In this document: positions 1-64,000 of the stretch, one piece after another
Layout of the letters: every line of letters begins with the position of its first letter
Numbering within the stretch: the stretch's first letter is position 1
Assembly: GCA_027484825.1 (NCBI GenBank)
Contig: JAIXSE010000005.1
Location: forward strand, 1 to 64,000
Direction of reading: 5' to 3'
DNA: 64,000 nucleotides
DNA from: Rubrivivax sp.
GTDB lineage: Bacteria; Pseudomonadota; Gammaproteobacteria; Burkholderiales; Burkholderiaceae_C
The notes under the pieces: model-generated
The model's input: only the letters and a program-made list of their open reading frames with translations
What the model was told of the DNA's origin: nothing
Database searches by the model: none
Position numbers and translations under genes: made by a program

Positions 1-1139
1 TGCTGGTTGAGCCACAGCTCCAGCGCAGGCTTGACGAAGGCGGAGACCAGCCGCAGGGCGTCCCGCGAATTCAGGCGTTCCTTGGTCTGGCCCTGGAACT
101 GCGGGTCCAGCACCTTGGCCGACAGCACGAAGCTGGCGCGGGAGAACACGTCTTCCGCCATCAGCTTGACGCCCTTGGGCGCCAGCGCATGCATCTCGAT
201 GAAGCCCTTGACCGCGCCAAAGAGACCGTCCTTCAGGCCCGATTCATGCGTGCCACCGGCCACCGTGGGAATCAGGTTCACATAGCTTTCGCGCATGACC
301 TGACCTTCTTCGGTGAAGGCCACACACCAAGCCGCGCCCTCACCTTCGGCGAAGTTCTCGCTTTCGTTGGCGGATGCGTAATGCTCCCCTTCGAACAGCG
401 GAATCATCGGGTCGGCCGGCAGCGACTGCATCAGGTAGTCGCGCAGGCCGCCCTTGTAGGTCCAGGTCTGGACGTCGCCAGTCTTTTCCTGCGTCAGGGT
501 CACGATGACCCCGGGCATCAGCACCGCCTTGGAGCGCAGCAGATGCGTCAGCTCGCCCTTGGGCAGGTCGGCGCTTTCAAAATAGGAGGCATCCGGCCAC
601 ACCCGCACGGTGGTGCCCTGCTTGCGGTCCCCCGCTTTCAGGTCGGCCCGGCGCACCTGCACCGGCTCGATGACGTCCCCGCCGGAGAAGGCCAGCGTCG
701 CCACCTGCCCTTCGCGGTAGACGGTCACCTCCAGCCGCTTGGCCAGCGCATTGGTCACCGACACGCCCACGCCGTGCAGACCGCCGGAGAAGCTGTAGGC
801 GCCGCCGGCGCCCTTGTCGAACTTGCCGCCCGCATGCAGCCGGGTGTAGACGATCTCCACCACCGGCACGCCCTCTTCCGGGTGCAGGCCGAAGGGGATG
901 CCGCGACCGTCGTCCTCGATGGTCACCGAACCGTCGGTGTGCTGGATGACGGTGATGCGCTTGCCGTGGCCGGCCAGGGCCTCGTCCGCGGCGTTGTCGA
1001 TCACCTCCTGAATGATGTGCAGGGGGTTGTCGGTGCGGGTGTACATGCCCGGGCGCTGCTTGACGGGCTCCAGGCCCTTGAGGACGCGGATCGAGCCCTC
1101 GCTGTAGCTGCCGGGGGAAGTGACTGCTTTGGTTGCCAT
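1..1139 (-). CDS. parE: DNA topoisomerase IV subunit B (ParE), 5' part
   Basis: Encodes the ATPase subunit of topoisomerase IV, which with ParC decatenates daughter chromosomes. About 379 N-terminal residues are in the window; the C-terminal half lies beyond base 1. The start reads MATKAVTSPGSYSEGS, followed by the GHKL ATP-binding motifs: the N-box region IIQEVIDNAADEALAG, DDGRGIPFGLH and the glycine-rich ATP lid GGAYSFSGGLHGVG. The transducer domain begins after about residue 220. The short N-terminus and the sequence HPEEGVPVVEIVYTRLHAGGK favour ParE over GyrB, which usually carries a longer insert. The ATG at 1139 is the first in-frame start before the ATPase fold. It diverges from the amidohydrolase gene. 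Confidence 0.93.
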   Translation of the reverse strand, partial: MATKAVTSPGSYSEGSIRVLKGLEPVKQRPGMYTRTDNPLHIIQEVIDNAADEALAGHGKRITVIQHTDGSVTIEDDGRGIPFGLHPEEGVPVVEIVYTRLHAGGKFDKGAGGAYSFSGGLHGVGVSVTNALAKRLEVTVYREGQVATLAFSGGDVIEPVQVRRADLKAGDRKQGTTVRVWPDASYFESADLPKGELTHLLRSKAVLMPGVIVTLTQEKTGDVQTWTYKGGLRDYLMQSLPADPMIPLFEGEHYASANESENFAEGEGAAWCVAFTEEGQVMRESYVNLIPTVAGGTHESGLKDGLFGAVKGFIEMHALAPKGVKLMAEDVFSRASFVLSAKVLDPQFQGQTKERLNSRDALRLVSAFVKPALELWLNQ

Positions 1140-1319
1140 GGGGCGGGATTCTAGGGGAGGCCCCTGCCGGGAGGCAGGAACTCCCGGTCGGGGGTTGGCG
1201 GCCATTCTTCACACAAGTCGTTCACAGGGCGCATCTCAGAACATGCGGTTACTTCGTTTCGCGGATCGCGGTTACATGCTGTCGTAGCATCGGCGGCTGA
1301 TTTCTAGGTCCTTCGCCTG

Positions 1320-2798
1320 ATGTTCAAGTCTTCTCGTCTTGTGGCCGGTGTGCTGGCCTCCCCGGTGGCCTGCGCGGTGTCCTCGATGGGGGCCTCTCTG
1401 GTGACCGCCATGCTGGTCTCCCTGGCGGCTCCCCTGGTGCCCGGCCCGGCCCTTGCCGCCGACTTCAAGGCCAGCCCGGAGATGGCCATCGAGCTGCGCC
1501 ATGCGCAGTGGTTCGACGGCCAGAAGCTTCAGCGCGGCTCGCTCTACATCGACGACGGCGTCTTCACCGACAAGCGCCCCAGGAAGGTCAACCGGCTGAT
1601 GGAGCTCAAGGGCCAGACCCTGGTGCCGCCGCTGGCCGAGGGCCACAACCACAACCTGCAGGGCGCCTGGGGCCTGGAGCGCTTCGGCCAGGACTACCTG
1701 CGCGACGGTGTCTTCTACGCTGCGATGCTCTGCGCCGACCCGGCCGCCATCGACCCGATCCGCCAGCGCATTGACCTGGCGGATACGCCGGACGTGATCT
1801 TCGCCACCGCCTGCATCACCTCCTCCGATGGCCAGCCGCTGGCCATGCTGCAATCGGCCCAGCCGCCGATGACGCTGGACCAGATCGTGGACCGGGCGGT
1901 GCTGGTAATGGACATCCCGGCGGACGTGTCCCGCAAGTGGCCGCTGGTGAAGGAGCGCCGCACCGACCTGGTCAAGGTCATCATGAGCTATCACGACCGC
2001 CCGGAGCTGCGCCAGCAGCCCGAGCAACGCGGCAAGCTGGGCGTGACGCCGGAGGTGGTGGCCGAGGTGGTGCGCCTGGCCCACCAGGACGGGCTGCGGG
2101 TGGTGGCCCATGTGGAAAGCGCCAAGGACTTCGAAGCCGCCGTGCGGGCGGGCGTGGACTTCATCGCCGAATTACCGGGCTATTTTCCCCAGCATGGCGA
2201 AGACCCGGAAACCCATGAGATTCCCGCCGAAGTGGCGGTGATGGCGGCCGAGCGCAAGATCGGGGTAATCACGGCGACGGTGGCGACGCAGCTGTTCCAG
2301 CCGCCGCCGGAGCTGCTGGCACGCATTGAAGAGGTGCAAAAGCGCAATCTCGCCCGGCTCAAGGAAGCGGGGGTGACCTTGCTGGTGGGCTCCGACCTCT
2401 TCACCGGGAATGCGCTGAGCGAAGTCCATCATCTGGACAGCCTGGGCGTGCTGGACAAGCCCACCCTGCTGCGCATGGCCACGCAGGACACGCCACGGGC
2501 TCTGTTCCCCAAGCGCAAGCTGGGCTGCTTCCAGCCCGGTTGCGAAGCCAGCTTCCTGGTGCTGGGCGCCAATCCGCTGGAAGACCTGCACGCGCTGGAC
2601 AAGCCGTTGCTGCGCATCAAGCAGGGCCGGGTGCTGACCCAGCTGGACGATGTGGCCGCCACGGCCGGCAATGACAACACCCTGGCCGAAGGCGAAGCGG
2701 CGCACCGGGCATCGGCGAAGTCGTCCAAGTCCGCGAAGTCCAAAAGCAGCAAGTCCAAGGCATCGAGCAAGAGCAAGAGCGCCAGCGCCAAGAAGTGA
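1320..2798 (+). CDS. Exported amidohydrolase-family protein with Lys/Ser-rich tail
   Basis: A 492-residue amidohydrolase (metal-dependent hydrolase) family protein; the substrate cannot be read from the sequence. An N-terminal hydrophobic stretch ending PGPALA-A looks like a signal peptide (about residues 1-48), placing it in the periplasm. The metal-binding H-x-H is visible in AEGHNHN (about residue 105). Later motifs VVAHVES, ITATVATQ and LLVGSDLF fit strands of the TIM barrel, the last with the usual aspartate. The last 30 or so residues are almost only Lys, Ser and Ala, which is not part of the fold. It stands alone, between parE and an MFS gene. Confidence 0.8.
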   Translation: MFKSSRLVAGVLASPVACAVSSMGASLVTAMLVSLAAPLVPGPALAADFKASPEMAIELRHAQWFDGQKLQRGSLYIDDGVFTDKRPRKVNRLMELKGQTLVPPLAEGHNHNLQGAWGLERFGQDYLRDGVFYAAMLCADPAAIDPIRQRIDLADTPDVIFATACITSSDGQPLAMLQSAQPPMTLDQIVDRAVLVMDIPADVSRKWPLVKERRTDLVKVIMSYHDRPELRQQPEQRGKLGVTPEVVAEVVRLAHQDGLRVVAHVESAKDFEAAVRAGVDFIAELPGYFPQHGEDPETHEIPAEVAVMAAERKIGVITATVATQLFQPPPELLARIEEVQKRNLARLKEAGVTLLVGSDLFTGNALSEVHHLDSLGVLDKPTLLRMATQDTPRALFPKRKLGCFQPGCEASFLVLGANPLEDLHALDKPLLRIKQGRVLTQLDDVAATAGNDNTLAEGEAAHRASAKSSKSAKSKSSKSKASSKSKSASAKK

Positions 2799-2925
2799 GG
2801 GCAGTCGCGCCATGGTCGTCCGGGTCGCGCGCGTCGGCCTGGACCGGCCTGCTCCGGGCTGACCCTGATCCGGCCGGTTCCCCTGGTGACAGGCAGGACT
2901 CGCGGCTGACGCTACATTCGCAGGC

Positions 2926-4176
2926 ATGAGCGCCTTGCCCCCCGCCCCCTCCGGCAGAACCCTCAGCCTCCAGCAGGTGCTGCTGTGTGGCGCTGCCATC
3001 GTCACCCTCTCCATGGGCATCCGCCACGGCTTCGGCCTGTGGCTGACCCCCATCACCGTGGACCGCGGCTGGACCCGGGAGGCGTTCTCCCTGGCCTTGG
3101 CGGTGCAGAACCTCGCCTGGGGCGCCGCCGGACCGATGACCGGCATGCTGGCCGACCGCTTCGGCGCCATGCGCGTGCTGGTGGGCGGCGCACTGCTGTA
3201 TGCGGCCGGTCTGGCCTTGATGGCGGTGTCCAGCACGGCGGCGGGGTTTCTGGGCAGCGCCGGTGTGCTGATCGGACTGGCCCAGTCGGGCACGACCTAT
3301 GCGGTGGTGTATGGGGTGATCGCCCGCCAGGTGGCACCGGAGCGGCGCTCCTGGGCCATGGGCGTGGCGGCGGCGGCCGGCTCCTTCGGACAGTTCCTGA
3401 TGGTGCCGGTGGAGAACTGGCTGATCGGCCACACCGGCTGGCAGAACGCGCTGTTCGTGCTTTCGCTGGCGGCCTGCCTGATCATTCCGCTGGCCTTCGG
3501 GCTGCGGGAGCCTGCGGCAACGAAGGGAGCCGCCGGCCATCGCCAGAGCATCGGCGAAGCGTTCCGGGAAGCCTTCGGCTACCGCAGCTTCCAGTTGCTG
3601 ATGCTGGGCTACTTCGTCTGCGGCTTCCAGGTGGTGTTCATCGGGGTGCACATGCCCAGCTATCTGAAGGACCACGGCCTGTCGCCCCAGGTGGCGACGG
3701 TGGCGCTGGCGCTGATCGGGCTGTTCAATGTCATCGGCACCTATGCGGCCGGCACGCTGGGGCAGCACATGCCCAAACGCTATGTGCTGTCAGCGATCTA
3801 TGGGCTGCGCGCCATCGCCATCTTCATCTTCCTGCAGGTGCCGCTGACGCCCTGGAGCGTCTACATCTTCTCGGCGGTGATGGGGGTGTTGTGGCTCTCC
3901 ACCGTGCCGCCCACCAATGCCATCGTGGCGCAGATCTTCGGCGTCCAGCACATGTCCATGCTGGGGGGCTTTGTCTTCTTCAGCCACCAGATCGGCAGTT
4001 TCCTGGGCGTCTGGCTGGGCGGCAAGCTGTATGACGCCACCGGCAGCTACGACATCGTGTGGTGGCTGGCCATTGCGCTGGGCATCATGGCCCTGCTGGC
4101 CAATCTGCCGGTGCGCGAGGGGGCCATTGCCCGACCTGCACGACCCGCGCACCCCGCACCTGCATCAGCGGCTTGA
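2926..4176 (+). CDS. MFS transporter
   Basis: A 416-residue major facilitator superfamily carrier of the inner membrane with about 12 hydrophobic helices. The loop between TM2 and TM3 carries GMLADRFGAMRVL, the MFS signature (G-x-x-x-D-R-x-G-x-[RK]). The N-terminus (GIRHGFGLWLTPI) resembles the oxalate/monocarboxylate-type branch of the superfamily, but the substrate is unknown. It may be transcribed with the micro-ORF that starts 11 bases downstream. Confidence 0.85.
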   Translation: MSALPPAPSGRTLSLQQVLLCGAAIVTLSMGIRHGFGLWLTPITVDRGWTREAFSLALAVQNLAWGAAGPMTGMLADRFGAMRVLVGGALLYAAGLALMAVSSTAAGFLGSAGVLIGLAQSGTTYAVVYGVIARQVAPERRSWAMGVAAAAGSFGQFLMVPVENWLIGHTGWQNALFVLSLAACLIIPLAFGLREPAATKGAAGHRQSIGEAFREAFGYRSFQLLMLGYFVCGFQVVFIGVHMPSYLKDHGLSPQVATVALALIGLFNVIGTYAAGTLGQHMPKRYVLSAIYGLRAIAIFIFLQVPLTPWSVYIFSAVMGVLWLSTVPPTNAIVAQIFGVQHMSMLGGFVFFSHQIGSFLGVWLGGKLYDATGSYDIVWWLAIALGIMALLANLPVREGAIARPARPAHPAPASAA

Positions 4177-4187
4177 GGGCGGACGGG

Positions 4188-4328
4188 ATGCAACCGAAGG
4201 CCCGCGCCTGGACACGTCAGTGGCTCTGGCGACTGGCGGTGGCCCTCGCGCTGGCGCTGGTTTTCCTGGCCTACGCCCAACCCTCGCTGATGCAACACTT
4301 GGCCGATCAGATCTGGGGCTGCTTCTGA
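4188..4328 (+). CDS. Small single-helix membrane protein
   Basis: A 46-residue ORF (MQPKARAWTRQW...) between an MFS gene and a short-chain dehydrogenase gene. A basic N-terminus is followed by one strongly hydrophobic helix (about residues 15-31) and a short tail ending WGCF, so it is probably an inner-membrane peptide with the N-terminus inside. The same-strand position and small gaps on both sides suggest co-transcription with the SDR gene. I do not recognise a family. Being real rests on position and on the clean hydrophobic pattern. Confidence 0.5.
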   Translation: MQPKARAWTRQWLWRLAVALALALVFLAYAQPSLMQHLADQIWGCF

Positions 4329-4361
4329 GCCCCTTCATACCAACAGGGTGGAGACAACAAC

Positions 4362-5165
4362 ATGGTGGTGATCATCACCGGCGCCTCGGACGGCATTGGC
4401 GCCGAGCTGGCCCGGCAATGGGCGCAGCGGGACGGATCCAAGCTGTCGCTGGTCCTGGCCGCACGCAGCCGCGACAAGCTGGAGACCGTGGCGGCGGAAT
4501 GCGAGGCGCTGGGCGCACGCACGCTGGTGCAATGGTGCGACGTGGAAGACCAGACCGCCTGCCAGGCCCTGGTCCATGCCACGCTGGGGGCCTTCGGCAG
4601 CATTGACGTGCTGGTCAACAATGCGGGCATGTCGGCCCATGCGCTGTTTGACGAGGTCAAGGACCTGGCCTGGTATCAGCGTCTGATGCAGATCAATCTG
4701 TGGGGGCCGGCCTGGATCACCCAGGCCGCCCTGCCCGCGATCAAGGCCAGTCGCGGCCGGATCGTGGCGGTGTCCAGCTTGGCGGGCCTGCTGGGCATTC
4801 CGGGACGGACGGCCTACAGCGCCACCAAATTCGCCATGACGGGTTTCTTCGAAGCGCTGCGCACGGAGGTGGCGTCCCACGGGGTGAGCGTGACCATCGC
4901 CTATCCGGGCGTGGTGGACACGCAGATCCGCTACCGGGGCTTCAATGCCCGTGGCGAAGCATCGGGCCACAGCAGCATGGACGAACGCGGCGCCATGAGC
5001 GTGCAGACCTGTGCCCGGCTGATCCTGAACGGCACCCTGGCCCGGGAGCGGGACATCGTCATGACCACCAAGGGCAAGCTGGGCCGCTGGCTGAAGCTGC
5101 TGGCACCGTCCCTGGTGGATCGGCTGGCCTTGCAGGCGCTGAAGCGGGAGCAACGACCGCAATGA
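4362..5165 (+). CDS. SDR family NAD(P)-dependent oxidoreductase
   Basis: A 267-residue classical short-chain dehydrogenase/reductase. The Rossmann-fold cofactor motif GASDGIGAE is at residues 6-14, NNAG follows strand 4, and the catalytic Ser/Tyr/Lys are in VSSLAGLLG and YSATK. Physiological substrate unknown; the hydrophobic C-terminal part (LLAPSLVDRLALQAL) is typical of DHRS7-like members. Its stop overlaps the next start in ATGA, so it is translationally coupled to the methyltransferase gene. Confidence 0.9.
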   Translation: MVVIITGASDGIGAELARQWAQRDGSKLSLVLAARSRDKLETVAAECEALGARTLVQWCDVEDQTACQALVHATLGAFGSIDVLVNNAGMSAHALFDEVKDLAWYQRLMQINLWGPAWITQAALPAIKASRGRIVAVSSLAGLLGIPGRTAYSATKFAMTGFFEALRTEVASHGVSVTIAYPGVVDTQIRYRGFNARGEASGHSSMDERGAMSVQTCARLILNGTLARERDIVMTTKGKLGRWLKLLAPSLVDRLALQALKREQRPQ

Positions 5166-5827
5166 GCGATCCATCGATGTCTGCTTCCCGGGCGCCTGCA
5201 GCCGGCGCTTCGGCTGGCGGCAGCGCCAGCCCTCCCAGCGACTGGTTGCTGCGCTGGCGCCAGGCGTGGGAACGACCGGGACTCACGGCGCTGGACGTGG
5301 GCTGCGGCCAGGGTCGTCATGTCCGGCTGCTGGCCCAAGCGGGGCTGCAGGTCACCGGCGTGGACCGGGATGAACAGGCGCTGGCCGGCCTGCGGGGCCT
5401 GGCCCATGTCGAGACGGTGCAGGCCGACATCGAAGCCGGCCCCTGGCCCTTGGCCGGTCGGCAGTTCGACCTGGTGCTGGTCACGAATTACCTCTGGCGA
5501 CCGCTGCTGCCGCTCATCAAGGCGGCTGTGGCACCGGGCGGCTGGCTGATTTACGAAACTTTTACCGATGGACAGCAGACCATCGGCCGCCCCTCCCGCC
5601 CGGAGTTCCTGCTGCGCCCCGGTGAGCTGCTGAGCGTGTGTGACGGCATGCGGGTGGTGGGCTTCGAGGACGGCTTCATCCCGGCCGGGGCGACGCCCAC
5701 CGCGGTCAACGGCCGCTATGTCCAGCGCGTTGCTGCCGTGCACGAGCGCGGCACCGACCCGGTCAGCCCCCCGCAATACCGCCTGATCCCCCTCCCGGAC
5801 CCGGGAAACCGTCCGCCGCTTCAGTAG
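5162..5827 (+). CDS. Class I SAM-dependent methyltransferase
   Basis: A 221-residue methyltransferase of the TehB/UbiE-like type. SAM-binding motif I is ALDVGCGQGRHVRLLA (about residues 41-56), the acidic residue closing strand 2 is in GVDRD, and motif IV is FDLVLVTNYLWRPLL. The acceptor is unknown. The first 30 residues are Ala/Ser/Gly-rich and poorly conserved in appearance. The ATG overlaps the SDR stop (ATGA), which fixes the start, and dapA begins 27 bases after the end. Confidence 0.85.
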   Translation: MSDPSMSASRAPAAGASAGGSASPPSDWLLRWRQAWERPGLTALDVGCGQGRHVRLLAQAGLQVTGVDRDEQALAGLRGLAHVETVQADIEAGPWPLAGRQFDLVLVTNYLWRPLLPLIKAAVAPGGWLIYETFTDGQQTIGRPSRPEFLLRPGELLSVCDGMRVVGFEDGFIPAGATPTAVNGRYVQRVAAVHERGTDPVSPPQYRLIPLPDPGNRPPLQ

Positions 5828-5854
5828 AATCCGCCAGATCTCGAGGAATCCTCA

Positions 5855-6736
5855 ATGAACGCAATTGTTGGCAGCATCGTCGCCCTGGTGACGCCGATGC
5901 ATGAAGACGGCCGTATCGACTTCGACGGGCTGCGCGCCCTGATCGACTGGCATATCGACCAAGGCACGGACGTGATTGGCGTGGTGGGCACCACCGGCGA
6001 ATCTCCCACCGTCACGATGGAAGAGAACCGCGAGGTCATCCGCGTGGCCGTGGAACATGTCAAAGGCCGCAAGCCGGTGCTGGCCGGCACCGGTGCGAAT
6101 TCGACGGCCGAGGCCATCGAGCTGAGCCGCTTTGCCAAGCAGGTGGGCGCGGACGCGACGCTGTCAGTGGTCCCCTACTACAACAAGCCCTCGCAGGAAG
6201 GCATCTATCAGCACTTCAAGGCCATCGCCGAAGCGGTGGACATCCCCATGATGCTGTACAACGTGCCCGGCCGCACGGTGGCGGACATGAGCCCCGAGAC
6301 CGCCCTGCGCTGCGCCTCGCTGCCCGGCGTCTTCGGCATCAAGGAAGCGACCGGCAACATCGAGCGGGCCTCCTGGCTGATCAAGCACGCCCCCAAGCAC
6401 TTCGGCATCTATTCCGGCGACGACGGCACCGCCGTGGCCCTGATGCTGCTGGGCGGCCGTGGTCATGTCAGCGTGACCGCCAACGTGGCCCCGCGTGACA
6501 TGCACGCCCTGTGCATGGCCGCCATCGAAGGCCGCGTGCGGGAAGCCACCCAGCTGCATTTCAAGCTGCTGGGCCTGCACAAGCAACTGTTCTGCGAGCC
6601 CAGCCCGGCCCCCACCAAGTGGGCCCTGGCCCAGATGGGTCGCTGCGGCAACCACCTGCGTCTGCCCCTGACCCCGCTGACGGCCGCCGGCCAGCAGCTG
6701 GTGGGCGACGCCATGAAAGAAGCCGGCCTGCTGTAA
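5855..6736 (+). CDS. dapA: 4-hydroxy-tetrahydrodipicolinate synthase
   Basis: Condenses pyruvate with aspartate semialdehyde, the first step specific to lysine and diaminopimelate synthesis; cytoplasmic tetramer. The 293-residue length is normal. GTTGESPT (about residues 46-53) supplies the proton-relay threonine, YNVPGRT carries the catalytic tyrosine (Y135), and GIKEATGN carries the Schiff-base lysine (K163). A GAGGA-like ribosome site precedes the ATG. As in many proteobacteria, the BamC gene follows, which is the origin of the name dapX. Confidence 0.97.
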
Positions 6737-6796
6737 GCCTGCTCTAATCACTCACCTTGTTTCTGAATGCGGCTGGGCCGCGGTGACCAAACGGAG

Positions 6797-7960
6797 ATGT
6801 CTAGCGTGACTCGTTCCCTTTCCGATACCTGCGCTTCCACCCCGGTGCGCCTGGCCTGCCTGGTGGCGGTGGCCTCGCTCGCGGCGTGCAGCTCGCTGGA
6901 CAGCATGACCACCGGTGACAAGGTCGACTACAAGACCCAGGCCAAACAGACTTCGGGCCTGGATGTGCCGCCCGACCTGACTCAGTTGCCCCGTGACACC
7001 CGTCCGGCCGGCGGCACCGTCAGCGCAGCCCAGCTGGCCAGCCAGCCGTCGGCGCAGCGCCCGGTGGGCGCCACCGCCAATTCGGTGGCCGTTGCCAAGG
7101 CCGGCGATGTGGAATTCCAGCGCCTGGGCAACAGCCGCTGGTTGCACAGCAGCCTTTCGCCCGAAGAGCTGTGGCCGCAGCTCAAGACCTTCTGGGTCGA
7201 ACGCGGCCTGCAGGTGGAATCGGAAGATCCCGCCGTGGGCGTGATGGAGACCAACTGGGCCGAGAACCGCGCCAAGCTGCCGCAGGACTTCATCCGCAAG
7301 GCCATCGGCACCATGCTGGATTCCATCTACTCCACCGGCGAGCGCGACATGTATCGCACCCGGGTCGAGCGCAATCCGAATGGCGGGACCGACATCTACA
7401 TTGCCCACCGCGGCATGGTGGAGGTCTACACCAACACCCAGAAGGACGACACGGCCTGGCAGCCGCGTCCGTCGGATCCGGAACTCGAATCCATCATGCT
7501 GTCGCGCCTGCTGCTGAAGCTCGGCGGCAAGGAAGACACGGCCCAGGCCATTGCCACCAACCAGCCGCAGGCACAGAGCCCGGACGGTCGTCAGGCACCG
7601 GTGCCGCGTTCGCTGGCGGATGTGCCCAACAGCATTGCGCTCAACGAAGGCTTCGACCGTGCTTGGCGCCGTGTGGGCCAGTCGCTGGACCGCCACGGCT
7701 TCACCATCGAAGACCGGGACCGCAAGCAAGGCCTGTTCTTCCTGCGTTATGCCGACCCCAGCCAGGCCGGCAAGGACGAACCGGGCTTCTGGTCCCGCCT
7801 GTTCGGCTCGGACAAGGGCGCGACCTCGGTGCGTTATCGCGTGTCGGTCAAGTCCGAGGGCGAGCGCTCCACCGTGGTCATCCTGGACGACAAGGGTCAG
7901 CAGCAGACCAACGACATGGCCAAGCGCATCCTGCAACTTCTGCTGGAAGATCTGCGCTAA
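6797..7960 (+). CDS. bamC: Outer membrane protein assembly factor BamC (NlpB) lipoprotein
   Basis: Lipoprotein subunit of the BAM complex that inserts beta-barrel proteins in the outer membrane. The start at 6797 follows an ACGGAG ribosome site and gives a signal peptide with the lipobox SLAAC, lipidated Cys at residue 31. An unstructured stretch containing VDYKTQAKQTSGLDVPPDL matches the BamC N-terminal segment known to contact BamD. Two helix-grip domains follow (about residues 90-245 and 285-387). An upstream in-frame ATG at 6767 is less likely because the lipobox would sit too far in. A strong terminator follows the gene. Confidence 0.9.
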   Translation: MSSVTRSLSDTCASTPVRLACLVAVASLAACSSLDSMTTGDKVDYKTQAKQTSGLDVPPDLTQLPRDTRPAGGTVSAAQLASQPSAQRPVGATANSVAVAKAGDVEFQRLGNSRWLHSSLSPEELWPQLKTFWVERGLQVESEDPAVGVMETNWAENRAKLPQDFIRKAIGTMLDSIYSTGERDMYRTRVERNPNGGTDIYIAHRGMVEVYTNTQKDDTAWQPRPSDPELESIMLSRLLLKLGGKEDTAQAIATNQPQAQSPDGRQAPVPRSLADVPNSIALNEGFDRAWRRVGQSLDRHGFTIEDRDRKQGLFFLRYADPSQAGKDEPGFWSRLFGSDKGATSVRYRVSVKSEGERSTVVILDDKGQQQTNDMAKRILQLLLEDLR

Positions 7961-7982
7961 GCCGGTCCCCACCTCGTCATCC

Positions 7983-8006
7983 ACGCCACCTTCGGGTGGC
8001 GTTTTT
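7983..8006 (+). terminator. Rho-independent terminator after bamC
   Basis: An 8-bp stem ACGCCACC/GGTGGCGT closed by a TTCG tetraloop and followed by T residues, 22 bases after the bamC stop. Confidence 0.9.
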
Positions 8007-8113
8007 CATGGGGTATTCAATTGACGCGTGAATACCAGGGCCGGGGGAGTACCGAGTATCAAAGCCTGACCCGAGTAACTCAGCGGGAATGCCTTCGGGT
8101 TTGACAGGCAAAG

Positions 8114-8149
8114 AAAAAGCCGCCAGGGCCAGAGCCCAGGCGGCTTTTT
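8114..8149. terminator. Bidirectional terminator after the small lipoprotein gene
   Basis: AAAAAGCCGCC pairs with GGCGGCTTTTT, with an inner GGGC/GCCC stem. A-tract and T-tract flank the stem, so it works in both directions. It ends 18 bases past the stop of the minus-strand small lipoprotein gene and backs up the bamC terminator. Confidence 0.85.
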
Positions 8150-8167
8150 CAGGACGAGCGGATCGTC

Positions 8168-8368
8168 TTAGTTGCTCGCGGCCGAAGCGGGAGCCGAAGC
8201 GTCCAGGGCCGGAGCCGAAGCGGCGTCCACCACCGGAGCCGAAGCGGGAGCCGAAGCTTCCGGAGCGGGGGTAGCGACGGGAGCAGGAGCCGGAGCTTCT
8301 TCCTTCTTGCCGCAAGCGGTCAGTGCAACAGCGGCCAGCAGGGAGGCCAACAGGATCGACTTTTTCAT
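8168..8368 (-). CDS. Small Ala/Pro-rich lipoprotein
   Basis: A 66-residue precursor (MKKSILLASLLAAVALTAC...) with a clear lipoprotein signal peptide and lipobox LTAC, giving a mature lipoprotein of about 48 residues. The mature part starts GKKEE and then consists almost only of Ala, Pro, Ser and Val in short repeats (PAPEASAPASAPV-like); the DNA carries matching repeats of GGAGCCGAAGC. The chosen ATG at 8368 has GAGGAC 9 bases upstream; an ATG at 8380 would overlap that site. It resembles LPS-assembly LptM-type small lipoproteins only in size and lipobox. Function unknown. Confidence 0.75.
   Translation of the reverse strand: MKKSILLASLLAAVALTACGKKEEAPAPAPVATPAPEASAPASAPVVDAASAPALDASAPASAASN
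8181..8264. repeat. Short tandem-like repeats inside the lipoprotein gene
   Basis: The unit GGAGCCGAAGC recurs about five times with slightly varied spacers, encoding the Ala/Ser/Pro repeats of the small lipoprotein. Copy number may vary between strains. Confidence 0.6.
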
Positions 8369-8401
8369 ACTTGTCCTCAAGTAACTTTTAGACGAACAAT
8401 C

Positions 8402-8415
8402 AATTACCGGTAATT
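8402..8415. promoter_or_regulatory. 14-bp perfect palindrome upstream of the small lipoprotein gene
   Basis: AATTACCGGTAATT is a perfect palindrome in an AT-rich patch 34 bases before the lipoprotein start codon. Position and symmetry suggest an operator for a dimeric regulator near the promoter. No regulator family is assigned. Confidence 0.45.
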
Positions 8416-8564
8416 AATGAAGTCGTACAACAGTCCAGGAGGACCACCGTTGGGTTAATCCAGGTCGAGTACGCATGCACGAGCTTCAAGCAGACCAAGA
8501 CGGGGAAAACCTCGAGCGCTTTCCTCGCCTAGCCGATGATTATAGCCATCAGTTTGTAATCTCC

Positions 8565-9062
8565 TTACAAGCCTAGTGTGCTGCCTGCGAATGAGTCGTT
8601 CGAGCGTTGCTCAATAGCGTCAAACCATTCCAGAGTGGTGGCCTCTTCGCGGGCATTGCGCAGGCTCAATGACGCTCGAGTGGGCGTCCATCGCTTGAAC
8701 ACCAGCAATCCGGGTGCCAGCACCACGCCGATCGGCGACGGCTGACTGCGTTCCACCGCCTCTGCACGATCAAATGCTTTGGCGGCAATAACGTGATCAT
8801 GCAATTGACGCCATTGCACAAAGCGCGGGTGCGCCCGGCGCAGCGGTTCATAGTCGGCCGCCAGCAGGCGCAGACGACGATGGGGCAATGCCCAGCCATG
8901 CAGCGCCTCCAGCAGAGGCGCCTCCGACAGCGGCCAGTCGCTGAAGTCGCTGTCCATCCAGCACAGCTCGCGTCCGCCCTGCTCCGCGCAGCACAGCAGC
9001 ACCTGCCGCAGGAGTTGCTGGATCTCGTCCCGGGATTCGTAAACGCCGTCCTTCAGTTCCAT
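8565..9062 (-). CDS. Conserved hypothetical protein
   Basis: A 165-residue soluble protein with no signal peptide or membrane segment. It starts MELKDGVYESRDEIQQLL, has a region rich in Trp, Leu and Arg (WALPHRRLRLLAADYEPLRR), and ends in an ordinary charged stretch. I do not recognise a catalytic motif. It starts 30 bases after the stop of the uL16 hydroxylase gene on the same strand, so the two are probably one transcript, but that does not tell its role. Confidence 0.7.
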   Translation of the reverse strand: MELKDGVYESRDEIQQLLRQVLLCCAEQGGRELCWMDSDFSDWPLSEAPLLEALHGWALPHRRLRLLAADYEPLRRAHPRFVQWRQLHDHVIAAKAFDRAEAVERSQPSPIGVVLAPGLLVFKRWTPTRASLSLRNAREEATTLEWFDAIEQRSNDSFAGSTLGL

Positions 9063-9092
9063 GATGTCTCCTGCAAGCAGCCGGTGGATGGG

Positions 9093-10370
9093 TCAGTCGG
9101 CCTGCACCCAGCCGTCTTCGGCCCATTGGTCCAGCAAGCTGCGTGCGCCCTCGCTCAGCCGGGCCACATCCGCTGCGGACAGACGACGCTGGTCGGCCAG
9201 TCGGCGCATCAGCGTGGCATCGCGGCCGCCTGCCCGGAAGGCGGCGCCGTTGATGAAGATATGGGCGCTGTCATACATCATCCGGGTGCGGGCATCCAGG
9301 CGGATCGCCACCCCGTCCGCCAAGGCCTCGCCGGCATCGAAGAAGACCAGCGGCTTGGGTTCGGTCAGCGCCTCGCCCAGCGCGCGCTCCAGCGCCAGCG
9401 GCTCGTGCACCGCCTTGAGCACCGCCTCGCGGGCAAAGCTCAGCAGTTGCTCTGGGATCAGCCCCGGGGCCGTGGTGGCCGGCTGGCGAGGGTCGGTGTA
9501 CATGCGGTCGGAGCCAGGGGCGTCGTCCTCATCCCCTTCGTCGGTCAAGCGTACCAGCAGCTCATTGGCCAGTTCCGCGCGCCAGGGGGAGCGGAAACCA
9601 ACGGACGCGGTCATGCAGTCGCCCCCGACCGCCACGCCATCGTGGGCCCAGCCCGGCGGGAGGTAGAGCATGTCGCCAGGCTCGAGGATGAAGTCCTGCT
9701 CCGGTGTGAAGTCGGCAAGCACCTTGAGCGGCACGTCGTCGCGCAGCGCGCCGGTGGTGGCCACGCCGCGCCGGCCGATGTGCCAGTGGCGGCGACCGCT
9801 GACCTGGATCAAGAAGACGTCGTAGGAATCAAAGTGGGGACCGACGCCGCCGCCATCGCTGGCGTAGGACAGCATCAGGTCGTCCAGGCGGGCCTCGGGC
9901 ACGAAGCGGAAGCGGCTCAGCAGTTGATGGGCCGCCGGGACATGCAGGTCCAGGCCCTGGAGCAGCACCGTCCATTGCGGCTTGCTCCAGGCTGGCAGCT
10001 TGGCGATGGGGCCCTTGCGCATGGCCCACCGGTCGTCTGGCTGCTGGCTGACCAGCCGGGACTCCACCTCGTCACTGGCGGCCAGACGGGCCACCGTGGC
10101 ACGGTCGATGGGCGGCTGCACACCGGGCAGCGCCTGGCGCACCAGCAGCGGCTGCTTCTGCCAGTGGCGCTTCATGAACTGCTCCGGGCTCAGCCCGCCC
10201 AGCAGTTCAGTGGGGGCGCTGATGTCGATGCCGCTGGCCGAGGCCGGGGCGGCGGAAGCGGGCTTGGCACTTCTGATGGACTTGGCGGACTTGGACGTCT
10301 TGGCGGCGGCGGTGGCTGCCGTGGCAGTTGTGGCAGGCGTGGCGGTGATCTTGGCGGTCTTGGCAGTCAT
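9093..10370 (-). CDS. Ribosomal oxygenase, uL16 arginine hydroxylase (RoxA/YcfD-like) cupin
   Basis: A JmjC-type Fe(II)/2-oxoglutarate oxygenase of the family that hydroxylates an arginine of ribosomal protein uL16 in E. coli. The core is after residue 75: FMKRHWQKQPLLVR, then the metal triad H-x-D in PHFDSYDVFLIQ and the distal His in LPPGWAHDG, then a winged-helix-like C-terminal dimer region. Total length is 425 residues. The first 75 residues are an Ala/Thr/Lys/Ser low-complexity extension absent from typical members. The ATG at 10370 is used; a more distal start would add an Arg-rich leader that looks non-coding. Confidence 0.88.
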   Translation of the reverse strand: MTAKTAKITATPATTATAATAAAKTSKSAKSIRSAKPASAAPASASGIDISAPTELLGGLSPEQFMKRHWQKQPLLVRQALPGVQPPIDRATVARLAASDEVESRLVSQQPDDRWAMRKGPIAKLPAWSKPQWTVLLQGLDLHVPAAHQLLSRFRFVPEARLDDLMLSYASDGGGVGPHFDSYDVFLIQVSGRRHWHIGRRGVATTGALRDDVPLKVLADFTPEQDFILEPGDMLYLPPGWAHDGVAVGGDCMTASVGFRSPWRAELANELLVRLTDEGDEDDAPGSDRMYTDPRQPATTAPGLIPEQLLSFAREAVLKAVHEPLALERALGEALTEPKPLVFFDAGEALADGVAIRLDARTRMMYDSAHIFINGAAFRAGGRDATLMRRLADQRRLSAADVARLSEGARSLLDQWAEDGWVQAD

Positions 10371-10531
10371 GGCGATATTGTCCCCGGATTGGCCGACGAT
10401 CCGGCACCCCAACCGGGCCCCATCGAGTCGCAATCGGGCCCCGCATATCGATCCGCGCAAATCCCGTTGCGGCGCCCGGTCCATGTCGCCACCCCTGCTC
10501 CGGCCAGATCGGCCCATGCGAGAATTGGCGC

Positions 10532-11053
10532 ATGCAAATCACTGCCCCCTGCGTGGTCTCCCTGACGTGGAGACTGGAAGATGCCCAAGGCCAGTCCGTG
10601 GAAGAACTGAATCCCGCAATGGAATTCTTCTACGGCGGCGATGACCTGTTTGCAAAGGTCGAAGAAGCCCTCGCGGGCCATGTCACCGGCGATGAAGTGA
10701 GCGTCGCGCTCCAGCCGGAAGATGCATTCGGCGACTATGACAGCGCCCTCGTCTGCTTCGAGCCGCGGGACGTGATGCCCGAGAACGTGGTGGTGGGCAT
10801 GCAGTTCGAAGGCCTGCCCGAAGGCGCCTCGACACCCGACATGCCGGCCGACCGCATCTACACGGTCACCGAGGTCTATCCGGAACATGTGGTGCTGGAT
10901 GGGAACCATCCGCTGGCCGGCATCGGCCTGCGCATCCACGTCACCGTCTGCGACGTGCGCGAAGCCACGGAAGAGGAAGTGGAAGCCGGCACCCTCGGGG
11001 ACTCCGGTCTGTCCGTTCTCAACGGCCCGCCGCCGGACGAACCGCTTCACTGA
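10532..11053 (+). CDS. SlyD-like FKBP-type peptidyl-prolyl isomerase
   Basis: A 173-residue FKBP-type prolyl isomerase/chaperone of the SlyD group, cytoplasmic. Features seen: VVSLTWRLEDAQGQSVEE at the N-terminus, the FFYGGDDLFAKVEEALAGH segment, PEDAFGDYD, then an insert-in-flap domain (about residues 75-130) and NHPLAGIGLRIHVTV, the strand that closes the FKBP fold. The histidine-rich metal-binding tail of E. coli SlyD is missing. It diverges from the uL16 hydroxylase gene across 161 bases. Confidence 0.85.
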   Translation: MQITAPCVVSLTWRLEDAQGQSVEELNPAMEFFYGGDDLFAKVEEALAGHVTGDEVSVALQPEDAFGDYDSALVCFEPRDVMPENVVVGMQFEGLPEGASTPDMPADRIYTVTEVYPEHVVLDGNHPLAGIGLRIHVTVCDVREATEEEVEAGTLGDSGLSVLNGPPPDEPLH

Positions 11054-11059
11054 TCAACG

Positions 11060-11092
11060 GCAGCGGGCGGCGGCATGGGAGGCCGCCGCTGC
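11060..11092 (+). terminator. Hairpin after the FKBP gene
   Basis: GCAGCGGGCGGC pairs with GCCGCCGCTGC with one bulge, 7 bases after the stop. It lacks a T-tract, so it is either a weak terminator or an RNA-stabilising hairpin. Confidence 0.4.
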
Positions 11093-11130
11093 GGCCATTG
11101 AAGCGCCATCAGCAGCGCGCAAGCTCCCGC

Positions 11131-11580
11131 TCAGCCCTTCCCGGTGGACCCGAATCCACCCGTGCCTCGTGACGAGGCATCGAAATCGTCCACCAGCCGG
11201 AACTGCGCCTGCACCACCGGCACGATCACCAGCTGGGCCATGCGGTCCATCGGCTGCAGCGTGAAGCTGTCCTGGCCGCGGTTCCAGACGCTGACCATCA
11301 ACTGCCCCTGGTAGTCCGAATCGATCAACCCCACCAGATTGCCCAGCACGATGCCATGCTTGTGGCCCAGGCCCGAGCGCGGCAGGATGATGGCCGCCAG
11401 GCCGGGGTCCGCGATGTGGATGGACAAGCCGGTCGGCACCAGATGGGTCTGGCCGGGGGCGATGTGAAGGGGCTCATCCAGGCAGGCGCGCAGATCCAGG
11501 CCGGCGCTGCCGGGCGTGGCATAGGCAGGCAGATGCTCCGCCATGCGGGCGTCGAGGACTTTCAGGTCAATGGTCGTCAT
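11131..11580 (-). CDS. dut: dUTP diphosphatase
   Basis: Hydrolyses dUTP to dUMP and diphosphate, keeping uracil out of DNA and feeding thymidylate synthesis; homotrimer. Length 149 residues is normal. The five family motifs are all visible: [44 protein letters not shown] and the C-terminal [12 protein letters not shown] arm that closes over the nucleotide. It begins 13 bases after coaBC, the usual coaBC-dut arrangement. Confidence 0.96.
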
Positions 11581-11593
11581 ACGGGGCGGCGTT

Positions 11594-12823
11594 TCAGGCC
11601 GGATAAGTGGTCAGGCGCTGGGCGATGTCACGCACCAGTTCGCGGGCCAGGGTGAGCTTGTCGGCGCGGGAGAGTTCCCGCTCGCCGCGGGCATCCACCA
11701 GCACCAGGGTGTTGTCGTCCTGGCCGAAGGTGGCCGGGCCCAGGTTGCCGACGATCAGCGGCACATTCTTGCGCTGGCGCTTTTCGCGGGCATGCTTGAC
11801 CAGGTCCTGGCTTTCCGCCGCAAAGCCCACGCACAGCGGCGGCTGCGGCAGTGCGGCGATGGTGGCCAGGATGTCGGGGTTCTCGGCCAGGGCCAGTTGC
11901 GGCACCTCGGCCTGGCCGGGGGCGGCATTCTTCTTGATCTTGTGATCGGCGGCCTGGGCCGGACGCCAGTCGGCAACCGCTGCCGTCGCAACGAAGACGT
12001 CATTCGAGACCGCCAGCGGCAGCACCGCGTCCAGCATCTCGCGGGCGCTCATCACATCGATGCGGCGCACGCCCTGCGGCGTGGGCAGATGCACCGGGCC
12101 CGCCACCAGGGTCACATCGGCGCCCGCCTCCGCCGCGGCACGTGCGACGGCAAAGCCCATCTTGCCGCTGGAGCGGTTGGTGATGCCGCGCACCGGGTCG
12201 ATGGCTTCATAGGTCGGGCCGGCGGTGATCAAGAGCTTGCGACCGGCCAGCACCTTGGGCTGGAAGTGGGACACCACTAGCTCCAGCAACTGCTGAGGCT
12301 CCAGCATGCGGCCATCGCCGACTTCGCCGCAGGCCTGGTCGCCGTTGCCGACCCCCAGCACCACGGCGCCATCGTCCTGCACCTGACGCAGATTGCGCTG
12401 GGTGGCCGGATGGGCCCACATCTCACGGTTCATGGCCGGCGCGATCAGCAGCGCGCAGCGGTGCGCCGGGCGGGCCAGCGCGGTGAGCGTCAGCAGGTCG
12501 TCCGCACGGCCCTGCGACAACTTGGCGATCACATCCCCGCTGGCCGGCGCGATCAGCATCGCATCGGCCTCACGACTGAGGTTGATGTGGGCCATGTTGT
12601 TGTCCGGTCGTGCGTCCCACTGGCTGGTGTAGACCGGACGGTTGGACAGCGCCTGCATCGTCACCGGCGTGATGAAGGACTCGGCCGCCTCCGTCATGAT
12701 GACCTGGACGGTGGCGCCGGCCTTGACCAGCAGACGGGTCAGTTCGGCGATCTTGTAGCAGGCGATGCCGCCAGACAGGCCCAGCAGCAGATGCTTGCCG
12801 GCCAAGGGGTTGGATTCGGACAT
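11594..12823 (-). CDS. coaBC: Bifunctional phosphopantothenoylcysteine decarboxylase / phosphopantothenate-cysteine ligase
   Basis: Catalyses the two central steps of coenzyme A synthesis from 4'-phosphopantothenate. The N-terminal CoaC flavoprotein domain (about residues 1-190) shows [11 protein letters not shown], the active-site region [11 protein letters not shown] and the substrate clamp motif APAMNREMW. The C-terminal CoaB domain has [18 protein letters not shown] and [12 protein letters not shown], then [21 protein letters not shown] with the ligase lysines. Total 409 residues, normal for the fused enzyme. Confidence 0.96.
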
Positions 12824-12985
12824 AGCGTGCGACTCTATCAGCGCGGGCCCGGACCGGGTTTTCAGCCGGAACGAACACCGCGGGTCAACTGACCTTGGTC
12901 ATGAGACGGCCCGTGCCGTGCGCCCACAGCGCCTGCAGCGCGCACGGGACAGAACGGAAACACGCCCGGAACCGGACGGATGGTT

Positions 12986-13813
12986 TTACTTGCGGCGGAA
13001 CACCAGGTCCCAAACGCCATGACCCAGCTTCAGGCCGCGGTTCTCGAACTTGGTGAGCGGCCGATAGGACGGCTTGTCAGCGTAGCCCCCGTCGGTGGCG
13101 GTGTTCACCAGGTCCGGGTCGGCGCTGAGCACCTCCAGCATCTGCTCGGCATAGGGCTGCCAGTCGGTGGCGCAGTGCAGGTAGCCGCCCGGCGCCAGAT
13201 GCCGCACCAGACGGGCCACGAACGGCGGCTGGATCAGCCGGCGCTTGTTGTGGCGCTTCTTGTGCCAAGGGTCGGGGAAGAAGATGTGCACGCCCGCCAG
13301 CGAGCCTTCCGGGATCATGTGCTCCAGCACCTCCACCGCGTCATGCTGGAAGATGCGGATGTTGGACAGGTCCTGTTCACCGATCAGCTTGAGCAGCGCG
13401 CCGACACCGGGCTCGTGCACCTCACAGCCGATGAAGTCGTGGTCCGGCAGGGTCTGCGCGATCTGCGCGGTGGCCCCGCCCATGCCGAAACCGATCTCCA
13501 GCACGACCGGCGCCTGACGGCCGAAGACCTGTGCCGTGTCCAGGGGACGCTGTTCAAAGGGCAGCACAAAACGCGGACCCAGCTCGGCCAGGGCCTTGAT
13601 CTGGCCGGTGCCCATGCGGCCGGCGCGGACGACGAAGCTGCGGATGCGCGCGCGGTGCGCAACGCCCTCGGGGCTGTTGTCGCCGTCATCGCCTTGGGCG
13701 GGGGCTGCGGTCACGGCCTCGCTCTGCGCACCGCCGCTGGCAGCTCCGCGGACAGCGTCGTCCTGCGGACCGGCGCCGTTGGGATCGTTGGGAGGGGTGT
13801 TGGGGAGCGACAT
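12986..13813 (-). CDS. trmB: tRNA (guanine-46-N7)-methyltransferase
   Basis: Methylates G46 of the tRNA variable loop using SAM. Seen: [13 protein letters not shown] (SAM site, about residues 105-117), [14 protein letters not shown], and the family signature [17 protein letters not shown] near residue 180. C-terminal TNFE-like region is present as [18 protein letters not shown]. An N-terminal extension of about 65 residues, rich in Gly, Ala and Asp, precedes the fold and includes [14 protein letters not shown]. It lies 95 bases downstream of deoA with a hairpin between. Confidence 0.94.
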
Positions 13814-13833
13814 AGGACGGACCAGAAAGGAGA

Positions 13834-13855
13834 CCAGCCTCGGACGCGAGGCTGG
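13834..13855 (-). terminator. Hairpin between deoA and trmB
   Basis: A perfect 9-bp stem CCAGCCTCG/CGAGGCTGG with a 4-base loop, just upstream of the trmB start and downstream of the deoA stop. No clear T-tract follows on the minus strand. It may partly terminate the nucleoside operon or shape the trmB leader. Confidence 0.45.
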
Positions 13856-13909
13856 CAGCGGGGAGATTTTAAAGGGAGGACCTGCGGGCGCGACCGCCCC
13901 GGCCGGAAC

Positions 13910-15229
13910 TCAGGCCAGGCGTGCCCTCACCAGCGGCGCAGCCGTCCAGGGTTCGGCGGCATCGCCAATGGTGATGGCCGCCTGCAGGCGCGCAGCGGCT
14001 GCGTCCGCCGCCGCCACGCTGGCTGCATGCACGAAGGCCAGCGGCTCGCCGGCGGCGACCACGTCGCCCAACTGGCGCACGCCATTGAAGCCCACCCGCA
14101 TGTCCAGCGCGTCGCCGGGCAGGCGACGGCCCCCGCCCAGTTCCACGATGATCAGGCCGATGTCCCGCGTCTGCATGGCGGTCAGGCGTCCGGCCTGCGG
14201 GGCGGGCACCGGGCGGATCACCGGCGCGACGGGCAGATGCCGACCCGGATCGTCCAGCAGGTCCGTCGGGCCGCCCAACGCCGCCACCATCCGGCCAAAG
14301 CGCTCGGCGGCTGCACCGCTGTCCAGCGCCGCCTGAAGCGTCGTGCGAGCGGCTGCGAGGTCGGGCGCGAGGCCGCCCATCAGCAGCATCTCCGCCGCCA
14401 GGGCCAAGGTCAGTTCATGGGTGCGCGGGTCGCGGGGCACACGGCCGGTCAGATAGTCCAGCGCGCCCTGCACTTCCAGCGCATTGCCGATCTCCGCGCC
14501 CAGCACCTGATTCATGTCGGTGATCAGGGCGTGGGTACGCAGGCCGGCGCCCTGCGCCACCTCCACGATGCTGGTCGCGAGTTCCTCGGCAAAGGCCGGC
14601 GTGGCCGCAAAGGCCCCATTGCCGCATTTGACGTCCATGGCCAGGCCCTGCAGGCCGGAGGCGAGTTTCTTGGACAGGATGCTGGCGGTGATCAGCGGCA
14701 CACTCTCCACCGTGGCGGTGACGTCACGGGTGGCGTAGAAGCGTTTGTCGGCCGGGGCCAGGTCGCCGGTCTGGCCGATGATGGCGCAGCCCAGGCCGCG
14801 CACGATCCGGTCGAAGTCCGTGGGAGACGGCGTGGTGCAGTAGCCGGGGATGGCTTCGAGCTTGTCCACCGTGCCGCCGGTGTGGCCCAGGCCTCGTCCG
14901 GCAATCATCGGCACATAACCGCCGCAAGCGGCCACCAGCGGGGCCAGCATCAGGCTGAGCTTGTCGCCGACGCCGCCGCTGGAATGCTTGTCCAGCACCG
15001 GGCCGGGCATGTCCGGCCAGTTGAGCACGCGGCCGCTGTGCTGCATGGCCCGGGTCAGGGCCACCGCCTCGTCACGCGTCATGCCGCGCAGAAAGATCGC
15101 CATGCCGAGCGCGGCCACCTGGCCTTCGCTCCAGTTGCCATCGACCAGACCCCGCACGAAGTGCTGGATCTGGGCCTCGTCCAGCGAATGCCCTTCGCGT
15201 TTGGTGCGGATGATTTCCTGCGCAAGCAT
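13910..15229 (-). CDS. deoA: Thymidine phosphorylase
   Basis: Phosphorolyses thymidine and deoxyuridine to base and deoxyribose 1-phosphate. The 439-residue length matches E. coli DeoA. It starts MLAQEIIRTKREGHSL, as in the family, and contains the signature VLDKHSSGGVGDKLSLML (phosphate and nucleoside site), GRGLGHTGGTVDKLE, and MDVKCGNGAF. The ATG at 15229 is chosen because the reading frame upstream is arginine/proline-rich shadow. Last gene of the nucleoside block; starts 13 bases after deoC. Confidence 0.96.
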   Translation of the reverse strand: MLAQEIIRTKREGHSLDEAQIQHFVRGLVDGNWSEGQVAALGMAIFLRGMTRDEAVALTRAMQHSGRVLNWPDMPGPVLDKHSSGGVGDKLSLMLAPLVAACGGYVPMIAGRGLGHTGGTVDKLEAIPGYCTTPSPTDFDRIVRGLGCAIIGQTGDLAPADKRFYATRDVTATVESVPLITASILSKKLASGLQGLAMDVKCGNGAFAATPAFAEELATSIVEVAQGAGLRTHALITDMNQVLGAEIGNALEVQGALDYLTGRVPRDPRTHELTLALAAEMLLMGGLAPDLAAARTTLQAALDSGAAAERFGRMVAALGGPTDLLDDPGRHLPVAPVIRPVPAPQAGRLTAMQTRDIGLIIVELGGGRRLPGDALDMRVGFNGVRQLGDVVAAGEPLAFVHAASVAAADAAAARLQAAITIGDAAEPWTAAPLVRARLA

Positions 15230-15242
15230 GGACGCGCGACCT

Positions 15243-16019
15243 TCAGTAAGCGCTCTGCACAGCCTGGCTGGCCTGGCCGGCCAGCACGGCCTCGATGTCG
15301 TCCAGCAGACCGCTGGCGCCGAAACGCATGCGGCGCGGTTGCAGGGCCTCGGTGCCCAGCGTGTCGGCCACCTGTTGCAGATAGCCCCGCGCATCGGACA
15401 CCGAGCGGATGCCGCCGCTGGCCTTGAAGCCTGCATGGCCCAGACCGCTGGCCTGGATCTCGGACAGCATGGCGCGGGCGGCCTCGGGCGTGGCGGACAC
15501 CGGGGTCTTGCCGGTGCTGGTCTTGATGAAGTCAGCGCCGGCCATCAGCGACAGGCGGGTGGCTTCCTTGATCAGTTCCTGCGTCTTGAGCTCGCCGGAT
15601 TCGATGATGACCTTGAGCGTCAGCGGACGGGTGGCGTGGCGCACTTCCGCCAGGAATTCGGCAACCTCACTGGCCTTGCCCTGCTGGAGCGCGGCGTATG
15701 GCAACACCACATCCACTTCCTGGCCACCGGCGCTGGCAATGGCTTTGATCTCACCCAGCACGCGCGGCAGATCCAGGCTGCCGTCCGGGAAGTTGGCCAC
15801 GGCGGCCACCTGGATGCCGGCCGGCAGCGCGGCACGGGCCTGCGCCACGAAACGCGGCCACACGCAGACGGCGGCCACCGGGCCGCGGCCCTCGGCGCCG
15901 ATGGCGCGGCGGCACAGCGCCTCAATGGTGGCGGCGGTGTCGCCGTCGTTCAGGCTGGTCAGGTCCAGGCATTGCAGCGCCAGTCGCGCCGCTTGTTCAA
16001 GACTCATCTCGGTCTTCAT
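15243..16019 (-). CDS. deoC: Deoxyribose-phosphate aldolase
   Basis: Cleaves 2-deoxyribose 5-phosphate to acetaldehyde and glyceraldehyde 3-phosphate, the exit of deoxynucleoside catabolism into glycolysis. At 258 residues it is of the E. coli type. The Schiff-base lysine is in ADFIKTSTGK, the second catalytic lysine in GFKASGGIR, and the general acid region is in EVDVVLPYAAL. GGGAG precedes the ATG at 16019 by 8-12 bases. Sits between the purine nucleoside phosphorylase gene and deoA. Confidence 0.96.
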   Translation of the reverse strand: MKTEMSLEQAARLALQCLDLTSLNDGDTAATIEALCRRAIGAEGRGPVAAVCVWPRFVAQARAALPAGIQVAAVANFPDGSLDLPRVLGEIKAIASAGGQEVDVVLPYAALQQGKASEVAEFLAEVRHATRPLTLKVIIESGELKTQELIKEATRLSLMAGADFIKTSTGKTPVSATPEAARAMLSEIQASGLGHAGFKASGGIRSVSDARGYLQQVADTLGTEALQPRRMRFGASGLLDDIEAVLAGQASQAVQSAY

Positions 16020-16056
16020 TGACTACTCCCAGAAGGCCCTGCGGCCCGGACCGCGC

Positions 16057-16914
16057 TCAGGCGCGCAGAGATTCCATGGTGGCCAGCGAGGCCAGCAATT
16101 GACCCAGGAAGGCCGCTGCCCGGTCGCCGGAGGCCTTGGCCTGCTGCAGGGTCAAGGCATGCGTCAGGGCTTCGTCGGACAGGCCGGCGGCCATGTTGGT
16201 GATCAGCGCCAGGCCGCCCACCCGCAAGCCGGCATGGCGGGCCAGGATGGTTTCCGGCACGGTGCTCATGCCGACCGCATCCGCGCCCCAGGCGGAGAAC
16301 ATGCGGATCTCGGCCGGCGTCTCGAACTGCGGGCCCACCGCCCACACATACACGCCCTGCCCCAGCACCAGGTTGTGGGTCTGGGCCACCTTGACGGCCT
16401 GCTGGCGCAGTTCGACGTCGTAGGCGGTGCTCATGTCGGTGAAGCGGTCGTTGCCCGGCAGGCCGGTGAGCGGCGAGCGCTGCGGCGCATTGATGTGATC
16501 GGAGATCATCATCAGGCTGCCCGGCGGCAGGTGCGAACGCAGGCTGCCCGAGGCATTGGTCAGCAGCAGCAGCTTGACGCCCCAGGCCTTGAGGCTGCGG
16601 ATGGCGCCGGCCATGCCGGTGCAGTCGCCGCTCTCGTAGGTATGGGCGCGACCGCGCAGCATCACGACCCGTTGCTGGCCGACACGGCCGACGGTGATCT
16701 CGGCCACGTGGCCTTCGACTTTGGGCTGCGGAAAGGCAGGCAACTGCGCATAGGGCAGGTGCTGCTGGTCCTGCAGCTGTTCAACCGCGCCGCTCCAGCC
16801 CGAGCCCAGCACGACGGCCACTTCAGGGGCGGTGTCGCCGAAGGTGGCCTTGAGGGTGGCGAGGCTGGCGGTGATGGCGGCTTCGAGGGCGGCGCCTTGC
16901 AAGGGCATGGACAT
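16057..16914 (-). CDS. Purine nucleoside phosphorylase (trimeric, PunA/XapA type)
   Basis: Phosphorolyses purine (deoxy)nucleosides to base and pentose 1-phosphate. The 285-residue length and motifs belong to the trimeric class, not the hexameric DeoD class: VVLGSGW (phosphate site, about residue 36), MLRGRAHTYESG, LTNASGSL, FETPAEIRMF with the base-site Glu, and VGMSTVPE. The ATG at 16914 has AAGGAG 6-11 bases upstream, which decides the start against the longer frame. It lies 11 bases after cdd. Confidence 0.94.
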   Translation of the reverse strand: MSMPLQGAALEAAITASLATLKATFGDTAPEVAVVLGSGWSGAVEQLQDQQHLPYAQLPAFPQPKVEGHVAEITVGRVGQQRVVMLRGRAHTYESGDCTGMAGAIRSLKAWGVKLLLLTNASGSLRSHLPPGSLMMISDHINAPQRSPLTGLPGNDRFTDMSTAYDVELRQQAVKVAQTHNLVLGQGVYVWAVGPQFETPAEIRMFSAWGADAVGMSTVPETILARHAGLRVGGLALITNMAAGLSDEALTHALTLQQAKASGDRAAAFLGQLLASLATMESLRA

Positions 16915-16925
16915 GGGGTTCTCCT

Positions 16926-17357
16926 TCAGGCGTTCTTGAGATGGTCGGGGCCGAAGCTGGCGGGCAGCAGCTGCTCCAGCGTCCAGTGGGCGCGCACGCC
17001 GGAGCTGTCGCCGGCGATGACGATCAGGTCGGCCGGCTGCGCAAATTCGCGCAGCTTCTGGCGGCAGCCGCCGCAGGGGGTGATGATTTCGCTGCCAGCC
17101 CCGGTGACCATGACCGCGCGGGCGATGCGGCCGCCGGCCATGATCATGTGGCCCAGCGCGGTGGTCTCGGCGCACCAGCCTTGCGGATAGGCGGCGTTTT
17201 CGATGTTGCAGCCGGCGTGGATGCGGCCATGCTCATCCAGCACGGCGGCGCCGACGAGGTATTTGGAATACGGTGCATAGGACCGCTGGCGCGCATCCAT
17301 CGCGGCCTTCAGCAGTTGCTGCACCAGAGCGTCGTTCAAACCCGGAATCTGCATCAT
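16926..17357 (-). CDS. cdd: Cytidine deaminase
   Basis: Deaminates cytidine and deoxycytidine to uridine and deoxyuridine. A 143-residue homotetrameric-type enzyme: the zinc site is made by C-A-E in WCAETTALG (catalytic Glu) and by PCGGCRQKL; the substrate motif is NIENAAYPQG. Two adjacent ATGs begin the gene (17357 and 17354), preceded by AAGGAAAA; the first is taken. Lies between the transporter genes and the phosphorylase gene. Confidence 0.94.
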   Translation of the reverse strand: MMQIPGLNDALVQQLLKAAMDARQRSYAPYSKYLVGAAVLDEHGRIHAGCNIENAAYPQGWCAETTALGHMIMAGGRIARAVMVTGAGSEIITPCGGCRQKLREFAQPADLIVIAGDSSGVRAHWTLEQLLPASFGPDHLKNA

Positions 17358-17491
17358 CTTTTTTCCTTGCTCTGTGTCTGTACAGGCGACCGGCAAAGCG
17401 CACCTCGTGCGCTCGCGTGCCGACCTCTGCCCGCGCTGCAGTCACCCTGTCCCAAGGGAGCGGGGCATGCGGGGCAGCGCCCCGCAGCGCC

Positions 17492-18449
<958 letters not shown>

Positions 18450-18457
<8 letters not shown>

Positions 18458-19589
18458 GGGTCTTCCCCTCAACAGCCGCGCTGCGGGCGCGGCGGGTCAG
18501 CACGGTGTAGAGACGGGCGAACATCGGCGCGCTGACCATGGCCATTGCACCGGCAAACAGCACGATCAGGCCCTGGACGGTCACCACCATTTCGCGGCTG
18601 AAGCCCGGCACCTCGAAGGACACTTCCACGCCGCCCTGGTAGAGCACGCCAAACAGCAGCGAGGCCAGCACGATGCCCACCGGATGGTTGCGGCCCATCA
18701 GCGCCACGGCAATGCCGGTGAAGCCGGCGCCGGCGACGAAGTCCAGCGTCAGCTTGCCCTGCACGCCGGCGATCTCATTGATGCCCACCAGGCCCGCGAG
18801 TGCACCGGACAGGCCCATGGCCGCGAGCACCTGCCAGCGCGGACGGATGCCGGCGTAGTGCGCCGCATTGGGATTGGCGCCGACAGCGCGCAGCACATAA
18901 CCCGCGCGGCTGCGCCACAGGAACCACCAGACAAACACGCAGGCCAGCAGTGCCAGCACGATGGACAGATTCAGCGGCGACGACGGCAGTTCCCAGCCGA
19001 AGCGCGCCGCCAGCTCATGGATGGCGGGCATGCGGGCCGAGGGGGCGAAGTCGGCGCTTTCCACCGACATCGAGCCGGCCGGGCGCAGCCAGTTCACGAG
19101 CAGATAGCCATTCAGGCTGGCCGCCAGGAAGTTGAACATGATGGTGGTGATGACCACATGGCTACCGCGCCAGGCCTGCAGGTAGCCGGGCACCGCCGCC
19201 CACAGCATGCCGAAGGCAGCGGCCGCCAGGATGGCCAGCGGCAGCATGACCACGGCCGGCAGCTTCGGCCCCAGCCACAGGGACAGCAGCGCCACGCCGA
19301 TGCCGCCCAGCGTCGCCTGCCCTTCCCCGCCGATGTTGAACAGGCCGCCGTGGAAGGCCACGGCCACGGCCAGGCCGGTGAAGATGAAGGTGGTGGTGTA
19401 GTAGAGCGTGTAGCCCAGGCCGCGCGCGCTGCCCAGTGCGCCTTCCAGCAGCACGGTCAGCGCCTGCAGCGGGCTGGCACCGATCAACAGCACCACGCCG
19501 CCGGCCACCAGCAAGGCGATCAGCAGGTTCCACAGCGGCAGCAGCACCAGATCCATCCAGCGCGGCATTTGCAAGGCTTGGCTACTCAT
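18450..19589 (-). CDS. Nucleoside ABC transporter permease (NupP/YufP-like)
   Basis: A 379-residue polytopic inner-membrane permease, partner of the downstream permease. Features: about ten hydrophobic helices, the motif GGLFNIGGEGQATLGG (about residues 80-95) typical of this family, and RAVGANPNAAHYAGI as the coupling loop contacting the ATPase. Its ATG overlaps the stop of the ATPase gene (ATGA), so translation is coupled. Confidence 0.9.
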
Positions 19590-21187
19590 GAGGAGGCTTT
19601 CGCGGCAGCGGTCTCGGGGAGCGTGTCCGCGCGGTCAGGGGTGGCGGCCATCAGCAGGCCCAGGGTCTTTTCGTTGCACTCGTCAATGCCGAGCTCGCCG
19701 GTGATGCGGCCGGCATTCATCACCACCACGCGGTCGGCCAGGGCCAGGATCTCGTCGAGTTCACTGGAGACCAGCAAGATGGCGCAGCCGGCGTCGCGCA
19801 ATTGGCGCAGCCGGTTGTGGATGAATTCGATCGCGCCGATGTCCACACCGCGGGTCGGCTGGCCCACCAGCAACACCGCCGGCTGCTGGCCGATCTCGCG
19901 CGCCAGGATGAGCTTTTGCTGATTGCCGCCGGAGAACTTGGAGGAGCCCAGTTCCGCATTGCGCGGACGGACGTCGAAGTCCTCCATCATGCGGGCGGTC
20001 TGGGCGCGCAGATGGCGCTGATTCATCGCCAAGCCGAGCGGGCCGGCGCAGTACTGGTCTTGCTCGTGGTAGCCCAGCGCGGCGGTTTCCCAGGCGGGGA
20101 AGCTCAGCACCATGCCCAGCAGGTGGCGGTCTTCCGGCACATGGGCCAGTTTGAGGTCGCGGGCGGTGCGCGGGTCCAGCCAGGTGGCGGGACGGAAGTC
20201 GCGGCCGGCCAGGTGCAGGGTGCCCGCATCGGGGGCCCGCATGCCGGCCAGCACTTCCAGCAGCTCGCTCTGGCCGTTGCCGGACACACCGGCCACGCCG
20301 ACGATCTCGCCGGGACGCAGCGCCAGCTGCACATTCGTCAGCAGATGCACACCGGCCCCGCTGGCCACGCTCAGGCCTTCGGCGTGCAGCACCGGCTGGT
20401 CCGACTGTGGCTGTGCGGCGCCACCGGCCCGGCCCAGGTTGACCTTGCGGCCGACCATGCTCTCGGCCAGGTCCTCGGGACTGGTGTCGCCAATCAAGGT
20501 GGTCTTGACGACCGCGCCGGCGCGCATCACCGTCACCGCGTCGCACAGGGCCATCACTTCACGCAGCTTGTGCGTGATCAGCAAGATGGTGGTGCCGCGC
20601 TCGCGCAGCCGACGCAGCACCTCGAACAGCTGGTCGGTTTCCTGCGGGGTGAGCACCGCCGTGGGTTCGTCCAGGATGAGGATGCGGGCGCCGCGGTACA
20701 GCGCCTTCAGGATCTCCAGCCGCTGCAGCTCGCCCACCGGCAGGTCGGCCACGGTGGCGTCCAGACGCACCTGCAGGCCGGTGTCGCGCATGAGCGTTTC
20801 CAGCTCCTGGCGCACCTGGCGCTTGGCACGGGCCAGGAAAAACGCCGGCTCCGCGCCGAGCATCACGTTGTCCAGCGCGGACAGCGTGTCCACCAGCATG
20901 AAGTGCTGATGGACCATGCCGATGCCCAGCGCAATGGCCTGCTGCGAGTTGGCGATCTGGACGGTCCGGCCGTTGACTTCGATGTGGCCCTCGTCGGCAT
21001 GGTAGTAGCCGTAGAGGATCGCCATCAAGGTGCTCTTGCCGGCACCGTTCTCGCCCACCAGGCCATGCACCGTGCCGGGCATGACCGAGAGGCTGACCGA
21101 GCGGTTGGCCTGCACCGCGCCGAAGCGCTTGGAAATGTCGCACAGGCGGACCGCGGGCGCGGGTCCGCCGCGTGAGGACTCTGTCAT
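19586..21187 (-). CDS. Nucleoside ABC transporter ATP-binding protein (two ABC domains)
   Basis: A 533-residue duplicated ATPase of the RbsA/NupO type that drives the two permeases. First domain: Walker A GENGAGKST (about residue 43), signature LPVGELQRLEILK, Walker B ILILDEPTAVLTP. Second domain begins near residue 275: a degenerate Walker A GVSGNGQSEL, signature KFSGGNQQKLILAREI, and VLLVGQPTRGVDIGA. The degenerate second site is usual for this family. Start lies 16 bases after the substrate-binding protein gene. Confidence 0.95.
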   Translation of the reverse strand: MTESSRGGPAPAVRLCDISKRFGAVQANRSVSLSVMPGTVHGLVGENGAGKSTLMAILYGYYHADEGHIEVNGRTVQIANSQQAIALGIGMVHQHFMLVDTLSALDNVMLGAEPAFFLARAKRQVRQELETLMRDTGLQVRLDATVADLPVGELQRLEILKALYRGARILILDEPTAVLTPQETDQLFEVLRRLRERGTTILLITHKLREVMALCDAVTVMRAGAVVKTTLIGDTSPEDLAESMVGRKVNLGRAGGAAQPQSDQPVLHAEGLSVASGAGVHLLTNVQLALRPGEIVGVAGVSGNGQSELLEVLAGMRAPDAGTLHLAGRDFRPATWLDPRTARDLKLAHVPEDRHLLGMVLSFPAWETAALGYHEQDQYCAGPLGLAMNQRHLRAQTARMMEDFDVRPRNAELGSSKFSGGNQQKLILAREIGQQPAVLLVGQPTRGVDIGAIEFIHNRLRQLRDAGCAILLVSSELDEILALADRVVVMNAGRITGELGIDECNEKTLGLLMAATPDRADTLPETAAAKASS

Positions 21188-21203
21188 GGTGAACGCCGGG
21201 GAA

Positions 21204-22196
21204 TCAGTTCTTGCAGGCGTTGTCGGCCATGTAGTCGGCCACCTTGATCTTGCCGGCGACGATGTCGGCCTTGTAGGCGTCCAGCTTGGCCTTGACGGCG
21301 GGCGCGATCAGCTTGGCATTGTCCTGGTCCAGCGCGTATTCAACGCCGCCTTCCTTCAGGCCCAGCACCAGCACGCCGGGCTTCCATTCCTTCAGCACGT
21401 TGTAGACGGCCACGTCCACCCGCTTGACCATGGAGCTCAGCATGGTGCCGGGCTGCAGATGGTTCTGGTTGCTGTCCACGCCGATGGCGAACTTGCCGGC
21501 GTCCTTGGCGGCCTGGTAGATGCCCACGCCGGTGCCGCCGGCCGCTGCGAAGACCACGTCCACACCCTTGGCGAACTGGGCCTTGGCCAGCTCCCCGCCG
21601 CGGGTCGGGTCGTTCCAGGCACTGGCGGTGGTGCCGGTCATGTTCTTGAACAGCTCGACCTTCGGATTGGCCGCCTTGGCCCCCTGCTCGTAGCCGCATT
21701 CAAACTTGCGGATCAGCGGGATGTCCATGCCGCCGATGAAGCCGACCTTGCCGGTCTTGCTGGTCAGCGAGGCCAGCGCGCCCACCAGGAAGCTGCCTTC
21801 CTGTTCCTTGAACAGGACCGACTGCACATTGGGTTGGTTGACCTTCTCGTCGATGATGACGAACTTGGTCTTGGGGAAGTCCTTGGCCACCTGGTTCAGC
21901 GCCGAGGCCTGGGCAAAACCCACCGAGATGATGGGGCTGGCGCCCCGCTCGGCCATGCGGCGGATGGCCTGCACCCGCTGGGTTTCGTTGCTGATCTCGA
22001 ATTCGAAGTACTTGCCGCCGGTGTCGGCCTTCCACTTCTCGACGCCGCGGTAGGCGGCCTCGTTGAAGGATTTGTCGAACTTGCCGCCCATGTCGAAGAT
22101 GACCGCCGGCGTGGTGGCTTGCGCCAGCGCCGAGCCAGACACCAGTGCCAGCACCAGGCCGGACATGAGCGAAGAAAGCGACATGGAAGGCTTCAT
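21204..22196 (-). CDS. BMP-family nucleoside ABC transporter substrate-binding protein
   Basis: A 330-residue periplasmic binding protein of the BMP/PnrA/Med family, which binds nucleosides in characterised members. A signal peptide (MKPSMSLSSLMSGLVLALVS..., ending ALA-QA) exports it. The mature protein shows PAVIFDMGGKFDKSFNEAAY, a hallmark of the family, plus PIISVGFAQASAL and VFAAAGGTGVGIYQAAK, which line the purine/ribose site in relatives. First gene of the eight-gene nucleoside block, with about 490 bases of leader and promoter region upstream. No lipobox cysteine is seen, so it is soluble rather than lipid-anchored. Confidence 0.93.
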   Translation of the reverse strand: MKPSMSLSSLMSGLVLALVSGSALAQATTPAVIFDMGGKFDKSFNEAAYRGVEKWKADTGGKYFEFEISNETQRVQAIRRMAERGASPIISVGFAQASALNQVAKDFPKTKFVIIDEKVNQPNVQSVLFKEQEGSFLVGALASLTSKTGKVGFIGGMDIPLIRKFECGYEQGAKAANPKVELFKNMTGTTASAWNDPTRGGELAKAQFAKGVDVVFAAAGGTGVGIYQAAKDAGKFAIGVDSNQNHLQPGTMLSSMVKRVDVAVYNVLKEWKPGVLVLGLKEGGVEYALDQDNAKLIAPAVKAKLDAYKADIVAGKIKVADYMADNACKN

Positions 22197-22402
22197 TGCA
22201 GTCCCGATTCAACGAGGGAAGAGTCCAAACACAAGCCCGTCAGCATGCACGATCCGGGCCACCCCGTTGTCAAAGACCTTGTCGCACGGGCAGGTGCCGC
22301 GGGCGCATCAGGGGACAGCAGGAAAGCAGCGGAGACAGGCGCCAGCTGGACGGAGCGGGGCGGATTTTAAGGATCGCGGAGTGTAGACGAGTCTAAGGAA
22401 AA

Positions 22403-22417
22403 CGCTAAACGTTTGCG
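22403..22417. promoter_or_regulatory. PurR/LacI-family-type operator
   Basis: CGCTAAACGTTTGCG is a near-perfect palindrome centred on ACGT and closely matches the E. coli PurR consensus core GCAAACGTTTGC. It is about 207 bases upstream of the BMP protein start, just upstream of the likely promoter. The identity of the regulator is inferred from half-site resemblance only. Confidence 0.5.
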
Positions 22418-22622
22418 GCCCCCACCGACCTGGGGCGCGGGCTCTAAACGCCCGCGCCGTGGGCTTTTCGCCAATGTGCCCGAATCCCGCGGAAGCAAGG
22501 GAAAACACGCAGAGCCATCCCGTGTCATGGCGCCTGATCCGACGGGTGCCGACGGGGCCTGCGGACCGAGCGCCAATCGCCCAGCTCTTGACCCTCGACG
22601 CCCCCAAGCGATTGTGCAGAGT

Positions 22623-22641
22623 TGAGAATTACTTTCATTTA
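22623..22641 (+). promoter_or_regulatory. Fur-box-like site before feoA
   Basis: TGAGAATTACTTTCATTTA reads as a 7-1-7 inverted repeat (TGAGAAT-T-ACTTTCA) that partly matches the Fur consensus. It lies 47 bases before the feoA ATG, the expected place for iron repression of ferrous iron uptake. Confidence 0.5.
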
Positions 22642-22688
22642 GAATCGACACTTCGCCAGCTCTTTCGGCTCGCCTGGATTCCCCACAC

Positions 22689-23027
22689 ATGAGCGCTGTC
22701 CCGATCCCTACCCTCGCCCACGCCGCCATCGGCCAGGCGCACCGCGTCAAGACGCTGCAGGCCCCGGCCTACGCGCCTGAATGGAAGCAATGGCTGGAAG
22801 AGCTCGGCTTTGTCGCCGGCGAGCATGTGGCCGTGCTGGCACGCGCCATGCCCGGCCAGGATCCGCTGGTGGTGCGCATCGGTCAGTCCACTTTTGCACT
22901 GCGCCGCGCGGAGGCGGACTGCGTGCATCTGCTGGGGCTGGATGAGGATGCCTCGTGCATCGCGCCGCTGAACGGCGGCCCGGGCACCCATGGGAGCAAC
23001 GGCTCGAACGGAGCCTCGTATGCGTGA
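22689..23027 (+). CDS. feoA: Ferrous iron transport protein A
   Basis: A 112-residue FeoA, the small SH3-like cytoplasmic partner of FeoB. The fold is visible in HRVKTLQAP, LEELGFVAGEHVAVLARA and PLVVRIGQSTFALRRAEADCV. It is about 30 residues longer than minimal FeoA proteins, with a Gly/Ser/Asn-rich tail (GTHGSNGSNGASYA). The tail region overlaps the feoB start by 8 bases, so the genes are translationally coupled. Confidence 0.9.
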   Translation: MSAVPIPTLAHAAIGQAHRVKTLQAPAYAPEWKQWLEELGFVAGEHVAVLARAMPGQDPLVVRIGQSTFALRRAEADCVHLLGLDEDASCIAPLNGGPGTHGSNGSNGASYA

Positions 23028-24897
23028 GGCCGTCGTCCACATCCACCCCGCCGGCCCATTGCTGGCCCTGGTGGGTAATCCCAACTGCGGCAAGACCGCC
23101 CTCTTCAACCGCCTCACCGGCAGCCGACAGAAAGTGGCCAACTATGCGGGCGTGACGGTCGAGCGCAAGGAAGGTCGGCTGCGAACCGCCGCCGGCAAAC
23201 TGCTGCGCGTGCTGGACCTGCCCGGCACCTACAGCCTCTACCCCCGCTCGCCGGACGAGCGCGTCACGGTGGACGTGCTGGCCGGTCGCGCCCAGGGCGA
23301 AAAGCGCCCGGACCTCGTGGTCTGTGTGCTGGACGCCACCAATCTGCGCCGCAATCTGCGACTGTTCTTTGCCGTGCAGCGACAGGGCGTGCCCTGCGTG
23401 GTCGCCCTGAACATGTCCGACCTGGCGGCCCGCCGCGGCATCCAGGTGGATACGCAGCGCTTCAGCCAGTTGCTGGGCGTCCCGGTGGTGCGCACCGTGG
23501 CCACGGACGGCCACGGCCTGGATGAACTGCGCGCCGTGCTGGACCAGCCCGAGACCTGGCAAGCCGCCGATGCGGCGCAGGCAGGCGAGGCTGCGGAAGG
23601 CGACGACCAGCAACGCATCACCACCATCTTGCGCGAGCTGAAGCTGGACAGCCACCAAGGTGAGCTGCCCAGCGACAAGGTTGACCGCATCGTGCTGCAC
23701 CCCGTGCTGGGCCCGATCATCCTGGCGGTGCTGCTGTTCTTCCTGTTCCAGGCGGTGTTCTCCTGGGCCGAGCCGCCCAAGGACCTGATCGAGGGCGGCA
23801 TCGCCTGGCTGGGCGAGAAGGTCGGCGGCCTGCTGCCGGAGGGCTACTTCCGCAGCCTGATCGTGGACGGGCTGATCGCCGGCGTGGGCTCGGTGCTGGT
23901 CTTCCTGCCGCAGATCCTGATCCTCTTCTTCTTCATCCTGATCCTCGAGGAGTCCGGCTACCTGCCGCGCGCGGCCTTCCTGCTGGACCGGATCATGGGC
24001 TCGGTCGGCCTGTCGGGCCGCAGCTTCATTCCGCTGCTCTCCAGCTTTGCCTGCGCCATTCCCGGCATCATGGCGACCCGTTCGATCGCCAATCCGCGGG
24101 ACCGGCTGGTGACCATCCTCATCGCGCCGCTGATGACCTGCTCGGCCCGGCTGCCGGTGTATGCGCTGCTGATCGGCGCCTTCATTCCGGAGCGCACCGT
24201 CTGGGGCGGCATCGGCCTGCAGGGCCTGGTGCTGTTTGCGCTCTACATGGCCGGCATCCTCGCCGCCATGGGCGTGGCCTGGGTGCTCAAGCGCTTCACC
24301 AGCAGCGGCCGCCAGGTGCGTCCGCTGATGATGGAGCTGCCCAGCTACCACTGGCCGCATGGCCGCAGCATCGCCATCGGCCTGTGGCAGCGGACGGAGA
24401 TCTTCATCAAGCGCGTGGGCACCATCATCTTGTCGCTGACGCTGCTGCTGTGGCTGCTCTCCAGCTTCCCGGCGCCGCCCCCGGGCGCGACCGGTGCTCC
24501 GATCGAATACAGCATCGCTGGCATGCTGGGCCGCGCACTGGCGGTGGTGTTCGAGCCGATCGGCTTCAACTGGCAGATCAGCCTGGCGCTGGTGCCGGGA
24601 CTGGCTGCCCGCGAGATCGCGGTGAGCGCCCTGGGCACGGTGTATTCGCTTTCCGCCACCGCCGAAGACGCCGCCCAGGCGCTGACGCCGCTGATCGTGC
24701 AGACCTGGAGCCTGCCGACCGCCTTCTCCTTGCTGGCCTGGTATGTGTTCGCGCCGCAGTGCCTGTCCACCATCGCGGCGGTCAAGCGGGAGACCAACGG
24801 CTACAAGATCCCGGCGATCATGCTGGCCTACCTGTTTGGCTTGGCCTACCTGGCCTCGTGGCTCACCTTCCGCATCAGCAGCTGGCTGATCGGATAA
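23020..24897 (+). CDS. feoB: Ferrous iron transporter B
   Basis: Inner-membrane Fe(II) importer with a cytoplasmic G domain. The G domain (residues 1-170) has G1 GNPNCGKT at 19-26, G2-region NYAGVTVERKEG, G3 DLPGTYSLYP, G4 NMSD. Two Gate domains follow, with ILEESGYLPRAAFLLDR and RSFIPLLSSFACAIPGIMATR around the first, and LPSYHWPHGRSIAI then VPGLAAREIAVSALGTVYS in the second. It is 625 residues, shorter than the 770-residue E. coli protein, as in many betaproteobacteria. The ATG at 23020 lies within the end of feoA. No feoC follows. Confidence 0.96.
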   Translation: MREAVVHIHPAGPLLALVGNPNCGKTALFNRLTGSRQKVANYAGVTVERKEGRLRTAAGKLLRVLDLPGTYSLYPRSPDERVTVDVLAGRAQGEKRPDLVVCVLDATNLRRNLRLFFAVQRQGVPCVVALNMSDLAARRGIQVDTQRFSQLLGVPVVRTVATDGHGLDELRAVLDQPETWQAADAAQAGEAAEGDDQQRITTILRELKLDSHQGELPSDKVDRIVLHPVLGPIILAVLLFFLFQAVFSWAEPPKDLIEGGIAWLGEKVGGLLPEGYFRSLIVDGLIAGVGSVLVFLPQILILFFFILILEESGYLPRAAFLLDRIMGSVGLSGRSFIPLLSSFACAIPGIMATRSIANPRDRLVTILIAPLMTCSARLPVYALLIGAFIPERTVWGGIGLQGLVLFALYMAGILAAMGVAWVLKRFTSSGRQVRPLMMELPSYHWPHGRSIAIGLWQRTEIFIKRVGTIILSLTLLLWLLSSFPAPPPGATGAPIEYSIAGMLGRALAVVFEPIGFNWQISLALVPGLAAREIAVSALGTVYSLSATAEDAAQALTPLIVQTWSLPTAFSLLAWYVFAPQCLSTIAAVKRETNGYKIPAIMLAYLFGLAYLASWLTFRISSWLIG

Positions 24898-25017
24898 GAC
24901 GGCCTTTGGGCGCAAGTCATCGTCTCGCCGCACGGCGGGGCGATGATCGCCGCCTTCGCAGCCGGCATCGGGTTCCCGCGCTTGGCATCGGGGCCCGCGT
25001 CGGTATGCTGGCGCCCC

Positions 25018-26946
25018 ATGATCGCCCCCACCCTCCTTAGCCTCAGCGCCCGCCCCCACCGTGGGATGCCTTCCTCGTCGCCCGCCCGTTCGCTGCTGGC
25101 CACCGCCGTCCTGACGGCAGCCAGCGCCCTGAGCGGCCTGTCGCCAGCCATCGCAGCTTCCGCGTCGACGCCGGCGACTGCCGGCACTTCTGCTGCCGCA
25201 TCAGCCGCGACCTCCGCCAAAACCACGTCTGCATCTGCCTTGAAGTCCCAGCCGCAGTCAGCGGCGGACCGACGCTTCCAGCGGCTGGCCCATGACTTCA
25301 TCGAAGCCCTGTGGCGCCAGGACCCGGATGCTGCCGTGGCTGCTGGCCGGTACGAATTTGCCGCCCAACTGACCGTGCCGGATGCAAAGAGCCGCGCCGC
25401 CCAGTTGCGTTTCGTGCGCCAGTGGCTGCAACGCTTTGAAGCGGTGCAGCCCGCCTCGCTGAGCGCCGCTTCGCGCACCGACCTCGGGCAGCTGCTGAAC
25501 AAGCTGCGCAGCGACCAGTTCGCGCTGACCGAGCTGAGCGAATTCGAATGGAACCCCGCCACGGTGAATGTGGCGAGCCTGCTGGACCTCATCCTGAACA
25601 CCGACTATGCGCCGCTGCCCCAGCGCCTGCGCGCGCTGTCCGGACGACTGGCACGTGTGCCGGCCTACTACCAGGCCGGCGCCGCCAGCCTGAGCCATCC
25701 GACGCTGGAGCACACGCAGTTGGCCATTGACCAGGCCCCGGGCGTGCTGAGCGTGATGGACGACATCCAGAAAGCGCTGGACAGCGATGCCGCCCAGCGC
25801 CTGAGCCCGGCGGACCGCCAGCAGCTTCAGCAGCGACTGGCCGCCGCCCGCGCCGCCGTCCAGGCCTGGCGTAGCGGCCTGACGCAGACACTGGCCACGC
25901 TCAAGGCCGATGGATCAGCCCGCAGCTTCCGGCTCGGCCAGGCGCTGTACGAGAAGAAATTCGTCTTCGACATCCAGTCGGCCCACAGCGCCGAGCAGAT
26001 GTACCAGAAGGCGCTGGCCGCCCGCGAGGCACTGCTGACCCGCATGGACGCCCTGGCCGATCAACTCTGGACCCAGACCCAGGGCGATGCCGCCAAACCG
26101 GCCGACCGCTTCGCCAAGATCGGCGCGGTGATCCACACGCTGTCGGCGCAGCATGTGAAGCGGGAGAACTTCGTGACGGAGATCCGCGCGCAGATTCCGC
26201 AACTGGAGCGCTGGATCGTCGACCACGACCTGCTGACCATGGACCCCAGCAAGCCGCTGACGGTGCGGGAGACGCCGGTCTACCAGCGCGGGGTCGCCGG
26301 CGCCGGCATCGAGGCGCCCGGCCCGTACCGGCCGCAGGACCGCACCTACTACAACGTCACGCCGCTGGACGACCTGACCGACGAGCAGGCCGAAAGCACC
26401 CTGCGTGAATACAACCACTGGATCCTGCAGATTCTCAACATCCATGAGGCGGTGCCGGGCCACTACACGCAGCTGGTGCATGCGAACAAGTCGCCGTCGC
26501 TGGTGAAGGCCTTGTTCGGCAACGGCGCGATGGTGGAGGGCTGGGCAGTCTATGGCGAGCGCATGATGCTGGAGTCCGGCTATGGGAACCAGGCGCCCGA
26601 GATGTGGCTGATGTACAGCAAGTGGAACCTGCGCAGCGTCACCAACACGATCCTGGACTACAGCGTGCATGTGCTGGGCATGACCCAGGAGCAGGCGCTG
26701 GACCTCCTGATGCGGCAGGCCTTCCAGACCGAGCGGGAAGCGCGGGAGAAGTGGCGTCGGGTGCAGCTGACCTCGGTGCAGCTGACCAGCTACTTCAGCG
26801 GCTATTCCGACATCATGGAGCTGCGCGAGAAGCGCCGGCAGGTGCTGGGGGACCGCTTCAAGCTCAAGGACTTCCACGAGGAGTTCCTGAGCTATGGGAG
26901 CGCGCCGGTGCCGGTGATTGCAGAGCTGATGGCGCAGGAGCGGTAA
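25018..26946 (+). CDS. DUF885 family exported protein (putative metallo-hydrolase)
   Basis: A 642-residue member of the DUF885 family, which is distantly related to M32-like zinc peptidases. A signal peptide is likely: from the internal Met at 25066 the N-terminus reads MPSSSPARSLLATAVLTAASA...PAIA, so that start is a real alternative. The zinc-site motif HEAVPGHY is in the C-terminal half (ILNIHEAVPGHYTQLVH), followed by GNGAMVEGWAVYGERMM with the third ligand region. Substrate unknown. It stands alone after feoB; a Thr/Ala/Ser-rich spacer joins the signal peptide to the fold. Confidence 0.85.
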   Translation: MIAPTLLSLSARPHRGMPSSSPARSLLATAVLTAASALSGLSPAIAASASTPATAGTSAAASAATSAKTTSASALKSQPQSAADRRFQRLAHDFIEALWRQDPDAAVAAGRYEFAAQLTVPDAKSRAAQLRFVRQWLQRFEAVQPASLSAASRTDLGQLLNKLRSDQFALTELSEFEWNPATVNVASLLDLILNTDYAPLPQRLRALSGRLARVPAYYQAGAASLSHPTLEHTQLAIDQAPGVLSVMDDIQKALDSDAAQRLSPADRQQLQQRLAAARAAVQAWRSGLTQTLATLKADGSARSFRLGQALYEKKFVFDIQSAHSAEQMYQKALAAREALLTRMDALADQLWTQTQGDAAKPADRFAKIGAVIHTLSAQHVKRENFVTEIRAQIPQLERWIVDHDLLTMDPSKPLTVRETPVYQRGVAGAGIEAPGPYRPQDRTYYNVTPLDDLTDEQAESTLREYNHWILQILNIHEAVPGHYTQLVHANKSPSLVKALFGNGAMVEGWAVYGERMMLESGYGNQAPEMWLMYSKWNLRSVTNTILDYSVHVLGMTQEQALDLLMRQAFQTEREAREKWRRVQLTSVQLTSYFSGYSDIMELREKRRQVLGDRFKLKDFHEEFLSYGSAPVPVIAELMAQER

Positions 26947-27018
26947 CGCGTCGCGCCTGTGCTGCAGGTGACGGGGTGATGGGGACGCAGCCCCGGCAAT
27001 GGTGTTCCAATCCTGGCC

Positions 27019-27267
27019 ATGAGCCAGGAATTTGCCCCGTCATCCCACCCCGAGACCGCTGATGCCCTCGAGCAGCGCATCACCGAGCTAGAAATCAAGG
27101 CCAGCTTCAGCGAAGACCTTCTGGACACGCTCAATGCCCAGGTCGCCTTGCAGCAGCAGCAGATCGAGGCGCTGGTGCGCGAGATCACCCAGCTGCGGCG
27201 CCAGATGCCGGACGGTCGCGGCGACGGCCCGCGCAGCCTGCGGGACGAGTTGCCGCCGCATTACTGA
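27019..27267 (+). CDS. slyX: SlyX family protein
   Basis: An 82-residue cytoplasmic coiled-coil protein. The heptad region RITELEIKASFSEDLLDTLN is the SlyX hallmark, continued by VALQQQQIEALVREITQLRR, and the C-terminus ends DELPPHY as in family members. Function unclear even in E. coli. It sits 72 bases after the DUF885 gene. Confidence 0.92.
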   Translation: MSQEFAPSSHPETADALEQRITELEIKASFSEDLLDTLNAQVALQQQQIEALVREITQLRRQMPDGRGDGPRSLRDELPPHY

Positions 27268-27318
27268 GCGCAGGGAGCCGGCCCCCTCAGGGCCGACTTG
27301 CCCCCACGCCGAGGCCGC

Positions 27319-28023
27319 TCAGGTCCGCGCCGGCGAATTCAGTCCACGCTGGACCGCATCCCGCGACAGGAAGGCCTCCAGCACCCGTCGCACTTCCTTG
27401 AATTCGGACAGACCGACCAGGTCACCCGCTTCATAGAAATTCGCGAGCGTGTTCACCCACGGCCAGATGGCGATGTCGGCAATGGTGTAGTCATTGCCCA
27501 TGATCCAGCCGCGACCGGTCAGCCGCTCGTCCAGCACCTTCAGCAGCCGCTTCGATTCGGCCACATAACGATCGCGTGGTCGCTTGTCCTCGAAGTCCTT
27601 GCCGGCGAATTTGTGGAAGAAGCCCAGCTGGCCGAACATCGGGCCGACACCGCCCATCTGGAACATCAACCATTGCAGCGTCTCATATCGACGCGCCGGG
27701 TCGGCAGGCAACAGACGGCCGGTCTTTTCGGCCAGGTAGACCAGGATGGCACCGGACTCGAACAGCGCCAGCGGTTCACCGCCCGGCCCCTGCGGATCCA
27801 GGATGGCGGGGATCTTGTTGTTGGGATTCAGTGAGAGGAATTCCGGCGACAGCTGGTCGTTGGTCTGGAAGCTCACCAGATGGGCTTCGTAGGGCAAGCC
27901 CACTTCTTCCAGAAAGATCGAGACCTTGACGCCGTTGGGCGTGGGCAGCGAATACAGCTGCAGACGGTCGGGGTGTTGGGCGGGCCATTTCTGGGTGATG
28001 GGGAAACGGGACAGGTCGGTCAT
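27319..28023 (-). CDS. Glutathione S-transferase family protein (YghU/Nu-class-like)
   Basis: A 234-residue GST with an N-terminal thioredoxin-like domain (LYSLPTPNGVKVSIFLEEVGLPYEAH) and an all-helical C-terminal domain. The segment SLNPNNKIPAILD with the conserved cis-Pro and the following LFESGAILVYLAEK make the glutathione site. TPNGVKVSI and the long first helix match E. coli YghU/YfcG, disulfide-bond oxidoreductases. The ATG at 28023 follows no longer plausible leader; the frame upstream looks non-coding. Confidence 0.9.
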   Translation of the reverse strand: MTDLSRFPITQKWPAQHPDRLQLYSLPTPNGVKVSIFLEEVGLPYEAHLVSFQTNDQLSPEFLSLNPNNKIPAILDPQGPGGEPLALFESGAILVYLAEKTGRLLPADPARRYETLQWLMFQMGGVGPMFGQLGFFHKFAGKDFEDKRPRDRYVAESKRLLKVLDERLTGRGWIMGNDYTIADIAIWPWVNTLANFYEAGDLVGLSEFKEVRRVLEAFLSRDAVQRGLNSPART

Positions 28024-28296
28024 GGGGTGACGGGGTTGTAGGCGATGGTGGAGGCATCGGCGAGCCGCAGAGGGAGTGAGGCCGGACGACGAATCGGATC
28101 GCCGCGGCCAGGCCCGGCGACCGGACCCGGCTTCCGAATCCGTCGCCCCAGCCTGGCGCTGGCGATTCAAGCGACCCATTGTGACCATCCGCGTGAAAAC
28201 GTGCTGGTGGACCGATCAAGGCCCTTTGCTGCGTCTCACGGGCGAGTGGCCCGGCGCTTTGTCGGTGGGAGCGTGCGTACGATCCGTTCGGCGCAT

Positions 28297-29775
28297 TCAC
28301 CGCGCTGCGGCGTTCTTTGCGCTCGTTGCACTAGTGGCACTCGTTGCAGTCGTCGCAGTCGTCGCGCTCTTGGTCTGCGCGCGCTTTGCAGCCACCCCGA
28401 TCGGCGCGTCCGTCAAGGTCTTCAAGAACGCCACCACATCGGCGATGTCCTGCTCGCTCATGGCTGCATGGCCGCCAGGCGCCCCTCCGAACGGCGGCTC
28501 GCGGTTGACATTGCTGTGATACGCCGCCGGCAGGTCATCGAAGGTTCGCACCCGCCCCTTGGCGTCTTTCGGATACCAGCGCTCCGGATGCACATCCCGC
28601 TCCGCGTAAAAGCGCACCGCCTGATCCAGCCGCGTCATGCCGCCGTTATGGAAGAAGACCTGGCGCGTGGCCACATTGCGCAAGGACGGCGTCTTGAAGC
28701 GGCCGCAGTAGTCCGCATGCTGCTTCAGATCCTCCCGCAACGGCCCACACAGACCGAGGTCGTACCAGGAGGCCTGGCGGTTGGCCGGAATGGCCGGATT
28801 GCGCGGCACCCCCAGGGCGATATGACCCATGTCGGTGAACAGCGGAAAGGCGCCGCGCTTCACATCGCTGATGTGGCAGGACGCACAGTTGCCTTTGGTG
28901 GCGTCATTGAACACACGCAGGCCCCGCGCTTCTGCCGGGCTGAGTGTGAGCTTGCCGCGCAGGTAGTCGTCATAACGGCTGCTGAACGGCGCGAAGTCTC
29001 GGGGACTCTGCTGAAAGACTTCGAGGGCCAGCACGAGCGCATTCCACGCCATCGCCGGGTCGTCCAGCACATGGGGCCCGAAGGTGGTCCGCACAGCGGC
29101 GGCGGACGGTGATTGCGCCAGGCGTTTCACCACCTCGCTGCGATCGCGATTGGCCATCTCAAACGGCGACAGCAGCGGCGCTTGCGCCTGTTCATGCGCC
29201 GAGCCGGCGCGGCCGTCCCAGGCATAACCGCCAGTTGGCCCCTGGTCTTCCGCGTCATTGCCGTCGTTGTCGAAGAAGTGCTCGCTGAAGGGCGGCGTGG
29301 TCTGCCGATACATCAGCGACGGCACGGCCCGCAGCCCCGGCACGCCATGCGCCCCCGCGCCGCCCCACTGCACCGCACGGCCATTGGGCGGCCCGTAGGC
29401 ATGGGCCGGATCGTGGCAGGACGCACACGACAGGCGCCCACTGGCTGACAAGGCGGGCTCATGAAAAAGCGCCCGGCCCAGCTCGGTCAGTTGGGCGGTG
29501 TCGGGCTTGCGCTCGAAGGTGCTGGCATAGAACGGCTGCGTTGCAGGAGCGCTCGAAGGGACGATTGAAGGAGCGCTTGAGGGTGCGCTCGAAGGGGCGC
29601 TTGCGGGCGCGATTGCATGTGCAGCCGGACGTGCCGCGCCGTCATGCACGGCGGCCGAGACCGCACGCACATGAAGCGTCGCCAGTGCAAGCAACAGCAT
29701 CGGCACCAGCATCGGCACCAGCGCCGTCGCCAGCACCTGCAGCACACCTGTGACGGCGGCCTTCCCTTCACGCAT
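28297..29775 (-). CDS. Di-heme cytochrome-c peroxidase/MauG-like protein
   Basis: A periplasmic di-heme peroxidase-family protein of about 492 residues. Two heme c sites are visible, CASCHDPAHAYG and, later, CASCHISDVKRG, each followed by the family pattern; axial-Met/His candidates include GHIALGVPRN. A signal peptide (VLQVLATALVPMLVPMLLLALATL) precedes a long Ala/Pro/Ser linker. The tail is a Thr/Ala/Ser repeat (SATTATTATSATS). Starts at 29775 (GGGAGG upstream), 29811 (ATG) and 29844 (GTG) are possible; the first gives the best signal peptide. It diverges from the phosphoesterase gene. Confidence 0.85.
   Translation of the reverse strand: MREGKAAVTGVLQVLATALVPMLVPMLLLALATLHVRAVSAAVHDGAARPAAHAIAPASAPSSAPSSAPSIVPSSAPATQPFYASTFERKPDTAQLTELGRALFHEPALSASGRLSCASCHDPAHAYGPPNGRAVQWGGAGAHGVPGLRAVPSLMYRQTTPPFSEHFFDNDGNDAEDQGPTGGYAWDGRAGSAHEQAQAPLLSPFEMANRDRSEVVKRLAQSPSAAAVRTTFGPHVLDDPAMAWNALVLALEVFQQSPRDFAPFSSRYDDYLRGKLTLSPAEARGLRVFNDATKGNCASCHISDVKRGAFPLFTDMGHIALGVPRNPAIPANRQASWYDLGLCGPLREDLKQHADYCGRFKTPSLRNVATRQVFFHNGGMTRLDQAVRFYAERDVHPERWYPKDAKGRVRTFDDLPAAYHSNVNREPPFGGAPGGHAAMSEQDIADVVAFLKTLTDAPIGVAAKRAQTKSATTATTATSATSATSAKNAAAR
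28321..28370. repeat. Short repeats encoding the peroxidase tail
   Basis: Iterations of GTCGCAGTC/GTTGCAGTC-type 9-mers encode the Ser/Ala/Thr-rich C-terminus of the peroxidase. Low-complexity coding repeat. Confidence 0.5.
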
Positions 29776-29949
29776 GCGCCTGCGCCTCCCGACGACACGC
29801 AGCCGCTTCATCACACCCAGACGACAAATCGATGACACGCTCACAGCGAAACCTCACAGACACAGTCCACACACATCAAGCAACACAAGGATTCCGAAAC
29901 CCAACAGGCCGCCAAAACCCGGTGCGCACTGGAGGTGTACCCGCGCGCG

Positions 29950-29974
29950 GTGACACGCACATGTCATGTGACAG
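29950..29974. promoter_or_regulatory. Nested palindrome and direct repeats in the divergent promoter region
   Basis: CACATG-T-CATGTG is a perfect 6-1-6 inverted repeat (29958-29970), flanked by two GTGACA copies 18 bases apart. It lies 55-79 bases before the phosphoesterase start, and between two divergent genes. The repeated TGTCA-like words recall Pho boxes, but the spacing does not fit the 11-base rule. Confidence 0.4.
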
Positions 29975-30028
29975 CCGCAACCTTGCGCCGGTTCGCTTTT
30001 TCCGAATGGCTTGTCTCAGGAGACCGAT

Positions 30029-31744
30029 ATGAAGTTCCCTTCCCGCCCTGCGCGCTTCGTCCGTTCGCTGCGTCCGGCAGCGCTGTTGACGCCGGTGGCG
30101 CTGGGCACGCTGCTCAGCCTCGGCGGCTGTTTCGGCAGCGACGGTGGCACCACCGACACCACCGCCGCCTTGCAGGACAAGGTGCAGAACATCGTGGTGA
30201 TCTATGCCGAGAACCGTGCGTTTGACAATCTGTATGGACGCTTTCCCGGCGCCAATGGCCTGAGCACGGTGCTGAACAGCGACGGCAGCGTGACCGCTGC
30301 CTACCTCCCGCAGAAGGACCGCGACGGCAGCACCACGCTGGCCACATTGCCGCCGGTGTGGGGCGGCGTCACGGCGGCGGGCAGCTCGGTCACGGTGACG
30401 CAGGCGCAAAGCGCCGGCCAGCCCAACAGTCCGTTCAACATCGGCACCGCCTTCCGCGCCAGTGCCAATGCAACGATTGACGGCACCGTGGTCACCCGCG
30501 ACCTCTATCACCGCTTCTTCGAAAACCAGATGCAGATCCATGACGGCAAGAACGACCAGTTCGCCGCCTGGGCCGATTCCGGCGGTCTGGTGATGGGCTA
30601 CTTCGACTACAGCGCCTCGCCGCTCTTCCAGCTGGCGCAGCAATACACCTTGGCGGACAACTTCTTCCAGGGGGCTTTCGGCGGCTCCTTCCTGAATCAT
30701 CAATACCTGATCTGCGCCTGCGCGCCGGAGTATCCGAATGCGGATACCGCCGCCGCCAAGCCGACCATCGCCGTGCTGGACAAGAATGCGGACGGCAGCT
30801 TCACCCATCAGCTGTCGGTGGCCGCCACGTCGAAGGCCTCGGCGCTGGACGCCGCGCCGGTGTTCCAGCTGTCCGGCAACATCACGCCGGCCAACTATTT
30901 TGGCGACGGCAAGTTCTATGCGGTCAACACCATGCAGGCGCCCTTCCAGCCCAGCGGCAATGCGCCGGTGGACGTGAGCGGCAACAACGCGCTGTATGCC
31001 GATCCGTCCAAGCCCACCACCCTGCCCGCCCAGACGCAGACCAACATCGGCGATCAGCTCAGCGCCCGCAACATCAGCTGGGCCTGGTATGGCGGTGCCT
31101 GGAATTCGGCCTTGAAGGACGGCACCCAGACGCCGACGACCAAGCGCAGCGTCATCTACGCTGCCAACAGCAGCGGCGTGGCCAGCACCGATGCGGTCGA
31201 CTTTCAGCCCCATCACCAGCCCTTCAACTACTACGCCAACATGGACCCGGTGACCCACGCCACCGACCGGTCCACCCACCTGAAGGACTACGACAACCTG
31301 GTGGCCGATGCCGCTGCCGGCACGCTGCCGGCGGTGTCCTTCTACAAGCCGGAAGGTCTCTACAACCAGCATCCGGGCTATGCCAACATCACCAATGCGG
31401 ACCAGCGGATCGCCGACGTGGTGGCCAAGCTCAAGGCCAGCCCCCAGTGGAAGAACATGGTCATCGTCATCACCTATGACGAAAACGGCGGCCAGTGGGA
31501 CCACGTCGCACCGCCCAAGGGCGACAAGCTGGGCCCCGGCACGCGCATCCCCGCGCTGGTGATCTCCCCCTTCTCGAAGATGGGCACGGTGGACCACACG
31601 CAGTACGACACGGCCTCGGTGCTGCGCCTGATCACCCGTCGCTTCGGCTTGACGCCGCTGCAGGGCCTCACCGCGCGGGACAAGGCCCTCACCGCCAACG
31701 GCGCACAGCCGATGGGCGATCTGACGCAGGCGCTGAATCTGTGA
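30029..31744 (+). CDS. AcpA-like phosphoesterase lipoprotein (acid phosphatase family)
   Basis: A 571-residue alkaline-phosphatase-superfamily phosphoesterase related to Francisella AcpA and phospholipase C enzymes. The ATG at 30029 has GGAGACC just upstream. The signal peptide ends in the lipobox LSLGGC, so it is membrane-anchored outside the cytoplasm. Metal and nucleophile motifs: VVIYAENRAFDNLYG near residue 60 and TYDENGGQWDHVAPP near 485, with HQPFNYYANMDP and SFYKPEGLYNQHPGY between. Likely releases phosphate from organic esters; exact substrate unknown. Confidence 0.85.
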   Translation: MKFPSRPARFVRSLRPAALLTPVALGTLLSLGGCFGSDGGTTDTTAALQDKVQNIVVIYAENRAFDNLYGRFPGANGLSTVLNSDGSVTAAYLPQKDRDGSTTLATLPPVWGGVTAAGSSVTVTQAQSAGQPNSPFNIGTAFRASANATIDGTVVTRDLYHRFFENQMQIHDGKNDQFAAWADSGGLVMGYFDYSASPLFQLAQQYTLADNFFQGAFGGSFLNHQYLICACAPEYPNADTAAAKPTIAVLDKNADGSFTHQLSVAATSKASALDAAPVFQLSGNITPANYFGDGKFYAVNTMQAPFQPSGNAPVDVSGNNALYADPSKPTTLPAQTQTNIGDQLSARNISWAWYGGAWNSALKDGTQTPTTKRSVIYAANSSGVASTDAVDFQPHHQPFNYYANMDPVTHATDRSTHLKDYDNLVADAAAGTLPAVSFYKPEGLYNQHPGYANITNADQRIADVVAKLKASPQWKNMVIVITYDENGGQWDHVAPPKGDKLGPGTRIPALVISPFSKMGTVDHTQYDTASVLRLITRRFGLTPLQGLTARDKALTANGAQPMGDLTQALNL

Positions 31745-31797
31745 TGGGCTGAATCTGGGGGCGGTCGGAACCGGCGGGGCAGCCACAATGCGTGGGC

Positions 31798-32412
31798 ATG
31801 ACCCGCCCATCCGCCCCGTCGCAGTCCGGTCTGTTCGACGAACTGCCCATTCCGCCCGACCAGTTGCCCGAGGGCCTGCGCCTGCAGGAGGGGTTTCTCT
31901 CGCGTGACGAGGAAACCCACCTGCTGGCGGTGGTGGCGTCCCTGCCGCTGGCGGCGGCCCGCTACAAGCAGTACACCGCCCGGCGACAGGTGATCAGCTA
32001 CGGCGGCAGCTTCGACTACGACACCAACCGCCTCGAACCCTCCCAGCCCCTGATCGACGCGCTGCATCCGCTGCGCGACCGGGTGGCGGATTGGGCCGGC
32101 GTGGCGCCACAGTCGCTGGTGCACACGCTGGTGGCGGCCTATGCGCCGGGCACGCCGCTGGGCTGGCATCGGGACGTGCCGCAGTTCGAGCAGGTGTTCG
32201 GGGTGTCGCTCGGCGGCTCGGCCCTCCTGCGTTTCCGGCCCTATCCCCCGCAGGCGCCGCGCAAGCAGGACATCGTGCGCCTGCAGGTCGAGCCGCGAGC
32301 GATCTACGCCATCACCGGCGTGGCGCGGTGGGACTGGCAGCACAGCGTGGCACCGGTGGACCGGATGCGCTGGTCCATCACCTTCCGCACCGCTCGCCAC
32401 CCGCGAGGCTGA
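31798..32412 (+). CDS. AlkB-like Fe(II)/2-oxoglutarate oxygenase
   Basis: A 204-residue AlkB-homologue dioxygenase. The metal triad is H124-x-D126 in GWHRDVPQFE and H182 in WQHSV; R191 in MRWSITFRT binds 2-oxoglutarate. The N-terminal substrate lid is in the region with YTARRQVISYGG. Bacterial relatives repair alkylated bases by oxidative demethylation, though some act on RNA or small molecules. The ATG at 31798 is used; GTG at 31792 is possible. Located between two genes for exported proteins, with no other repair gene adjacent. Confidence 0.85.
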   Translation: MTRPSAPSQSGLFDELPIPPDQLPEGLRLQEGFLSRDEETHLLAVVASLPLAAARYKQYTARRQVISYGGSFDYDTNRLEPSQPLIDALHPLRDRVADWAGVAPQSLVHTLVAAYAPGTPLGWHRDVPQFEQVFGVSLGGSALLRFRPYPPQAPRKQDIVRLQVEPRAIYAITGVARWDWQHSVAPVDRMRWSITFRTARHPRG

Positions 32413-32462
32413 AGCGGCGGATTCATGAACATTCGCACATCTTTTGCGGCGGGATCGCCGGG

Positions 32463-32523
32463 GATACGTTTGGTTCCAGACGTATCGGATGTCACTTTCT
32501 ATGATCTCGCGATGGATACGTTT
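32463..32523. promoter_or_regulatory. Inverted and direct repeats of GATACGT near the CAP gene start
   Basis: GATACGT (32463-32469) and ACGTATC (32480-32486) form a 7-bp inverted repeat with a 10-base spacer. GGATACGTTT then recurs at 32514-32523, across the likely start codon. The layout looks like a set of operator half-sites. Confidence 0.4.
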
Positions 32524-33183
32524 CAGACACATGACCGCGTCGCCGGTCCCCTCCGCGCCTCCGTGGCCCCTGCTGCGCCTGCCCGCCGAGCCCTCTGGCC
32601 GGCCGTGCTGCTCAGCCTGACACTCGCGGCTTGCGGCGGCGGCGGCAGCGACTCGGCCAGCAGCGGCGGCTCGGGCAGCGGCACTGGCACGGGTACCGGC
32701 ACTGGCACCGGAACGAATCCAGACACGCTCACCACCTGCAATCTGGCGTCCCAGACCGCCTTCCAGCAGGAACTGCTGGACCGCATCAATGCCGCACGTG
32801 CCGCCGGCGCCAATTGCGGCTCCTCGGGCGTGTTCGCAGCCACCGGCTCGGTGGGCTGGAATGCCCTGCTGGCGCAGGCGGCCGACAACCATGCGGTCGA
32901 TATGTCCAGCAAGAACTTCTTCAGCCACACCGGCTCCAACGGCAGCACGCTCGGGAGCCGGGTCACTGCCGTCGGCTATCCGTGGACCGGGCTCGGCGAG
33001 AACATCGCGGCCGGTCAGGGGTCGGTTCAGTCGGTCATGGACGGTTGGCTCGCCAGCCCGGGGCACTGCGCCAACATCATGAATGCGTCGTTCCAGGAAG
33101 TGGGCGTCTCCTGCCGTGTGGCGGCCTCCACCGCCAACACCTACTCCACCTACTGGGTGATGGACCTGGGCACCCGCCGCTGA
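32512..33183 (+). CDS. CAP-domain (SCP/PR-1) lipoprotein
   Basis: A 223-residue exported lipoprotein with a CAP domain. From the ATG at 32512 the signal peptide ends at lipobox LTLAAC (Cys 41); an in-frame ATG at 32425 would give a poor, 70-residue leader. A Gly/Ser/Thr linker of GTGTGT type follows, then the CAP fold (about residues 80-223): NAARAAGANCG, the metal-site His in ADNHAVDMSSKNFFSHTG, GENIAAGQGS and GWLASPGHCANIMN. Such proteins are extracellular and of uncertain function in bacteria. Confidence 0.85.
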   Translation: MDTFQTHDRVAGPLRASVAPAAPARRALWPAVLLSLTLAACGGGGSDSASSGGSGSGTGTGTGTGTGTNPDTLTTCNLASQTAFQQELLDRINAARAAGANCGSSGVFAATGSVGWNALLAQAADNHAVDMSSKNFFSHTGSNGSTLGSRVTAVGYPWTGLGENIAAGQGSVQSVMDGWLASPGHCANIMNASFQEVGVSCRVAASTANTYSTYWVMDLGTRR

Positions 33184-33318
33184 TCCAGCGGCGATGCGGA
33201 CAGACGCGGCTCGTGTTCAACCTGACACGAACCACTCAACATTCGCAACTGTGTTTCTCCCCGGCGCGTCATAGACTGCCGCCATCGCGGCTGACCGCCG
33301 ATTGAGCGAGGGGAATTC

Positions 33319-35607
33319 ATGTCGTTGTTGCGTCGTTCACTGCTGCCGCTGGCCCTGCTGGCGGGTGCAGGTCTTCTGGGTGCCGCCGCCTCCGGCGAAC
33401 AGAGCAAGGTGGTGGCGCATCAGGCGCCGGCTGCGGATGTCAGCAGCACGACTGCCCGGGTGATCGTCAAGTACCGCAACAACGCGTCGGTGCTGTCCAG
33501 CGGGCGCGCCACCGCACTGAGTGCCAGCACGCAGGGCGCCACCCAAGCCACCGCGGCCGGCGCCCAGTTCGCCTCCACCATGGGCGCCCGCGTGGGCGTC
33601 GCCCTCAGCGATGGCCGCGCCATCAGCCCCAGCAGTCAGGTGCTGACGGCCTCGGGCATGAGCTCCAAGGTGCTGGCCGACAAGCTCGCCGCCGACAGCG
33701 ACGTGGAATGGGCCGTGGTCGACCAGCGCCGATTCGCGCTGGGCACCTACACCCCGAACGACCCGCTGTATGCGGACAACCAGACCAGCACCACGCCGGT
33801 GGCCGGCCAGTGGTACCTGCGGGCCCCGACCAGCAGCGTCAAGTCCGCCATCGATGTGGAGACCGCCTGGGCCGTCACACAGGGGAGCAGCAGTGTCGTG
33901 GTGGCGGTGCTGGATACCGGCATCATCAAGAGCCATCCGGACCTGTCGTCCAAGCTGGTCGCCGGGTATGACTTCATCAGCGACACTACGGTGGCCAATG
34001 ACGGCGGCGGCCGCGACAGCGACCCCTCCGATCCCGGCGACTGGGTGACCTCGGCCGAGGCCGCCTCCGGCACGCTGAAGGACTGCACCGTCGAAGACAG
34101 CAGCTGGCACGGCACGCAGACCGCCAGCCTGATCGGTGCCGCCACCAACAACGGCGTGGGCATGGCGGGCGTGGCCCCCAATGTGATGCTGATGCCGGTG
34201 CGTGTGCTGGGCAAGTGCGGCGGTTATGACTCGGACATCCAGGCCGGCATGCGCTGGGCCGCGGGGCTGAGCGGCACCGGGATCACCGCACCCACAACGC
34301 CCGCCAAAGTGCTCAACCTGAGCCTGGGCAGTTCGGGCAGCTGCAGCGTGGCCTATCAGTCAGTGGTCAATGAGCTGACCGCGGCAGGCGTCGTGGTGGT
34401 GGCGGCGGCCGGCAATGACGGCCTGGCCGTTGGCACGCCAGCCAACTGCAGCGGCGTGATCGGTGTGGTGGGCGTGCGGCACAGCGGCACCAAGGTCGGC
34501 TACTCCGACCTCGGCGCTGCCGCCACCATCGCCGCACCGGCCGGCAACTGCGTCAACACCAGCGGCACCTGCGTCTACCCGATCATCACCGCGACCAACA
34601 GCGGCACCACCGTGCCCAGCACCAGCACCTACACCAACGGCACGAATTACGCGACCGGCACCAGCTTCTCCGCCCCGCTGGTGGCTGGCACCGCAGCTTT
34701 GATGATGTCGGCCAACAGCGGCCTGACGCCGGGTGAAGTCACGTCGCTGCTCAAGAGCACCGCCACGGCCTTCCCGGGCGCCGAGAGCGGCGTGGCCGCC
34801 TGCCAGGCCCCTGGCGCGACCGCCCAGACAAGCGAGTGCTATTGCACCACCAGCACCTGCGGCGCCGGCATGCTCAACACCGGCGCAGCAGTGGCCGCTG
34901 CGCAGGCGATTGCGCCGACGCCGGTGCTGAACGCCTCCGCCACCACCGTGCTGGCCGGTGAAACCATCACGCTGGATGGCAGCACCTCCACCGCACCGAG
35001 CGGCCGCTCCGTCGCCAGCTATCTGTGGCAGATCACCAGCGGCGCCAGCCTGGCCAGCTTCAGCAGCGGCACGACCAGCGCGTCCACCACGCTGCTCACC
35101 AGCGGCGCCGGTACGGTGACGGTGCAACTCACGGTGACCGACAACACCGGTCACAGCGCGAGCATCAGCAAGTCCTTCACAGTGGCGGCGGGCAAGCCGA
35201 CGGCCAGCTTCACGGCATCGACGACGTCGCCGGTGGTGGGCGCTACTGCGACGCTGGACGGCAGCGCGTCCAAGGCCGCCAGCGGTGCCAGCCTGACCGG
35301 CTATCTGTGGGAGATCACCAGCGGCACGACGTCCGCCAGCCTGACGGGCTCCGCCACCGCGGCGACGACCACGCTGAGTGCGACCGCAGCGGGCAGCGTC
35401 GTCGTGCGGCTGACGGTGACCGACAGCAATGGCTACACCAGCAGCACATCGCAGACCCTGTCGGTGGTCACCTCGGACAGCAGCACCAAGTCCACCACGA
35501 CCACCAGCAGCGGCGGCGGTGGCGGCGCGTTCTCGGCCCTGTGGGCGCTGGGACTGCTGGTGCTGAGCCTGCTGCTCGGGCTCCAGCGGCGTGCACAGCG
35601 CGGATGA
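33319..35607 (+). CDS. S8 serine protease, MprA-like, with GlyGly-CTERM-type tail
   Basis: A 762-residue secreted subtilase. Signal peptide at residues 1-28; a propeptide with TTARVIVKYRNNASV follows. Catalytic triad: D199 (VVAVLDTGI), H264 (SWHGTQTAS) and S451 (GTSFSAPLVAG); the oxyanion Asn is in AAAGNDG. Two PKD-like beta domains (about residues 530-620 and 625-710) precede a Ser/Thr spacer, a Gly run, a hydrophobic helix and RRAQRG. That ending matches GlyGly-CTERM sorting signals, as in MprA-type proteases of Burkholderiales, which need rhombosortase processing. Gene is followed by a strong terminator. Confidence 0.92.
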   Translation: MSLLRRSLLPLALLAGAGLLGAAASGEQSKVVAHQAPAADVSSTTARVIVKYRNNASVLSSGRATALSASTQGATQATAAGAQFASTMGARVGVALSDGRAISPSSQVLTASGMSSKVLADKLAADSDVEWAVVDQRRFALGTYTPNDPLYADNQTSTTPVAGQWYLRAPTSSVKSAIDVETAWAVTQGSSSVVVAVLDTGIIKSHPDLSSKLVAGYDFISDTTVANDGGGRDSDPSDPGDWVTSAEAASGTLKDCTVEDSSWHGTQTASLIGAATNNGVGMAGVAPNVMLMPVRVLGKCGGYDSDIQAGMRWAAGLSGTGITAPTTPAKVLNLSLGSSGSCSVAYQSVVNELTAAGVVVVAAAGNDGLAVGTPANCSGVIGVVGVRHSGTKVGYSDLGAAATIAAPAGNCVNTSGTCVYPIITATNSGTTVPSTSTYTNGTNYATGTSFSAPLVAGTAALMMSANSGLTPGEVTSLLKSTATAFPGAESGVAACQAPGATAQTSECYCTTSTCGAGMLNTGAAVAAAQAIAPTPVLNASATTVLAGETITLDGSTSTAPSGRSVASYLWQITSGASLASFSSGTTSASTTLLTSGAGTVTVQLTVTDNTGHSASISKSFTVAAGKPTASFTASTTSPVVGATATLDGSASKAASGASLTGYLWEITSGTTSASLTGSATAATTTLSATAAGSVVVRLTVTDSNGYTSSTSQTLSVVTSDSSTKSTTTTSSGGGGGAFSALWALGLLVLSLLLGLQRRAQRG

Positions 35608-35632
35608 TCTGATCCCCCGCGCCTGAAAACAG

Positions 35633-35713
35633 GCCGCCCCTGAGACCTGACCGCCAGCGCTTGGACCACTGTCCAAGCCTGGGGCGCAGTTCGCAGGGGC
35701 GGCTTTGCTTTTG
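35633..35713. terminator. Terminator between the protease gene and the convergent membrane protein gene
   Basis: GCCGCCCCTG (35633-35642) pairs with CAGGGGCGGC (35694-35703), followed by TTTGCTTTT. Inside is a second hairpin CTTGGAC/GTCCAAG with loop CACT (35660-35677). Confidence 0.75.
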
Positions 35714-35730
35714 GGGGCGCAGGGATGGGG

Positions 35731-36909
35731 TCAGCGATCGGCCGCGCTGGCGCGCTGCTCCGGCGCCAGTGCAGCCACGCAGACCATGGCGGCGCCGCCA
35801 TAGGCCAGCAAGTCCTCCGACACGGCCACCGCCCAGTCATTGCCGAGTGCGCGCGAGACCCGCGTGCGGATGGCATGGCCGATGTACGTGGCCACGATGG
35901 AACCTGCCGCGCCGGCCAGCGCCGCGGAGGCGGAGCGTCCGCCCGCCAGCGCCGCACCGGCCACCGCACCGCTGGCCACACGGGCCACCACGCCGACCGG
36001 CTGGGTGCGGTCGGGCGTTGAGGGCAGCTTGTCGACCACGAGTTCACCGATGGCCATCGGCGTGGTGACCGCCACGGCGCGGTTGGTCGCCAGCCCCGAC
36101 AGCGGCGAGTCCTTCACCGACACCAGACCCAGCCGCGCGGCCCAGGTCACTGCGGTGATGGGCGCACTGGTGCGCGGGCCTGCCGTGGCCCCGAGAAGGA
36201 AGGCCAGCAGCAGCGTCTGCCGCGATGCGGATGGGCCACTGCGGCTGGGCTCGTTGTTGTCGGCAGCGGACCCCGAGTCATCCGACAGGCCATCCCCCGC
36301 GGGACGACGCGCGCGCGCCAGTTCCTCCGTCTGCTTCATGGCAGCGCCCTGTCGCAGTGCTTCGCGCAGCGTCCACCCGGAGCGGCGGATCTGGTCCGCG
36401 CCATCCTTGACCTTGCCGAAGAAGCGGCGAAAGAGCTTGCGGGCGCCTTCAGTGGTCGTGCCGTACACGACATGCGAGGCATAGGAATAGGGATGCGATT
36501 GCGCTGGTGCACGCCACACCGGATCCCCCAGACGCAGCGCGGGCACCAGCGTTTCATCAACCACCGTGGCGGCCACGACGCCAAAAGCCGCGCCCTGCCC
36601 CGCCGTGACCGCCGGCTGGACCTCGGCCGCCGCGCCATACAGGCCGCCGACCAGCGAGCCAGTGGCGTAATGCACCGCTTCGCCGGCGGCTTCGCGCCTG
36701 CGGGAGGGCACCGGCCGTCCGGTCACCAGCCGTGCGGCACGGTCGGCGGCCTTTTCGGTGGAGGGCGATCCCTTCACACCGGAGGTCACGCCGCCACGCG
36801 CGAGCGCGGACTGAAAGCCTGTCATCACCAGCGCGCCGACCAGGCCAGCCGCCAGCCCCGATGCGACGCCCAGAGCGACGTCGCTGTCTTGGTTGTGATC
36901 GATGTTCAT
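35731..36909 (-). CDS. Two-domain membrane protein: YagU/DUF1440-like plus DUF4126-like
   Basis: A 392-residue inner-membrane protein with hydrophobic segments at both ends. The N-terminal half (VASGLAAGLVGALVMTGFQ, GEAVHYATGSLVGGLYGA) resembles YagU/DUF1440 proteins. The C-terminal half (LLAFLLGATAGPRTSAPITA, then VVARVASGAVAGAALAGG) resembles DUF4126-type proteins with the G-x-R-T motif. A polar linker (about residues 195-235) joins them. Both assignments are from memory of motif patterns. Function unknown; E. coli YagU has been linked to acid tolerance. ATG at 36933 is an alternative start. Confidence 0.65.
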   Translation of the reverse strand: MNIDHNQDSDVALGVASGLAAGLVGALVMTGFQSALARGGVTSGVKGSPSTEKAADRAARLVTGRPVPSRRREAAGEAVHYATGSLVGGLYGAAAEVQPAVTAGQGAAFGVVAATVVDETLVPALRLGDPVWRAPAQSHPYSYASHVVYGTTTEGARKLFRRFFGKVKDGADQIRRSGWTLREALRQGAAMKQTEELARARRPAGDGLSDDSGSAADNNEPSRSGPSASRQTLLLAFLLGATAGPRTSAPITAVTWAARLGLVSVKDSPLSGLATNRAVAVTTPMAIGELVVDKLPSTPDRTQPVGVVARVASGAVAGAALAGGRSASAALAGAAGSIVATYIGHAIRTRVSRALGNDWAVAVSEDLLAYGGAAMVCVAALAPEQRASAADR

Positions 36910-36991
36910 GAGGGCGAATACGGCAATCCGCATGCCACGGGACAGTATCTGAACCGCGGCTGACCCATTGACATCATCGTCATTTCTGACG

Positions 36992-37711
36992 ATGATTCAG
37001 CCCATGAAGTATCCAGGCGGCAAGGGTAAGACCTATCAACACATCATCAACCTGATGCCGCCGCATCGCGTCTATATCGAGACGCATCTGGGCGGCGGCG
37101 CAGTGCTTCGCAACAAGCGGCCCGCCGAGCATTCCATCGGCATTGATGCCGACGAACGTGTGGTCGCCCAATGGCGCGCACGGACGGCGGACCCGCCCAC
37201 GGACACTGCATATCCAGATCTTGAATTGATATGCGGGCGGGCGGAGGAATTCCTCGCCCGCTATTCGTTTCTGGGGGATGAACTGGTCTATGTGGACCCG
37301 CCCTATCACCCAGACACCCGGCGGCAGCCGCGGGTCTATCGATGTGACTATGACGTCGAGGACCATGTCGAGTTGCTGTCACTGCTGGCGCGCCTGCCGT
37401 GCCCGGTGATCGTGTCGGGATATGCCCATCCGCTGTATGACGAGCTGCTCGGCGGATGGAATCAGAGAACCTTTCAAGCGAAGACCCATACCGACGTCAG
37501 GACAGAGACTTTGTGGTTCAACTTTGAACCCCCCGACCAGCTTCACGACAGCCGTCATCGCGGAGAAAACTTCCGCGAACGGCAGACATTGAAACGGCGC
37601 ATGGAGCGCCTGCAAGACCGAGTGCGGGCCATGGAGCCGGCTGAACGCCATGCGTTTGCCCAATGGCTGCACGACACTTATCCCGTTGCTCCCCGGAGCA
37701 TTTCCGTATGA
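36992..37711 (+). CDS. Dam-type DNA adenine-N6 methyltransferase (D12 class)
   Basis: A 239-residue solitary-type DNA adenine methylase. Motif order is that of the D12/Dam class: KYPGGKGK at 6-13 (SAM motif X), THLGGGAVLRNK at 31-42 (motif I), and VDPPY at 101-105 (catalytic motif IV). The target-recognition part between them is short, about 55 residues, so recognition sequence cannot be guessed. Starts at 36968 (TTG) and 37004 (ATG) are alternatives. Base composition is lower in GC than in neighbours. Its stop overlaps the next start (ATGA), coupling it to the DNA glycosylase gene; no restriction enzyme gene is nearby. Confidence 0.85.
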   Translation: MIQPMKYPGGKGKTYQHIINLMPPHRVYIETHLGGGAVLRNKRPAEHSIGIDADERVVAQWRARTADPPTDTAYPDLELICGRAEEFLARYSFLGDELVYVDPPYHPDTRRQPRVYRCDYDVEDHVELLSLLARLPCPVIVSGYAHPLYDELLGGWNQRTFQAKTHTDVRTETLWFNFEPPDQLHDSRHRGENFRERQTLKRRMERLQDRVRAMEPAERHAFAQWLHDTYPVAPRSISV

Positions 37712-38544
37712 CCCAGATTCTTGCCATCCTGACCCGACACGGTTCCCTGCAGCGCGAAATCCCCGCTCCCGATCAATGTGTGATGCCCGGCGTCCGCTGG
37801 GGGCATGCCGATGAGTTCCCTGCTGCGGCCTATTGGCTGCAGCGGGCGCTGACGTGGCGGCTGGAGCAGGAGACGCCGATGCGGCGGTCCAATCGGACGC
37901 TGGCTGAGGAGGTGGGGGCGTGGCTGCTGGGCGGTCAGGGCGTGACGGCTGCGGTGGCGCAGGCGGCGTTCGATCGGCTTCGCGGGCTGGGTGGGTTTGC
38001 GCGCGCCGGGGTGAGCGAGGCAGACTTCCTGGACTGGCTGAGCGAGCCGCTGGATGTGGGCGGGCAGCAGGTGACGTATCGGCTGGCGGCGCAGCGGGCG
38101 AAGTATCTGGCGGCGACGCTGCCGGCGATCTTCGAGGTGCCGCAGACGCTGGAAGGCCGAGAGCTGCGGGACTGGCTGATGGCGCTGCCAGGGCTGGGGC
38201 CGAAGTCCGCATCGGGCATCGTGCGGGCATGGTGCGGGGCGACCGATGTGGCGTTGCTGGACAACTATGTGCTGAAGGTCGGGCAGGTGATGGGACTGTT
38301 CGGGCGCAAGCTGACGGTGGAGCGCCACTATCTGGAAATGGAAGCGCGCTTCCTGCAACTGTGCAAGGCGATGTCTGTGGCAGCCCCGGATGTGGAAGCT
38401 GTGATGGCGCTGGAACTGATCCGGTCACCAGAGACGGCTCGCTTCCTGGCGGACTATCTCAAGGCGACGGAGCCCAAGCCAAAGGCTGCTCCAGCACGTC
38501 GGGCGCAGGCGCCGGAGCAGTTGTCGCTGGTGTTCACGGGCTGA
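37708..38544 (+). CDS. OGG-type helix-hairpin-helix DNA glycosylase/AP lyase
   Basis: A 278-residue HhH-GPD superfamily protein. The hairpin LPGLGPKSAS is at residues 160-169, and K166 aligns with the catalytic lysine of 8-oxoguanine glycosylases; D185 in VALLDNYVLK is exactly 19 residues later, the same spacing as K249/D268 in human OGG1. So it should be a bifunctional glycosylase/lyase; no iron-sulfur cysteine cluster is seen. Substrate is not known and 8-oxoG is only one option. Translationally coupled to the adenine methylase (ATGA). The tail is Ala/Lys/Pro-rich, ending LSLVFTG. Confidence 0.75.
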   Translation: MTQILAILTRHGSLQREIPAPDQCVMPGVRWGHADEFPAAAYWLQRALTWRLEQETPMRRSNRTLAEEVGAWLLGGQGVTAAVAQAAFDRLRGLGGFARAGVSEADFLDWLSEPLDVGGQQVTYRLAAQRAKYLAATLPAIFEVPQTLEGRELRDWLMALPGLGPKSASGIVRAWCGATDVALLDNYVLKVGQVMGLFGRKLTVERHYLEMEARFLQLCKAMSVAAPDVEAVMALELIRSPETARFLADYLKATEPKPKAAPARRAQAPEQLSLVFTG

Positions 38545-38583
38545 AAGCTGGAATTGCTGCACGCTGGGGTACTCCCCCCCCGC

Positions 38584-38698
38584 AACGGCGTGGGGAAAGC
38601 GCTTGGCTAGGTCTGCATGTCCCGCGCTGCACAGCCCGGGGATTCGCTGGCTCAGGCGGGCGCGGTCTGCGCCGAACGGCGTGGGAAGCGTTGGGGCT
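38584..38698 (+). repeat. Direct repeat pair, about 24 bases each, 91 bases apart
   Basis: AACGGCGTGGGGAAAGCG at 38584 and AACGGCGTGGGAAGCG at 38675 are nearly identical and both are followed by a T/G-rich stretch ending in GCT. Confidence 0.6.
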
Positions 38699-38826
38699 GG
38701 TGTCGGGGGTTACTGCGCTGAAAGGGGCAGGGGCGGCCACCTTTTGCTTCATGTCCTCCGCCCCTCCGGGGCTCCCCCTAATACTTCCGCAAAAGGCACC
38801 CGCCCCTGCCCCTTTCGACACCCAGC
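38696..38826. repeat. Long imperfect inverted repeat with nested hairpin
   Basis: A 17-bp perfect arm pair GAAAGGGGCAGGGGCGG (38720-38736) and CCGCCCCTGCCCCTTTC (38800-38816) is extended inward by CCTTTTGC/GCAAAAGG (38740-38747, 38789-38796). The loop contains a further hairpin GCCCC-TCC-GGGGC (38760-38772). Outer bases GCTGGTGTCG and CGACACCCAGC also pair. No T-tract follows. Confidence 0.8.
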
Positions 38827-39025
38827 TCGGCAACGATCCGGTGTGCGGGAGACTGCAGCGCTTCGACGCGGGGGCTTTTCGGCAGTGTCAGCACCGGCCC
38901 TCTGGTTCTCGGGCGGTGATCGCACGAGTTGTTGTGCGGGCGCTGCTCTTTCTTCGGGCAAACCGCCGCGGGAGCGCCTTTGGGTGTCGCTTTGGCGGGG
39001 TTCGCACGTCCTTTCAATTTCTTTT

Positions 39026-39044
39026 AAGAATTATTCGCATTTAC
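39026..39044 (+). promoter_or_regulatory. Fur-box-like site before the siderophore receptor gene
   Basis: On the minus strand it reads AATGCGAATAATTCTTAA, close to the Fur consensus AATGATAATCATT/AATGAGAATAATTCTC. It lies 54 bases before the receptor ATG. Confidence 0.6.
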
Positions 39045-39097
39045 TTTTAGACTGCGCGGCGGGGTGACGGTGGTGTCGCCCATACATGGAGAACTCG

Positions 39098-41299
39098 ATG
39101 AAGCACCCCTTCCTCATGACCGCCTGCGCCTTCGCTGCCTGCGTGGCGATCGGAGACGCTCGCGCCCAGGAAGCGGCAGCAGCACCTGCCACACCCGCCG
39201 GCACGCCCACCAGCGAGTCGTCAAACGGATCGGGCAGCGCATCCGCAACCCCGGCAAGCAGCAGCACGAGCGGACGCGCCACCGACGGGTCGCTGGACCG
39301 TATCTATGTGAAGGGCAAGCGTGAAACGCGCGTGTCCAAGGGCGCCACCGGGCTGCCGATCGCCATCAAGGACACGCCGCAGTCGATCAGCACGCTGGAC
39401 AAGGAAGACATCGCCAATTTCGGCCTGACCGGCGCCAATGACGCGCTGCGTCTGGCCACCGGCGTGAATGTCGATCAGTACGAGACGAATCGCGCGACCT
39501 TCAATTCGCGGGGCTTCGAAATTCAGCTGACCCAGATCGACGGCGTCGGCATGACGAACGACTGGGGCACGGTGGTCGGCCAGCAGGACACCTACCTGTT
39601 CGAGCGCATCGAGCTGATCCGCGGCGCCAACGGCATGCTGACCGGCGTGGGCAATTCGTCCGGCACCATCAACTACATCCGCAAGCGCCCGACCAATGTG
39701 GACGGCGGCGAGGTGAATGTCACCTATGGCCAATGGGGCCAGGTGCGCGGCGCACTGGACTACAACAAGGTCTTCACCCAGGACGGCAGTTGGGCAGGCC
39801 GTCTGGTGGTCACGCATGAGGACAAGGATTCCTACCTGCGCGCACTGAACGACAAACGCTCCACGATCTACGGCGTCGTCGATGGACAGATCGGCAATGC
39901 CGGCACGCTGACCTTCGGCATCACGCTCAACGATTCCAAGCAGCATTCGCCCATGTGGGGCTCGTTGATCCTCAAGCGCGCGGACGGCAGCCAGGCGGAA
40001 TTCGATCAGTCGGCCTCGACGTCAGTGGACTGGACCTACTGGAACACCAAGTCCCAGAACGTCTTCATTGAATACACGCACCAGTTGGCCAAAGGCTGGG
40101 AGATGAAGGCCACGTCCAACTTCCGCCACAACGAAGAAAACACCAAGCTGCTGTATGCCTACGGCACGCTGAATGCGGACAACACCGGACTGCAGGGCTG
40201 GCCCTACCACGCAGCGACCACCACCAACAACCGGCTGTTCGACCTCAGCGTAAACGGTGAGTTCGACGCGCTCGGTCGCAAGCATTCCGTGATGTTCGGC
40301 CTGAGCCGCTCCACCCAGACCACCAGCACCGACCTGTTCTCGGCGCCCAGCGACCAGATGTACCTGCCGCTGCCCGCCTTCCCCTACGGCGGCGACGCTT
40401 ACGCCGAGCCGACCTGGGGCGCTCGCACCTTCGACCGCAGCGGTGAACAGACGCTGACCCGCGCCTACGGCGTGACCCGCCTGGCACTGACCAATCGCCT
40501 CAAAGCCATCCTCGGCTTCAACGCCGTCAAGCTCGAGCGCGAAGGCTCGTCGGCCTATGGCACCGCCGCCAATGCGGTCAACTATCCCGATACGAAGAAG
40601 ACAACGCCCTATGCCGGCCTGACCTTCGATTTCACGCCGGATGTGATGGGCTATGTGTCCTACTCGACCATCTTCCAGAATCAGGACCAGACGGACATCA
40701 ATGACAACTATCTGGATCCGGTCAAAGGCAAGAACGTCGAACTGGGGGTGAAGTCGGACTGGCTGAACAAGCAGCTGCTGACCACCTTTGCCGTGTTCAA
40801 GGCCGAGCAACTGGGCCTGGCGACCATCATTGGCACAAAGCCCGACACGAACAATTCGGGCTCGCTGATCACCTACTACGGCCCCAAGGACGTGAAGTCC
40901 AAGGGCTTTGAATTCGAGGCCACCGGCCGCCTGAGCAAGGACAGCAAGATCACCGTGGGCTACACCCGCCTGATCCTGACCGGCCCGGACGGCAAGAGCA
41001 TCTACGACTGGGTGCCTCGCACCACCATCAATGCGCTCTACGACACCCGCATCTCGGCGCTGCCGGGGTTGCAGGTGGGTGTGGCGGGTCGCTGGCAGTC
41101 GGCCGTGGTCGGCCCCAATGCGTCGCAAGGTGCCTATCTGACGGCAGATGCTTTCGCCAGCTACGACATCAACGACAAGACCACAGTCCGTCTGAACATC
41201 AACAACCTGACCGACAAGAAGTACCTGCGCGGCATTGCCTACGGCGCAATCTACGGCGCTCCGCGCAATGCGGCAGTGACGCTCAACTACAAGCTCTGA
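39098..41299 (+). CDS. TonB-dependent siderophore receptor
   Basis: A 733-residue outer-membrane receptor. Signal peptide MKHPFLMTACAFAACVAIGDARA-Q, then an Ala/Pro/Ser linker and the plug domain: RIYVKGKRETR (TonB-box region), DTPQSISTLDKEDI, RGFEIQLTQIDGV, FERIELIRGANGMLTGVGNS. The 22-strand barrel follows, with NVELGVKSDWL and the final strand AAVTLNYKL ending in an aromatic-like C-terminus (L here; usual is F/W). The short ANDALRLATGVNVDQYETN is typical of FhuE/FpvA-like ferric hydroxamate or coprogen receptors; ligand unknown. ATG at 39098 has GGAG 8-11 bases upstream. Probably Fur-repressed. Confidence 0.93.
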   Translation: MKHPFLMTACAFAACVAIGDARAQEAAAAPATPAGTPTSESSNGSGSASATPASSSTSGRATDGSLDRIYVKGKRETRVSKGATGLPIAIKDTPQSISTLDKEDIANFGLTGANDALRLATGVNVDQYETNRATFNSRGFEIQLTQIDGVGMTNDWGTVVGQQDTYLFERIELIRGANGMLTGVGNSSGTINYIRKRPTNVDGGEVNVTYGQWGQVRGALDYNKVFTQDGSWAGRLVVTHEDKDSYLRALNDKRSTIYGVVDGQIGNAGTLTFGITLNDSKQHSPMWGSLILKRADGSQAEFDQSASTSVDWTYWNTKSQNVFIEYTHQLAKGWEMKATSNFRHNEENTKLLYAYGTLNADNTGLQGWPYHAATTTNNRLFDLSVNGEFDALGRKHSVMFGLSRSTQTTSTDLFSAPSDQMYLPLPAFPYGGDAYAEPTWGARTFDRSGEQTLTRAYGVTRLALTNRLKAILGFNAVKLEREGSSAYGTAANAVNYPDTKKTTPYAGLTFDFTPDVMGYVSYSTIFQNQDQTDINDNYLDPVKGKNVELGVKSDWLNKQLLTTFAVFKAEQLGLATIIGTKPDTNNSGSLITYYGPKDVKSKGFEFEATGRLSKDSKITVGYTRLILTGPDGKSIYDWVPRTTINALYDTRISALPGLQVGVAGRWQSAVVGPNASQGAYLTADAFASYDINDKTTVRLNINNLTDKKYLRGIAYGAIYGAPRNAAVTLNYKL

Positions 41300-41368
41300 A
41301 GATGCAGCAGCGCTGAGCGCCCGCAAGCAATGACGGCGTGAGCGACGTCATTGGCCGACTCCTTAAAT

Positions 41369-41411
41369 GCCTCTGGTATGGACGCGTCAGCGCCGATCCA
41401 GGGGCTTTTTT
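41369..41411 (+). terminator. Terminator after the siderophore receptor gene
   Basis: GCCTCTGG pairs with CCAGGGGC (one G-T pair) across a 21-base loop and is followed by TTTTTT. A second hairpin, CAATGACG/CGTCATTG, is at 41328-41353. Confidence 0.65.
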
Positions 41412-41465
41412 CATGGCACGGCGGCAGACTGAGTCAAAGCCCTTCACGCAGGACCGTGCAACATC

Positions 41466-42299
41466 ATGCACAAACAAGAAATTACTGGCATGATGCGGCC
41501 TTCATCCGATGTGACTGCCATGACGCCCCCCGACCTCCCCCGCGCCCGGCGCGACCTCATCGCCGACCGGCTCGCCGCCGGCCACCCGGTCGTTGCGGCG
41601 GAACTGGCGGCGGAGTTCTCGCTGTCCGAAGACGCCATCCGCCGGGACCTGCGCGCCCTCGCCGCCCAGGGTCTGTGCCGCCGCGTCTACGGCGGCGCCA
41701 TTCCCATCCCCAGCCACGACCGGCCCATCACCGCCCGTCTCAACGAACATCCCGAACGCAAGACCGCGCTGGCCCGCGCCGGCGCTGCACTGGTCCAGCC
41801 CGGTGAGCTGGTGTTCCTGGACAGCGGCAGCACCCACGTCAGCATGATCGAGCACCTGCCCGAAGATGCCGACCTCACCATCGCCACCAACGGCGTGGAT
41901 GTGGCCGCCGCGGCCCTGCGCCGCCAGGACCTTCGCCTGCTGCTCATCGGCGGTGAAGTGGATCCGCATCTGGGCGGCTGCGTCGATGCCGCCGCCGTCA
42001 GCAGCCTCCAGCAACTGCGCATCGACCGCTGCTTCGTGGGCGTCTGCGGCATCACGGTGGCAGACGGCGCCATGGCCACCCATTTCAACGAAGTCGTGTT
42101 CAAGCGCACCCTGGTCTCCCGCAGCCGCCACCGCGCAGCCCTGCTGTCCAGCGACAAGCTGACCGCACCGGTGCACTACCCGTTCGCCGCGCTGGCCGAG
42201 TTGCACACCGTCGTGGTCGAACACGATGCCGACGATCGGCAGATCCGCCCGCTCAAAGACGCGGGCCTCCACATCCTCCAGGCGGAGTCCTTCCGATGA
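41466..42299 (+). CDS. DeoR/GlpR-family transcriptional regulator
   Basis: A 277-residue (or about 259 from 41520) repressor of the DeoR family. N-terminal winged helix-turn-helix: DLIADRLAAGHPVVAAELAA then FSLSEDAIRRDLRALAAQGL, followed by RRVYGGAI, the usual family linker. The C-terminal sugar-phosphate effector domain has FLDSGSTHVSMIEHLP, TIATNGVDVA, LLLIGGEVDP, SSLQQLRIDRCFVGVCGI. Effector is inferred to be a phosphosugar. Starts at 41466, 41490 and 41520 are all possible; family length favours 41520. Its stop overlaps the MFS start (ATGA). Confidence 0.9.
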   Translation: MHKQEITGMMRPSSDVTAMTPPDLPRARRDLIADRLAAGHPVVAAELAAEFSLSEDAIRRDLRALAAQGLCRRVYGGAIPIPSHDRPITARLNEHPERKTALARAGAALVQPGELVFLDSGSTHVSMIEHLPEDADLTIATNGVDVAAAALRRQDLRLLLIGGEVDPHLGGCVDAAAVSSLQQLRIDRCFVGVCGITVADGAMATHFNEVVFKRTLVSRSRHRAALLSSDKLTAPVHYPFAALAELHTVVVEHDADDRQIRPLKDAGLHILQAESFR

Positions 42300-43483
42300 G
42301 CGCCACACCGCACGCCCCCAACGCTGACACCGCCAACACTGCCAAGGCCGATTTCGCGCACAGCGATCGCCCCGAAAACCGCCTGGCCGTGCGACTGGCC
42401 TTTCTGGTGGCCGGCTTTGGCGTGGCCTGCTGGGCGCCATTGGTGCCGTTTGCCCGCCAGCGCCTGGGCATTGATGAAGGCGCCCTCGGCGCCCTGCTGC
42501 TGTGCCTGGGTCTCGGGTCGGTCTCCGCCATGGTGATGGCCGGCATGATCAGCGCCCGCTATGGGACCAAGGCCCTGATCATCGCCAGCGGGCTGGGCAT
42601 GGCGCTGGTGCTGCCGCTGCTGACCGTGCTGTCCACGCCCGTCACGCTGGGCCTGGCCTTGGCCGTGTTCGGCGCCTGCCTGGGCTCGCTGGACGTCGCG
42701 ATGAACGTCAATGCGGTCGAAGTCGAGAAGCAGAGTGGCCAACCGCTGATGTCCGGCTTTCACGCGCTCTACAGCGTCGGCGGGTTTGCCGGTGCCGGCT
42801 TCATCACGCTGCTGCTCTCCCTGGAGTTCGAGCCGCTGCATGCCACCTTGCTGGGCGCCGTGCTGATGGCGGCGGCCGTGGTGATGGCCTGGCCCTATCT
42901 GCTCATCACGTCGAGCGCCAGCCAGGGCCCGCTGTTTGTCGCACCGCGCGGCATCGTGCTGCTGCTGGCCGGCCTGGCGGGTGTGACCTTCCTCGTGGAA
43001 GGCGCCATCCTGGACTGGAGTGCGCTCCTGATGACCAGCACCGGACGGGTCGCAACGGCCCAAGGCGGCCTGGGCTTCATGTTGTTCTCGGTGGCGATGA
43101 CGGTGGGACGCTTCACCGGCGATGCGCTGGTGTCGCGACTGGGCGACCGGACAACGCTGGTGGCCGGTGGTCTGATCGGCGCCATGGGCGTGGCCGTGGT
43201 GATCCTGGCGCCGGTGGCTGCGGTCGCGGCAGTCGGCTTCGTGATGGTCGGCCTGGGTGCGTCCAACCTAGTGCCCGTGCTGTTCCGACGCGCCGGACAG
43301 CAGACCGCCATGCCTCCCGCCTTCGCTGTGGCGGCAGTCACCACCACCGGTTATGCCGGCGTGCTGCTGGGCCCTGCGGTGATCGGATTCATCGCCCACG
43401 GCGTGGGCCTCTCAAACGCCTTCTGGCTGCTGGGCGCGCTGCTGTGCCTGGTGCCACTGTGCGCGAATCGGGTGGTGCGCTGA
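42296..43483 (+). CDS. MFS transporter paired with a DeoR regulator
   Basis: A 395-residue, 12-helix inner-membrane carrier resembling E. coli YbjJ-type MFS proteins. Motifs: VAGFGVACWAPLVPFARQRLG at the start, GMISARYGTKALIIASG between TM2 and TM3, GFHALYSVGGFAGAGF in TM5, SRLGDRTTLVAGG after TM8. It overlaps the DeoR regulator gene by 4 bases, so the regulator probably controls the carrier in response to a sugar phosphate; the substrate is unknown. Convergent with the histidine kinase gene 34 bases downstream. Confidence 0.87.
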   Translation: MSATPHAPNADTANTAKADFAHSDRPENRLAVRLAFLVAGFGVACWAPLVPFARQRLGIDEGALGALLLCLGLGSVSAMVMAGMISARYGTKALIIASGLGMALVLPLLTVLSTPVTLGLALAVFGACLGSLDVAMNVNAVEVEKQSGQPLMSGFHALYSVGGFAGAGFITLLLSLEFEPLHATLLGAVLMAAAVVMAWPYLLITSSASQGPLFVAPRGIVLLLAGLAGVTFLVEGAILDWSALLMTSTGRVATAQGGLGFMLFSVAMTVGRFTGDALVSRLGDRTTLVAGGLIGAMGVAVVILAPVAAVAAVGFVMVGLGASNLVPVLFRRAGQQTAMPPAFAVAAVTTTGYAGVLLGPAVIGFIAHGVGLSNAFWLLGALLCLVPLCANRVVR

Positions 43484-43517
43484 TCTGCAGCCCCCGATGC
43501 ATGACCGGTGCTGCGGC

Positions 43518-45533
<2,016 letters not shown>

Positions 45534-45653
45534 GGATCCGGCTCCTCGTAACACTCAATGCGGCGCGCGATTGTCGCAGTCTCGCGCGCATGAGCGGATC
45601 ACACCGCGCCCGAATCCGGCAGCAGTGTGCGAGGCAGGCCATTCACAGACGCG

Positions 45654-45938
45654 TCAATGAGGCTTCGAGCACGCCTTGAATCGCAGACTGTCTTGATAAG
45701 CCGCCGGCACCAGCGACCGTCGCACATTGGCCAGCGCCGCAATGATCCGGTCGCTGGACACGCCCTGCTCCTGCAGACGGCGGGCCGCATGAAGCAGCAC
45801 CAGATCCTGGAAGGTGAACCGCGCACCGGAGGAGGAATCCAGCAGGTCGGTGTCCAGCAGGGAATCGATCACCTGCTCTGGAATGCCGGCCATGTGGACG
45901 GCTTGCGACTTGGTGAAGGGGGCGAGGGCTTTGTCCAT
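45654..45938 (-). CDS. Small MerR-like helix-turn-helix protein
   Basis: A 94-residue protein that looks like a single MerR-type winged-helix domain: FTKSQAVHMAGIPEQVIDSLL (first helix-turn-helix) then ARFTFQDLVLLHAARRLQEQGVSSDRI, whose F-x-D-LxLL-A-A-LxxxG pattern recalls the MerR-like domain found fused to TPR repeats in some Burkholderiales proteins. No effector or dimerisation coiled coil follows. It could be a stand-alone regulator or a truncated one. Faces away from the chitinase gene and lies behind the histidine kinase gene. Confidence 0.65.
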   Translation of the reverse strand: MDKALAPFTKSQAVHMAGIPEQVIDSLLDTDLLDSSSGARFTFQDLVLLHAARRLQEQGVSSDRIIAALANVRRSLVPAAYQDSLRFKACSKPH

Positions 45939-46317
45939 GAGGATCGTCTCCAGGTGATTGGACTCAACGGTAACGAGACGCTCGATCGGGCCCTGCCGGT
46001 GCAGGGCGGGCGCGTGTGTAGGACAGCGCCGGAAACGGGCGTCACAACATCAGTGCGCCCAACCCCCCTCCACGTTTTGTCACCACGAGTCAGGGTTTCC
46101 ACTCGGGACGAACCGACCACAATTCCCGAAAGTGGTATCCAAGCGGTGGCAAATCATCTCGATTTTGTAATACCAATTGAATTCCACCGCTGATGATGAC
46201 TGCCATCCGAGACGGCCAAGCGGCTTCAGCGCAGCTTCCGTGCGGCTTCTGCGACCGCAGTCTTCGGGGGGTGACACCGCCCTCGCCTGGTCCTTCAACC
46301 TTGGGGAATCCCTCACC
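45939..46317. promoter_or_regulatory. Divergent region between the MerR-like gene and the chitinase gene
   Basis: A 379-base gap. It has an inverted repeat at 46099-46135 and an AT-rich stretch (46150-46190) that would suit the chitinase promoter. The last 140 bases are in frame with the chitinase gene but look non-coding. No other gene is seen. Confidence 0.5.
46099..46135. promoter_or_regulatory. Inverted repeat upstream of the chitinase gene
   Basis: CCACTCGGGA pairs with TCCCGAAAGTGG across 15 bases, with a two-base insertion in the right arm. Possible operator or leader hairpin. Confidence 0.45.
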
Positions 46318-47937
46318 ATGACTGCTCCCATCCACAGCGCTGTGCAGCGCCGGTCTCGTCGTCACGCGCGGTCCTTGCGCAGCTGGGTCGCACTCGGCAC
46401 CACCGCATTCGCCATGCAGGTGTTCGCCCAGACGGCCGCCTGGAAACCGGATACGTACTACACCGCCGGCACGGTGGTGAGCTACAACGGCCAGCTGTAT
46501 CGGGCCAATGTGAACCAGACCGACTACAGCAGCACCGGCTGGAATCCCACCAATGCCTCGCTGTGGACCCTGGTCGGGCCGGCGACTGGAAGCCCCACGC
46601 CGTCGCCGGCCCCCAGCCCGTCGCCCTCTCCATCGCCCTCTCCATCGCCTTCTCCGTCGCCTTCCCCGTCGCCGAGCCCGGCACCCGCGCCCAATGGCGC
46701 CTGGAGCGCCACCACGGCCTACTCCGGCGGCGCCATCGTCAGCGAAGGGGGCGTGCTCTACCGCGCCAACTGGTGGACCCAGGGCGACCGCCCGTCCACC
46801 CACAACGGCCCGGCCGGCACCGGTCAGCCCTGGACGATCTACAGCGGCACGCCTGCCCCCTCCCCCGCGCCCACGCCGGCCCCCACGCCTTCACCGTCAC
46901 CGTCACCGTCACCGTCGCCGTCCCCTTCTCCATCGCCCTCGCCGTCCCCCGCGCCGTCACCCGGCCCAGCTCCGGCCCCTGGCGCGCATCAACTGATCGG
47001 CTACTGGCACAACTTCACCAACCCGTCCGGCGCCACCTTCCCGATCAGCGAAGTCCCGTCCGACTATGACGTCATCGTCGTGGCCTTCGCCGACGATGCC
47101 GGCAATGGCAACATCGCCTTCAACCTCGACAGCGGTGCTGGCGGAGAAAGCCGCTTCATCGCGGATGTAGCCGCGGCGCGCGCCAAGGGCAAGAAGGTGG
47201 TGCTCTCCTTCGGTGGACAGAACGGCACCGTCACGCTGAACAACGCGACGCAGGTGAGCAACTTCGTCAACAGCGTTGAAGCCATCATGCGGCGCTACGG
47301 TTTTGACGGCATCGACATCGACCTGGAAAGCGGCGCAGGCGTGACCGCAGGCGCTGCGGTGCAGACCAACCTGGTCACGGCGGTGAAGCAGCTCAAGGCC
47401 CGCATCGGCAGCGGCTTTTATCTGTCGATGGCGCCGGAGCATCCGTATGTGCAGGGCGGCTTTGTCGCCTACGGCGGGATCTGGGGGGCCTATCTCCCGA
47501 TCATCGACGGGCTGCGCAATGAGCTGAACGTGTTGCACGTTCAGTACTACAACAACGGCGCGGTCTACACCCCGTATGCGACGCAGGGACTGGCCGAAGG
47601 CAGCGCCGACATGCTGGTGGCCACCAGCCGCATGCTGATCGAGGGCTTCACCACCAACAACGGCACCGGGCCCTATGTGTTCAAGGGGCTGCGTCCGGAT
47701 CAGGTGGCCTTCGGGCTGCCGTCCGGGCCGTCATCGGCCAATAGCGGACAGGCCAGCGTCGCCACCATCACGGCAGCGTTGAACTGCCTCACCAAGCTCA
47801 CGCAGTGCGGGGCGATCAAGCCGCCGGTGGCGTATCCGACGCTGCGCGGCGTGATGACCTGGTCGATCAATTGGGATCGGCATGATGGACTGGCGTTCTC
47901 GCGAGGGGTGCGTGCGTCGCTGAACGCGCTGCCTTGA
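46318..47937 (+). CDS. Secreted GH18 chitinase with two chitin-binding modules
   Basis: A 539-residue chitinase that hydrolyses beta-1,4 linkages of chitin outside the cell. Order: signal peptide (1-37, ending VFA-Q), CBM5/12-like module at 41-86 (AWKPDTYYTAGTVVSYNGQLY), Pro/Ser linker, second module at about 134-183 (AWSATTAYSGGAIVSEGGVLY), second Pro/Ser linker, GH18 domain from about 235. The catalytic DxxDxDxE motif is D330-GIDIDL-E337, with E337 the acid/base. VVLSFGGQNG is the preceding conserved strand. ATG at 46318 gives a good signal peptide; the longer frame does not. Confidence 0.93.
   Translation: MTAPIHSAVQRRSRRHARSLRSWVALGTTAFAMQVFAQTAAWKPDTYYTAGTVVSYNGQLYRANVNQTDYSSTGWNPTNASLWTLVGPATGSPTPSPAPSPSPSPSPSPSPSPSPSPSPSPAPAPNGAWSATTAYSGGAIVSEGGVLYRANWWTQGDRPSTHNGPAGTGQPWTIYSGTPAPSPAPTPAPTPSPSPSPSPSPSPSPSPSPSPAPSPGPAPAPGAHQLIGYWHNFTNPSGATFPISEVPSDYDVIVVAFADDAGNGNIAFNLDSGAGGESRFIADVAAARAKGKKVVLSFGGQNGTVTLNNATQVSNFVNSVEAIMRRYGFDGIDIDLESGAGVTAGAAVQTNLVTAVKQLKARIGSGFYLSMAPEHPYVQGGFVAYGGIWGAYLPIIDGLRNELNVLHVQYYNNGAVYTPYATQGLAEGSADMLVATSRMLIEGFTTNNGTGPYVFKGLRPDQVAFGLPSGPSSANSGQASVATITAALNCLTKLTQCGAIKPPVAYPTLRGVMTWSINWDRHDGLAFSRGVRASLNALP
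46602..46982. repeat. Pro/Ser-encoding tandem repeats in the chitinase linkers
   Basis: Runs of CCGTCGCCT/CCATCGCCC-type hexamers at about 46602-46690 and 46857-46982 encode PSPSPSP linkers on either side of the second chitin-binding module. Confidence 0.75.
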
Positions 47938-47972
47938 GTGTGGGGGCCTCGCCGCGATGGGCGAAGTGAACG

Positions 47973-48707
47973 TCAACGCGCGTCGCAAGCCCCCTGCGGC
48001 CATCGCGCCAGCACAGCGGCCATGGTGTCGCTCAGCGACGTCACGAGTCGCTGCTGAGCCTGCACCACATCGCCCACGTCCGCGCCGGCGGGCTGCGTCA
48101 GCTCGGTGTGGCAGCTCAGCCGGCGCTGCGTGTCAGAGGCCTGCGCAACACTCCAATCCGCGGCCAGATGCACTTGCTGCCCGGGCCAGGCTTCGAAGCG
48201 CCGCATCTGGACCTTGATGCGCAGCACCTCACGACCGGCCGGCACGCTCAATCCCGCCACATCCTGAGTGCCCAACTGGCGCGACAGCTGCGACGACAGA
48301 GCGCTGCGCAGTTCCTGGCTCAGCGGGGCCAGCCAGCGCGCCTGTTCCAGCACCACCACGGCGCTGTCACTCTTGCGGATGACGATCTGCGGCTGGTCCA
48401 GGGATTCGGGCAGGCCCACGGGGAGCACGTCGATCCACCAGGACGATGTCGGGGCGACCGACTGCTGCTGCTGCTGCTGCGGCTGAGGTTGCTGGTGCTG
48501 CTGCGCCCGCGGTAGCGCTTGCGCCTGAGTCAGCGCTTGCGAGGGCGTTCCCAGCAGCTGCGACTGCTGCATCGGCGGCGGTGTGAGCGTGTAGTAGGAC
48601 GTCACCGGCGCCGAGCCGCAACCGGCCAGCAGCGCCGCCGCAGTCATCGCGAGCACGCCGCTGTGGATCACGGCGACTCGCGCCATCGGTTTGAACGACA
48701 TCATCAT
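47973..48707 (-). CDS. pqiC: PqiC/YmbA-family lipoprotein
   Basis: A 244-residue outer-membrane-associated lipoprotein of the Pqi intermembrane transport system. The signal peptide carries the lipobox LLAGC and the mature protein begins GSAPVTSYYTL, typical of PqiC/ABC-auxiliary lipoproteins. A Gln-rich stretch (about residues 55-85) is followed by the domain WWIDVLPVGLPESLDQPQIVI and EVLRIKVQMRRFEAWPGQQV. Its ATG overlaps the pqiB end by 4 bases. Last gene of the pqi cluster. Confidence 0.87.
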   Translation of the reverse strand: MMMSFKPMARVAVIHSGVLAMTAAALLAGCGSAPVTSYYTLTPPPMQQSQLLGTPSQALTQAQALPRAQQHQQPQPQQQQQQSVAPTSSWWIDVLPVGLPESLDQPQIVIRKSDSAVVVLEQARWLAPLSQELRSALSSQLSRQLGTQDVAGLSVPAGREVLRIKVQMRRFEAWPGQQVHLAADWSVAQASDTQRRLSCHTELTQPAGADVGDVVQAQQRLVTSLSDTMAAVLARWPQGACDAR

Positions 48708-50713
48708 GGTTGTCTGGACTCCTGCGCATTCGCGGGACGGGCGGATGTGGCGCCTATGGCACCCGTGGCACCAGCGGCGCCGGATGACGACTGCGCCGGT
48801 GGCTGCGCCGCCCCTGGCAAGGGCCCATCCGCCGGACGCCCCCGGATCAGCGACTCGGGATGTCGCGACAGCATGTCCGTCAGGCTGCGCAGCGAGCGCG
48901 CCGACCGCTCCACCTCCCGCAGCGTGGCCGACAGGTCCTGCTGCAAGTGCGAGTCCTCCCCCACCGCGCCGCCCACCGCACTGAGTGTGCGCTGAGCCTG
49001 CTGGAAGGTGGCGGTCGCCTCCGGCAGCACCTGGCCGTTCACCTGGTTGAGCGTCTGATGGAAGGTCAGCAAGGTGCCGTTCAGCTCCAGCAGGCTGTTG
49101 TTGAGATTGTTGGCCACCTGCTCCATCGGCAGCTTCTCTATCTTGTCGAGGATGTGCACCACCTGCTCTGGAATCTGGTCCACCTTCTTGTCGATGGTCG
49201 GAATCTGCAGCGGGCTTTGCAGCGCCATCGTCATCTTGGGCTGACCGGGATAGAACTCCAGCGAGATGTAGCGCTGCCCGGTGAGCAGATTGCTGGTGCG
49301 GGCTTCGGCGCGCAGACCCGCTTCCACCAGGTTCTTCACGAACTGCATGGTCACCGATTCCGGATCCCCTTCCTTCACCGGCACATGCTGCATGGCGGCA
49401 TCGAGCCGGTGCGGGAAGATCTCGGCGCTGACCACGGCCGGGAAGCGCTTGCGCACAGGGTCGAAGTCCAGCGTCACTGCGGTCACATGGCCGATGTTCA
49501 GCCCCAGGAATTCCACCGGCGCCCCCACCGTCAGGCCCCGTAGCGACTGCTCAAAACGGAAGCGTGCATATTGCGGCGGGCCGTCGGCGCGGGCCATGGC
49601 GGTCTGCTCGTCATTGGCCAGCATGTAGACGGAGCGCGGCGCGGCGGCCGGCATCTGATCGTCCACCGGCGTTGCGAATGCGATGCCGCCCGCCACGATG
49701 GTGGCGACCGACTGGGTGTTGAGCTTCAGCCCTTCAGCGCCCAGCGAGATGTCCAGCCCGCTCGCATTCCAGAATCGGGTGTTGCTGTTGACGAAGCGGT
49801 CGTAAGGCGCGTCGACAAAGATCTGAAGGTCGATGCCCGAGCCGGCTTCGTTGAGCTTGTAGGTGGCCACTCGGCCCACCTGCACCCGTCGAAAGTACAC
49901 CGGCGAGCCGATGTCCAGCGACCCCAGGTCGGACGCCCGCAGCATGAAGGTCTTGCCGGGCATGCCGTTGATGACCGCGGGTGGCTCTTCCAGTCCCTTG
50001 AAGTCATGCTGCGCCTCTTCCGACTTGCCGGTGTCCACGCCGATGTAGGCGCCGGAAAGCAAGGTGTCCACGCCGGACACACCGCCCACGCCGATGCGGG
50101 GCCGCACCACCCAGAAGCGCGAATCGGTGCGGGCGAGGCTGGCGGCACTGTGGGTCAACTGCACGGTAGCCAGCACGTGGGTGCGGTCGGGGCTGAGGCG
50201 AATGTCCCGCACGCTGCCCACCGTCACGTCCTTGTATTTGACCGGAGTCTTGCCCGCTTCAAGGCCCGCGGCGGTCTGGAAGCTGATGACGATCTCCGGA
50301 CCTTCGTTGCTCCAGCTGCGCGCGAAGATGGAGAGGGCCACGATCGCCGCGACGGCAGGCACGATCCACACCAGCGACACGCCGCGACGGCGACGCACGG
50401 CGGGCGTGCCCACGCCCGGCACGTCGGGAGGCTCGCCGCCGGAGCCGCCCGAGCCGCCGGAACCACCGCCCGAGCCGACACCGCCGCCGGAACTGCCCGA
50501 ATCACCTGCGTTGCCTGAGAGATTCCGACCGCCAGGGGTCCCCTCAGCGCCCTCGATGCCCGCGATGCCGGGGGTGCCAGGCAAAGGCTCCGGCCCTTCG
50601 GACACAGGCGGGTCCTTCGGCGTTGCGGACAAGGAACCGGACGACGACGACGACGGCGGCGGCAGCGGTGGTGGTGGTGGCGGCGATGAGGCGGAATCAG
50701 TGCGAGGATTCAT
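48704..50713 (-). CDS. pqiB: Intermembrane transport protein PqiB (triple MCE domain)
   Basis: A 669-residue inner-membrane-anchored MCE protein that forms a periplasmic tunnel for lipids. A Pro/Ser/Gly-rich N-terminus of about 105 residues is followed by the membrane helix GVSLVWIVPAVAAIVALSIF, then three MCE repeats recognised by repeated patterns: PVKYKDVTVGSVRDIRLS, PVYFRRVQVGRVATYKLN and PVEFLGLNIGHVTAVTLDF. A coiled-coil C-terminus (about 540-640) completes it. E. coli PqiB is about 546 residues, so the extension is the long N-terminus. Overlaps the upstream PqiA gene end by 17 bases and pqiC by 4. Confidence 0.92.
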   Translation of the reverse strand: MNPRTDSASSPPPPPPLPPPSSSSSGSLSATPKDPPVSEGPEPLPGTPGIAGIEGAEGTPGGRNLSGNAGDSGSSGGGVGSGGGSGGSGGSGGEPPDVPGVGTPAVRRRRGVSLVWIVPAVAAIVALSIFARSWSNEGPEIVISFQTAAGLEAGKTPVKYKDVTVGSVRDIRLSPDRTHVLATVQLTHSAASLARTDSRFWVVRPRIGVGGVSGVDTLLSGAYIGVDTGKSEEAQHDFKGLEEPPAVINGMPGKTFMLRASDLGSLDIGSPVYFRRVQVGRVATYKLNEAGSGIDLQIFVDAPYDRFVNSNTRFWNASGLDISLGAEGLKLNTQSVATIVAGGIAFATPVDDQMPAAAPRSVYMLANDEQTAMARADGPPQYARFRFEQSLRGLTVGAPVEFLGLNIGHVTAVTLDFDPVRKRFPAVVSAEIFPHRLDAAMQHVPVKEGDPESVTMQFVKNLVEAGLRAEARTSNLLTGQRYISLEFYPGQPKMTMALQSPLQIPTIDKKVDQIPEQVVHILDKIEKLPMEQVANNLNNSLLELNGTLLTFHQTLNQVNGQVLPEATATFQQAQRTLSAVGGAVGEDSHLQQDLSATLREVERSARSLRSLTDMLSRHPESLIRGRPADGPLPGAAQPPAQSSSGAAGATGAIGATSARPANAQESRQP

Positions 50714-51359
50714 TCGTTGTCTCTGCGTCCCAGATCAGGCGCGGGTCGAAGCTCATGGCGGAGAGCATGGTGAGGATCACGACCATGCCAAAGAAGAGGA
50801 TGCCGATGCGCGGCTCGATGTCGCTGAGCTGGCGGAATTTCACCAGTGCAGCGACCAGCGCCACCACCACCACGTCCAGCATCGACCAATAGCCGATCAC
50901 CTCCACGAAACGGTAGAGACGGCTGCGCTCAGCCTGGGCCCAGGTGCTGCGCCGCTGGGTGGTGACCAGCAGCACCGCCATGGCGACGAACTTGGTGCAG
51001 GGCACGGCCACGCTGGCGATGAAGATAATGACGGCAATGTCCCAGGCGCCAGCGTGCCAGAACTCGATGACACCGTTCATGATGGTGCTGTCCGCACGCT
51101 GGCCCAGCATCTGGGTGAACATCACCGGGTAGAGATTGGCCGGGATGTAGCAGATGAGCCCCGCGATCAGCAGGGCCCACGCGCGGGCAATGCTGTTGGG
51201 CTTTCGATGATGCATGGGCGCGCCGCAGCGGGGACAGGCCTGTGCATCGACCATGCCGCGGCGCGGGCTCACCTGGCCGCAACTGTGGCAGCCGATCAGG
51301 CCCAGCTCGTGGGCGCGGGGACGGCGGTGGTGCGGGCTGTTGGAAGCGGCATCACCCAT
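50697..51359 (-). CDS. PqiA-domain membrane protein (second half)
   Basis: A 220-residue inner-membrane protein with one PqiA domain. An N-terminal zinc-ribbon-like pair (CHSC and CPRC, in IGCHSCGQVSPRRG and ACPRCGAPMHHR) precedes four helices and IPANLYPVMF, a conserved PqiA segment. E. coli PqiA has two such domains in one chain; here the second is its own gene. It overlaps both neighbours (8 bases upstream, 17 downstream), so translation is coupled. Start at 51359 gives a sensible N-terminus; 51383 is unlikely. Confidence 0.85.
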   Translation of the reverse strand: MGDAASNSPHHRRPRAHELGLIGCHSCGQVSPRRGMVDAQACPRCGAPMHHRKPNSIARAWALLIAGLICYIPANLYPVMFTQMLGQRADSTIMNGVIEFWHAGAWDIAVIIFIASVAVPCTKFVAMAVLLVTTQRRSTWAQAERSRLYRFVEVIGYWSMLDVVVVALVAALVKFRQLSDIEPRIGILFFGMVVILTMLSAMSFDPRLIWDAETTNESSH

Positions 51360-52029
51360 GACGGCCCTCCATCGCGGTGCCATCGTCGACTAGCCCTTCG
51401 TCGCGCGCAAGCGCCGGCTCGTCCACCAGATCCCAGAGCCAGTGCATGTCCCGGCTGGCAATGACGGCCATCAGCAAGGTGAGCACGGCAATCGCCCAGG
51501 TGCCGGCGCCCAGCGTCACCGAGACCACGTCGGACAGCTTGATCATCGACACCAGAATGCCCAGCAGGAACACCTCCACCATGCTCCAGGGGCGCAGCCC
51601 GACCAGCAGGCGCATCAGCAGTTCAAACGCCGGGGGACGCTGCCCCGCCCTGGCATGCCCCAGCACCCAGAGCAGCGCAGCAATCTGCAGCAGCGGCACG
51701 ATGATCAGGGTGAGCGCCATGGGCACTGCAATCGGCGCGGTGGGCCGCTGGGCCAACGCGATGATGGCGCCCCACACCGTAGCTTCGTTGTGCGCCCCCT
51801 GGAAATTGATCAGCACGACCGGGCGCAGATTGGCAATCAGGAAGGTGATGGCCGCCGCCACCGTCAGGGCCAGCCACTGGTCCAGCGTCAGCCGGTTGGC
51901 CCGCAGCAGCACCGCACCGCAGACGTCGCAGCGCGCCACCTGATGGCCGGTGAGATGCGGCCGACGGTAGAGCGTGTCGCAATGCTCGCAGGCGAAGTAG
52001 TGACGGTAAGGGTGCGGGCTGGCACTCAT
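51352..52029 (-). CDS. PqiA-domain membrane protein (first half)
   Basis: A 225-residue inner-membrane protein with one PqiA domain: an N-terminal zinc-ribbon-like region (FACEHCDTLYRRPHL, then ARCDVCGAVLL) and four helices, with LIANLRPVVLINFQG corresponding to the conserved PqiA loop. First gene of the pqi cluster (pqiA-like, pqiA-like, pqiB, pqiC). Together the products are expected to support PqiB in lipid trafficking and outer-membrane integrity. Confidence 0.85.
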   Translation of the reverse strand: MSASPHPYRHYFACEHCDTLYRRPHLTGHQVARCDVCGAVLLRANRLTLDQWLALTVAAAITFLIANLRPVVLINFQGAHNEATVWGAIIALAQRPTAPIAVPMALTLIIVPLLQIAALLWVLGHARAGQRPPAFELLMRLLVGLRPWSMVEVFLLGILVSMIKLSDVVSVTLGAGTWAIAVLTLLMAVIASRDMHWLWDLVDEPALARDEGLVDDGTAMEGRHG

Positions 52030-52076
52030 GGGACCACGCTGGGCAAGTTGCGTGCCAGGATGATAGGGCGGCTATG

Positions 52077-52658
52077 TCAGTCCTCAGCCCAGGTGAACCG
52101 TTCGTTGAGGATGGATAGGCCGATGCCATGGCGCGAGGCCTGGGCGAGTCGAACAAAGGCATGAGGCACAACGACGGCGCTCATCTTGCGCGAACAGTTC
52201 ACTGAGACCATGAACTCGAGCTCGGTGAGGTCCACACCGGCCAGGTCGAGCAGTTGCTCCCGATAGTCGTAGATGCAGAGCTTTTTTTCGTAGCGCTTGT
52301 TGGGAACGAAGCCCGCAGCCTGCAGCACCGGATTGACGGCGCTCTGTGGCTGCGCGCTGAACCACAATCGTTGCGGCTCGAATCTGCGGCGGGCCGCCGT
52401 CAGGATCTTGGCCTTCTCCACGGCGGCCACCGCAATCAGAACCTTCAGGTCAGCGCCGGACTGCGACCAAGGCTCCAGCCTTTCGCTGTCCAGCACTTCG
52501 GTGGGGGCAGCGCCTCGGGTGATCAGCAGAAGCAGGGGCGTCGCGTCGCCGGGTGCGCACGCGGATGCGCTGGACGACGCCGCCAGCGCGTTCACCTCCC
52601 CGACGACAGGGTCCACTTGGTACCAGCCGTTGGAGCGCAGGTAGGTTTTTTCGCGCAT
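52077..52658 (-). CDS. Hypothetical protein, candidate immunity protein of the RHS gene
   Basis: A 193-residue protein starting MREKTYLRSNGWYQVDPVVG, without signal peptide or membrane segments, so cytoplasmic. I do not recognise a domain. It begins 13 bases after the RHS stop on the same strand, the position where immunity genes of polymorphic toxins sit, and this is the only basis for the call. Arg/Lys patches (RRRFEPQRLWF, NKRYEKKLCIYDY) and a cysteine (NCSRK) are visible. Start fixed by the ATG at 52658; the upstream frame is the RHS shadow. Confidence 0.6.
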   Translation of the reverse strand: MREKTYLRSNGWYQVDPVVGEVNALAASSSASACAPGDATPLLLLITRGAAPTEVLDSERLEPWSQSGADLKVLIAVAAVEKAKILTAARRRFEPQRLWFSAQPQSAVNPVLQAAGFVPNKRYEKKLCIYDYREQLLDLAGVDLTELEFMVSVNCSRKMSAVVVPHAFVRLAQASRHGIGLSILNERFTWAED

Positions 52659-52671
52659 GGTGTGTGCCGTG

Positions 52672-55600
52672 TCAGCGCCGCGACCCGGGCGGCGGCCGGG
52701 GTCCGACCGTCTCCTCCAGGAACTCCTCGATGACCGAAGGATCACGGTTGTTGTTGGGAATGCCATTGGACTTCTTCCACTTGTGCAACTCGTCGGAATA
52801 CTCGCGGGGGTCGACGCCCCACTCCTTGCAAAGTCGCTTCCAATCCTTGATGTCCTTGCCGCCGTTATGCACCAGCACCCCGGCTTCGCCGACGAAGTAG
52901 GTGTGGGCGTTGGCAACTTCAAGATTGAAGGTGGTGCCAACCGCCGTGCGTCGCTGGACGGCCACCACTTTCATGCCGGGCGGCGACGCGTCGGCCCCTC
53001 TCACCATCAACATCGATCCGGGCTGCAGCAGCGCGGCATCACGCCAACCTTCGACGGTGCTGAAAGGATGGCCCGGCGTCGCGGTGATCGTGCGGCCATC
53101 CTCCAGCGTGACGTCCACCCACTGCTGCGCCTGGCCCGGGGTACTGATGATGTCGAGAATGGGCTCGTACGACAGCGCCTGGTCCGCGGCCTTCCATTCG
53201 CTGCGGGCCAGAACACGGTCCCCGACCTTGAGGGTGGAGATGGGCTTCAGAGCGGGACGTCCGGACTCATCCAGCACATGCACCAGCGTATCGGCTGTGA
53301 AGCTGTTGCCCCCGCCGCCGCCCATCATGCATTCACAGGGATTGGTGCACTTACGGAATCGCTTGGGAATCCATTTGATGCGGGGCACCCACTTCGGCAT
53401 CGGAATAAAGCGCGTCCAGTCGAAGCAGCCGGTTTCCTTGTATTGCTTGTATTCGGTGTAGAGGTCATACACCGTCATGGCCACGTTGATGACCACCCAC
53501 ACCCATTCCCCTCGCGGATCGAGCTGATTGGCCGGGTCGCCATTGGCATAGTCATACAGGTTCCAGCCGCCGGCTGAGCCCAGAGGGTCTGGCGTGATGT
53601 AACGACCGGCCACCGGATCGTAGTAACGACGGGTGTTGTAGTGCAGACCCGTTTCAGCGTCCAGGTATTGGCCGGCGAAACGGAGGTTGCTCACCAGGCG
53701 GTTCTCCGCCGCTAGCGTTGCATGCCCCAGGCTGGCGTAATCCGCCCGCCACACCACTTCACCGGCCGAATTGGTCGCGCGCAGCGGCGTGCCCAGATGA
53801 TCGTTGTGGAAATAAGCGTACGCCATCGTCGCCGGCCCATCGGACGCGCCCTGCATCGATGTCTTGATGAACACCGGGTCCGTGCCCCACTGAGCGCCAG
53901 GCTTCCAGCCGTATTGCGTGCTGACCTGGCCGCGCGCGTTGGCTTCCGCCACCAGGCCTTCCTCGCTGTAGAGGTAGTGGGTGCGCTGGGGCGCGCTCAG
54001 CGGCGCGCCGGTCTCGTCCCGATGCAGCACCTTGGCCAGGCGCAGATCAAACGGATCGTACTCATACTCGGCGATCAGTTGGCCATTGCCATCCCGAACG
54101 GCGACGAGCCGATTGAAGGCGTCGTAATCGAAATGCCGCTCCAGGGCGGCGTTGACGCTGCTGCCAACGGCCTGCCGGATGAGATTGCCATTGGCGTCAT
54201 AGTGATAGGTGATGGCGTCCGCACCACTTCCACGCTGCACCAGGCGATTGTTGGCGTCATAGGTCAAGGCGCCATTCACCTGGCTGTGGCGAATGCGGTT
54301 CCCTGCCGGGTCGAAGCCGAAGGTCTCCGTGGCGACGCCGTTGAGCCCGCCCACGTCCCGGCGCACCTCCGTCAGGCGCTGCTCGTCGTCATAGCGATAG
54401 GACTGTGTGAGCACCCCACTGCCGCGTGGGGACGTGTCCTGCAGCGACTTCTCGGTGATCTGGTCCCGCTTGCCAAATTGGCTGGACAGCTCGAACACAG
54501 TCTGCTGCCCCGGGCTGACAACGCTGGCGTGGGTGGTTCGCAGCAGTCCGTCATGCGTCATGTCGCGGACAGTGCCGCCAGGAAAGGTCAGCGTCTTCGG
54601 GGCGATCCAGTCCCAAGCATTGACACTGATCGTGCCTTCCCCAGGAATGGACATGCTGCCCAGCTCGCCGTGGCTGTCGTAGGTATAGGTGACCTCCGTG
54701 GCATCCGGATAGGTCATGCGCGCCACCAGGCCGGCAGCAGTCAAGCCATAGGAATAGGACAGGCTGACGTTGTTCCCATAGTTCACCGTGGCACCGGTCC
54801 TGCGGCCGGCATCGTCGTAGGCGTAGGTAGCACTGCGGGTGCCATCGCTCCAGCCGGTGAGGCGGTCGTTGTCGTCGTAGGTAAAGGTATAGACAAGGCT
54901 CGGCGCCTGAGCGTCTGCAAAGAAGGCTTCGGTGCGCACCAGGCGGTCGGCCTCGTCGTAGCTCAATTGAGTGCGGTGCCCGGCCGGGTCGACCGCGCTT
55001 TGCCGGTTGCCCTTGGCGTCGTAGCGGAAGGTGCTGACGTGGCCCAGCGGCAGTATCTCCTTCACCAGCCGGTTCGCCCGGTCATATTGCCACTGCGTCT
55101 TGCGCCCATTGGCATCCGTCACCTGGATCAGATTGCCGCGGGTGTCCCATGTGAGCGTCACCGTTTCGCCCAAGGAATTCGTGAAACGCGTGGCGCGACC
55201 GAAGGCGTCGTAGCTGAAGTAACTGGTCTTCCCGTCCGCATTGGTCGATTCCACGACCTGCCCGCGCTTGTCGTACTTGTTGGTCTCGGTGAGGCCTTCG
55301 ACCCCTTGCGCCGTGGGATTGAGCACCGTGCGGCGCGTCAGCCGTTCGGCCGCATCAAAGCGTCGCTCCTCGGTGAAGGTCGGATAGCGCGTTTGCGTTG
55401 GACTGCCCAGCGATCCCAGAAGTCCTTCCACTGCGCCGTCGGCAATGGTGTACTCGTGGGTTGTGACATTGCCCTTGCCGTCGCTCTGTCGGCTGAGCCG
55501 CTGGAAGTTGTCGTAGTCGTTGCGGGTGACTCGGCCATCGGGATCGGTTTGGGCCACCGGCAGACCTTGGGCGTCGTATTGCAGGGTCGCCTCACCGCCC

Positions 55601-57642
55601 AGCGGGTCGACGCTGCGCAGCAGGCGGTTCATGGCGTCGAAGGCCGACCGACGCGACTTCCCTAGTGCGTCGGTCTCGTGGACCAGATTGCCCACCTTGT
55701 CCCGGTCATAGCGCTTTTGATGGCCCAAAGGGTCCGATTCGCCAATCAGTTGGCCCTGCGCATCGACTTCAAATCGCCGCATGCCCCCTGCGGGGTCCGT
55801 GTAGGACAGCAGATTGCCACTACGGTCGAAGGTGTAGTGACGGACCGAGCCTTCGGGATCTGTGCTCCGGTTGATCTGCCCTTGATCGTCGTAGGAGAAC
55901 TGCCACGTCGCATCGGGCGTCACACTGCCATTCGCTTCCACCCGGCCTTTGCGGGTGAGATGGGTCACCTGTCCCAGCGCATTGCGCTGGTAGACAGTCG
56001 TGCGCTCATCTGCCGTGCCCAAGGCTTCCACCTTCTTCAGCAGATTGCCCAAGGCGTCGTAGTCGTAACGCGTGGTGAAGCCCAACTCATCAATCTGCTG
56101 AACCATGCGCAGGTGCTGCGCCGAAAAGCTCCGCTGGATCACCGCCCCATCCGGGTGAGTCATCTCCACGAGCTGATCAAATTCGTCCGTCACCGTCCTC
56201 GAAGTGAATCCCCGGGCATTCGTGGCGCTCTCGGAGCGTGCGCCTGTGTCGTAACGTACCTCGGTCTCGGTGCGCCCGTTGACGATCTGGCGAACAAGCT
56301 TACCTACGCGGTTGTACGTGAAGTCTTCCACGCGTCGGCCCGCAGTAGTGTCAGGCCCGGTCACCTTGCTGATGAACTGCTTGTTGACGTCGTCGTAGTC
56401 GAAGGCGTAATCCGTCACACCACCATCGGGGGAGATGCGCTGCTTGACCGTGTCCCCGCTGTAGGCGATCTGCTCCACACGTCCTTCGGGATCCGTGACC
56501 CGAATGATGTGATTGCCGGCGTCATAGTCGTAGCGGGTGGTGTGGCCCCGCACATCGGTCACTTCCACCAGACGATTGCGATCGTCATAGCGGTATTGAA
56601 CGTGACGGCTGGGCAAGTCCCCCTCGATGCCCCGCGCCGGATAGTCGCGAATCTCGGTGAGCAGATCGCCGCTGTAATGCAGACTCCACAGCAGCCGCCC
56701 CCGGTCATCGGCCACGCCTCGCAGCACGCCGGACGCATCCCTCAGCATCCAGACGGCGTTGTTGTTTCGGTCGCCATAGGCCACGACCTGGCCCTGCGTG
56801 TTGTAGTCAATCCAGTCGCCGGCGCGGTCGCTCCAGCGGAATCCCTTGGCCAGTTCCTGAAGGTTCAGTGAAACGAGGCCTGTGGGGAACTGCGCATACC
56901 AGGTTGTGGACGCCCGTGCGGGCACCTGACGGACCGCGCGCTTTTCAAGAATGCTGCGATTGCTGAACGCATAACGACCGCCTTCGCCCAGGTACAACTC
57001 ATTGAGACGGCGAACGCCTTCGGTCTCGACAAAGCTGCTTCCACCCGCCGTGCCGGAGCCCGCGCAAAGGCCAGCGTAATCGACGCTGACGCGCTGGGGC
57101 GGCGGGTAGTCGAGGCCGCTGTCACCCATGATGCGATTGAATGGTGTGGAGCGGATTGGCACGAGCGGCGCCGTCTCCGGGATGCCGCCAATGACCGCAG
57201 TGCCCACCGAGGGCTGCCAATCGTCGTCCACCCAGACCCAGCAACCCGATGCCGCGCCGCCGGAAGACAGAGATGTTGCACCACTCCCGGGTGCGGCGCT
57301 GCCTGCAATGCCTGACGTGGTGTCGGCGCTTTGGTTACCGGTGAGATTCTTCCAGCTCTGGGACAGACTTTCCCACTGCGGCTGGAACTTCCATTCCTGA
57401 CCGTCCCACGTTCGCATCCAACGCACGTCGCCAGCAGAGGTGGCCAGCCGCATGTCATCAGCGTCGATGGTGGCATAACCATTGGGCTGGCTGACGTTCA
57501 CCCCTGTGCGAGCCGAGCCCGGCGCAGCGTTCGGGGGCAGCGTGGACTGCGAATGAGCCGCCGAGGGCAAGGCCATGGCCACGACCATGCTGCCCAGAAC
57601 GAGCAGCGGCTTGAGTCGCAGAAATGCGAAAGACTCTCTCAT
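52672..57642 (-). CDS. RHS/YD-repeat polymorphic toxin with Hint domain
   Basis: A 1656-residue exported protein. Sec signal peptide MRESFAFLRLKPLL...AAHS (1-32); the ATG at 57642 has GGAG upstream. An N-terminal region with GVNVSQPNGY and a long array of YD repeats (Y-D-x3-N-R/L pattern, about residues 330-1310) should form the RHS cocoon. The core signature GRYITPDPLGSAGGWNLYDY with DPRG ends it near 1385. A Hint-type domain covers 1446-1592 (NSFTADTLVHV, VGDRVLA, TPGHPFST, NLEVANAHTYFV, VLVHN). The last 64 residues form a variable tail, with no PAAR domain elsewhere. Confidence 0.92.
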   Translation of the reverse strand: MRESFAFLRLKPLLVLGSMVVAMALPSAAHSQSTLPPNAAPGSARTGVNVSQPNGYATIDADDMRLATSAGDVRWMRTWDGQEWKFQPQWESLSQSWKNLTGNQSADTTSGIAGSAAPGSGATSLSSGGAASGCWVWVDDDWQPSVGTAVIGGIPETAPLVPIRSTPFNRIMGDSGLDYPPPQRVSVDYAGLCAGSGTAGGSSFVETEGVRRLNELYLGEGGRYAFSNRSILEKRAVRQVPARASTTWYAQFPTGLVSLNLQELAKGFRWSDRAGDWIDYNTQGQVVAYGDRNNNAVWMLRDASGVLRGVADDRGRLLWSLHYSGDLLTEIRDYPARGIEGDLPSRHVQYRYDDRNRLVEVTDVRGHTTRYDYDAGNHIIRVTDPEGRVEQIAYSGDTVKQRISPDGGVTDYAFDYDDVNKQFISKVTGPDTTAGRRVEDFTYNRVGKLVRQIVNGRTETEVRYDTGARSESATNARGFTSRTVTDEFDQLVEMTHPDGAVIQRSFSAQHLRMVQQIDELGFTTRYDYDALGNLLKKVEALGTADERTTVYQRNALGQVTHLTRKGRVEANGSVTPDATWQFSYDDQGQINRSTDPEGSVRHYTFDRSGNLLSYTDPAGGMRRFEVDAQGQLIGESDPLGHQKRYDRDKVGNLVHETDALGKSRRSAFDAMNRLLRSVDPLGGEATLQYDAQGLPVAQTDPDGRVTRNDYDNFQRLSRQSDGKGNVTTHEYTIADGAVEGLLGSLGSPTQTRYPTFTEERRFDAAERLTRRTVLNPTAQGVEGLTETNKYDKRGQVVESTNADGKTSYFSYDAFGRATRFTNSLGETVTLTWDTRGNLIQVTDANGRKTQWQYDRANRLVKEILPLGHVSTFRYDAKGNRQSAVDPAGHRTQLSYDEADRLVRTEAFFADAQAPSLVYTFTYDDNDRLTGWSDGTRSATYAYDDAGRRTGATVNYGNNVSLSYSYGLTAAGLVARMTYPDATEVTYTYDSHGELGSMSIPGEGTISVNAWDWIAPKTLTFPGGTVRDMTHDGLLRTTHASVVSPGQQTVFELSSQFGKRDQITEKSLQDTSPRGSGVLTQSYRYDDEQRLTEVRRDVGGLNGVATETFGFDPAGNRIRHSQVNGALTYDANNRLVQRGSGADAITYHYDANGNLIRQAVGSSVNAALERHFDYDAFNRLVAVRDGNGQLIAEYEYDPFDLRLAKVLHRDETGAPLSAPQRTHYLYSEEGLVAEANARGQVSTQYGWKPGAQWGTDPVFIKTSMQGASDGPATMAYAYFHNDHLGTPLRATNSAGEVVWRADYASLGHATLAAENRLVSNLRFAGQYLDAETGLHYNTRRYYDPVAGRYITPDPLGSAGGWNLYDYANGDPANQLDPRGEWVWVVINVAMTVYDLYTEYKQYKETGCFDWTRFIPMPKWVPRIKWIPKRFRKCTNPCECMMGGGGGNSFTADTLVHVLDESGRPALKPISTLKVGDRVLARSEWKAADQALSYEPILDIISTPGQAQQWVDVTLEDGRTITATPGHPFSTVEGWRDAALLQPGSMLMVRGADASPPGMKVVAVQRRTAVGTTFNLEVANAHTYFVGEAGVLVHNGGKDIKDWKRLCKEWGVDPREYSDELHKWKKSNGIPNNNRDPSVIEEFLEETVGPRPPPGSRR

Positions 57643-57791
57643 GAGCAGGACTCCGGCGCGCATTCCGCAACCGGTCGGCGCTGATTCTTGTGAGTCTGAC
57701 GGAGCCCGGCGCCGATGATTGGCCTCAAGCCCGGTGACGGCCCGTGGTGTCACGCTGCCGGCCGGACGCTTCTCGAAGAGCGTTCCTCCCA

Positions 57792-57824
57792 TAAAAAAGG
57801 GCCCGGAGTTCATCCGAGCCCTTC
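57792..57824 (-). terminator. Rho-independent terminator of ssrA
   Basis: On the minus strand AAGGGCTCGG pairs with CCGGGCCCTT across ATGAACT and is followed by TTTTTT, just past the tmRNA 3' end. Confidence 0.85.
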
Positions 57825-57831
57825 TGGAAAA

Positions 57832-58204
57832 TGGTGGAGGCGGGGGGAATTGAACCCCCGTCCGCAAGCCATCCACGTACAGTTCTACATGCGTAGCTGT
57901 CTGTTTTGAATCTCGCCGATCAGGTCGCGCAGCAGCACGCTACCTCACCAGCCAGCACCCTAAATCTCACTCATGCCCAAGGTGCCCGGACACAAGCCAG
58001 CCTATGAAATTAACCTCTCAATCTTCGCCTTGCGGCTCAGACCCGGCCCATAGGCCAACCGTTGAGAGGGCCGCTGCAATTAAGCTGCGGCTGCGAACTG
58101 TGAGTCGTTTGCAGTTACTTTGTTTCCAGGTGGATTTACGAGGATACTGGCCCTCGGCATGCCCTGCGACGCATCAGAACCCACGTCGAAACCAGGTCGC
58201 CCCC
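57832..58204 (-). ncRNA. ssrA: Transfer-messenger RNA (tmRNA)
   Basis: Rescues stalled ribosomes. About 373 nt. The 5' end GGGGGCGACCTGG and the 3' end CGCCTCCACCA pair as a 7-bp acceptor stem (one G-T pair) with encoded CCA. The T-arm is CGGGGGTTCAATTCCCCC-like. The tag-coding stretch is 58080-58112 on the minus strand, GCA AAC GAC ... GCT TAA, giving the peptide ANDSQFAAAA, preceded by the conserved GTAACTGC resume context. Ends confirmed by stem pairing; helices of the pseudoknots were not drawn. Confidence 0.95.
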
Positions 58205-58311
58205 ATTGAAGCGTGACACCAGTATACACGCGCCCTTCTCCTCCCTGAGGACCACGGGCCTTCTGCAGCGCGCAGGCGCCTGAGCGCCCGCGTGGCCCGC
58301 GGTGCACCCAC

Positions 58312-59007
58312 TCAGCAGCGGCGCTCGCTCAACCAGTCCAGCAGCTGTGACGGACGGTCGAAGATGGCGTCCGCGCCCCATGCCTCAATCGGCTCGCCCT
58401 GGCCCAGATAGCCCCAGCGAACGGCCACTGTCGGCATGCCAGCGGCCTTGCCGGCCTGGATGTCACGAGCGTCGTCCCCGACGTAGACGCAGTGCTCCGG
58501 CGCCACCCCGCTGCGACGGGCCGCCTCCAGCAAAGGCGCCGGATGCGGCTTGGCATGACCGGTGGTGTCGCCGCCGATCACCGCAGCGGCCACGCCCTCC
58601 CAGCCCATGCCACGCGCCAGCGGCAAGGCGAAGCGCTCGATCTTGTTGGTGACGATGCCCCAGCTCAGGCCAGCGGCTGTCAGCCCCGCCAGCAGTTCCG
58701 CCACGCCCTCGAAGGGCTGAGTGGCCTGCAGCAGGCGCGCTTCATAGCGGTCGAAAAATTCCGTGCGCAGCTCGGCGAAGGCGGCTTCTTGCGGAGTGAC
58801 CCCAAAGGCCACACCCATCATGCCGCGGGCGCCCGCCCCCACCATGGGGCGCAACCGCTCGAACGGCACCGCAGGAAGCCCGCGCGCGGCCAACATGTCA
58901 TTGGTGGCGCCGGCCAGGTCCGGCGCACTGTCCACCAGCGTGCCGTCCAGATCAAACAGTACCGTTCGCACCGGCTGGGCGAAGACCTTCCCGTTCACAG
59001 CATCCAC
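58312..59007 (-). CDS. gph: Phosphoglycolate phosphatase
   Basis: A 231-residue HAD-superfamily phosphatase that removes 2-phosphoglycolate. Nucleophile motif FDLDGTLVDSAPDL is at about 18-31, motif II includes WGIVTNKIERF (about 124-134), and motif III/IV is PHPAPLLEAARRSG then VYVGDDARDIQAGKAAGM. The cap with MVGAGARGMMGVAFG matches the Gph type. Start is GTG at 59007 or 58998 (GGAG lies just upstream of the latter); no ATG is available in frame. Lies 96 bases from ubiG on the same strand, a common Burkholderiales pairing. Confidence 0.92.
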   Translation of the reverse strand: MDAVNGKVFAQPVRTVLFDLDGTLVDSAPDLAGATNDMLAARGLPAVPFERLRPMVGAGARGMMGVAFGVTPQEAAFAELRTEFFDRYEARLLQATQPFEGVAELLAGLTAAGLSWGIVTNKIERFALPLARGMGWEGVAAAVIGGDTTGHAKPHPAPLLEAARRSGVAPEHCVYVGDDARDIQAGKAAGMPTVAVRWGYLGQGEPIEAWGADAIFDRPSQLLDWLSERRC

Positions 59008-59103
59008 TCCACTGCGCCGCCCCCTCGACAGGGGACAGGCAAAAACCCTTCAAACTGCAGGCCCGCATGACCTGGCCCCATCAGCGCACCGATCAGCACC
59101 CCA

Positions 59104-59805
59104 TCAAGCCGGCCGACGGCAAGCCAGCAGGTAGTTCACATCGGTATCGCTGCCCAGCTTGTAGCGCTGCGTCAGCGGATTGAAGGTCAGGCCCTTGGTG
59201 CCTTGCAGCTCCAGCCCCGCCTCGCGACACATCTGCCCCAGCTCCGACGGCTTGATGAAGCGGTTGTATTCATGGGTGCCCGCCGGCAACAGACGCAGCA
59301 CGTATTCCGCGCCCACGATGGCCATCAGGAAAGACTTGGCATTGCGGTTCAGCGTGGACATGAACACCCAGCCGCCGGGCTTCACCAGCGTGCCCAGCGC
59401 GGTCACGACCGAGGCCGGGTCCGGCACATGTTCCAGCATCTCCATGCAGGTCACCACATCGAATTCGCCGGGGCGCTGCGCCGCCAACTCTTCGACCGCG
59501 ATTTCCTGATAGGCGACGTTCTCGGTGCCCGCTTCCATTGCATGCAGCTCGGCCACACGCAAGGACTTCACCGCCAGGTCGATCCCCAGCACATGAGCGC
59601 CCTTGCGGGCCATCGCATCCGCCAGGATGCCGCCGCCGCAGCCCACATCCAGCACGCGTTTGCCGGCGAGCGGGCTGTAGCCATCGATCCAGTTCAATCG
59701 CAGCGGATTGATGCGGTGCAGCGGTTTGAATTCACTTTCGGTATCCCACCAGCGGTGGGCCAGCTCGCTGAATTTTGCGAGTTCATTTGCATCGACGTTG
59801 GCCAT
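59104..59805 (-). CDS. ubiG: Ubiquinone biosynthesis O-methyltransferase
   Basis: A 233-residue SAM methyltransferase that carries out both O-methylations of ubiquinone. It starts [20 protein letters not shown], the UbiG N-terminal pattern with the membrane-facing helix, then [18 protein letters not shown] motif [16 protein letters not shown] (about 49-64), and [10 protein letters not shown]-like [17 protein letters not shown] at 59805 is used; the upstream TTG frame adds nothing conserved. Downstream of ompA with a terminator between. Confidence 0.95.
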
Positions 59806-59834
59806 GGGGCGCAATGGTAGATCAAGGGGACAAG

Positions 59835-59869
59835 AAAAAACCCCGCAAGCCTTTCGGCCTGCGGGGTTT
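59835..59869 (-). terminator. Rho-independent terminator after the OmpA-family gene
   Basis: On the minus strand AAACCCCGCAGGCC pairs with GGCTTGCGGGGTTT (one mismatch) around GAAA, followed by a T run. It begins about 50 bases past the gene stop. Confidence 0.85.
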
Positions 59870-59917
59870 GGATCGTTTCTGCATCAGGCCGCTGACGGCC
59901 CGAGGTGCTGAGGACGA

Positions 59918-60571
59918 TTACTTGGTGGCGCGGGTGCCGACCACTTCGATTTCGACGCGGCGGTTCTTGGCGCGGCCTTCGGCGGTGGCGTTGTCAGCCA
60001 CGGGCTGCTTCTCGCCCTTGCCTTCGGTGTACACGCGGTTCTTTTCCAGACCCTTGCTCACCAGATAGGCCTTGACGGCTTCAGCGCGGCGAACCGACAG
60101 CTTCTGATTGTACTCGTCGGAACCGACGCTGTCGGTGTGGCCGACGGCGATGATCACTTCGAGGTTGATGTCGCCGGTCTTGCCGACCAGGTCGTCCAGC
60201 GCGGTCTTGGCGTCCGGCTTCAGGACCGACTTGTCGAAGTCGAAGAAGGCGTCAGCAGCGTAGGTGACCTTTTCGCTGGTGGGCTTGGGCGGAACGACGA
60301 TCGGAGCCGGGGTCGGCGCAGCGGCCGGAGCCGGAGCGGGGGCCGGAGCCGCCACCGCCACGGGAGCTGCAGCCGGCTTCAGAGCGCCGTCGCATTCCTT
60401 GGCGGCCGTGGCCGGGGTCCAAAAGGCATCGCGCCAGCACAGCTCGTTCGTGCCGTTCTTCCAAACGGTGCCGTCCGTAGCACGCCAGTTGTCCACGGTC
60501 TGGGCCATTGCACCGGAGGTGGCCAAAGCAGCGACAGCGAAGAGCGACGCCACGCGGTTCAGTTTCTTCAT
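59918..60571 (-). CDS. OmpA-family outer-membrane protein
   Basis: A 217-residue exported protein with signal peptide MKKLNRVASLFAVAALATSGAMA-Q and a C-terminal OmpA peptidoglycan-binding domain (about 105-217): FFDFDKSVLKPDAKTALDDL, IIAVGHTDSVGSDEYNQKLSVRRAEAV, then KGEKQPVADNATAEGRAKNRRVEIEV. The conserved Asp of the peptide contact is in GHTDSVG. A Trp/Cys-containing N-terminal segment (DGTVWKNGTNELCWRD) and an Ala/Pro repeat linker (65-95) replace the beta-barrel of E. coli OmpA. Diverges from gyrA. Confidence 0.92.
   Translation of the reverse strand: MKKLNRVASLFAVAALATSGAMAQTVDNWRATDGTVWKNGTNELCWRDAFWTPATAAKECDGALKPAAAPVAVAAPAPAPAPAAAPTPAPIVVPPKPTSEKVTYAADAFFDFDKSVLKPDAKTALDDLVGKTGDINLEVIIAVGHTDSVGSDEYNQKLSVRRAEAVKAYLVSKGLEKNRVYTEGKGEKQPVADNATAEGRAKNRRVEIEVVGTRATK
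60301..60365. repeat. Ala/Pro-encoding repeats in the OmpA-family gene
   Basis: Repeats of GGCGCAGCGGCCGGAGCC-like triplets encode the APAPAPAAAP linker. Confidence 0.5.
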
Positions 60572-60795
60572 GATTCTCCTCTCAAGGAAAGCCGCAGTTG
60601 CCCTGCGAAATGTCCAATGTCGGAACTAAAAACCTCAAGAGCCACCAGAGACCGCGCGTACTTCTGCACACGACCAAGGGTTTCTCCTAGGGACCGACCG
60701 ATTGTGCCATAGGGCAACAGGTCGATTTCATTCTCGCCGGGTGCACCGCGATCGCGCATGAAGCTGTTGCGCAGGTGAGACAAGCGCAGGCCTTT

Positions 60796-60808
60796 AGAAT
60801 GTCATTCT
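60796..60808 (+). promoter_or_regulatory. 13-bp palindrome in the gyrA promoter region
   Basis: AGAATGTCATTCT is a perfect 6-1-6 palindrome 49 bases before the gyrA ATG, overlapping a TTTAGAAT -10-like element. Confidence 0.35.
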
Positions 60809-60856
60809 TCTGCTAATTCCAGAGGCCGGCGTTCCCCTGCGCGCGGCCTGCCGCGC

Positions 60857-63535
60857 ATGACCCAGTTCGCCAAGGAAACCCTGCCGATCAGCCTCGAAGA
60901 GGAGATGCGCCGCTCCTACCTCGATTACGCCATGAGCGTGATCGTGGGACGCGCCCTCCCCGACGCGCGTGACGGCCTCAAACCCGTGCATCGGCGCGTG
61001 CTCTTCGCGATGCACGAGCTGAACAACGACTGGAACCGTCCCTACAAGAAGTCAGCCCGTATCGTGGGCGACGTGATTGGTAAATACCACCCGCACGGTG
61101 ACAGCGCGGTCTACGACACGATCGTGCGTCTGGCCCAGGATTTCTCCCTGCGCCACATGCTGGTGGATGGTCAGGGCAATTTCGGCTCGGTGGACGGTGA
61201 CAGCGCCGCCGCCATGCGATACACGGAAATCCGTCTGTCGAAAATCTCCCACGAAATGCTGGCAGATATCGACAAGGAAACCGTCGACTACGGCCCGAAC
61301 TATGACGGCAGCCTGAAAGAACCGCTGGTATTGCCCAACCGGTTGCCCAACCTGCTGGTCAATGGGTCGTCGGGTATTGCAGTCGGCATGGCCACGAATA
61401 TTCCGCCGCACAACCTCAACGAGGTGGTGGACGCCTGCCTGCATACCCTCAAAAACCCGGAATGCACCATCGAAGAACTGATGGAAATCATCCCGGCGCC
61501 TGACTTCCCCACCGCCGGTGTCATCTACGGCCTGAGCGGCGTGCGGGAAGGCTACCGCACCGGTCGCGGCAAGGTGGTGATGCGGGCCAAGGTCCACTTC
61601 GAAGACATCGACCGCGGCCAGCGCCAGGCCATCATCGTTGACGAGATCCCGTATCAAGTTAACAAGAAGACGTTGCTGGAGCGCATTGCCGAGCTGGTCC
61701 AGGACAAGAAGATCGAGGGCATCAGCCACATCCAGGACGAGTCCGACCGTTCCGGCATGCGGGTGGTGATCGAGCTCAAGCGGGGCGAAGTCCCCGAAGT
61801 GGTGCTCAACAACCTCTACAAGCAGACCCAGCTGCAGGACAGTTTCGGCATCAACATGGTGGCGCTGGTGGACGGCCAGCCCCGCCTGTGCAACCTGAAG
61901 GACCTGATCACGGTCTTCCTGGAGCACCGCCGCGAAGTCGTCACCCGCCGCACCATCTTCGAACTGCGCAAGGCCCGCGAGCGCGGCCATTTGCTCGAAG
62001 GCCTGGCGGTGGCGCTGGCCAACATCGACGAGTTCATCAAGATCATCCGCGAATCCCCCACCCCGCCGGTGGCCAAGGCCGAGCTGATGACCCGTTCCTG
62101 GGACTCCTCGCTGGTGCGCGAGATGCTCACCCGCGCCGCAGGCGAGACCGCCGGCGGCTCCAGCGCCTACCGTCCGGAAGGCCTGCCGCTGCAGTACGGC
62201 ATGCAGGCGGACGGCCTCTATCGCCTGTCCGACGAGCAGGCCGGCGAAATTCTCCAGATGCGTCTGCAACGCCTGACCGGCCTGGAGCAGGACAAGATCG
62301 TCGGCGAATACCGCGACGTGATGGCCCAGATCGCCGACCTGCTGGACATCCTGGCCACGCCGGCCCGTGTGACCACCATCATCAGCGACGAGTTGGTGGC
62401 CGTGCGTCAGGAATTCGGCCAGACCAAGCTGGGTGCCCGCCGCAGCGTGATCGAGCACAACGCCCAGGAACTGGGCACCGAAGACCTGATCACCCCCACC
62501 GACATGGTGGTGACGCTCTCCCACACCGGCTACATCAAGAGCCAGGCCCTGAGCGAATACCGGGCCCAGCGCCGCGGCGGCCGCGGCAAGCAGGCCACCG
62601 CCACGAAGGAAGATGACTGGATCGACCAGCTCTTCATCGCCAACACCCACGACTGGATGCTGTGCTTCAGCAACCGCGGCCGGGTGTACTGGCTGAAGGT
62701 CTGGGAAGTGCCGCAGGGCTCGCGCAATTCGCGCGGCAAGCCCATCGTCAACATGTTCCCGCTGCAGCCGGAAGAGAAGATCAACGTCGTGCTCCCGCTG
62801 ACCGGCGAGTTCCGCACCTTCCCTGAAGACCACTTCATCTTCTTCGCCACCGCCCTGGGCACGGTGAAGAAGACCTCGCTGAAGGACTTCAGCAATCCGC
62901 GCAAGGCCGGCATCATCGCGGTCGATCTGGATGACGGCGACTACCTCATCGGCGCCGCCTTGACGGATGGCCAGCATGACGTGATGCTGTTCTCCGACGG
63001 CGGCAAGGCCGTGCGCTTCGATGAAGACGATGTCCGCCCGATGGGCCGCCAAGCCCGCGGTGTGCGCGGCATGATGCTGGAGCCCGATCAGCGCCTGATC
63101 GCCATGCTGGTGGCCGAGGACGAAAGCCAGAGCGTGCTGACCGCCACCGAGAACGGCTACGGCAAGCGCACCAGCATCGTGGAATACACGCGCCATGGCC
63201 GCGGCACCAAGGGCATGATTGCCATCCAGCAGAGCGAGCGCAATGGTCGCGTCGTGGCCGCCACCTTGGTGCGTCCTGAAGATGAGATCATGCTCATCAC
63301 CGATACCGGCGTTCTGGTGCGCACCCGCGTGTCCGAAATCCGCGAGCTGGGCCGCGCCACGCAGGGCGTGACCCTGATTGCACTGGACGAAGGCGCCAAG
63401 CTCTCCGGACTGCAGCGCATCGTCGAGAACGATGCCAACGACGCTTTGGTCGAAGGCACCGACGGCACCCCCACCCCGGACACCGATGGCAATGGCGCCA
63501 CCGGGTCCACCTCCGAACCTGACGCGAAGGAATGA
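60857..63535 (+). CDS. gyrA: DNA gyrase subunit A
   Basis: An 892-residue type IIA topoisomerase subunit that cuts and rejoins DNA. N-terminus [30 protein letters not shown] is diagnostic. Catalytic Y122 is in [10 protein letters not shown]. The quinolone-resistance region carries wild-type S83 and D87 ([10 protein letters not shown]). The GyrA-box QRRGGRGK, needed to wrap DNA in the C-terminal pinwheel, is present, separating it from ParC. Acidic tail at the end. It stands downstream of a divergent promoter; the next gene overlaps by 4 bases. Confidence 0.98.
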
Positions 63536-64000
63536 TCTTGTTGCTCAAGTCTGTACAAGTGGGGGCCCTCGCGGCCGCCCTGCTGATCTCGCCCCTGGCC
63601 TTTGCCCAGAAGGCAGACAGCTCGCCCGCCAAGAAGGAACTGATCGGCAAGGTGCTCAAGCTCCAGCAGCCGGCCATCGACCAGTTGACCGTGAGCGTGC
63701 TGAGCCGCCCGGTCAATGACCTGGCCCAGAAGCTGATGCCCGCCATCCGCAATCTGCCGGAAGCCAAGCGCGAATCGACCGCCAAGTCCATCGACGCCAC
63801 GCTGCGCAAGTTCATGGACGACAACGCTCCGGCGCTGATCGACAAGGGCAAGTCCATCCAGGCCTCCACCATCGGCGTGACCCTGGACGAGAAGTTCAAC
63901 GAAGACGAGCTGAAGCAACTGGTGGCCTGGCTCGAATCGCCGGTCAGCAAGAAGTTCGCTGAAGTGGCACCGGACCTGCAAGCCGCCTACACGAAGAAGC
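63532..64000 (+). CDS. DUF2059 family exported protein, 5' part
   Basis: The first 156 residues of a gene that runs off the window. It begins ATG ATC TTG TTG CTC, overlapping the gyrA stop (ATGA), with GAAGGA upstream. Signal peptide [19 protein letters not shown]...AFA-Q; then a helical domain with [22 protein letters not shown]2059-like motif [18 protein letters not shown], which marks the domain in gyrA-linked Burkholderiales proteins, is at about 123-140. serC usually follows in relatives but lies outside. Confidence 0.85.

What the first reader, a model, noticed from the sequence alone, without database searches (positions are those of the whole stretch)
36992..38544. Coupled DNA adenine methylase and OGG-type DNA glycosylase
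A D12-type adenine methylase overlaps by ATGA with an HhH glycosylase whose K166 and D185 keep the 19-residue spacing of OGG1. The pair is alone, with no restriction endonuclease, and the methylase gene is lower in GC than its surroundings. Translational coupling means they are made together. A writer of a modified base joined to an enzyme that excises bases suggests a self/non-self scheme (for example removing damaged or foreign-modified bases) or lesion repair tied to methylation. DNA glycosylases acting in phage defence (Brig1 type) are known; this pairing I cannot place.
Basis: partly seen in the sequence, partly recalled or inferred. Interest (0 to 1): 0.7.

Follow-up and report, generated by a model that had tools for sequence, protein, structure and literature searches.

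The report
Coupled methylase-glycosylase arm of immune-like module
Two overlapping genes for a DNA-marking enzyme and a base-removing enzyme sit behind their own conserved promoter; relatives elsewhere belong to a mobile, immune-like module for which we found no description, and the window's genus kept only these two genes.

Summary
A short D12 adenine methylase (MT) and an Ogg2-like HhH glycosylase (OGG) overlap by ATGA at 37708-37711; K166 and D185 are invariant in 43 of 43 aligned sequences. The pair is not private. In 18 of 19 OGG loci examined outside the genus, OGG lies beside a PfkB kinase-nucleoside deoxyribosyltransferase fusion and a cluster-4 QueC-like ligase, in 16 also a small protein with a Gly/Ser N-terminus, in 14 a nitroreductase-like protein. 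The module is on plasmids, viral contigs and 18 of 5,426 E. coli genomes. QueC-family Cap9 conjugates 7-deazaguanine to a protein in type IV CBASS, so this looks like a further QueC-based, immune-like system with a base-excision arm. The window's genus (Roseateles) has MT-OGG alone in 13 of 16 genomes, under purifying selection. Also found: a probably leaderless promoter with a palindromic operator at 36968-36996, once per genome exactly where the pair is present; a clamp-binding-like C-terminal motif in OGG; and MT absent from 8 of the 18 module loci. MT therefore looks like an autoregulator rather than an obligatory protector. Defence activity, regulation and OGG's substrate are inferred, not shown.

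The parts
36968..36996 (+). Promoter with palindromic operator TTGACA-TCATCGTCATTTCTGAC-GATGAT (arms ATCATCGTCA / TGACGATGAT, 4-nt spacer) just before MT; 7 nt from the -10-like hexamer to ATG 37004, so probably a leaderless mRNA
   Evidence: Consensus scan finds TTGACA-17-GATGAT here; kept with 0-2 mismatches in 24 of 25 MT-OGG loci looked at (L076 lacks it); mean majority share 0.90 in the element versus 0.42 in the 34 nt upstream, 13 representatives; exact 20-mer once per genome in the 13 genus genomes with the pair and absent in the 3 without; promoter pattern in 3 of 398 phylum genomes, each at an MT-OGG locus
37004..37711 (+). MT: short D12-class adenine methyltransferase (36992 is an alternative in-frame ATG); DPPY motif at 37295-37306; matched profile stretches shown cover the start (to about 65) and the end (from about 157) of the D12 profiles, not the middle
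   Evidence: model pLDDT 85.7, Foldseek to E. coli Dam, DpnM and Mcbe1 (TMq 0.47-0.59); start shared with relatives
37708..38544 (+). OGG: Ogg2-like HhH DNA glycosylase/AP lyase family protein, 278 aa
   Evidence: profile A3 hits 9o00 at E=9.7e-17 and MjOgg 3fhf at 3.1e-15; model pLDDT 87; Foldseek MjOgg TMt 0.57-0.62 but TMq only 0.45-0.48
38203..38205 (+). Codon of K166 (catalytic-type Lys)
   Evidence: Invariant 43 of 43, window included; aligned to the Lys that reads Ser in chain 9o02
38215..38217 (+). Codon of G170 (K166+4): Trp in 27 of 30 sequences outside the genus (Phe 1, Met 2), Gly/Ala/Thr in 13 of 13 inside the genus
   Evidence: Totals; split by genus read from the alignment
38260..38262 (+). 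Codon of D185 (catalytic-type Asp)
   Evidence: Invariant 43 of 43, window included; aligned to the Asp that reads Asn in chain 9o01
38518..38535 (+). C-terminal QLSLVF, a beta-clamp-binding-like motif in a predicted disordered tail
   Evidence: Q[LIM]x[LFI] in 25 of 43 tails; 12 of 30 outside the genus versus mean 0.70 and maximum 4 in 2000 shuffles; residues 262-278 pLDDT below 50; consensus Q-L-x-L-F in PMC4549789 (passages)

Best explanation
MT-OGG is the DNA-acting arm of a mobile, immune-like module. Shown by comparison: elsewhere OGG, with or without MT, lies beside a second arm (convergent in 15 of 18 loci) with a PfkB-nucleoside deoxyribosyltransferase fusion and a cluster-4 QueC-like ligase, mostly also a small protein with a Gly/Ser N-terminus and a nitroreductase-like protein. 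The window's genus lacks that arm and keeps MT-OGG. Inferred mechanism: OGG, held at replicating DNA by its C-terminal clamp-binding peptide, flips out and excises a non-canonical, probably 7-deazaguanine-like or otherwise modified purine and nicks the abasic site with its Lys/Asp pair, so DNA carrying that base is broken. MT is co-translated with OGG and probably binds, or methylates and binds, the palindrome over its own promoter, keeping OGG low until the operator is free (for example on newly entered DNA, or when methylation is lost). In this genus the arm would work alone against foreign DNA with a modified purine. Family, gene order, overlap, operator conservation, lineage and selection are shown; base excision, base specificity, MT as repressor, clamp binding, leaderless start and defence are inferred.
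For: Module linkage: PfkB/NDT and QueC beside OGG in 18 of 19 close OGG loci outside the genus examined in detail; 19 of 20 plasmid records with OGG also hold the QueC-like gene (lists compared by hand; the records include near-identical pairs); a query from MT through PfkB covered at 80% or more in 18 of 5,426 E. coli genomes, three opened, each with integrase genes nearby. Cluster 4 signature: SGGxDS 25 of 26, CHx5CxxCxGCxK 25 of 26 (PMC13329287 section 8). Small protein begins M[SGTA][GST] in 23 of 23 (control 97 of 960 ORFs, but the script preferred such starts and the control did not), like QatB MGTS and CD-NTase MGGS (PMC13279940 passages). A distant OGG lies in a TIR-TGT / OGG / QueC / ThsB-type TIR (MGGGGGGG) operon. 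Catalytic pair, fold, tail. Operator. Genus: pair in 13 of 16, no PF05014 in 16 of 16, one strong QueC each; genus OGGs one clade, 100/100, sister to full-module locus L048 (midpoint root); purifying selection.
Against: No phage or biochemical data. The window is not in a defence island, and near-general presence in a genus suits housekeeping as well as defence. The tail motif is absent in 18 of 43 sequences, among them the Citrobacter and E. coli ones (L005, L065), and the window's QLSLV lacks the consensus Phe at place 5. No DNA-binding domain was found in MT; an unlinked regulator could bind the operator, and viral locus L076 has MT-OGG without it. OGG changes fast between sub-clades (dN/dS 0.37-0.55), which could also mean relaxed constraint. 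No PADLOC model hits OGG. Searches of the own genome with single QueC and PfkB queries had no positive control; the family searches did.
Confidence: 0.5

Rival explanations
1. Ordinary 8-oxoguanine repair glycosylase that happens to be co-transcribed with an orphan phage-type methylase.
For: Closest solved structures are Ogg2-type 8-oxoG glycosylases; Lys/Asp pair conserved; present and syntenic within sub-clades of the genus.
Against: The genome already has a Fpg-family gene (PF01149); OGG is rare (8 of 398 phylum genomes, counting the own genome and two distant hits) and tied to QueC/PfkB modules; an aromatic residue, mostly Trp, sits at K166+4 in 28 of 30 sequences outside the genus, where hOGG1 has Cys253 at the base pocket (recalled).
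Confidence: 0.17
2. A restriction-modification pair with a glycosylase as the restriction enzyme: MT methylates adenines that OGG would otherwise excise (PabI logic).
For: Translational overlap in 23 of 23 loci; restriction glycosylases exist (PMC10273834, passages). Of five QueC-arm plasmid records without detected OGG, three were opened and show no MT.
Against: OGG without MT in 8 of 18 module loci, and no methylase-like ORF directly beside OGG in 13 OGG-only loci (with the distant matches told above); MT matches only the two ends of D12 profiles; fold is HhH, not HALFPIPE.
Confidence: 0.11
3. Orphan antidote: OGG clears the host DNA of a base made or inserted by the QueC/PfkB arm, and Roseateles keeps it as immunity against incoming module-bearing plasmids.
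For: OGG is found in 19 of 24 plasmid records with the QueC-like gene; in Roseateles only this half is kept.
Against: 5 of 24 such records have no detected OGG (Moraxella, Burkholderia arboris, three haloarchaea; three of the five opened); K166+4 differs in the genus that lost the arm, so the substrate may have changed.
Confidence: 0.14
4. OGG no longer acts on DNA but binds a deazaguanine-protein conjugate, as a TGT-family protein does in type IV CBASS; in Roseateles it has a new role with MT.
For: OGG-like proteins sit in two different QueC-family operons; Cap10 is a TGT-family enzyme remodelled to bind a modified N-terminus (PMC11996544, start of the abstract in a search listing).
Against: Catalytic Lys and Asp invariant in 43 of 43 and a clamp-like tail in 25 of 43, which suit a DNA-acting enzyme; no QueC arm in the genus.
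Confidence: 0.06

Closest known systems
QueC family cluster 4 with PfkB-NDT partner (PMC13329287)
   Same: The QueC-like and PfkB/PF05014 genes linked to OGG fit this cluster by signature and partner
   Different: The paper reads it as purine salvage; word-start searches of its main text find no glycosylase, methylase or methyltransferase (opening part and section 8 read; supplements not read). The arm is absent from the window's genus.
Type IV CBASS (Cap9 QueC, Cap10 TGT; an OGG-like ancillary protein by recall) and qatABCD
   Same: QueC-family ligase with a partner that has a flexible Gly/Ser N-terminus (PMC13279940 passages); an OGG-like protein also in a TIR-TGT/QueC operon found here
   Different: No CD-NTase, QatA or QatD among the annotations read; an NDT-kinase fusion and no TGT; OGG often with an adenine methylase; the window has only MT and OGG
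Ogg2-type 8-oxoguanine DNA glycosylases (MjOgg, TmOgg)
   Same: HhH fold, Lys/Asp pair
   Different: N-terminal beta strands in the model (their absence from Ogg2 is recalled), clamp-like tail, aromatic K166+4 outside the genus, module context
Brig1 and Brig3 anti-phage DNA glycosylases (PMC11078745, PMC13160076)
   Same: Concept: a glycosylase that breaks modified phage DNA
   Different: They belong to the uracil-glycosylase superfamily (passages)
R.PabI-type restriction glycosylases (PMC10273834)
   Same: A glycosylase next to a methylase
   Different: HALFPIPE fold (passages); here OGG often occurs without a methylase
IncP plasmid and phage D12 methylases (upf31.0 type, phrog_56)
   Same: MT matches phrog_56 and upf31.0-type methylases at about 46-49% identity in the rows read; three IncP loci opened share the operator
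   Different: No OGG was found on those three records; there the operator lies about 55 nt upstream, with a leader

Membership tests
D12-class N6-adenine DNA methyltransferase (PF02086) | Pfam gathering score and DPPY motif | tested here: met
   39.3 bits against cut-off 22; DPPY invariant in 16 of 16 aligned
Dam subfamily (TIGR00571) | NCBIfam cut-off 114.85 bits | tested here: not met
   42.4 bits
Ogg-HhH glycosylase (PF22175) | Gathering score, HhH fold, Lys/Asp pair | tested here: met
   38.3 bits against 27
Ogg-HhH glycosylase (PF22175) | Excision of 8-oxoguanine | not testable with these tools
   No assay
NCBIfam N-glycosylase/DNA lyase equivalog (PRK01229) | Cut-off 183 bits | tested here: not met
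   38.7 bits
QueC-family conjugation immune systems (type IV CBASS, qatABCD) | A QueC-like ligase with its partner in the locus | tested here: not met
   Window genome: no PF05014, one strong QueC of canonical-type score elsewhere in the genome, no hit to the module queries. Met for 18 of 19 OGG loci outside the genus
Type IV CBASS | CD-NTase and effector | tested here: inconclusive
   None among annotations read (one search had none to read); unannotated loci were not searched for CD-NTases
Restriction-modification with restriction glycosylase | A methylase wherever the glycosylase occurs | tested here: not met
   OGG without MT in 8 of 18 module loci; no methylase-like ORF directly beside OGG in 13 OGG-only loci
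Brig1-type defence glycosylase | Uracil-glycosylase superfamily | tested here: not met
   HhH family by Pfam and Foldseek
Beta-clamp client | QLxLF-type motif in a flexible end | tested here: inconclusive
   Window QLSLVF; 25 of 43 tails carry Q[LIM]x[LFI]; binding not testable

The most novel reading that the evidence does not exclude
An undescribed family of QueC-based bacterial immune systems: a cluster-4 QueC ligase conjugates a 7-deazaguanine-type base to the Gly/Ser N-terminus of a small carrier protein, an NDT-kinase fusion turns it into a nucleotide, sometimes with a dGTPase nearby, and a clamp-tethered OGG glycosylase acts on DNA that carries the base, in many loci under a methylase that represses its own leaderless promoter. 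Roseateles shows a domesticated, stand-alone DNA arm of it.
Probability: 0.4. Interest if true: 0.85.

Novelty: new variant of a known kind. Interest (0 to 1): 0.66.

Why it matters
It ties a DNA glycosylase and an adenine methylase to a QueC cluster that is now read as purine salvage, and suggests a further immune-like use of 7-deazaguanine chemistry, with a base-excision arm. The module is present in complete E. coli genomes, so it can be cloned and challenged with coliphages directly. The Roseateles pair isolates the DNA arm naturally, and the operator gives a simple test of whether a methylase controls a glycosylase.

Tried and rejected
Considered and set aside: a defence-island location in the window (six neighbours ordinary); module genes elsewhere in the own genome or genus; OGG in phage records (none) and, with the single sequence as query, in viral contigs (none; the alignment query found 7, of which L078, L080 and L081 carry PfkB/NDT and QueC, L075 only the nitroreductase-like gene on a short contig, L076 MT, L077 and L079 neither). 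An RNA-family search was not run. L044 and L045 first looked like module relatives; they are a different TIR-TGT/OGG/QueC operon (domain scans on L044 only, L045 by 72-76% identity). The palindrome in viral MT loci: 17 of 79 hold a copy with up to 3 mismatches within 250 bp against about 1.9 expected, but many are near-identical phages. Neighbouring dGTPase, TIR and Abi genes were noted, not tested against a background. The genome samples score only some first-look candidates per genome, so they are lower bounds.

Dropped before counts: L044 and L045 from the trees and from 18 of 19; L076 from the 23 overlaps and the 24 operators; near-copies L064 and L066 from the operator count; L002-L004 repeat genus loci L052, L055, L054. 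L009, the one OGG locus without the second arm, is cut 2.4 kb upstream by the record's start; its record has no QueC hit. The label 'nitroreductase-like' for L011 rests on my reading and on similarity to it, not on Pfam. The small-protein count (23 of 23) comes from a script that preferred such starts; annotated starts agree by length in 8 of 9 (L005-L008, L011, L067, L069, L070; not L065).
Full report
What is in the window. Two genes share the stop/start ATGA at 37708-37711. The first is a short D12-class adenine methyltransferase (MT; PF02086 E=7.9e-10). The stretches shown match the beginnings and the ends of D12 profiles, not their middle, where I recall the target-recognition domain to lie; it is far below the Dam cut-off. 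The second is a 278-aa HhH glycosylase (OGG; PF22175 E=1.3e-9). A profile of 25 relatives reaches PDB entry 9o00, an 8-oxoG glycosylase/AP lyase, at E=9.7e-17 and MjOgg at 3.1e-15. The model (pLDDT 87) resembles MjOgg, TmOgg and endonuclease III, with modest TM-scores (TMq 0.42-0.51). K166 and D185, 19 apart, are invariant in 43 of 43 sequences, the window's included. The K249-D268 pair of OGG1 is cited in PMC13160076 (passages).

Lineage. The named relatives, 86-92% identical, are Roseateles, and three genus genomes have contigs of the same lengths, so I take the genus to be Roseateles. In it 13 of 16 genomes have OGG, with MT next to it in all 13. Two sub-clades hold the pair at two different sites, each with shared flanks (L054 shares less). 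Within the window's clade dN/dS is 0.023-0.087 for MT and 0.081-0.101 for OGG over four pairs each; between the sub-clades and against L048 it rises to 0.147-0.187 and 0.368-0.547 at high dS. Elsewhere OGG is rare: 8 of 398 phylum genomes including the own one and two distant hits, 8 of 299 family genomes including three of the genus, 3 of 369 class genomes including the own one.

The wider module. I looked at 19 close OGG loci outside the genus: 8 of the 20 plasmid records, and the 11 genome loci. In 18 of 19 a PfkB kinase fused to a nucleoside deoxyribosyltransferase (PF00294 and PF05014) and a QueC-like protein (PF06508) lie beside OGG. In 16 of the 18 there is also a small protein of about 105-127 aa, and in 14 a nitroreductase-like one; neither was seen in L010 and L012. 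The exception is Pseudomonas putida L009. Of the 20 plasmid records with OGG, 19 also hold the QueC-like gene; of 24 records with that gene, 19 hold OGG (compared by hand; several are near-identical pairs). Of the 20, 8 are typed conjugative, 3 mobilizable, 9 non-mobilizable. MT is present in 10 of the 18 loci and absent in 8. Three alphaproteobacterial loci without MT have an Mrr-type (L011) or annotated restriction endonuclease gene (L012, L070). In E. coli a query from MT through PfkB is covered at 80% or more in 18 of 5,426 genomes, ten at 97.8-100% and eight at 68.6% identity. The three opened have integrase genes nearby, one at tRNA-Sec, and a dGTPase-type gene upstream. The L064 and Moraxella L067 dGTPases match PADLOC's dGTPase model at 3e-146 and 1.6e-147.

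Why the second arm looks immune-like. Of 26 QueC-like proteins, 25 carry SGGxDS and 25 CHx5CxxCxGCxK, parts of the cluster-4 signature in PMC13329287 (section 8 read); all 26 carry HxDG, a motif I noted myself. That paper pairs cluster 4 with PfkB-PF05014 and proposes purine salvage. In PMC13279940 (passages) QueC-family Cap9 joins 7-deazaguanine to the N-terminal glycine of a CD-NTase that begins MGGS, and QatB begins MGTS. The small proteins here begin MSGSGG, MTGTSG, MGGSGS and the like (count and its caveat and below). Two distant OGGs lie in another operon: a TIR-TGT fusion, OGG, QueC and a ThsB-type TIR protein that begins MGGGGGGG. So OGG-like proteins recur beside QueC-family ligases in two kinds of operon. 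An OGG protein in type IV CBASS is recalled; the defining paper was not held.

The promoter. Just before MT lies TTGACATCATCGTCATTTCTGACGATGAT (36968-36996): a -35 hexamer, 17 nt and a -10-like hexamer that together hold a palindrome (as single-stranded DNA it folds with z=-4.1). It is kept with 0-2 mismatches in 24 of 25 MT-OGG loci looked at: 19 exact in the two 8-base half-sites, 4 with one, 1 with two mismatches; viral locus L076 lacks it. In 23 of these 24 the gap to the start codon is 6-8 nt, in L042 39 nt, so the mRNA is probably leaderless and MT starts at 37004. Across 13 representatives the majority base has a mean share of 0.90 in the element and 0.42 in the 34 nt upstream. The exact 20-mer occurs once in each of the 13 genus genomes with the pair and in none of the 3 without. 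The promoter pattern occurs in 3 of 398 phylum genomes, each at an MT-OGG locus (G363, whose MT-OGG copy differs, is missed). OGG-only loci have no copy with the 4-nt spacer and two or fewer mismatches; three of them (L010, L011, L043) have a helix-turn-helix gene near OGG. Of four MT-only plasmid loci opened, three have a copy with one mismatch. The operator thus goes with MT, which makes MT the likeliest regulator; that is an inference.

The tail. OGG ends in PEQLSLVFTG, in a stretch of pLDDT under 50. Q[LIM]x[LFI] occurs in 25 of 43 tails, all 13 genus ones among them, and outside the genus in 12 of 30 against 0.70 in shuffles. QLDLF and QLELF are in viral-contig loci L080 and L078. The beta-clamp consensus Q-L-x-L-F, often at a C-terminus, is given in PMC4549789 (passages). 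The Citrobacter and E. coli OGGs L005 and L065 lack it.

Change in the genus that lacks the second arm. In the OGG tree (midpoint root) the 13 genus sequences form one clade (100/100) next to L048, a full-module locus of the same family (95/90); MT gives the same sister (96/98). The genus has no PF05014 protein in 16 of 16 genomes and one strong QueC each, with weak partial hits in two. Loss of the arm is the simplest reading; it was not modelled. At K166+4 the 13 genus proteins have Gly, Ala or Thr, whereas 27 of 30 others have Trp, 1 Phe, and the 2 distant ones Met. In human OGG1 that position is Cys253 in the base pocket (recalled), so base choice may differ from 8-oxoG and may have shifted in Roseateles. 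This is one evolutionary event, hence a hint only.

Mechanism and rivals. The most coherent reading is a clamp-tethered base-excision enzyme under a self-regulating methylase, kept as a stand-alone DNA arm. The restriction-modification reading is weakened by OGG loci without MT. Plain repair is weakened by the module link and by a Fpg-family gene in the genome, but not excluded. An orphan antidote against the QueC arm remains open.

Print. Searches for the combination listed no held paper that, from titles, abstract starts or the passages opened, describes a glycosylase or methylase with the QueC/PfkB module; most listed papers were not opened. In DefensePredictor (PMC13092281) the words QueC, PfkB, deazaguanine, dGTPase and nitroreductase do not occur and glycosylase occurs once, in a legend, for UDG. 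Key papers were not held, so this is not proof of absence.

Noticed in passing
L044:7532-10770, L045:3755-6990: Operon TIR-TGT fusion, OGG-like, QueC, ThsB-type TIR protein with N-terminus MGGGGGGG; looks like a TIR-based relative of type IV CBASS, no CD-NTase noticed among the ORFs listed.
   Followed up: partly
L005, L043, L046, L047, L064-L067: dGTPase-like genes near the module in several loci (identity to the L064 one 25-100%); in Moraxella L067 it directly follows QueC.
   Followed up: partly
L170:601-1866: On a Methylorubrum plasmid a relative of MT overlaps a cysteine desulfurase family gene, with a palindrome over its start; MT may be a portable regulator/writer coupled to other partners.
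   Followed up: no
L168, L169, L171: IncP plasmid methylases carry the same palindromic promoter element, in L168 a second copy about 100 nt upstream of the start.
   Followed up: partly
L011:6773-7855, L012:8945-9667, L070:4483-4941: Mrr-type or annotated restriction endonuclease genes near OGG in alphaproteobacterial modules that lack MT.
   Followed up: no
L069:4652-5740: Haloarchaeal module in which a 362-aa protein that begins MGGGSGG stands in place of the small protein, with TIR-domain genes nearby; no OGG detected.
   Followed up: no
window 57832-58204: tmRNA gene, tag ANDSQFAAAA (ARAGORN).
   Followed up: no
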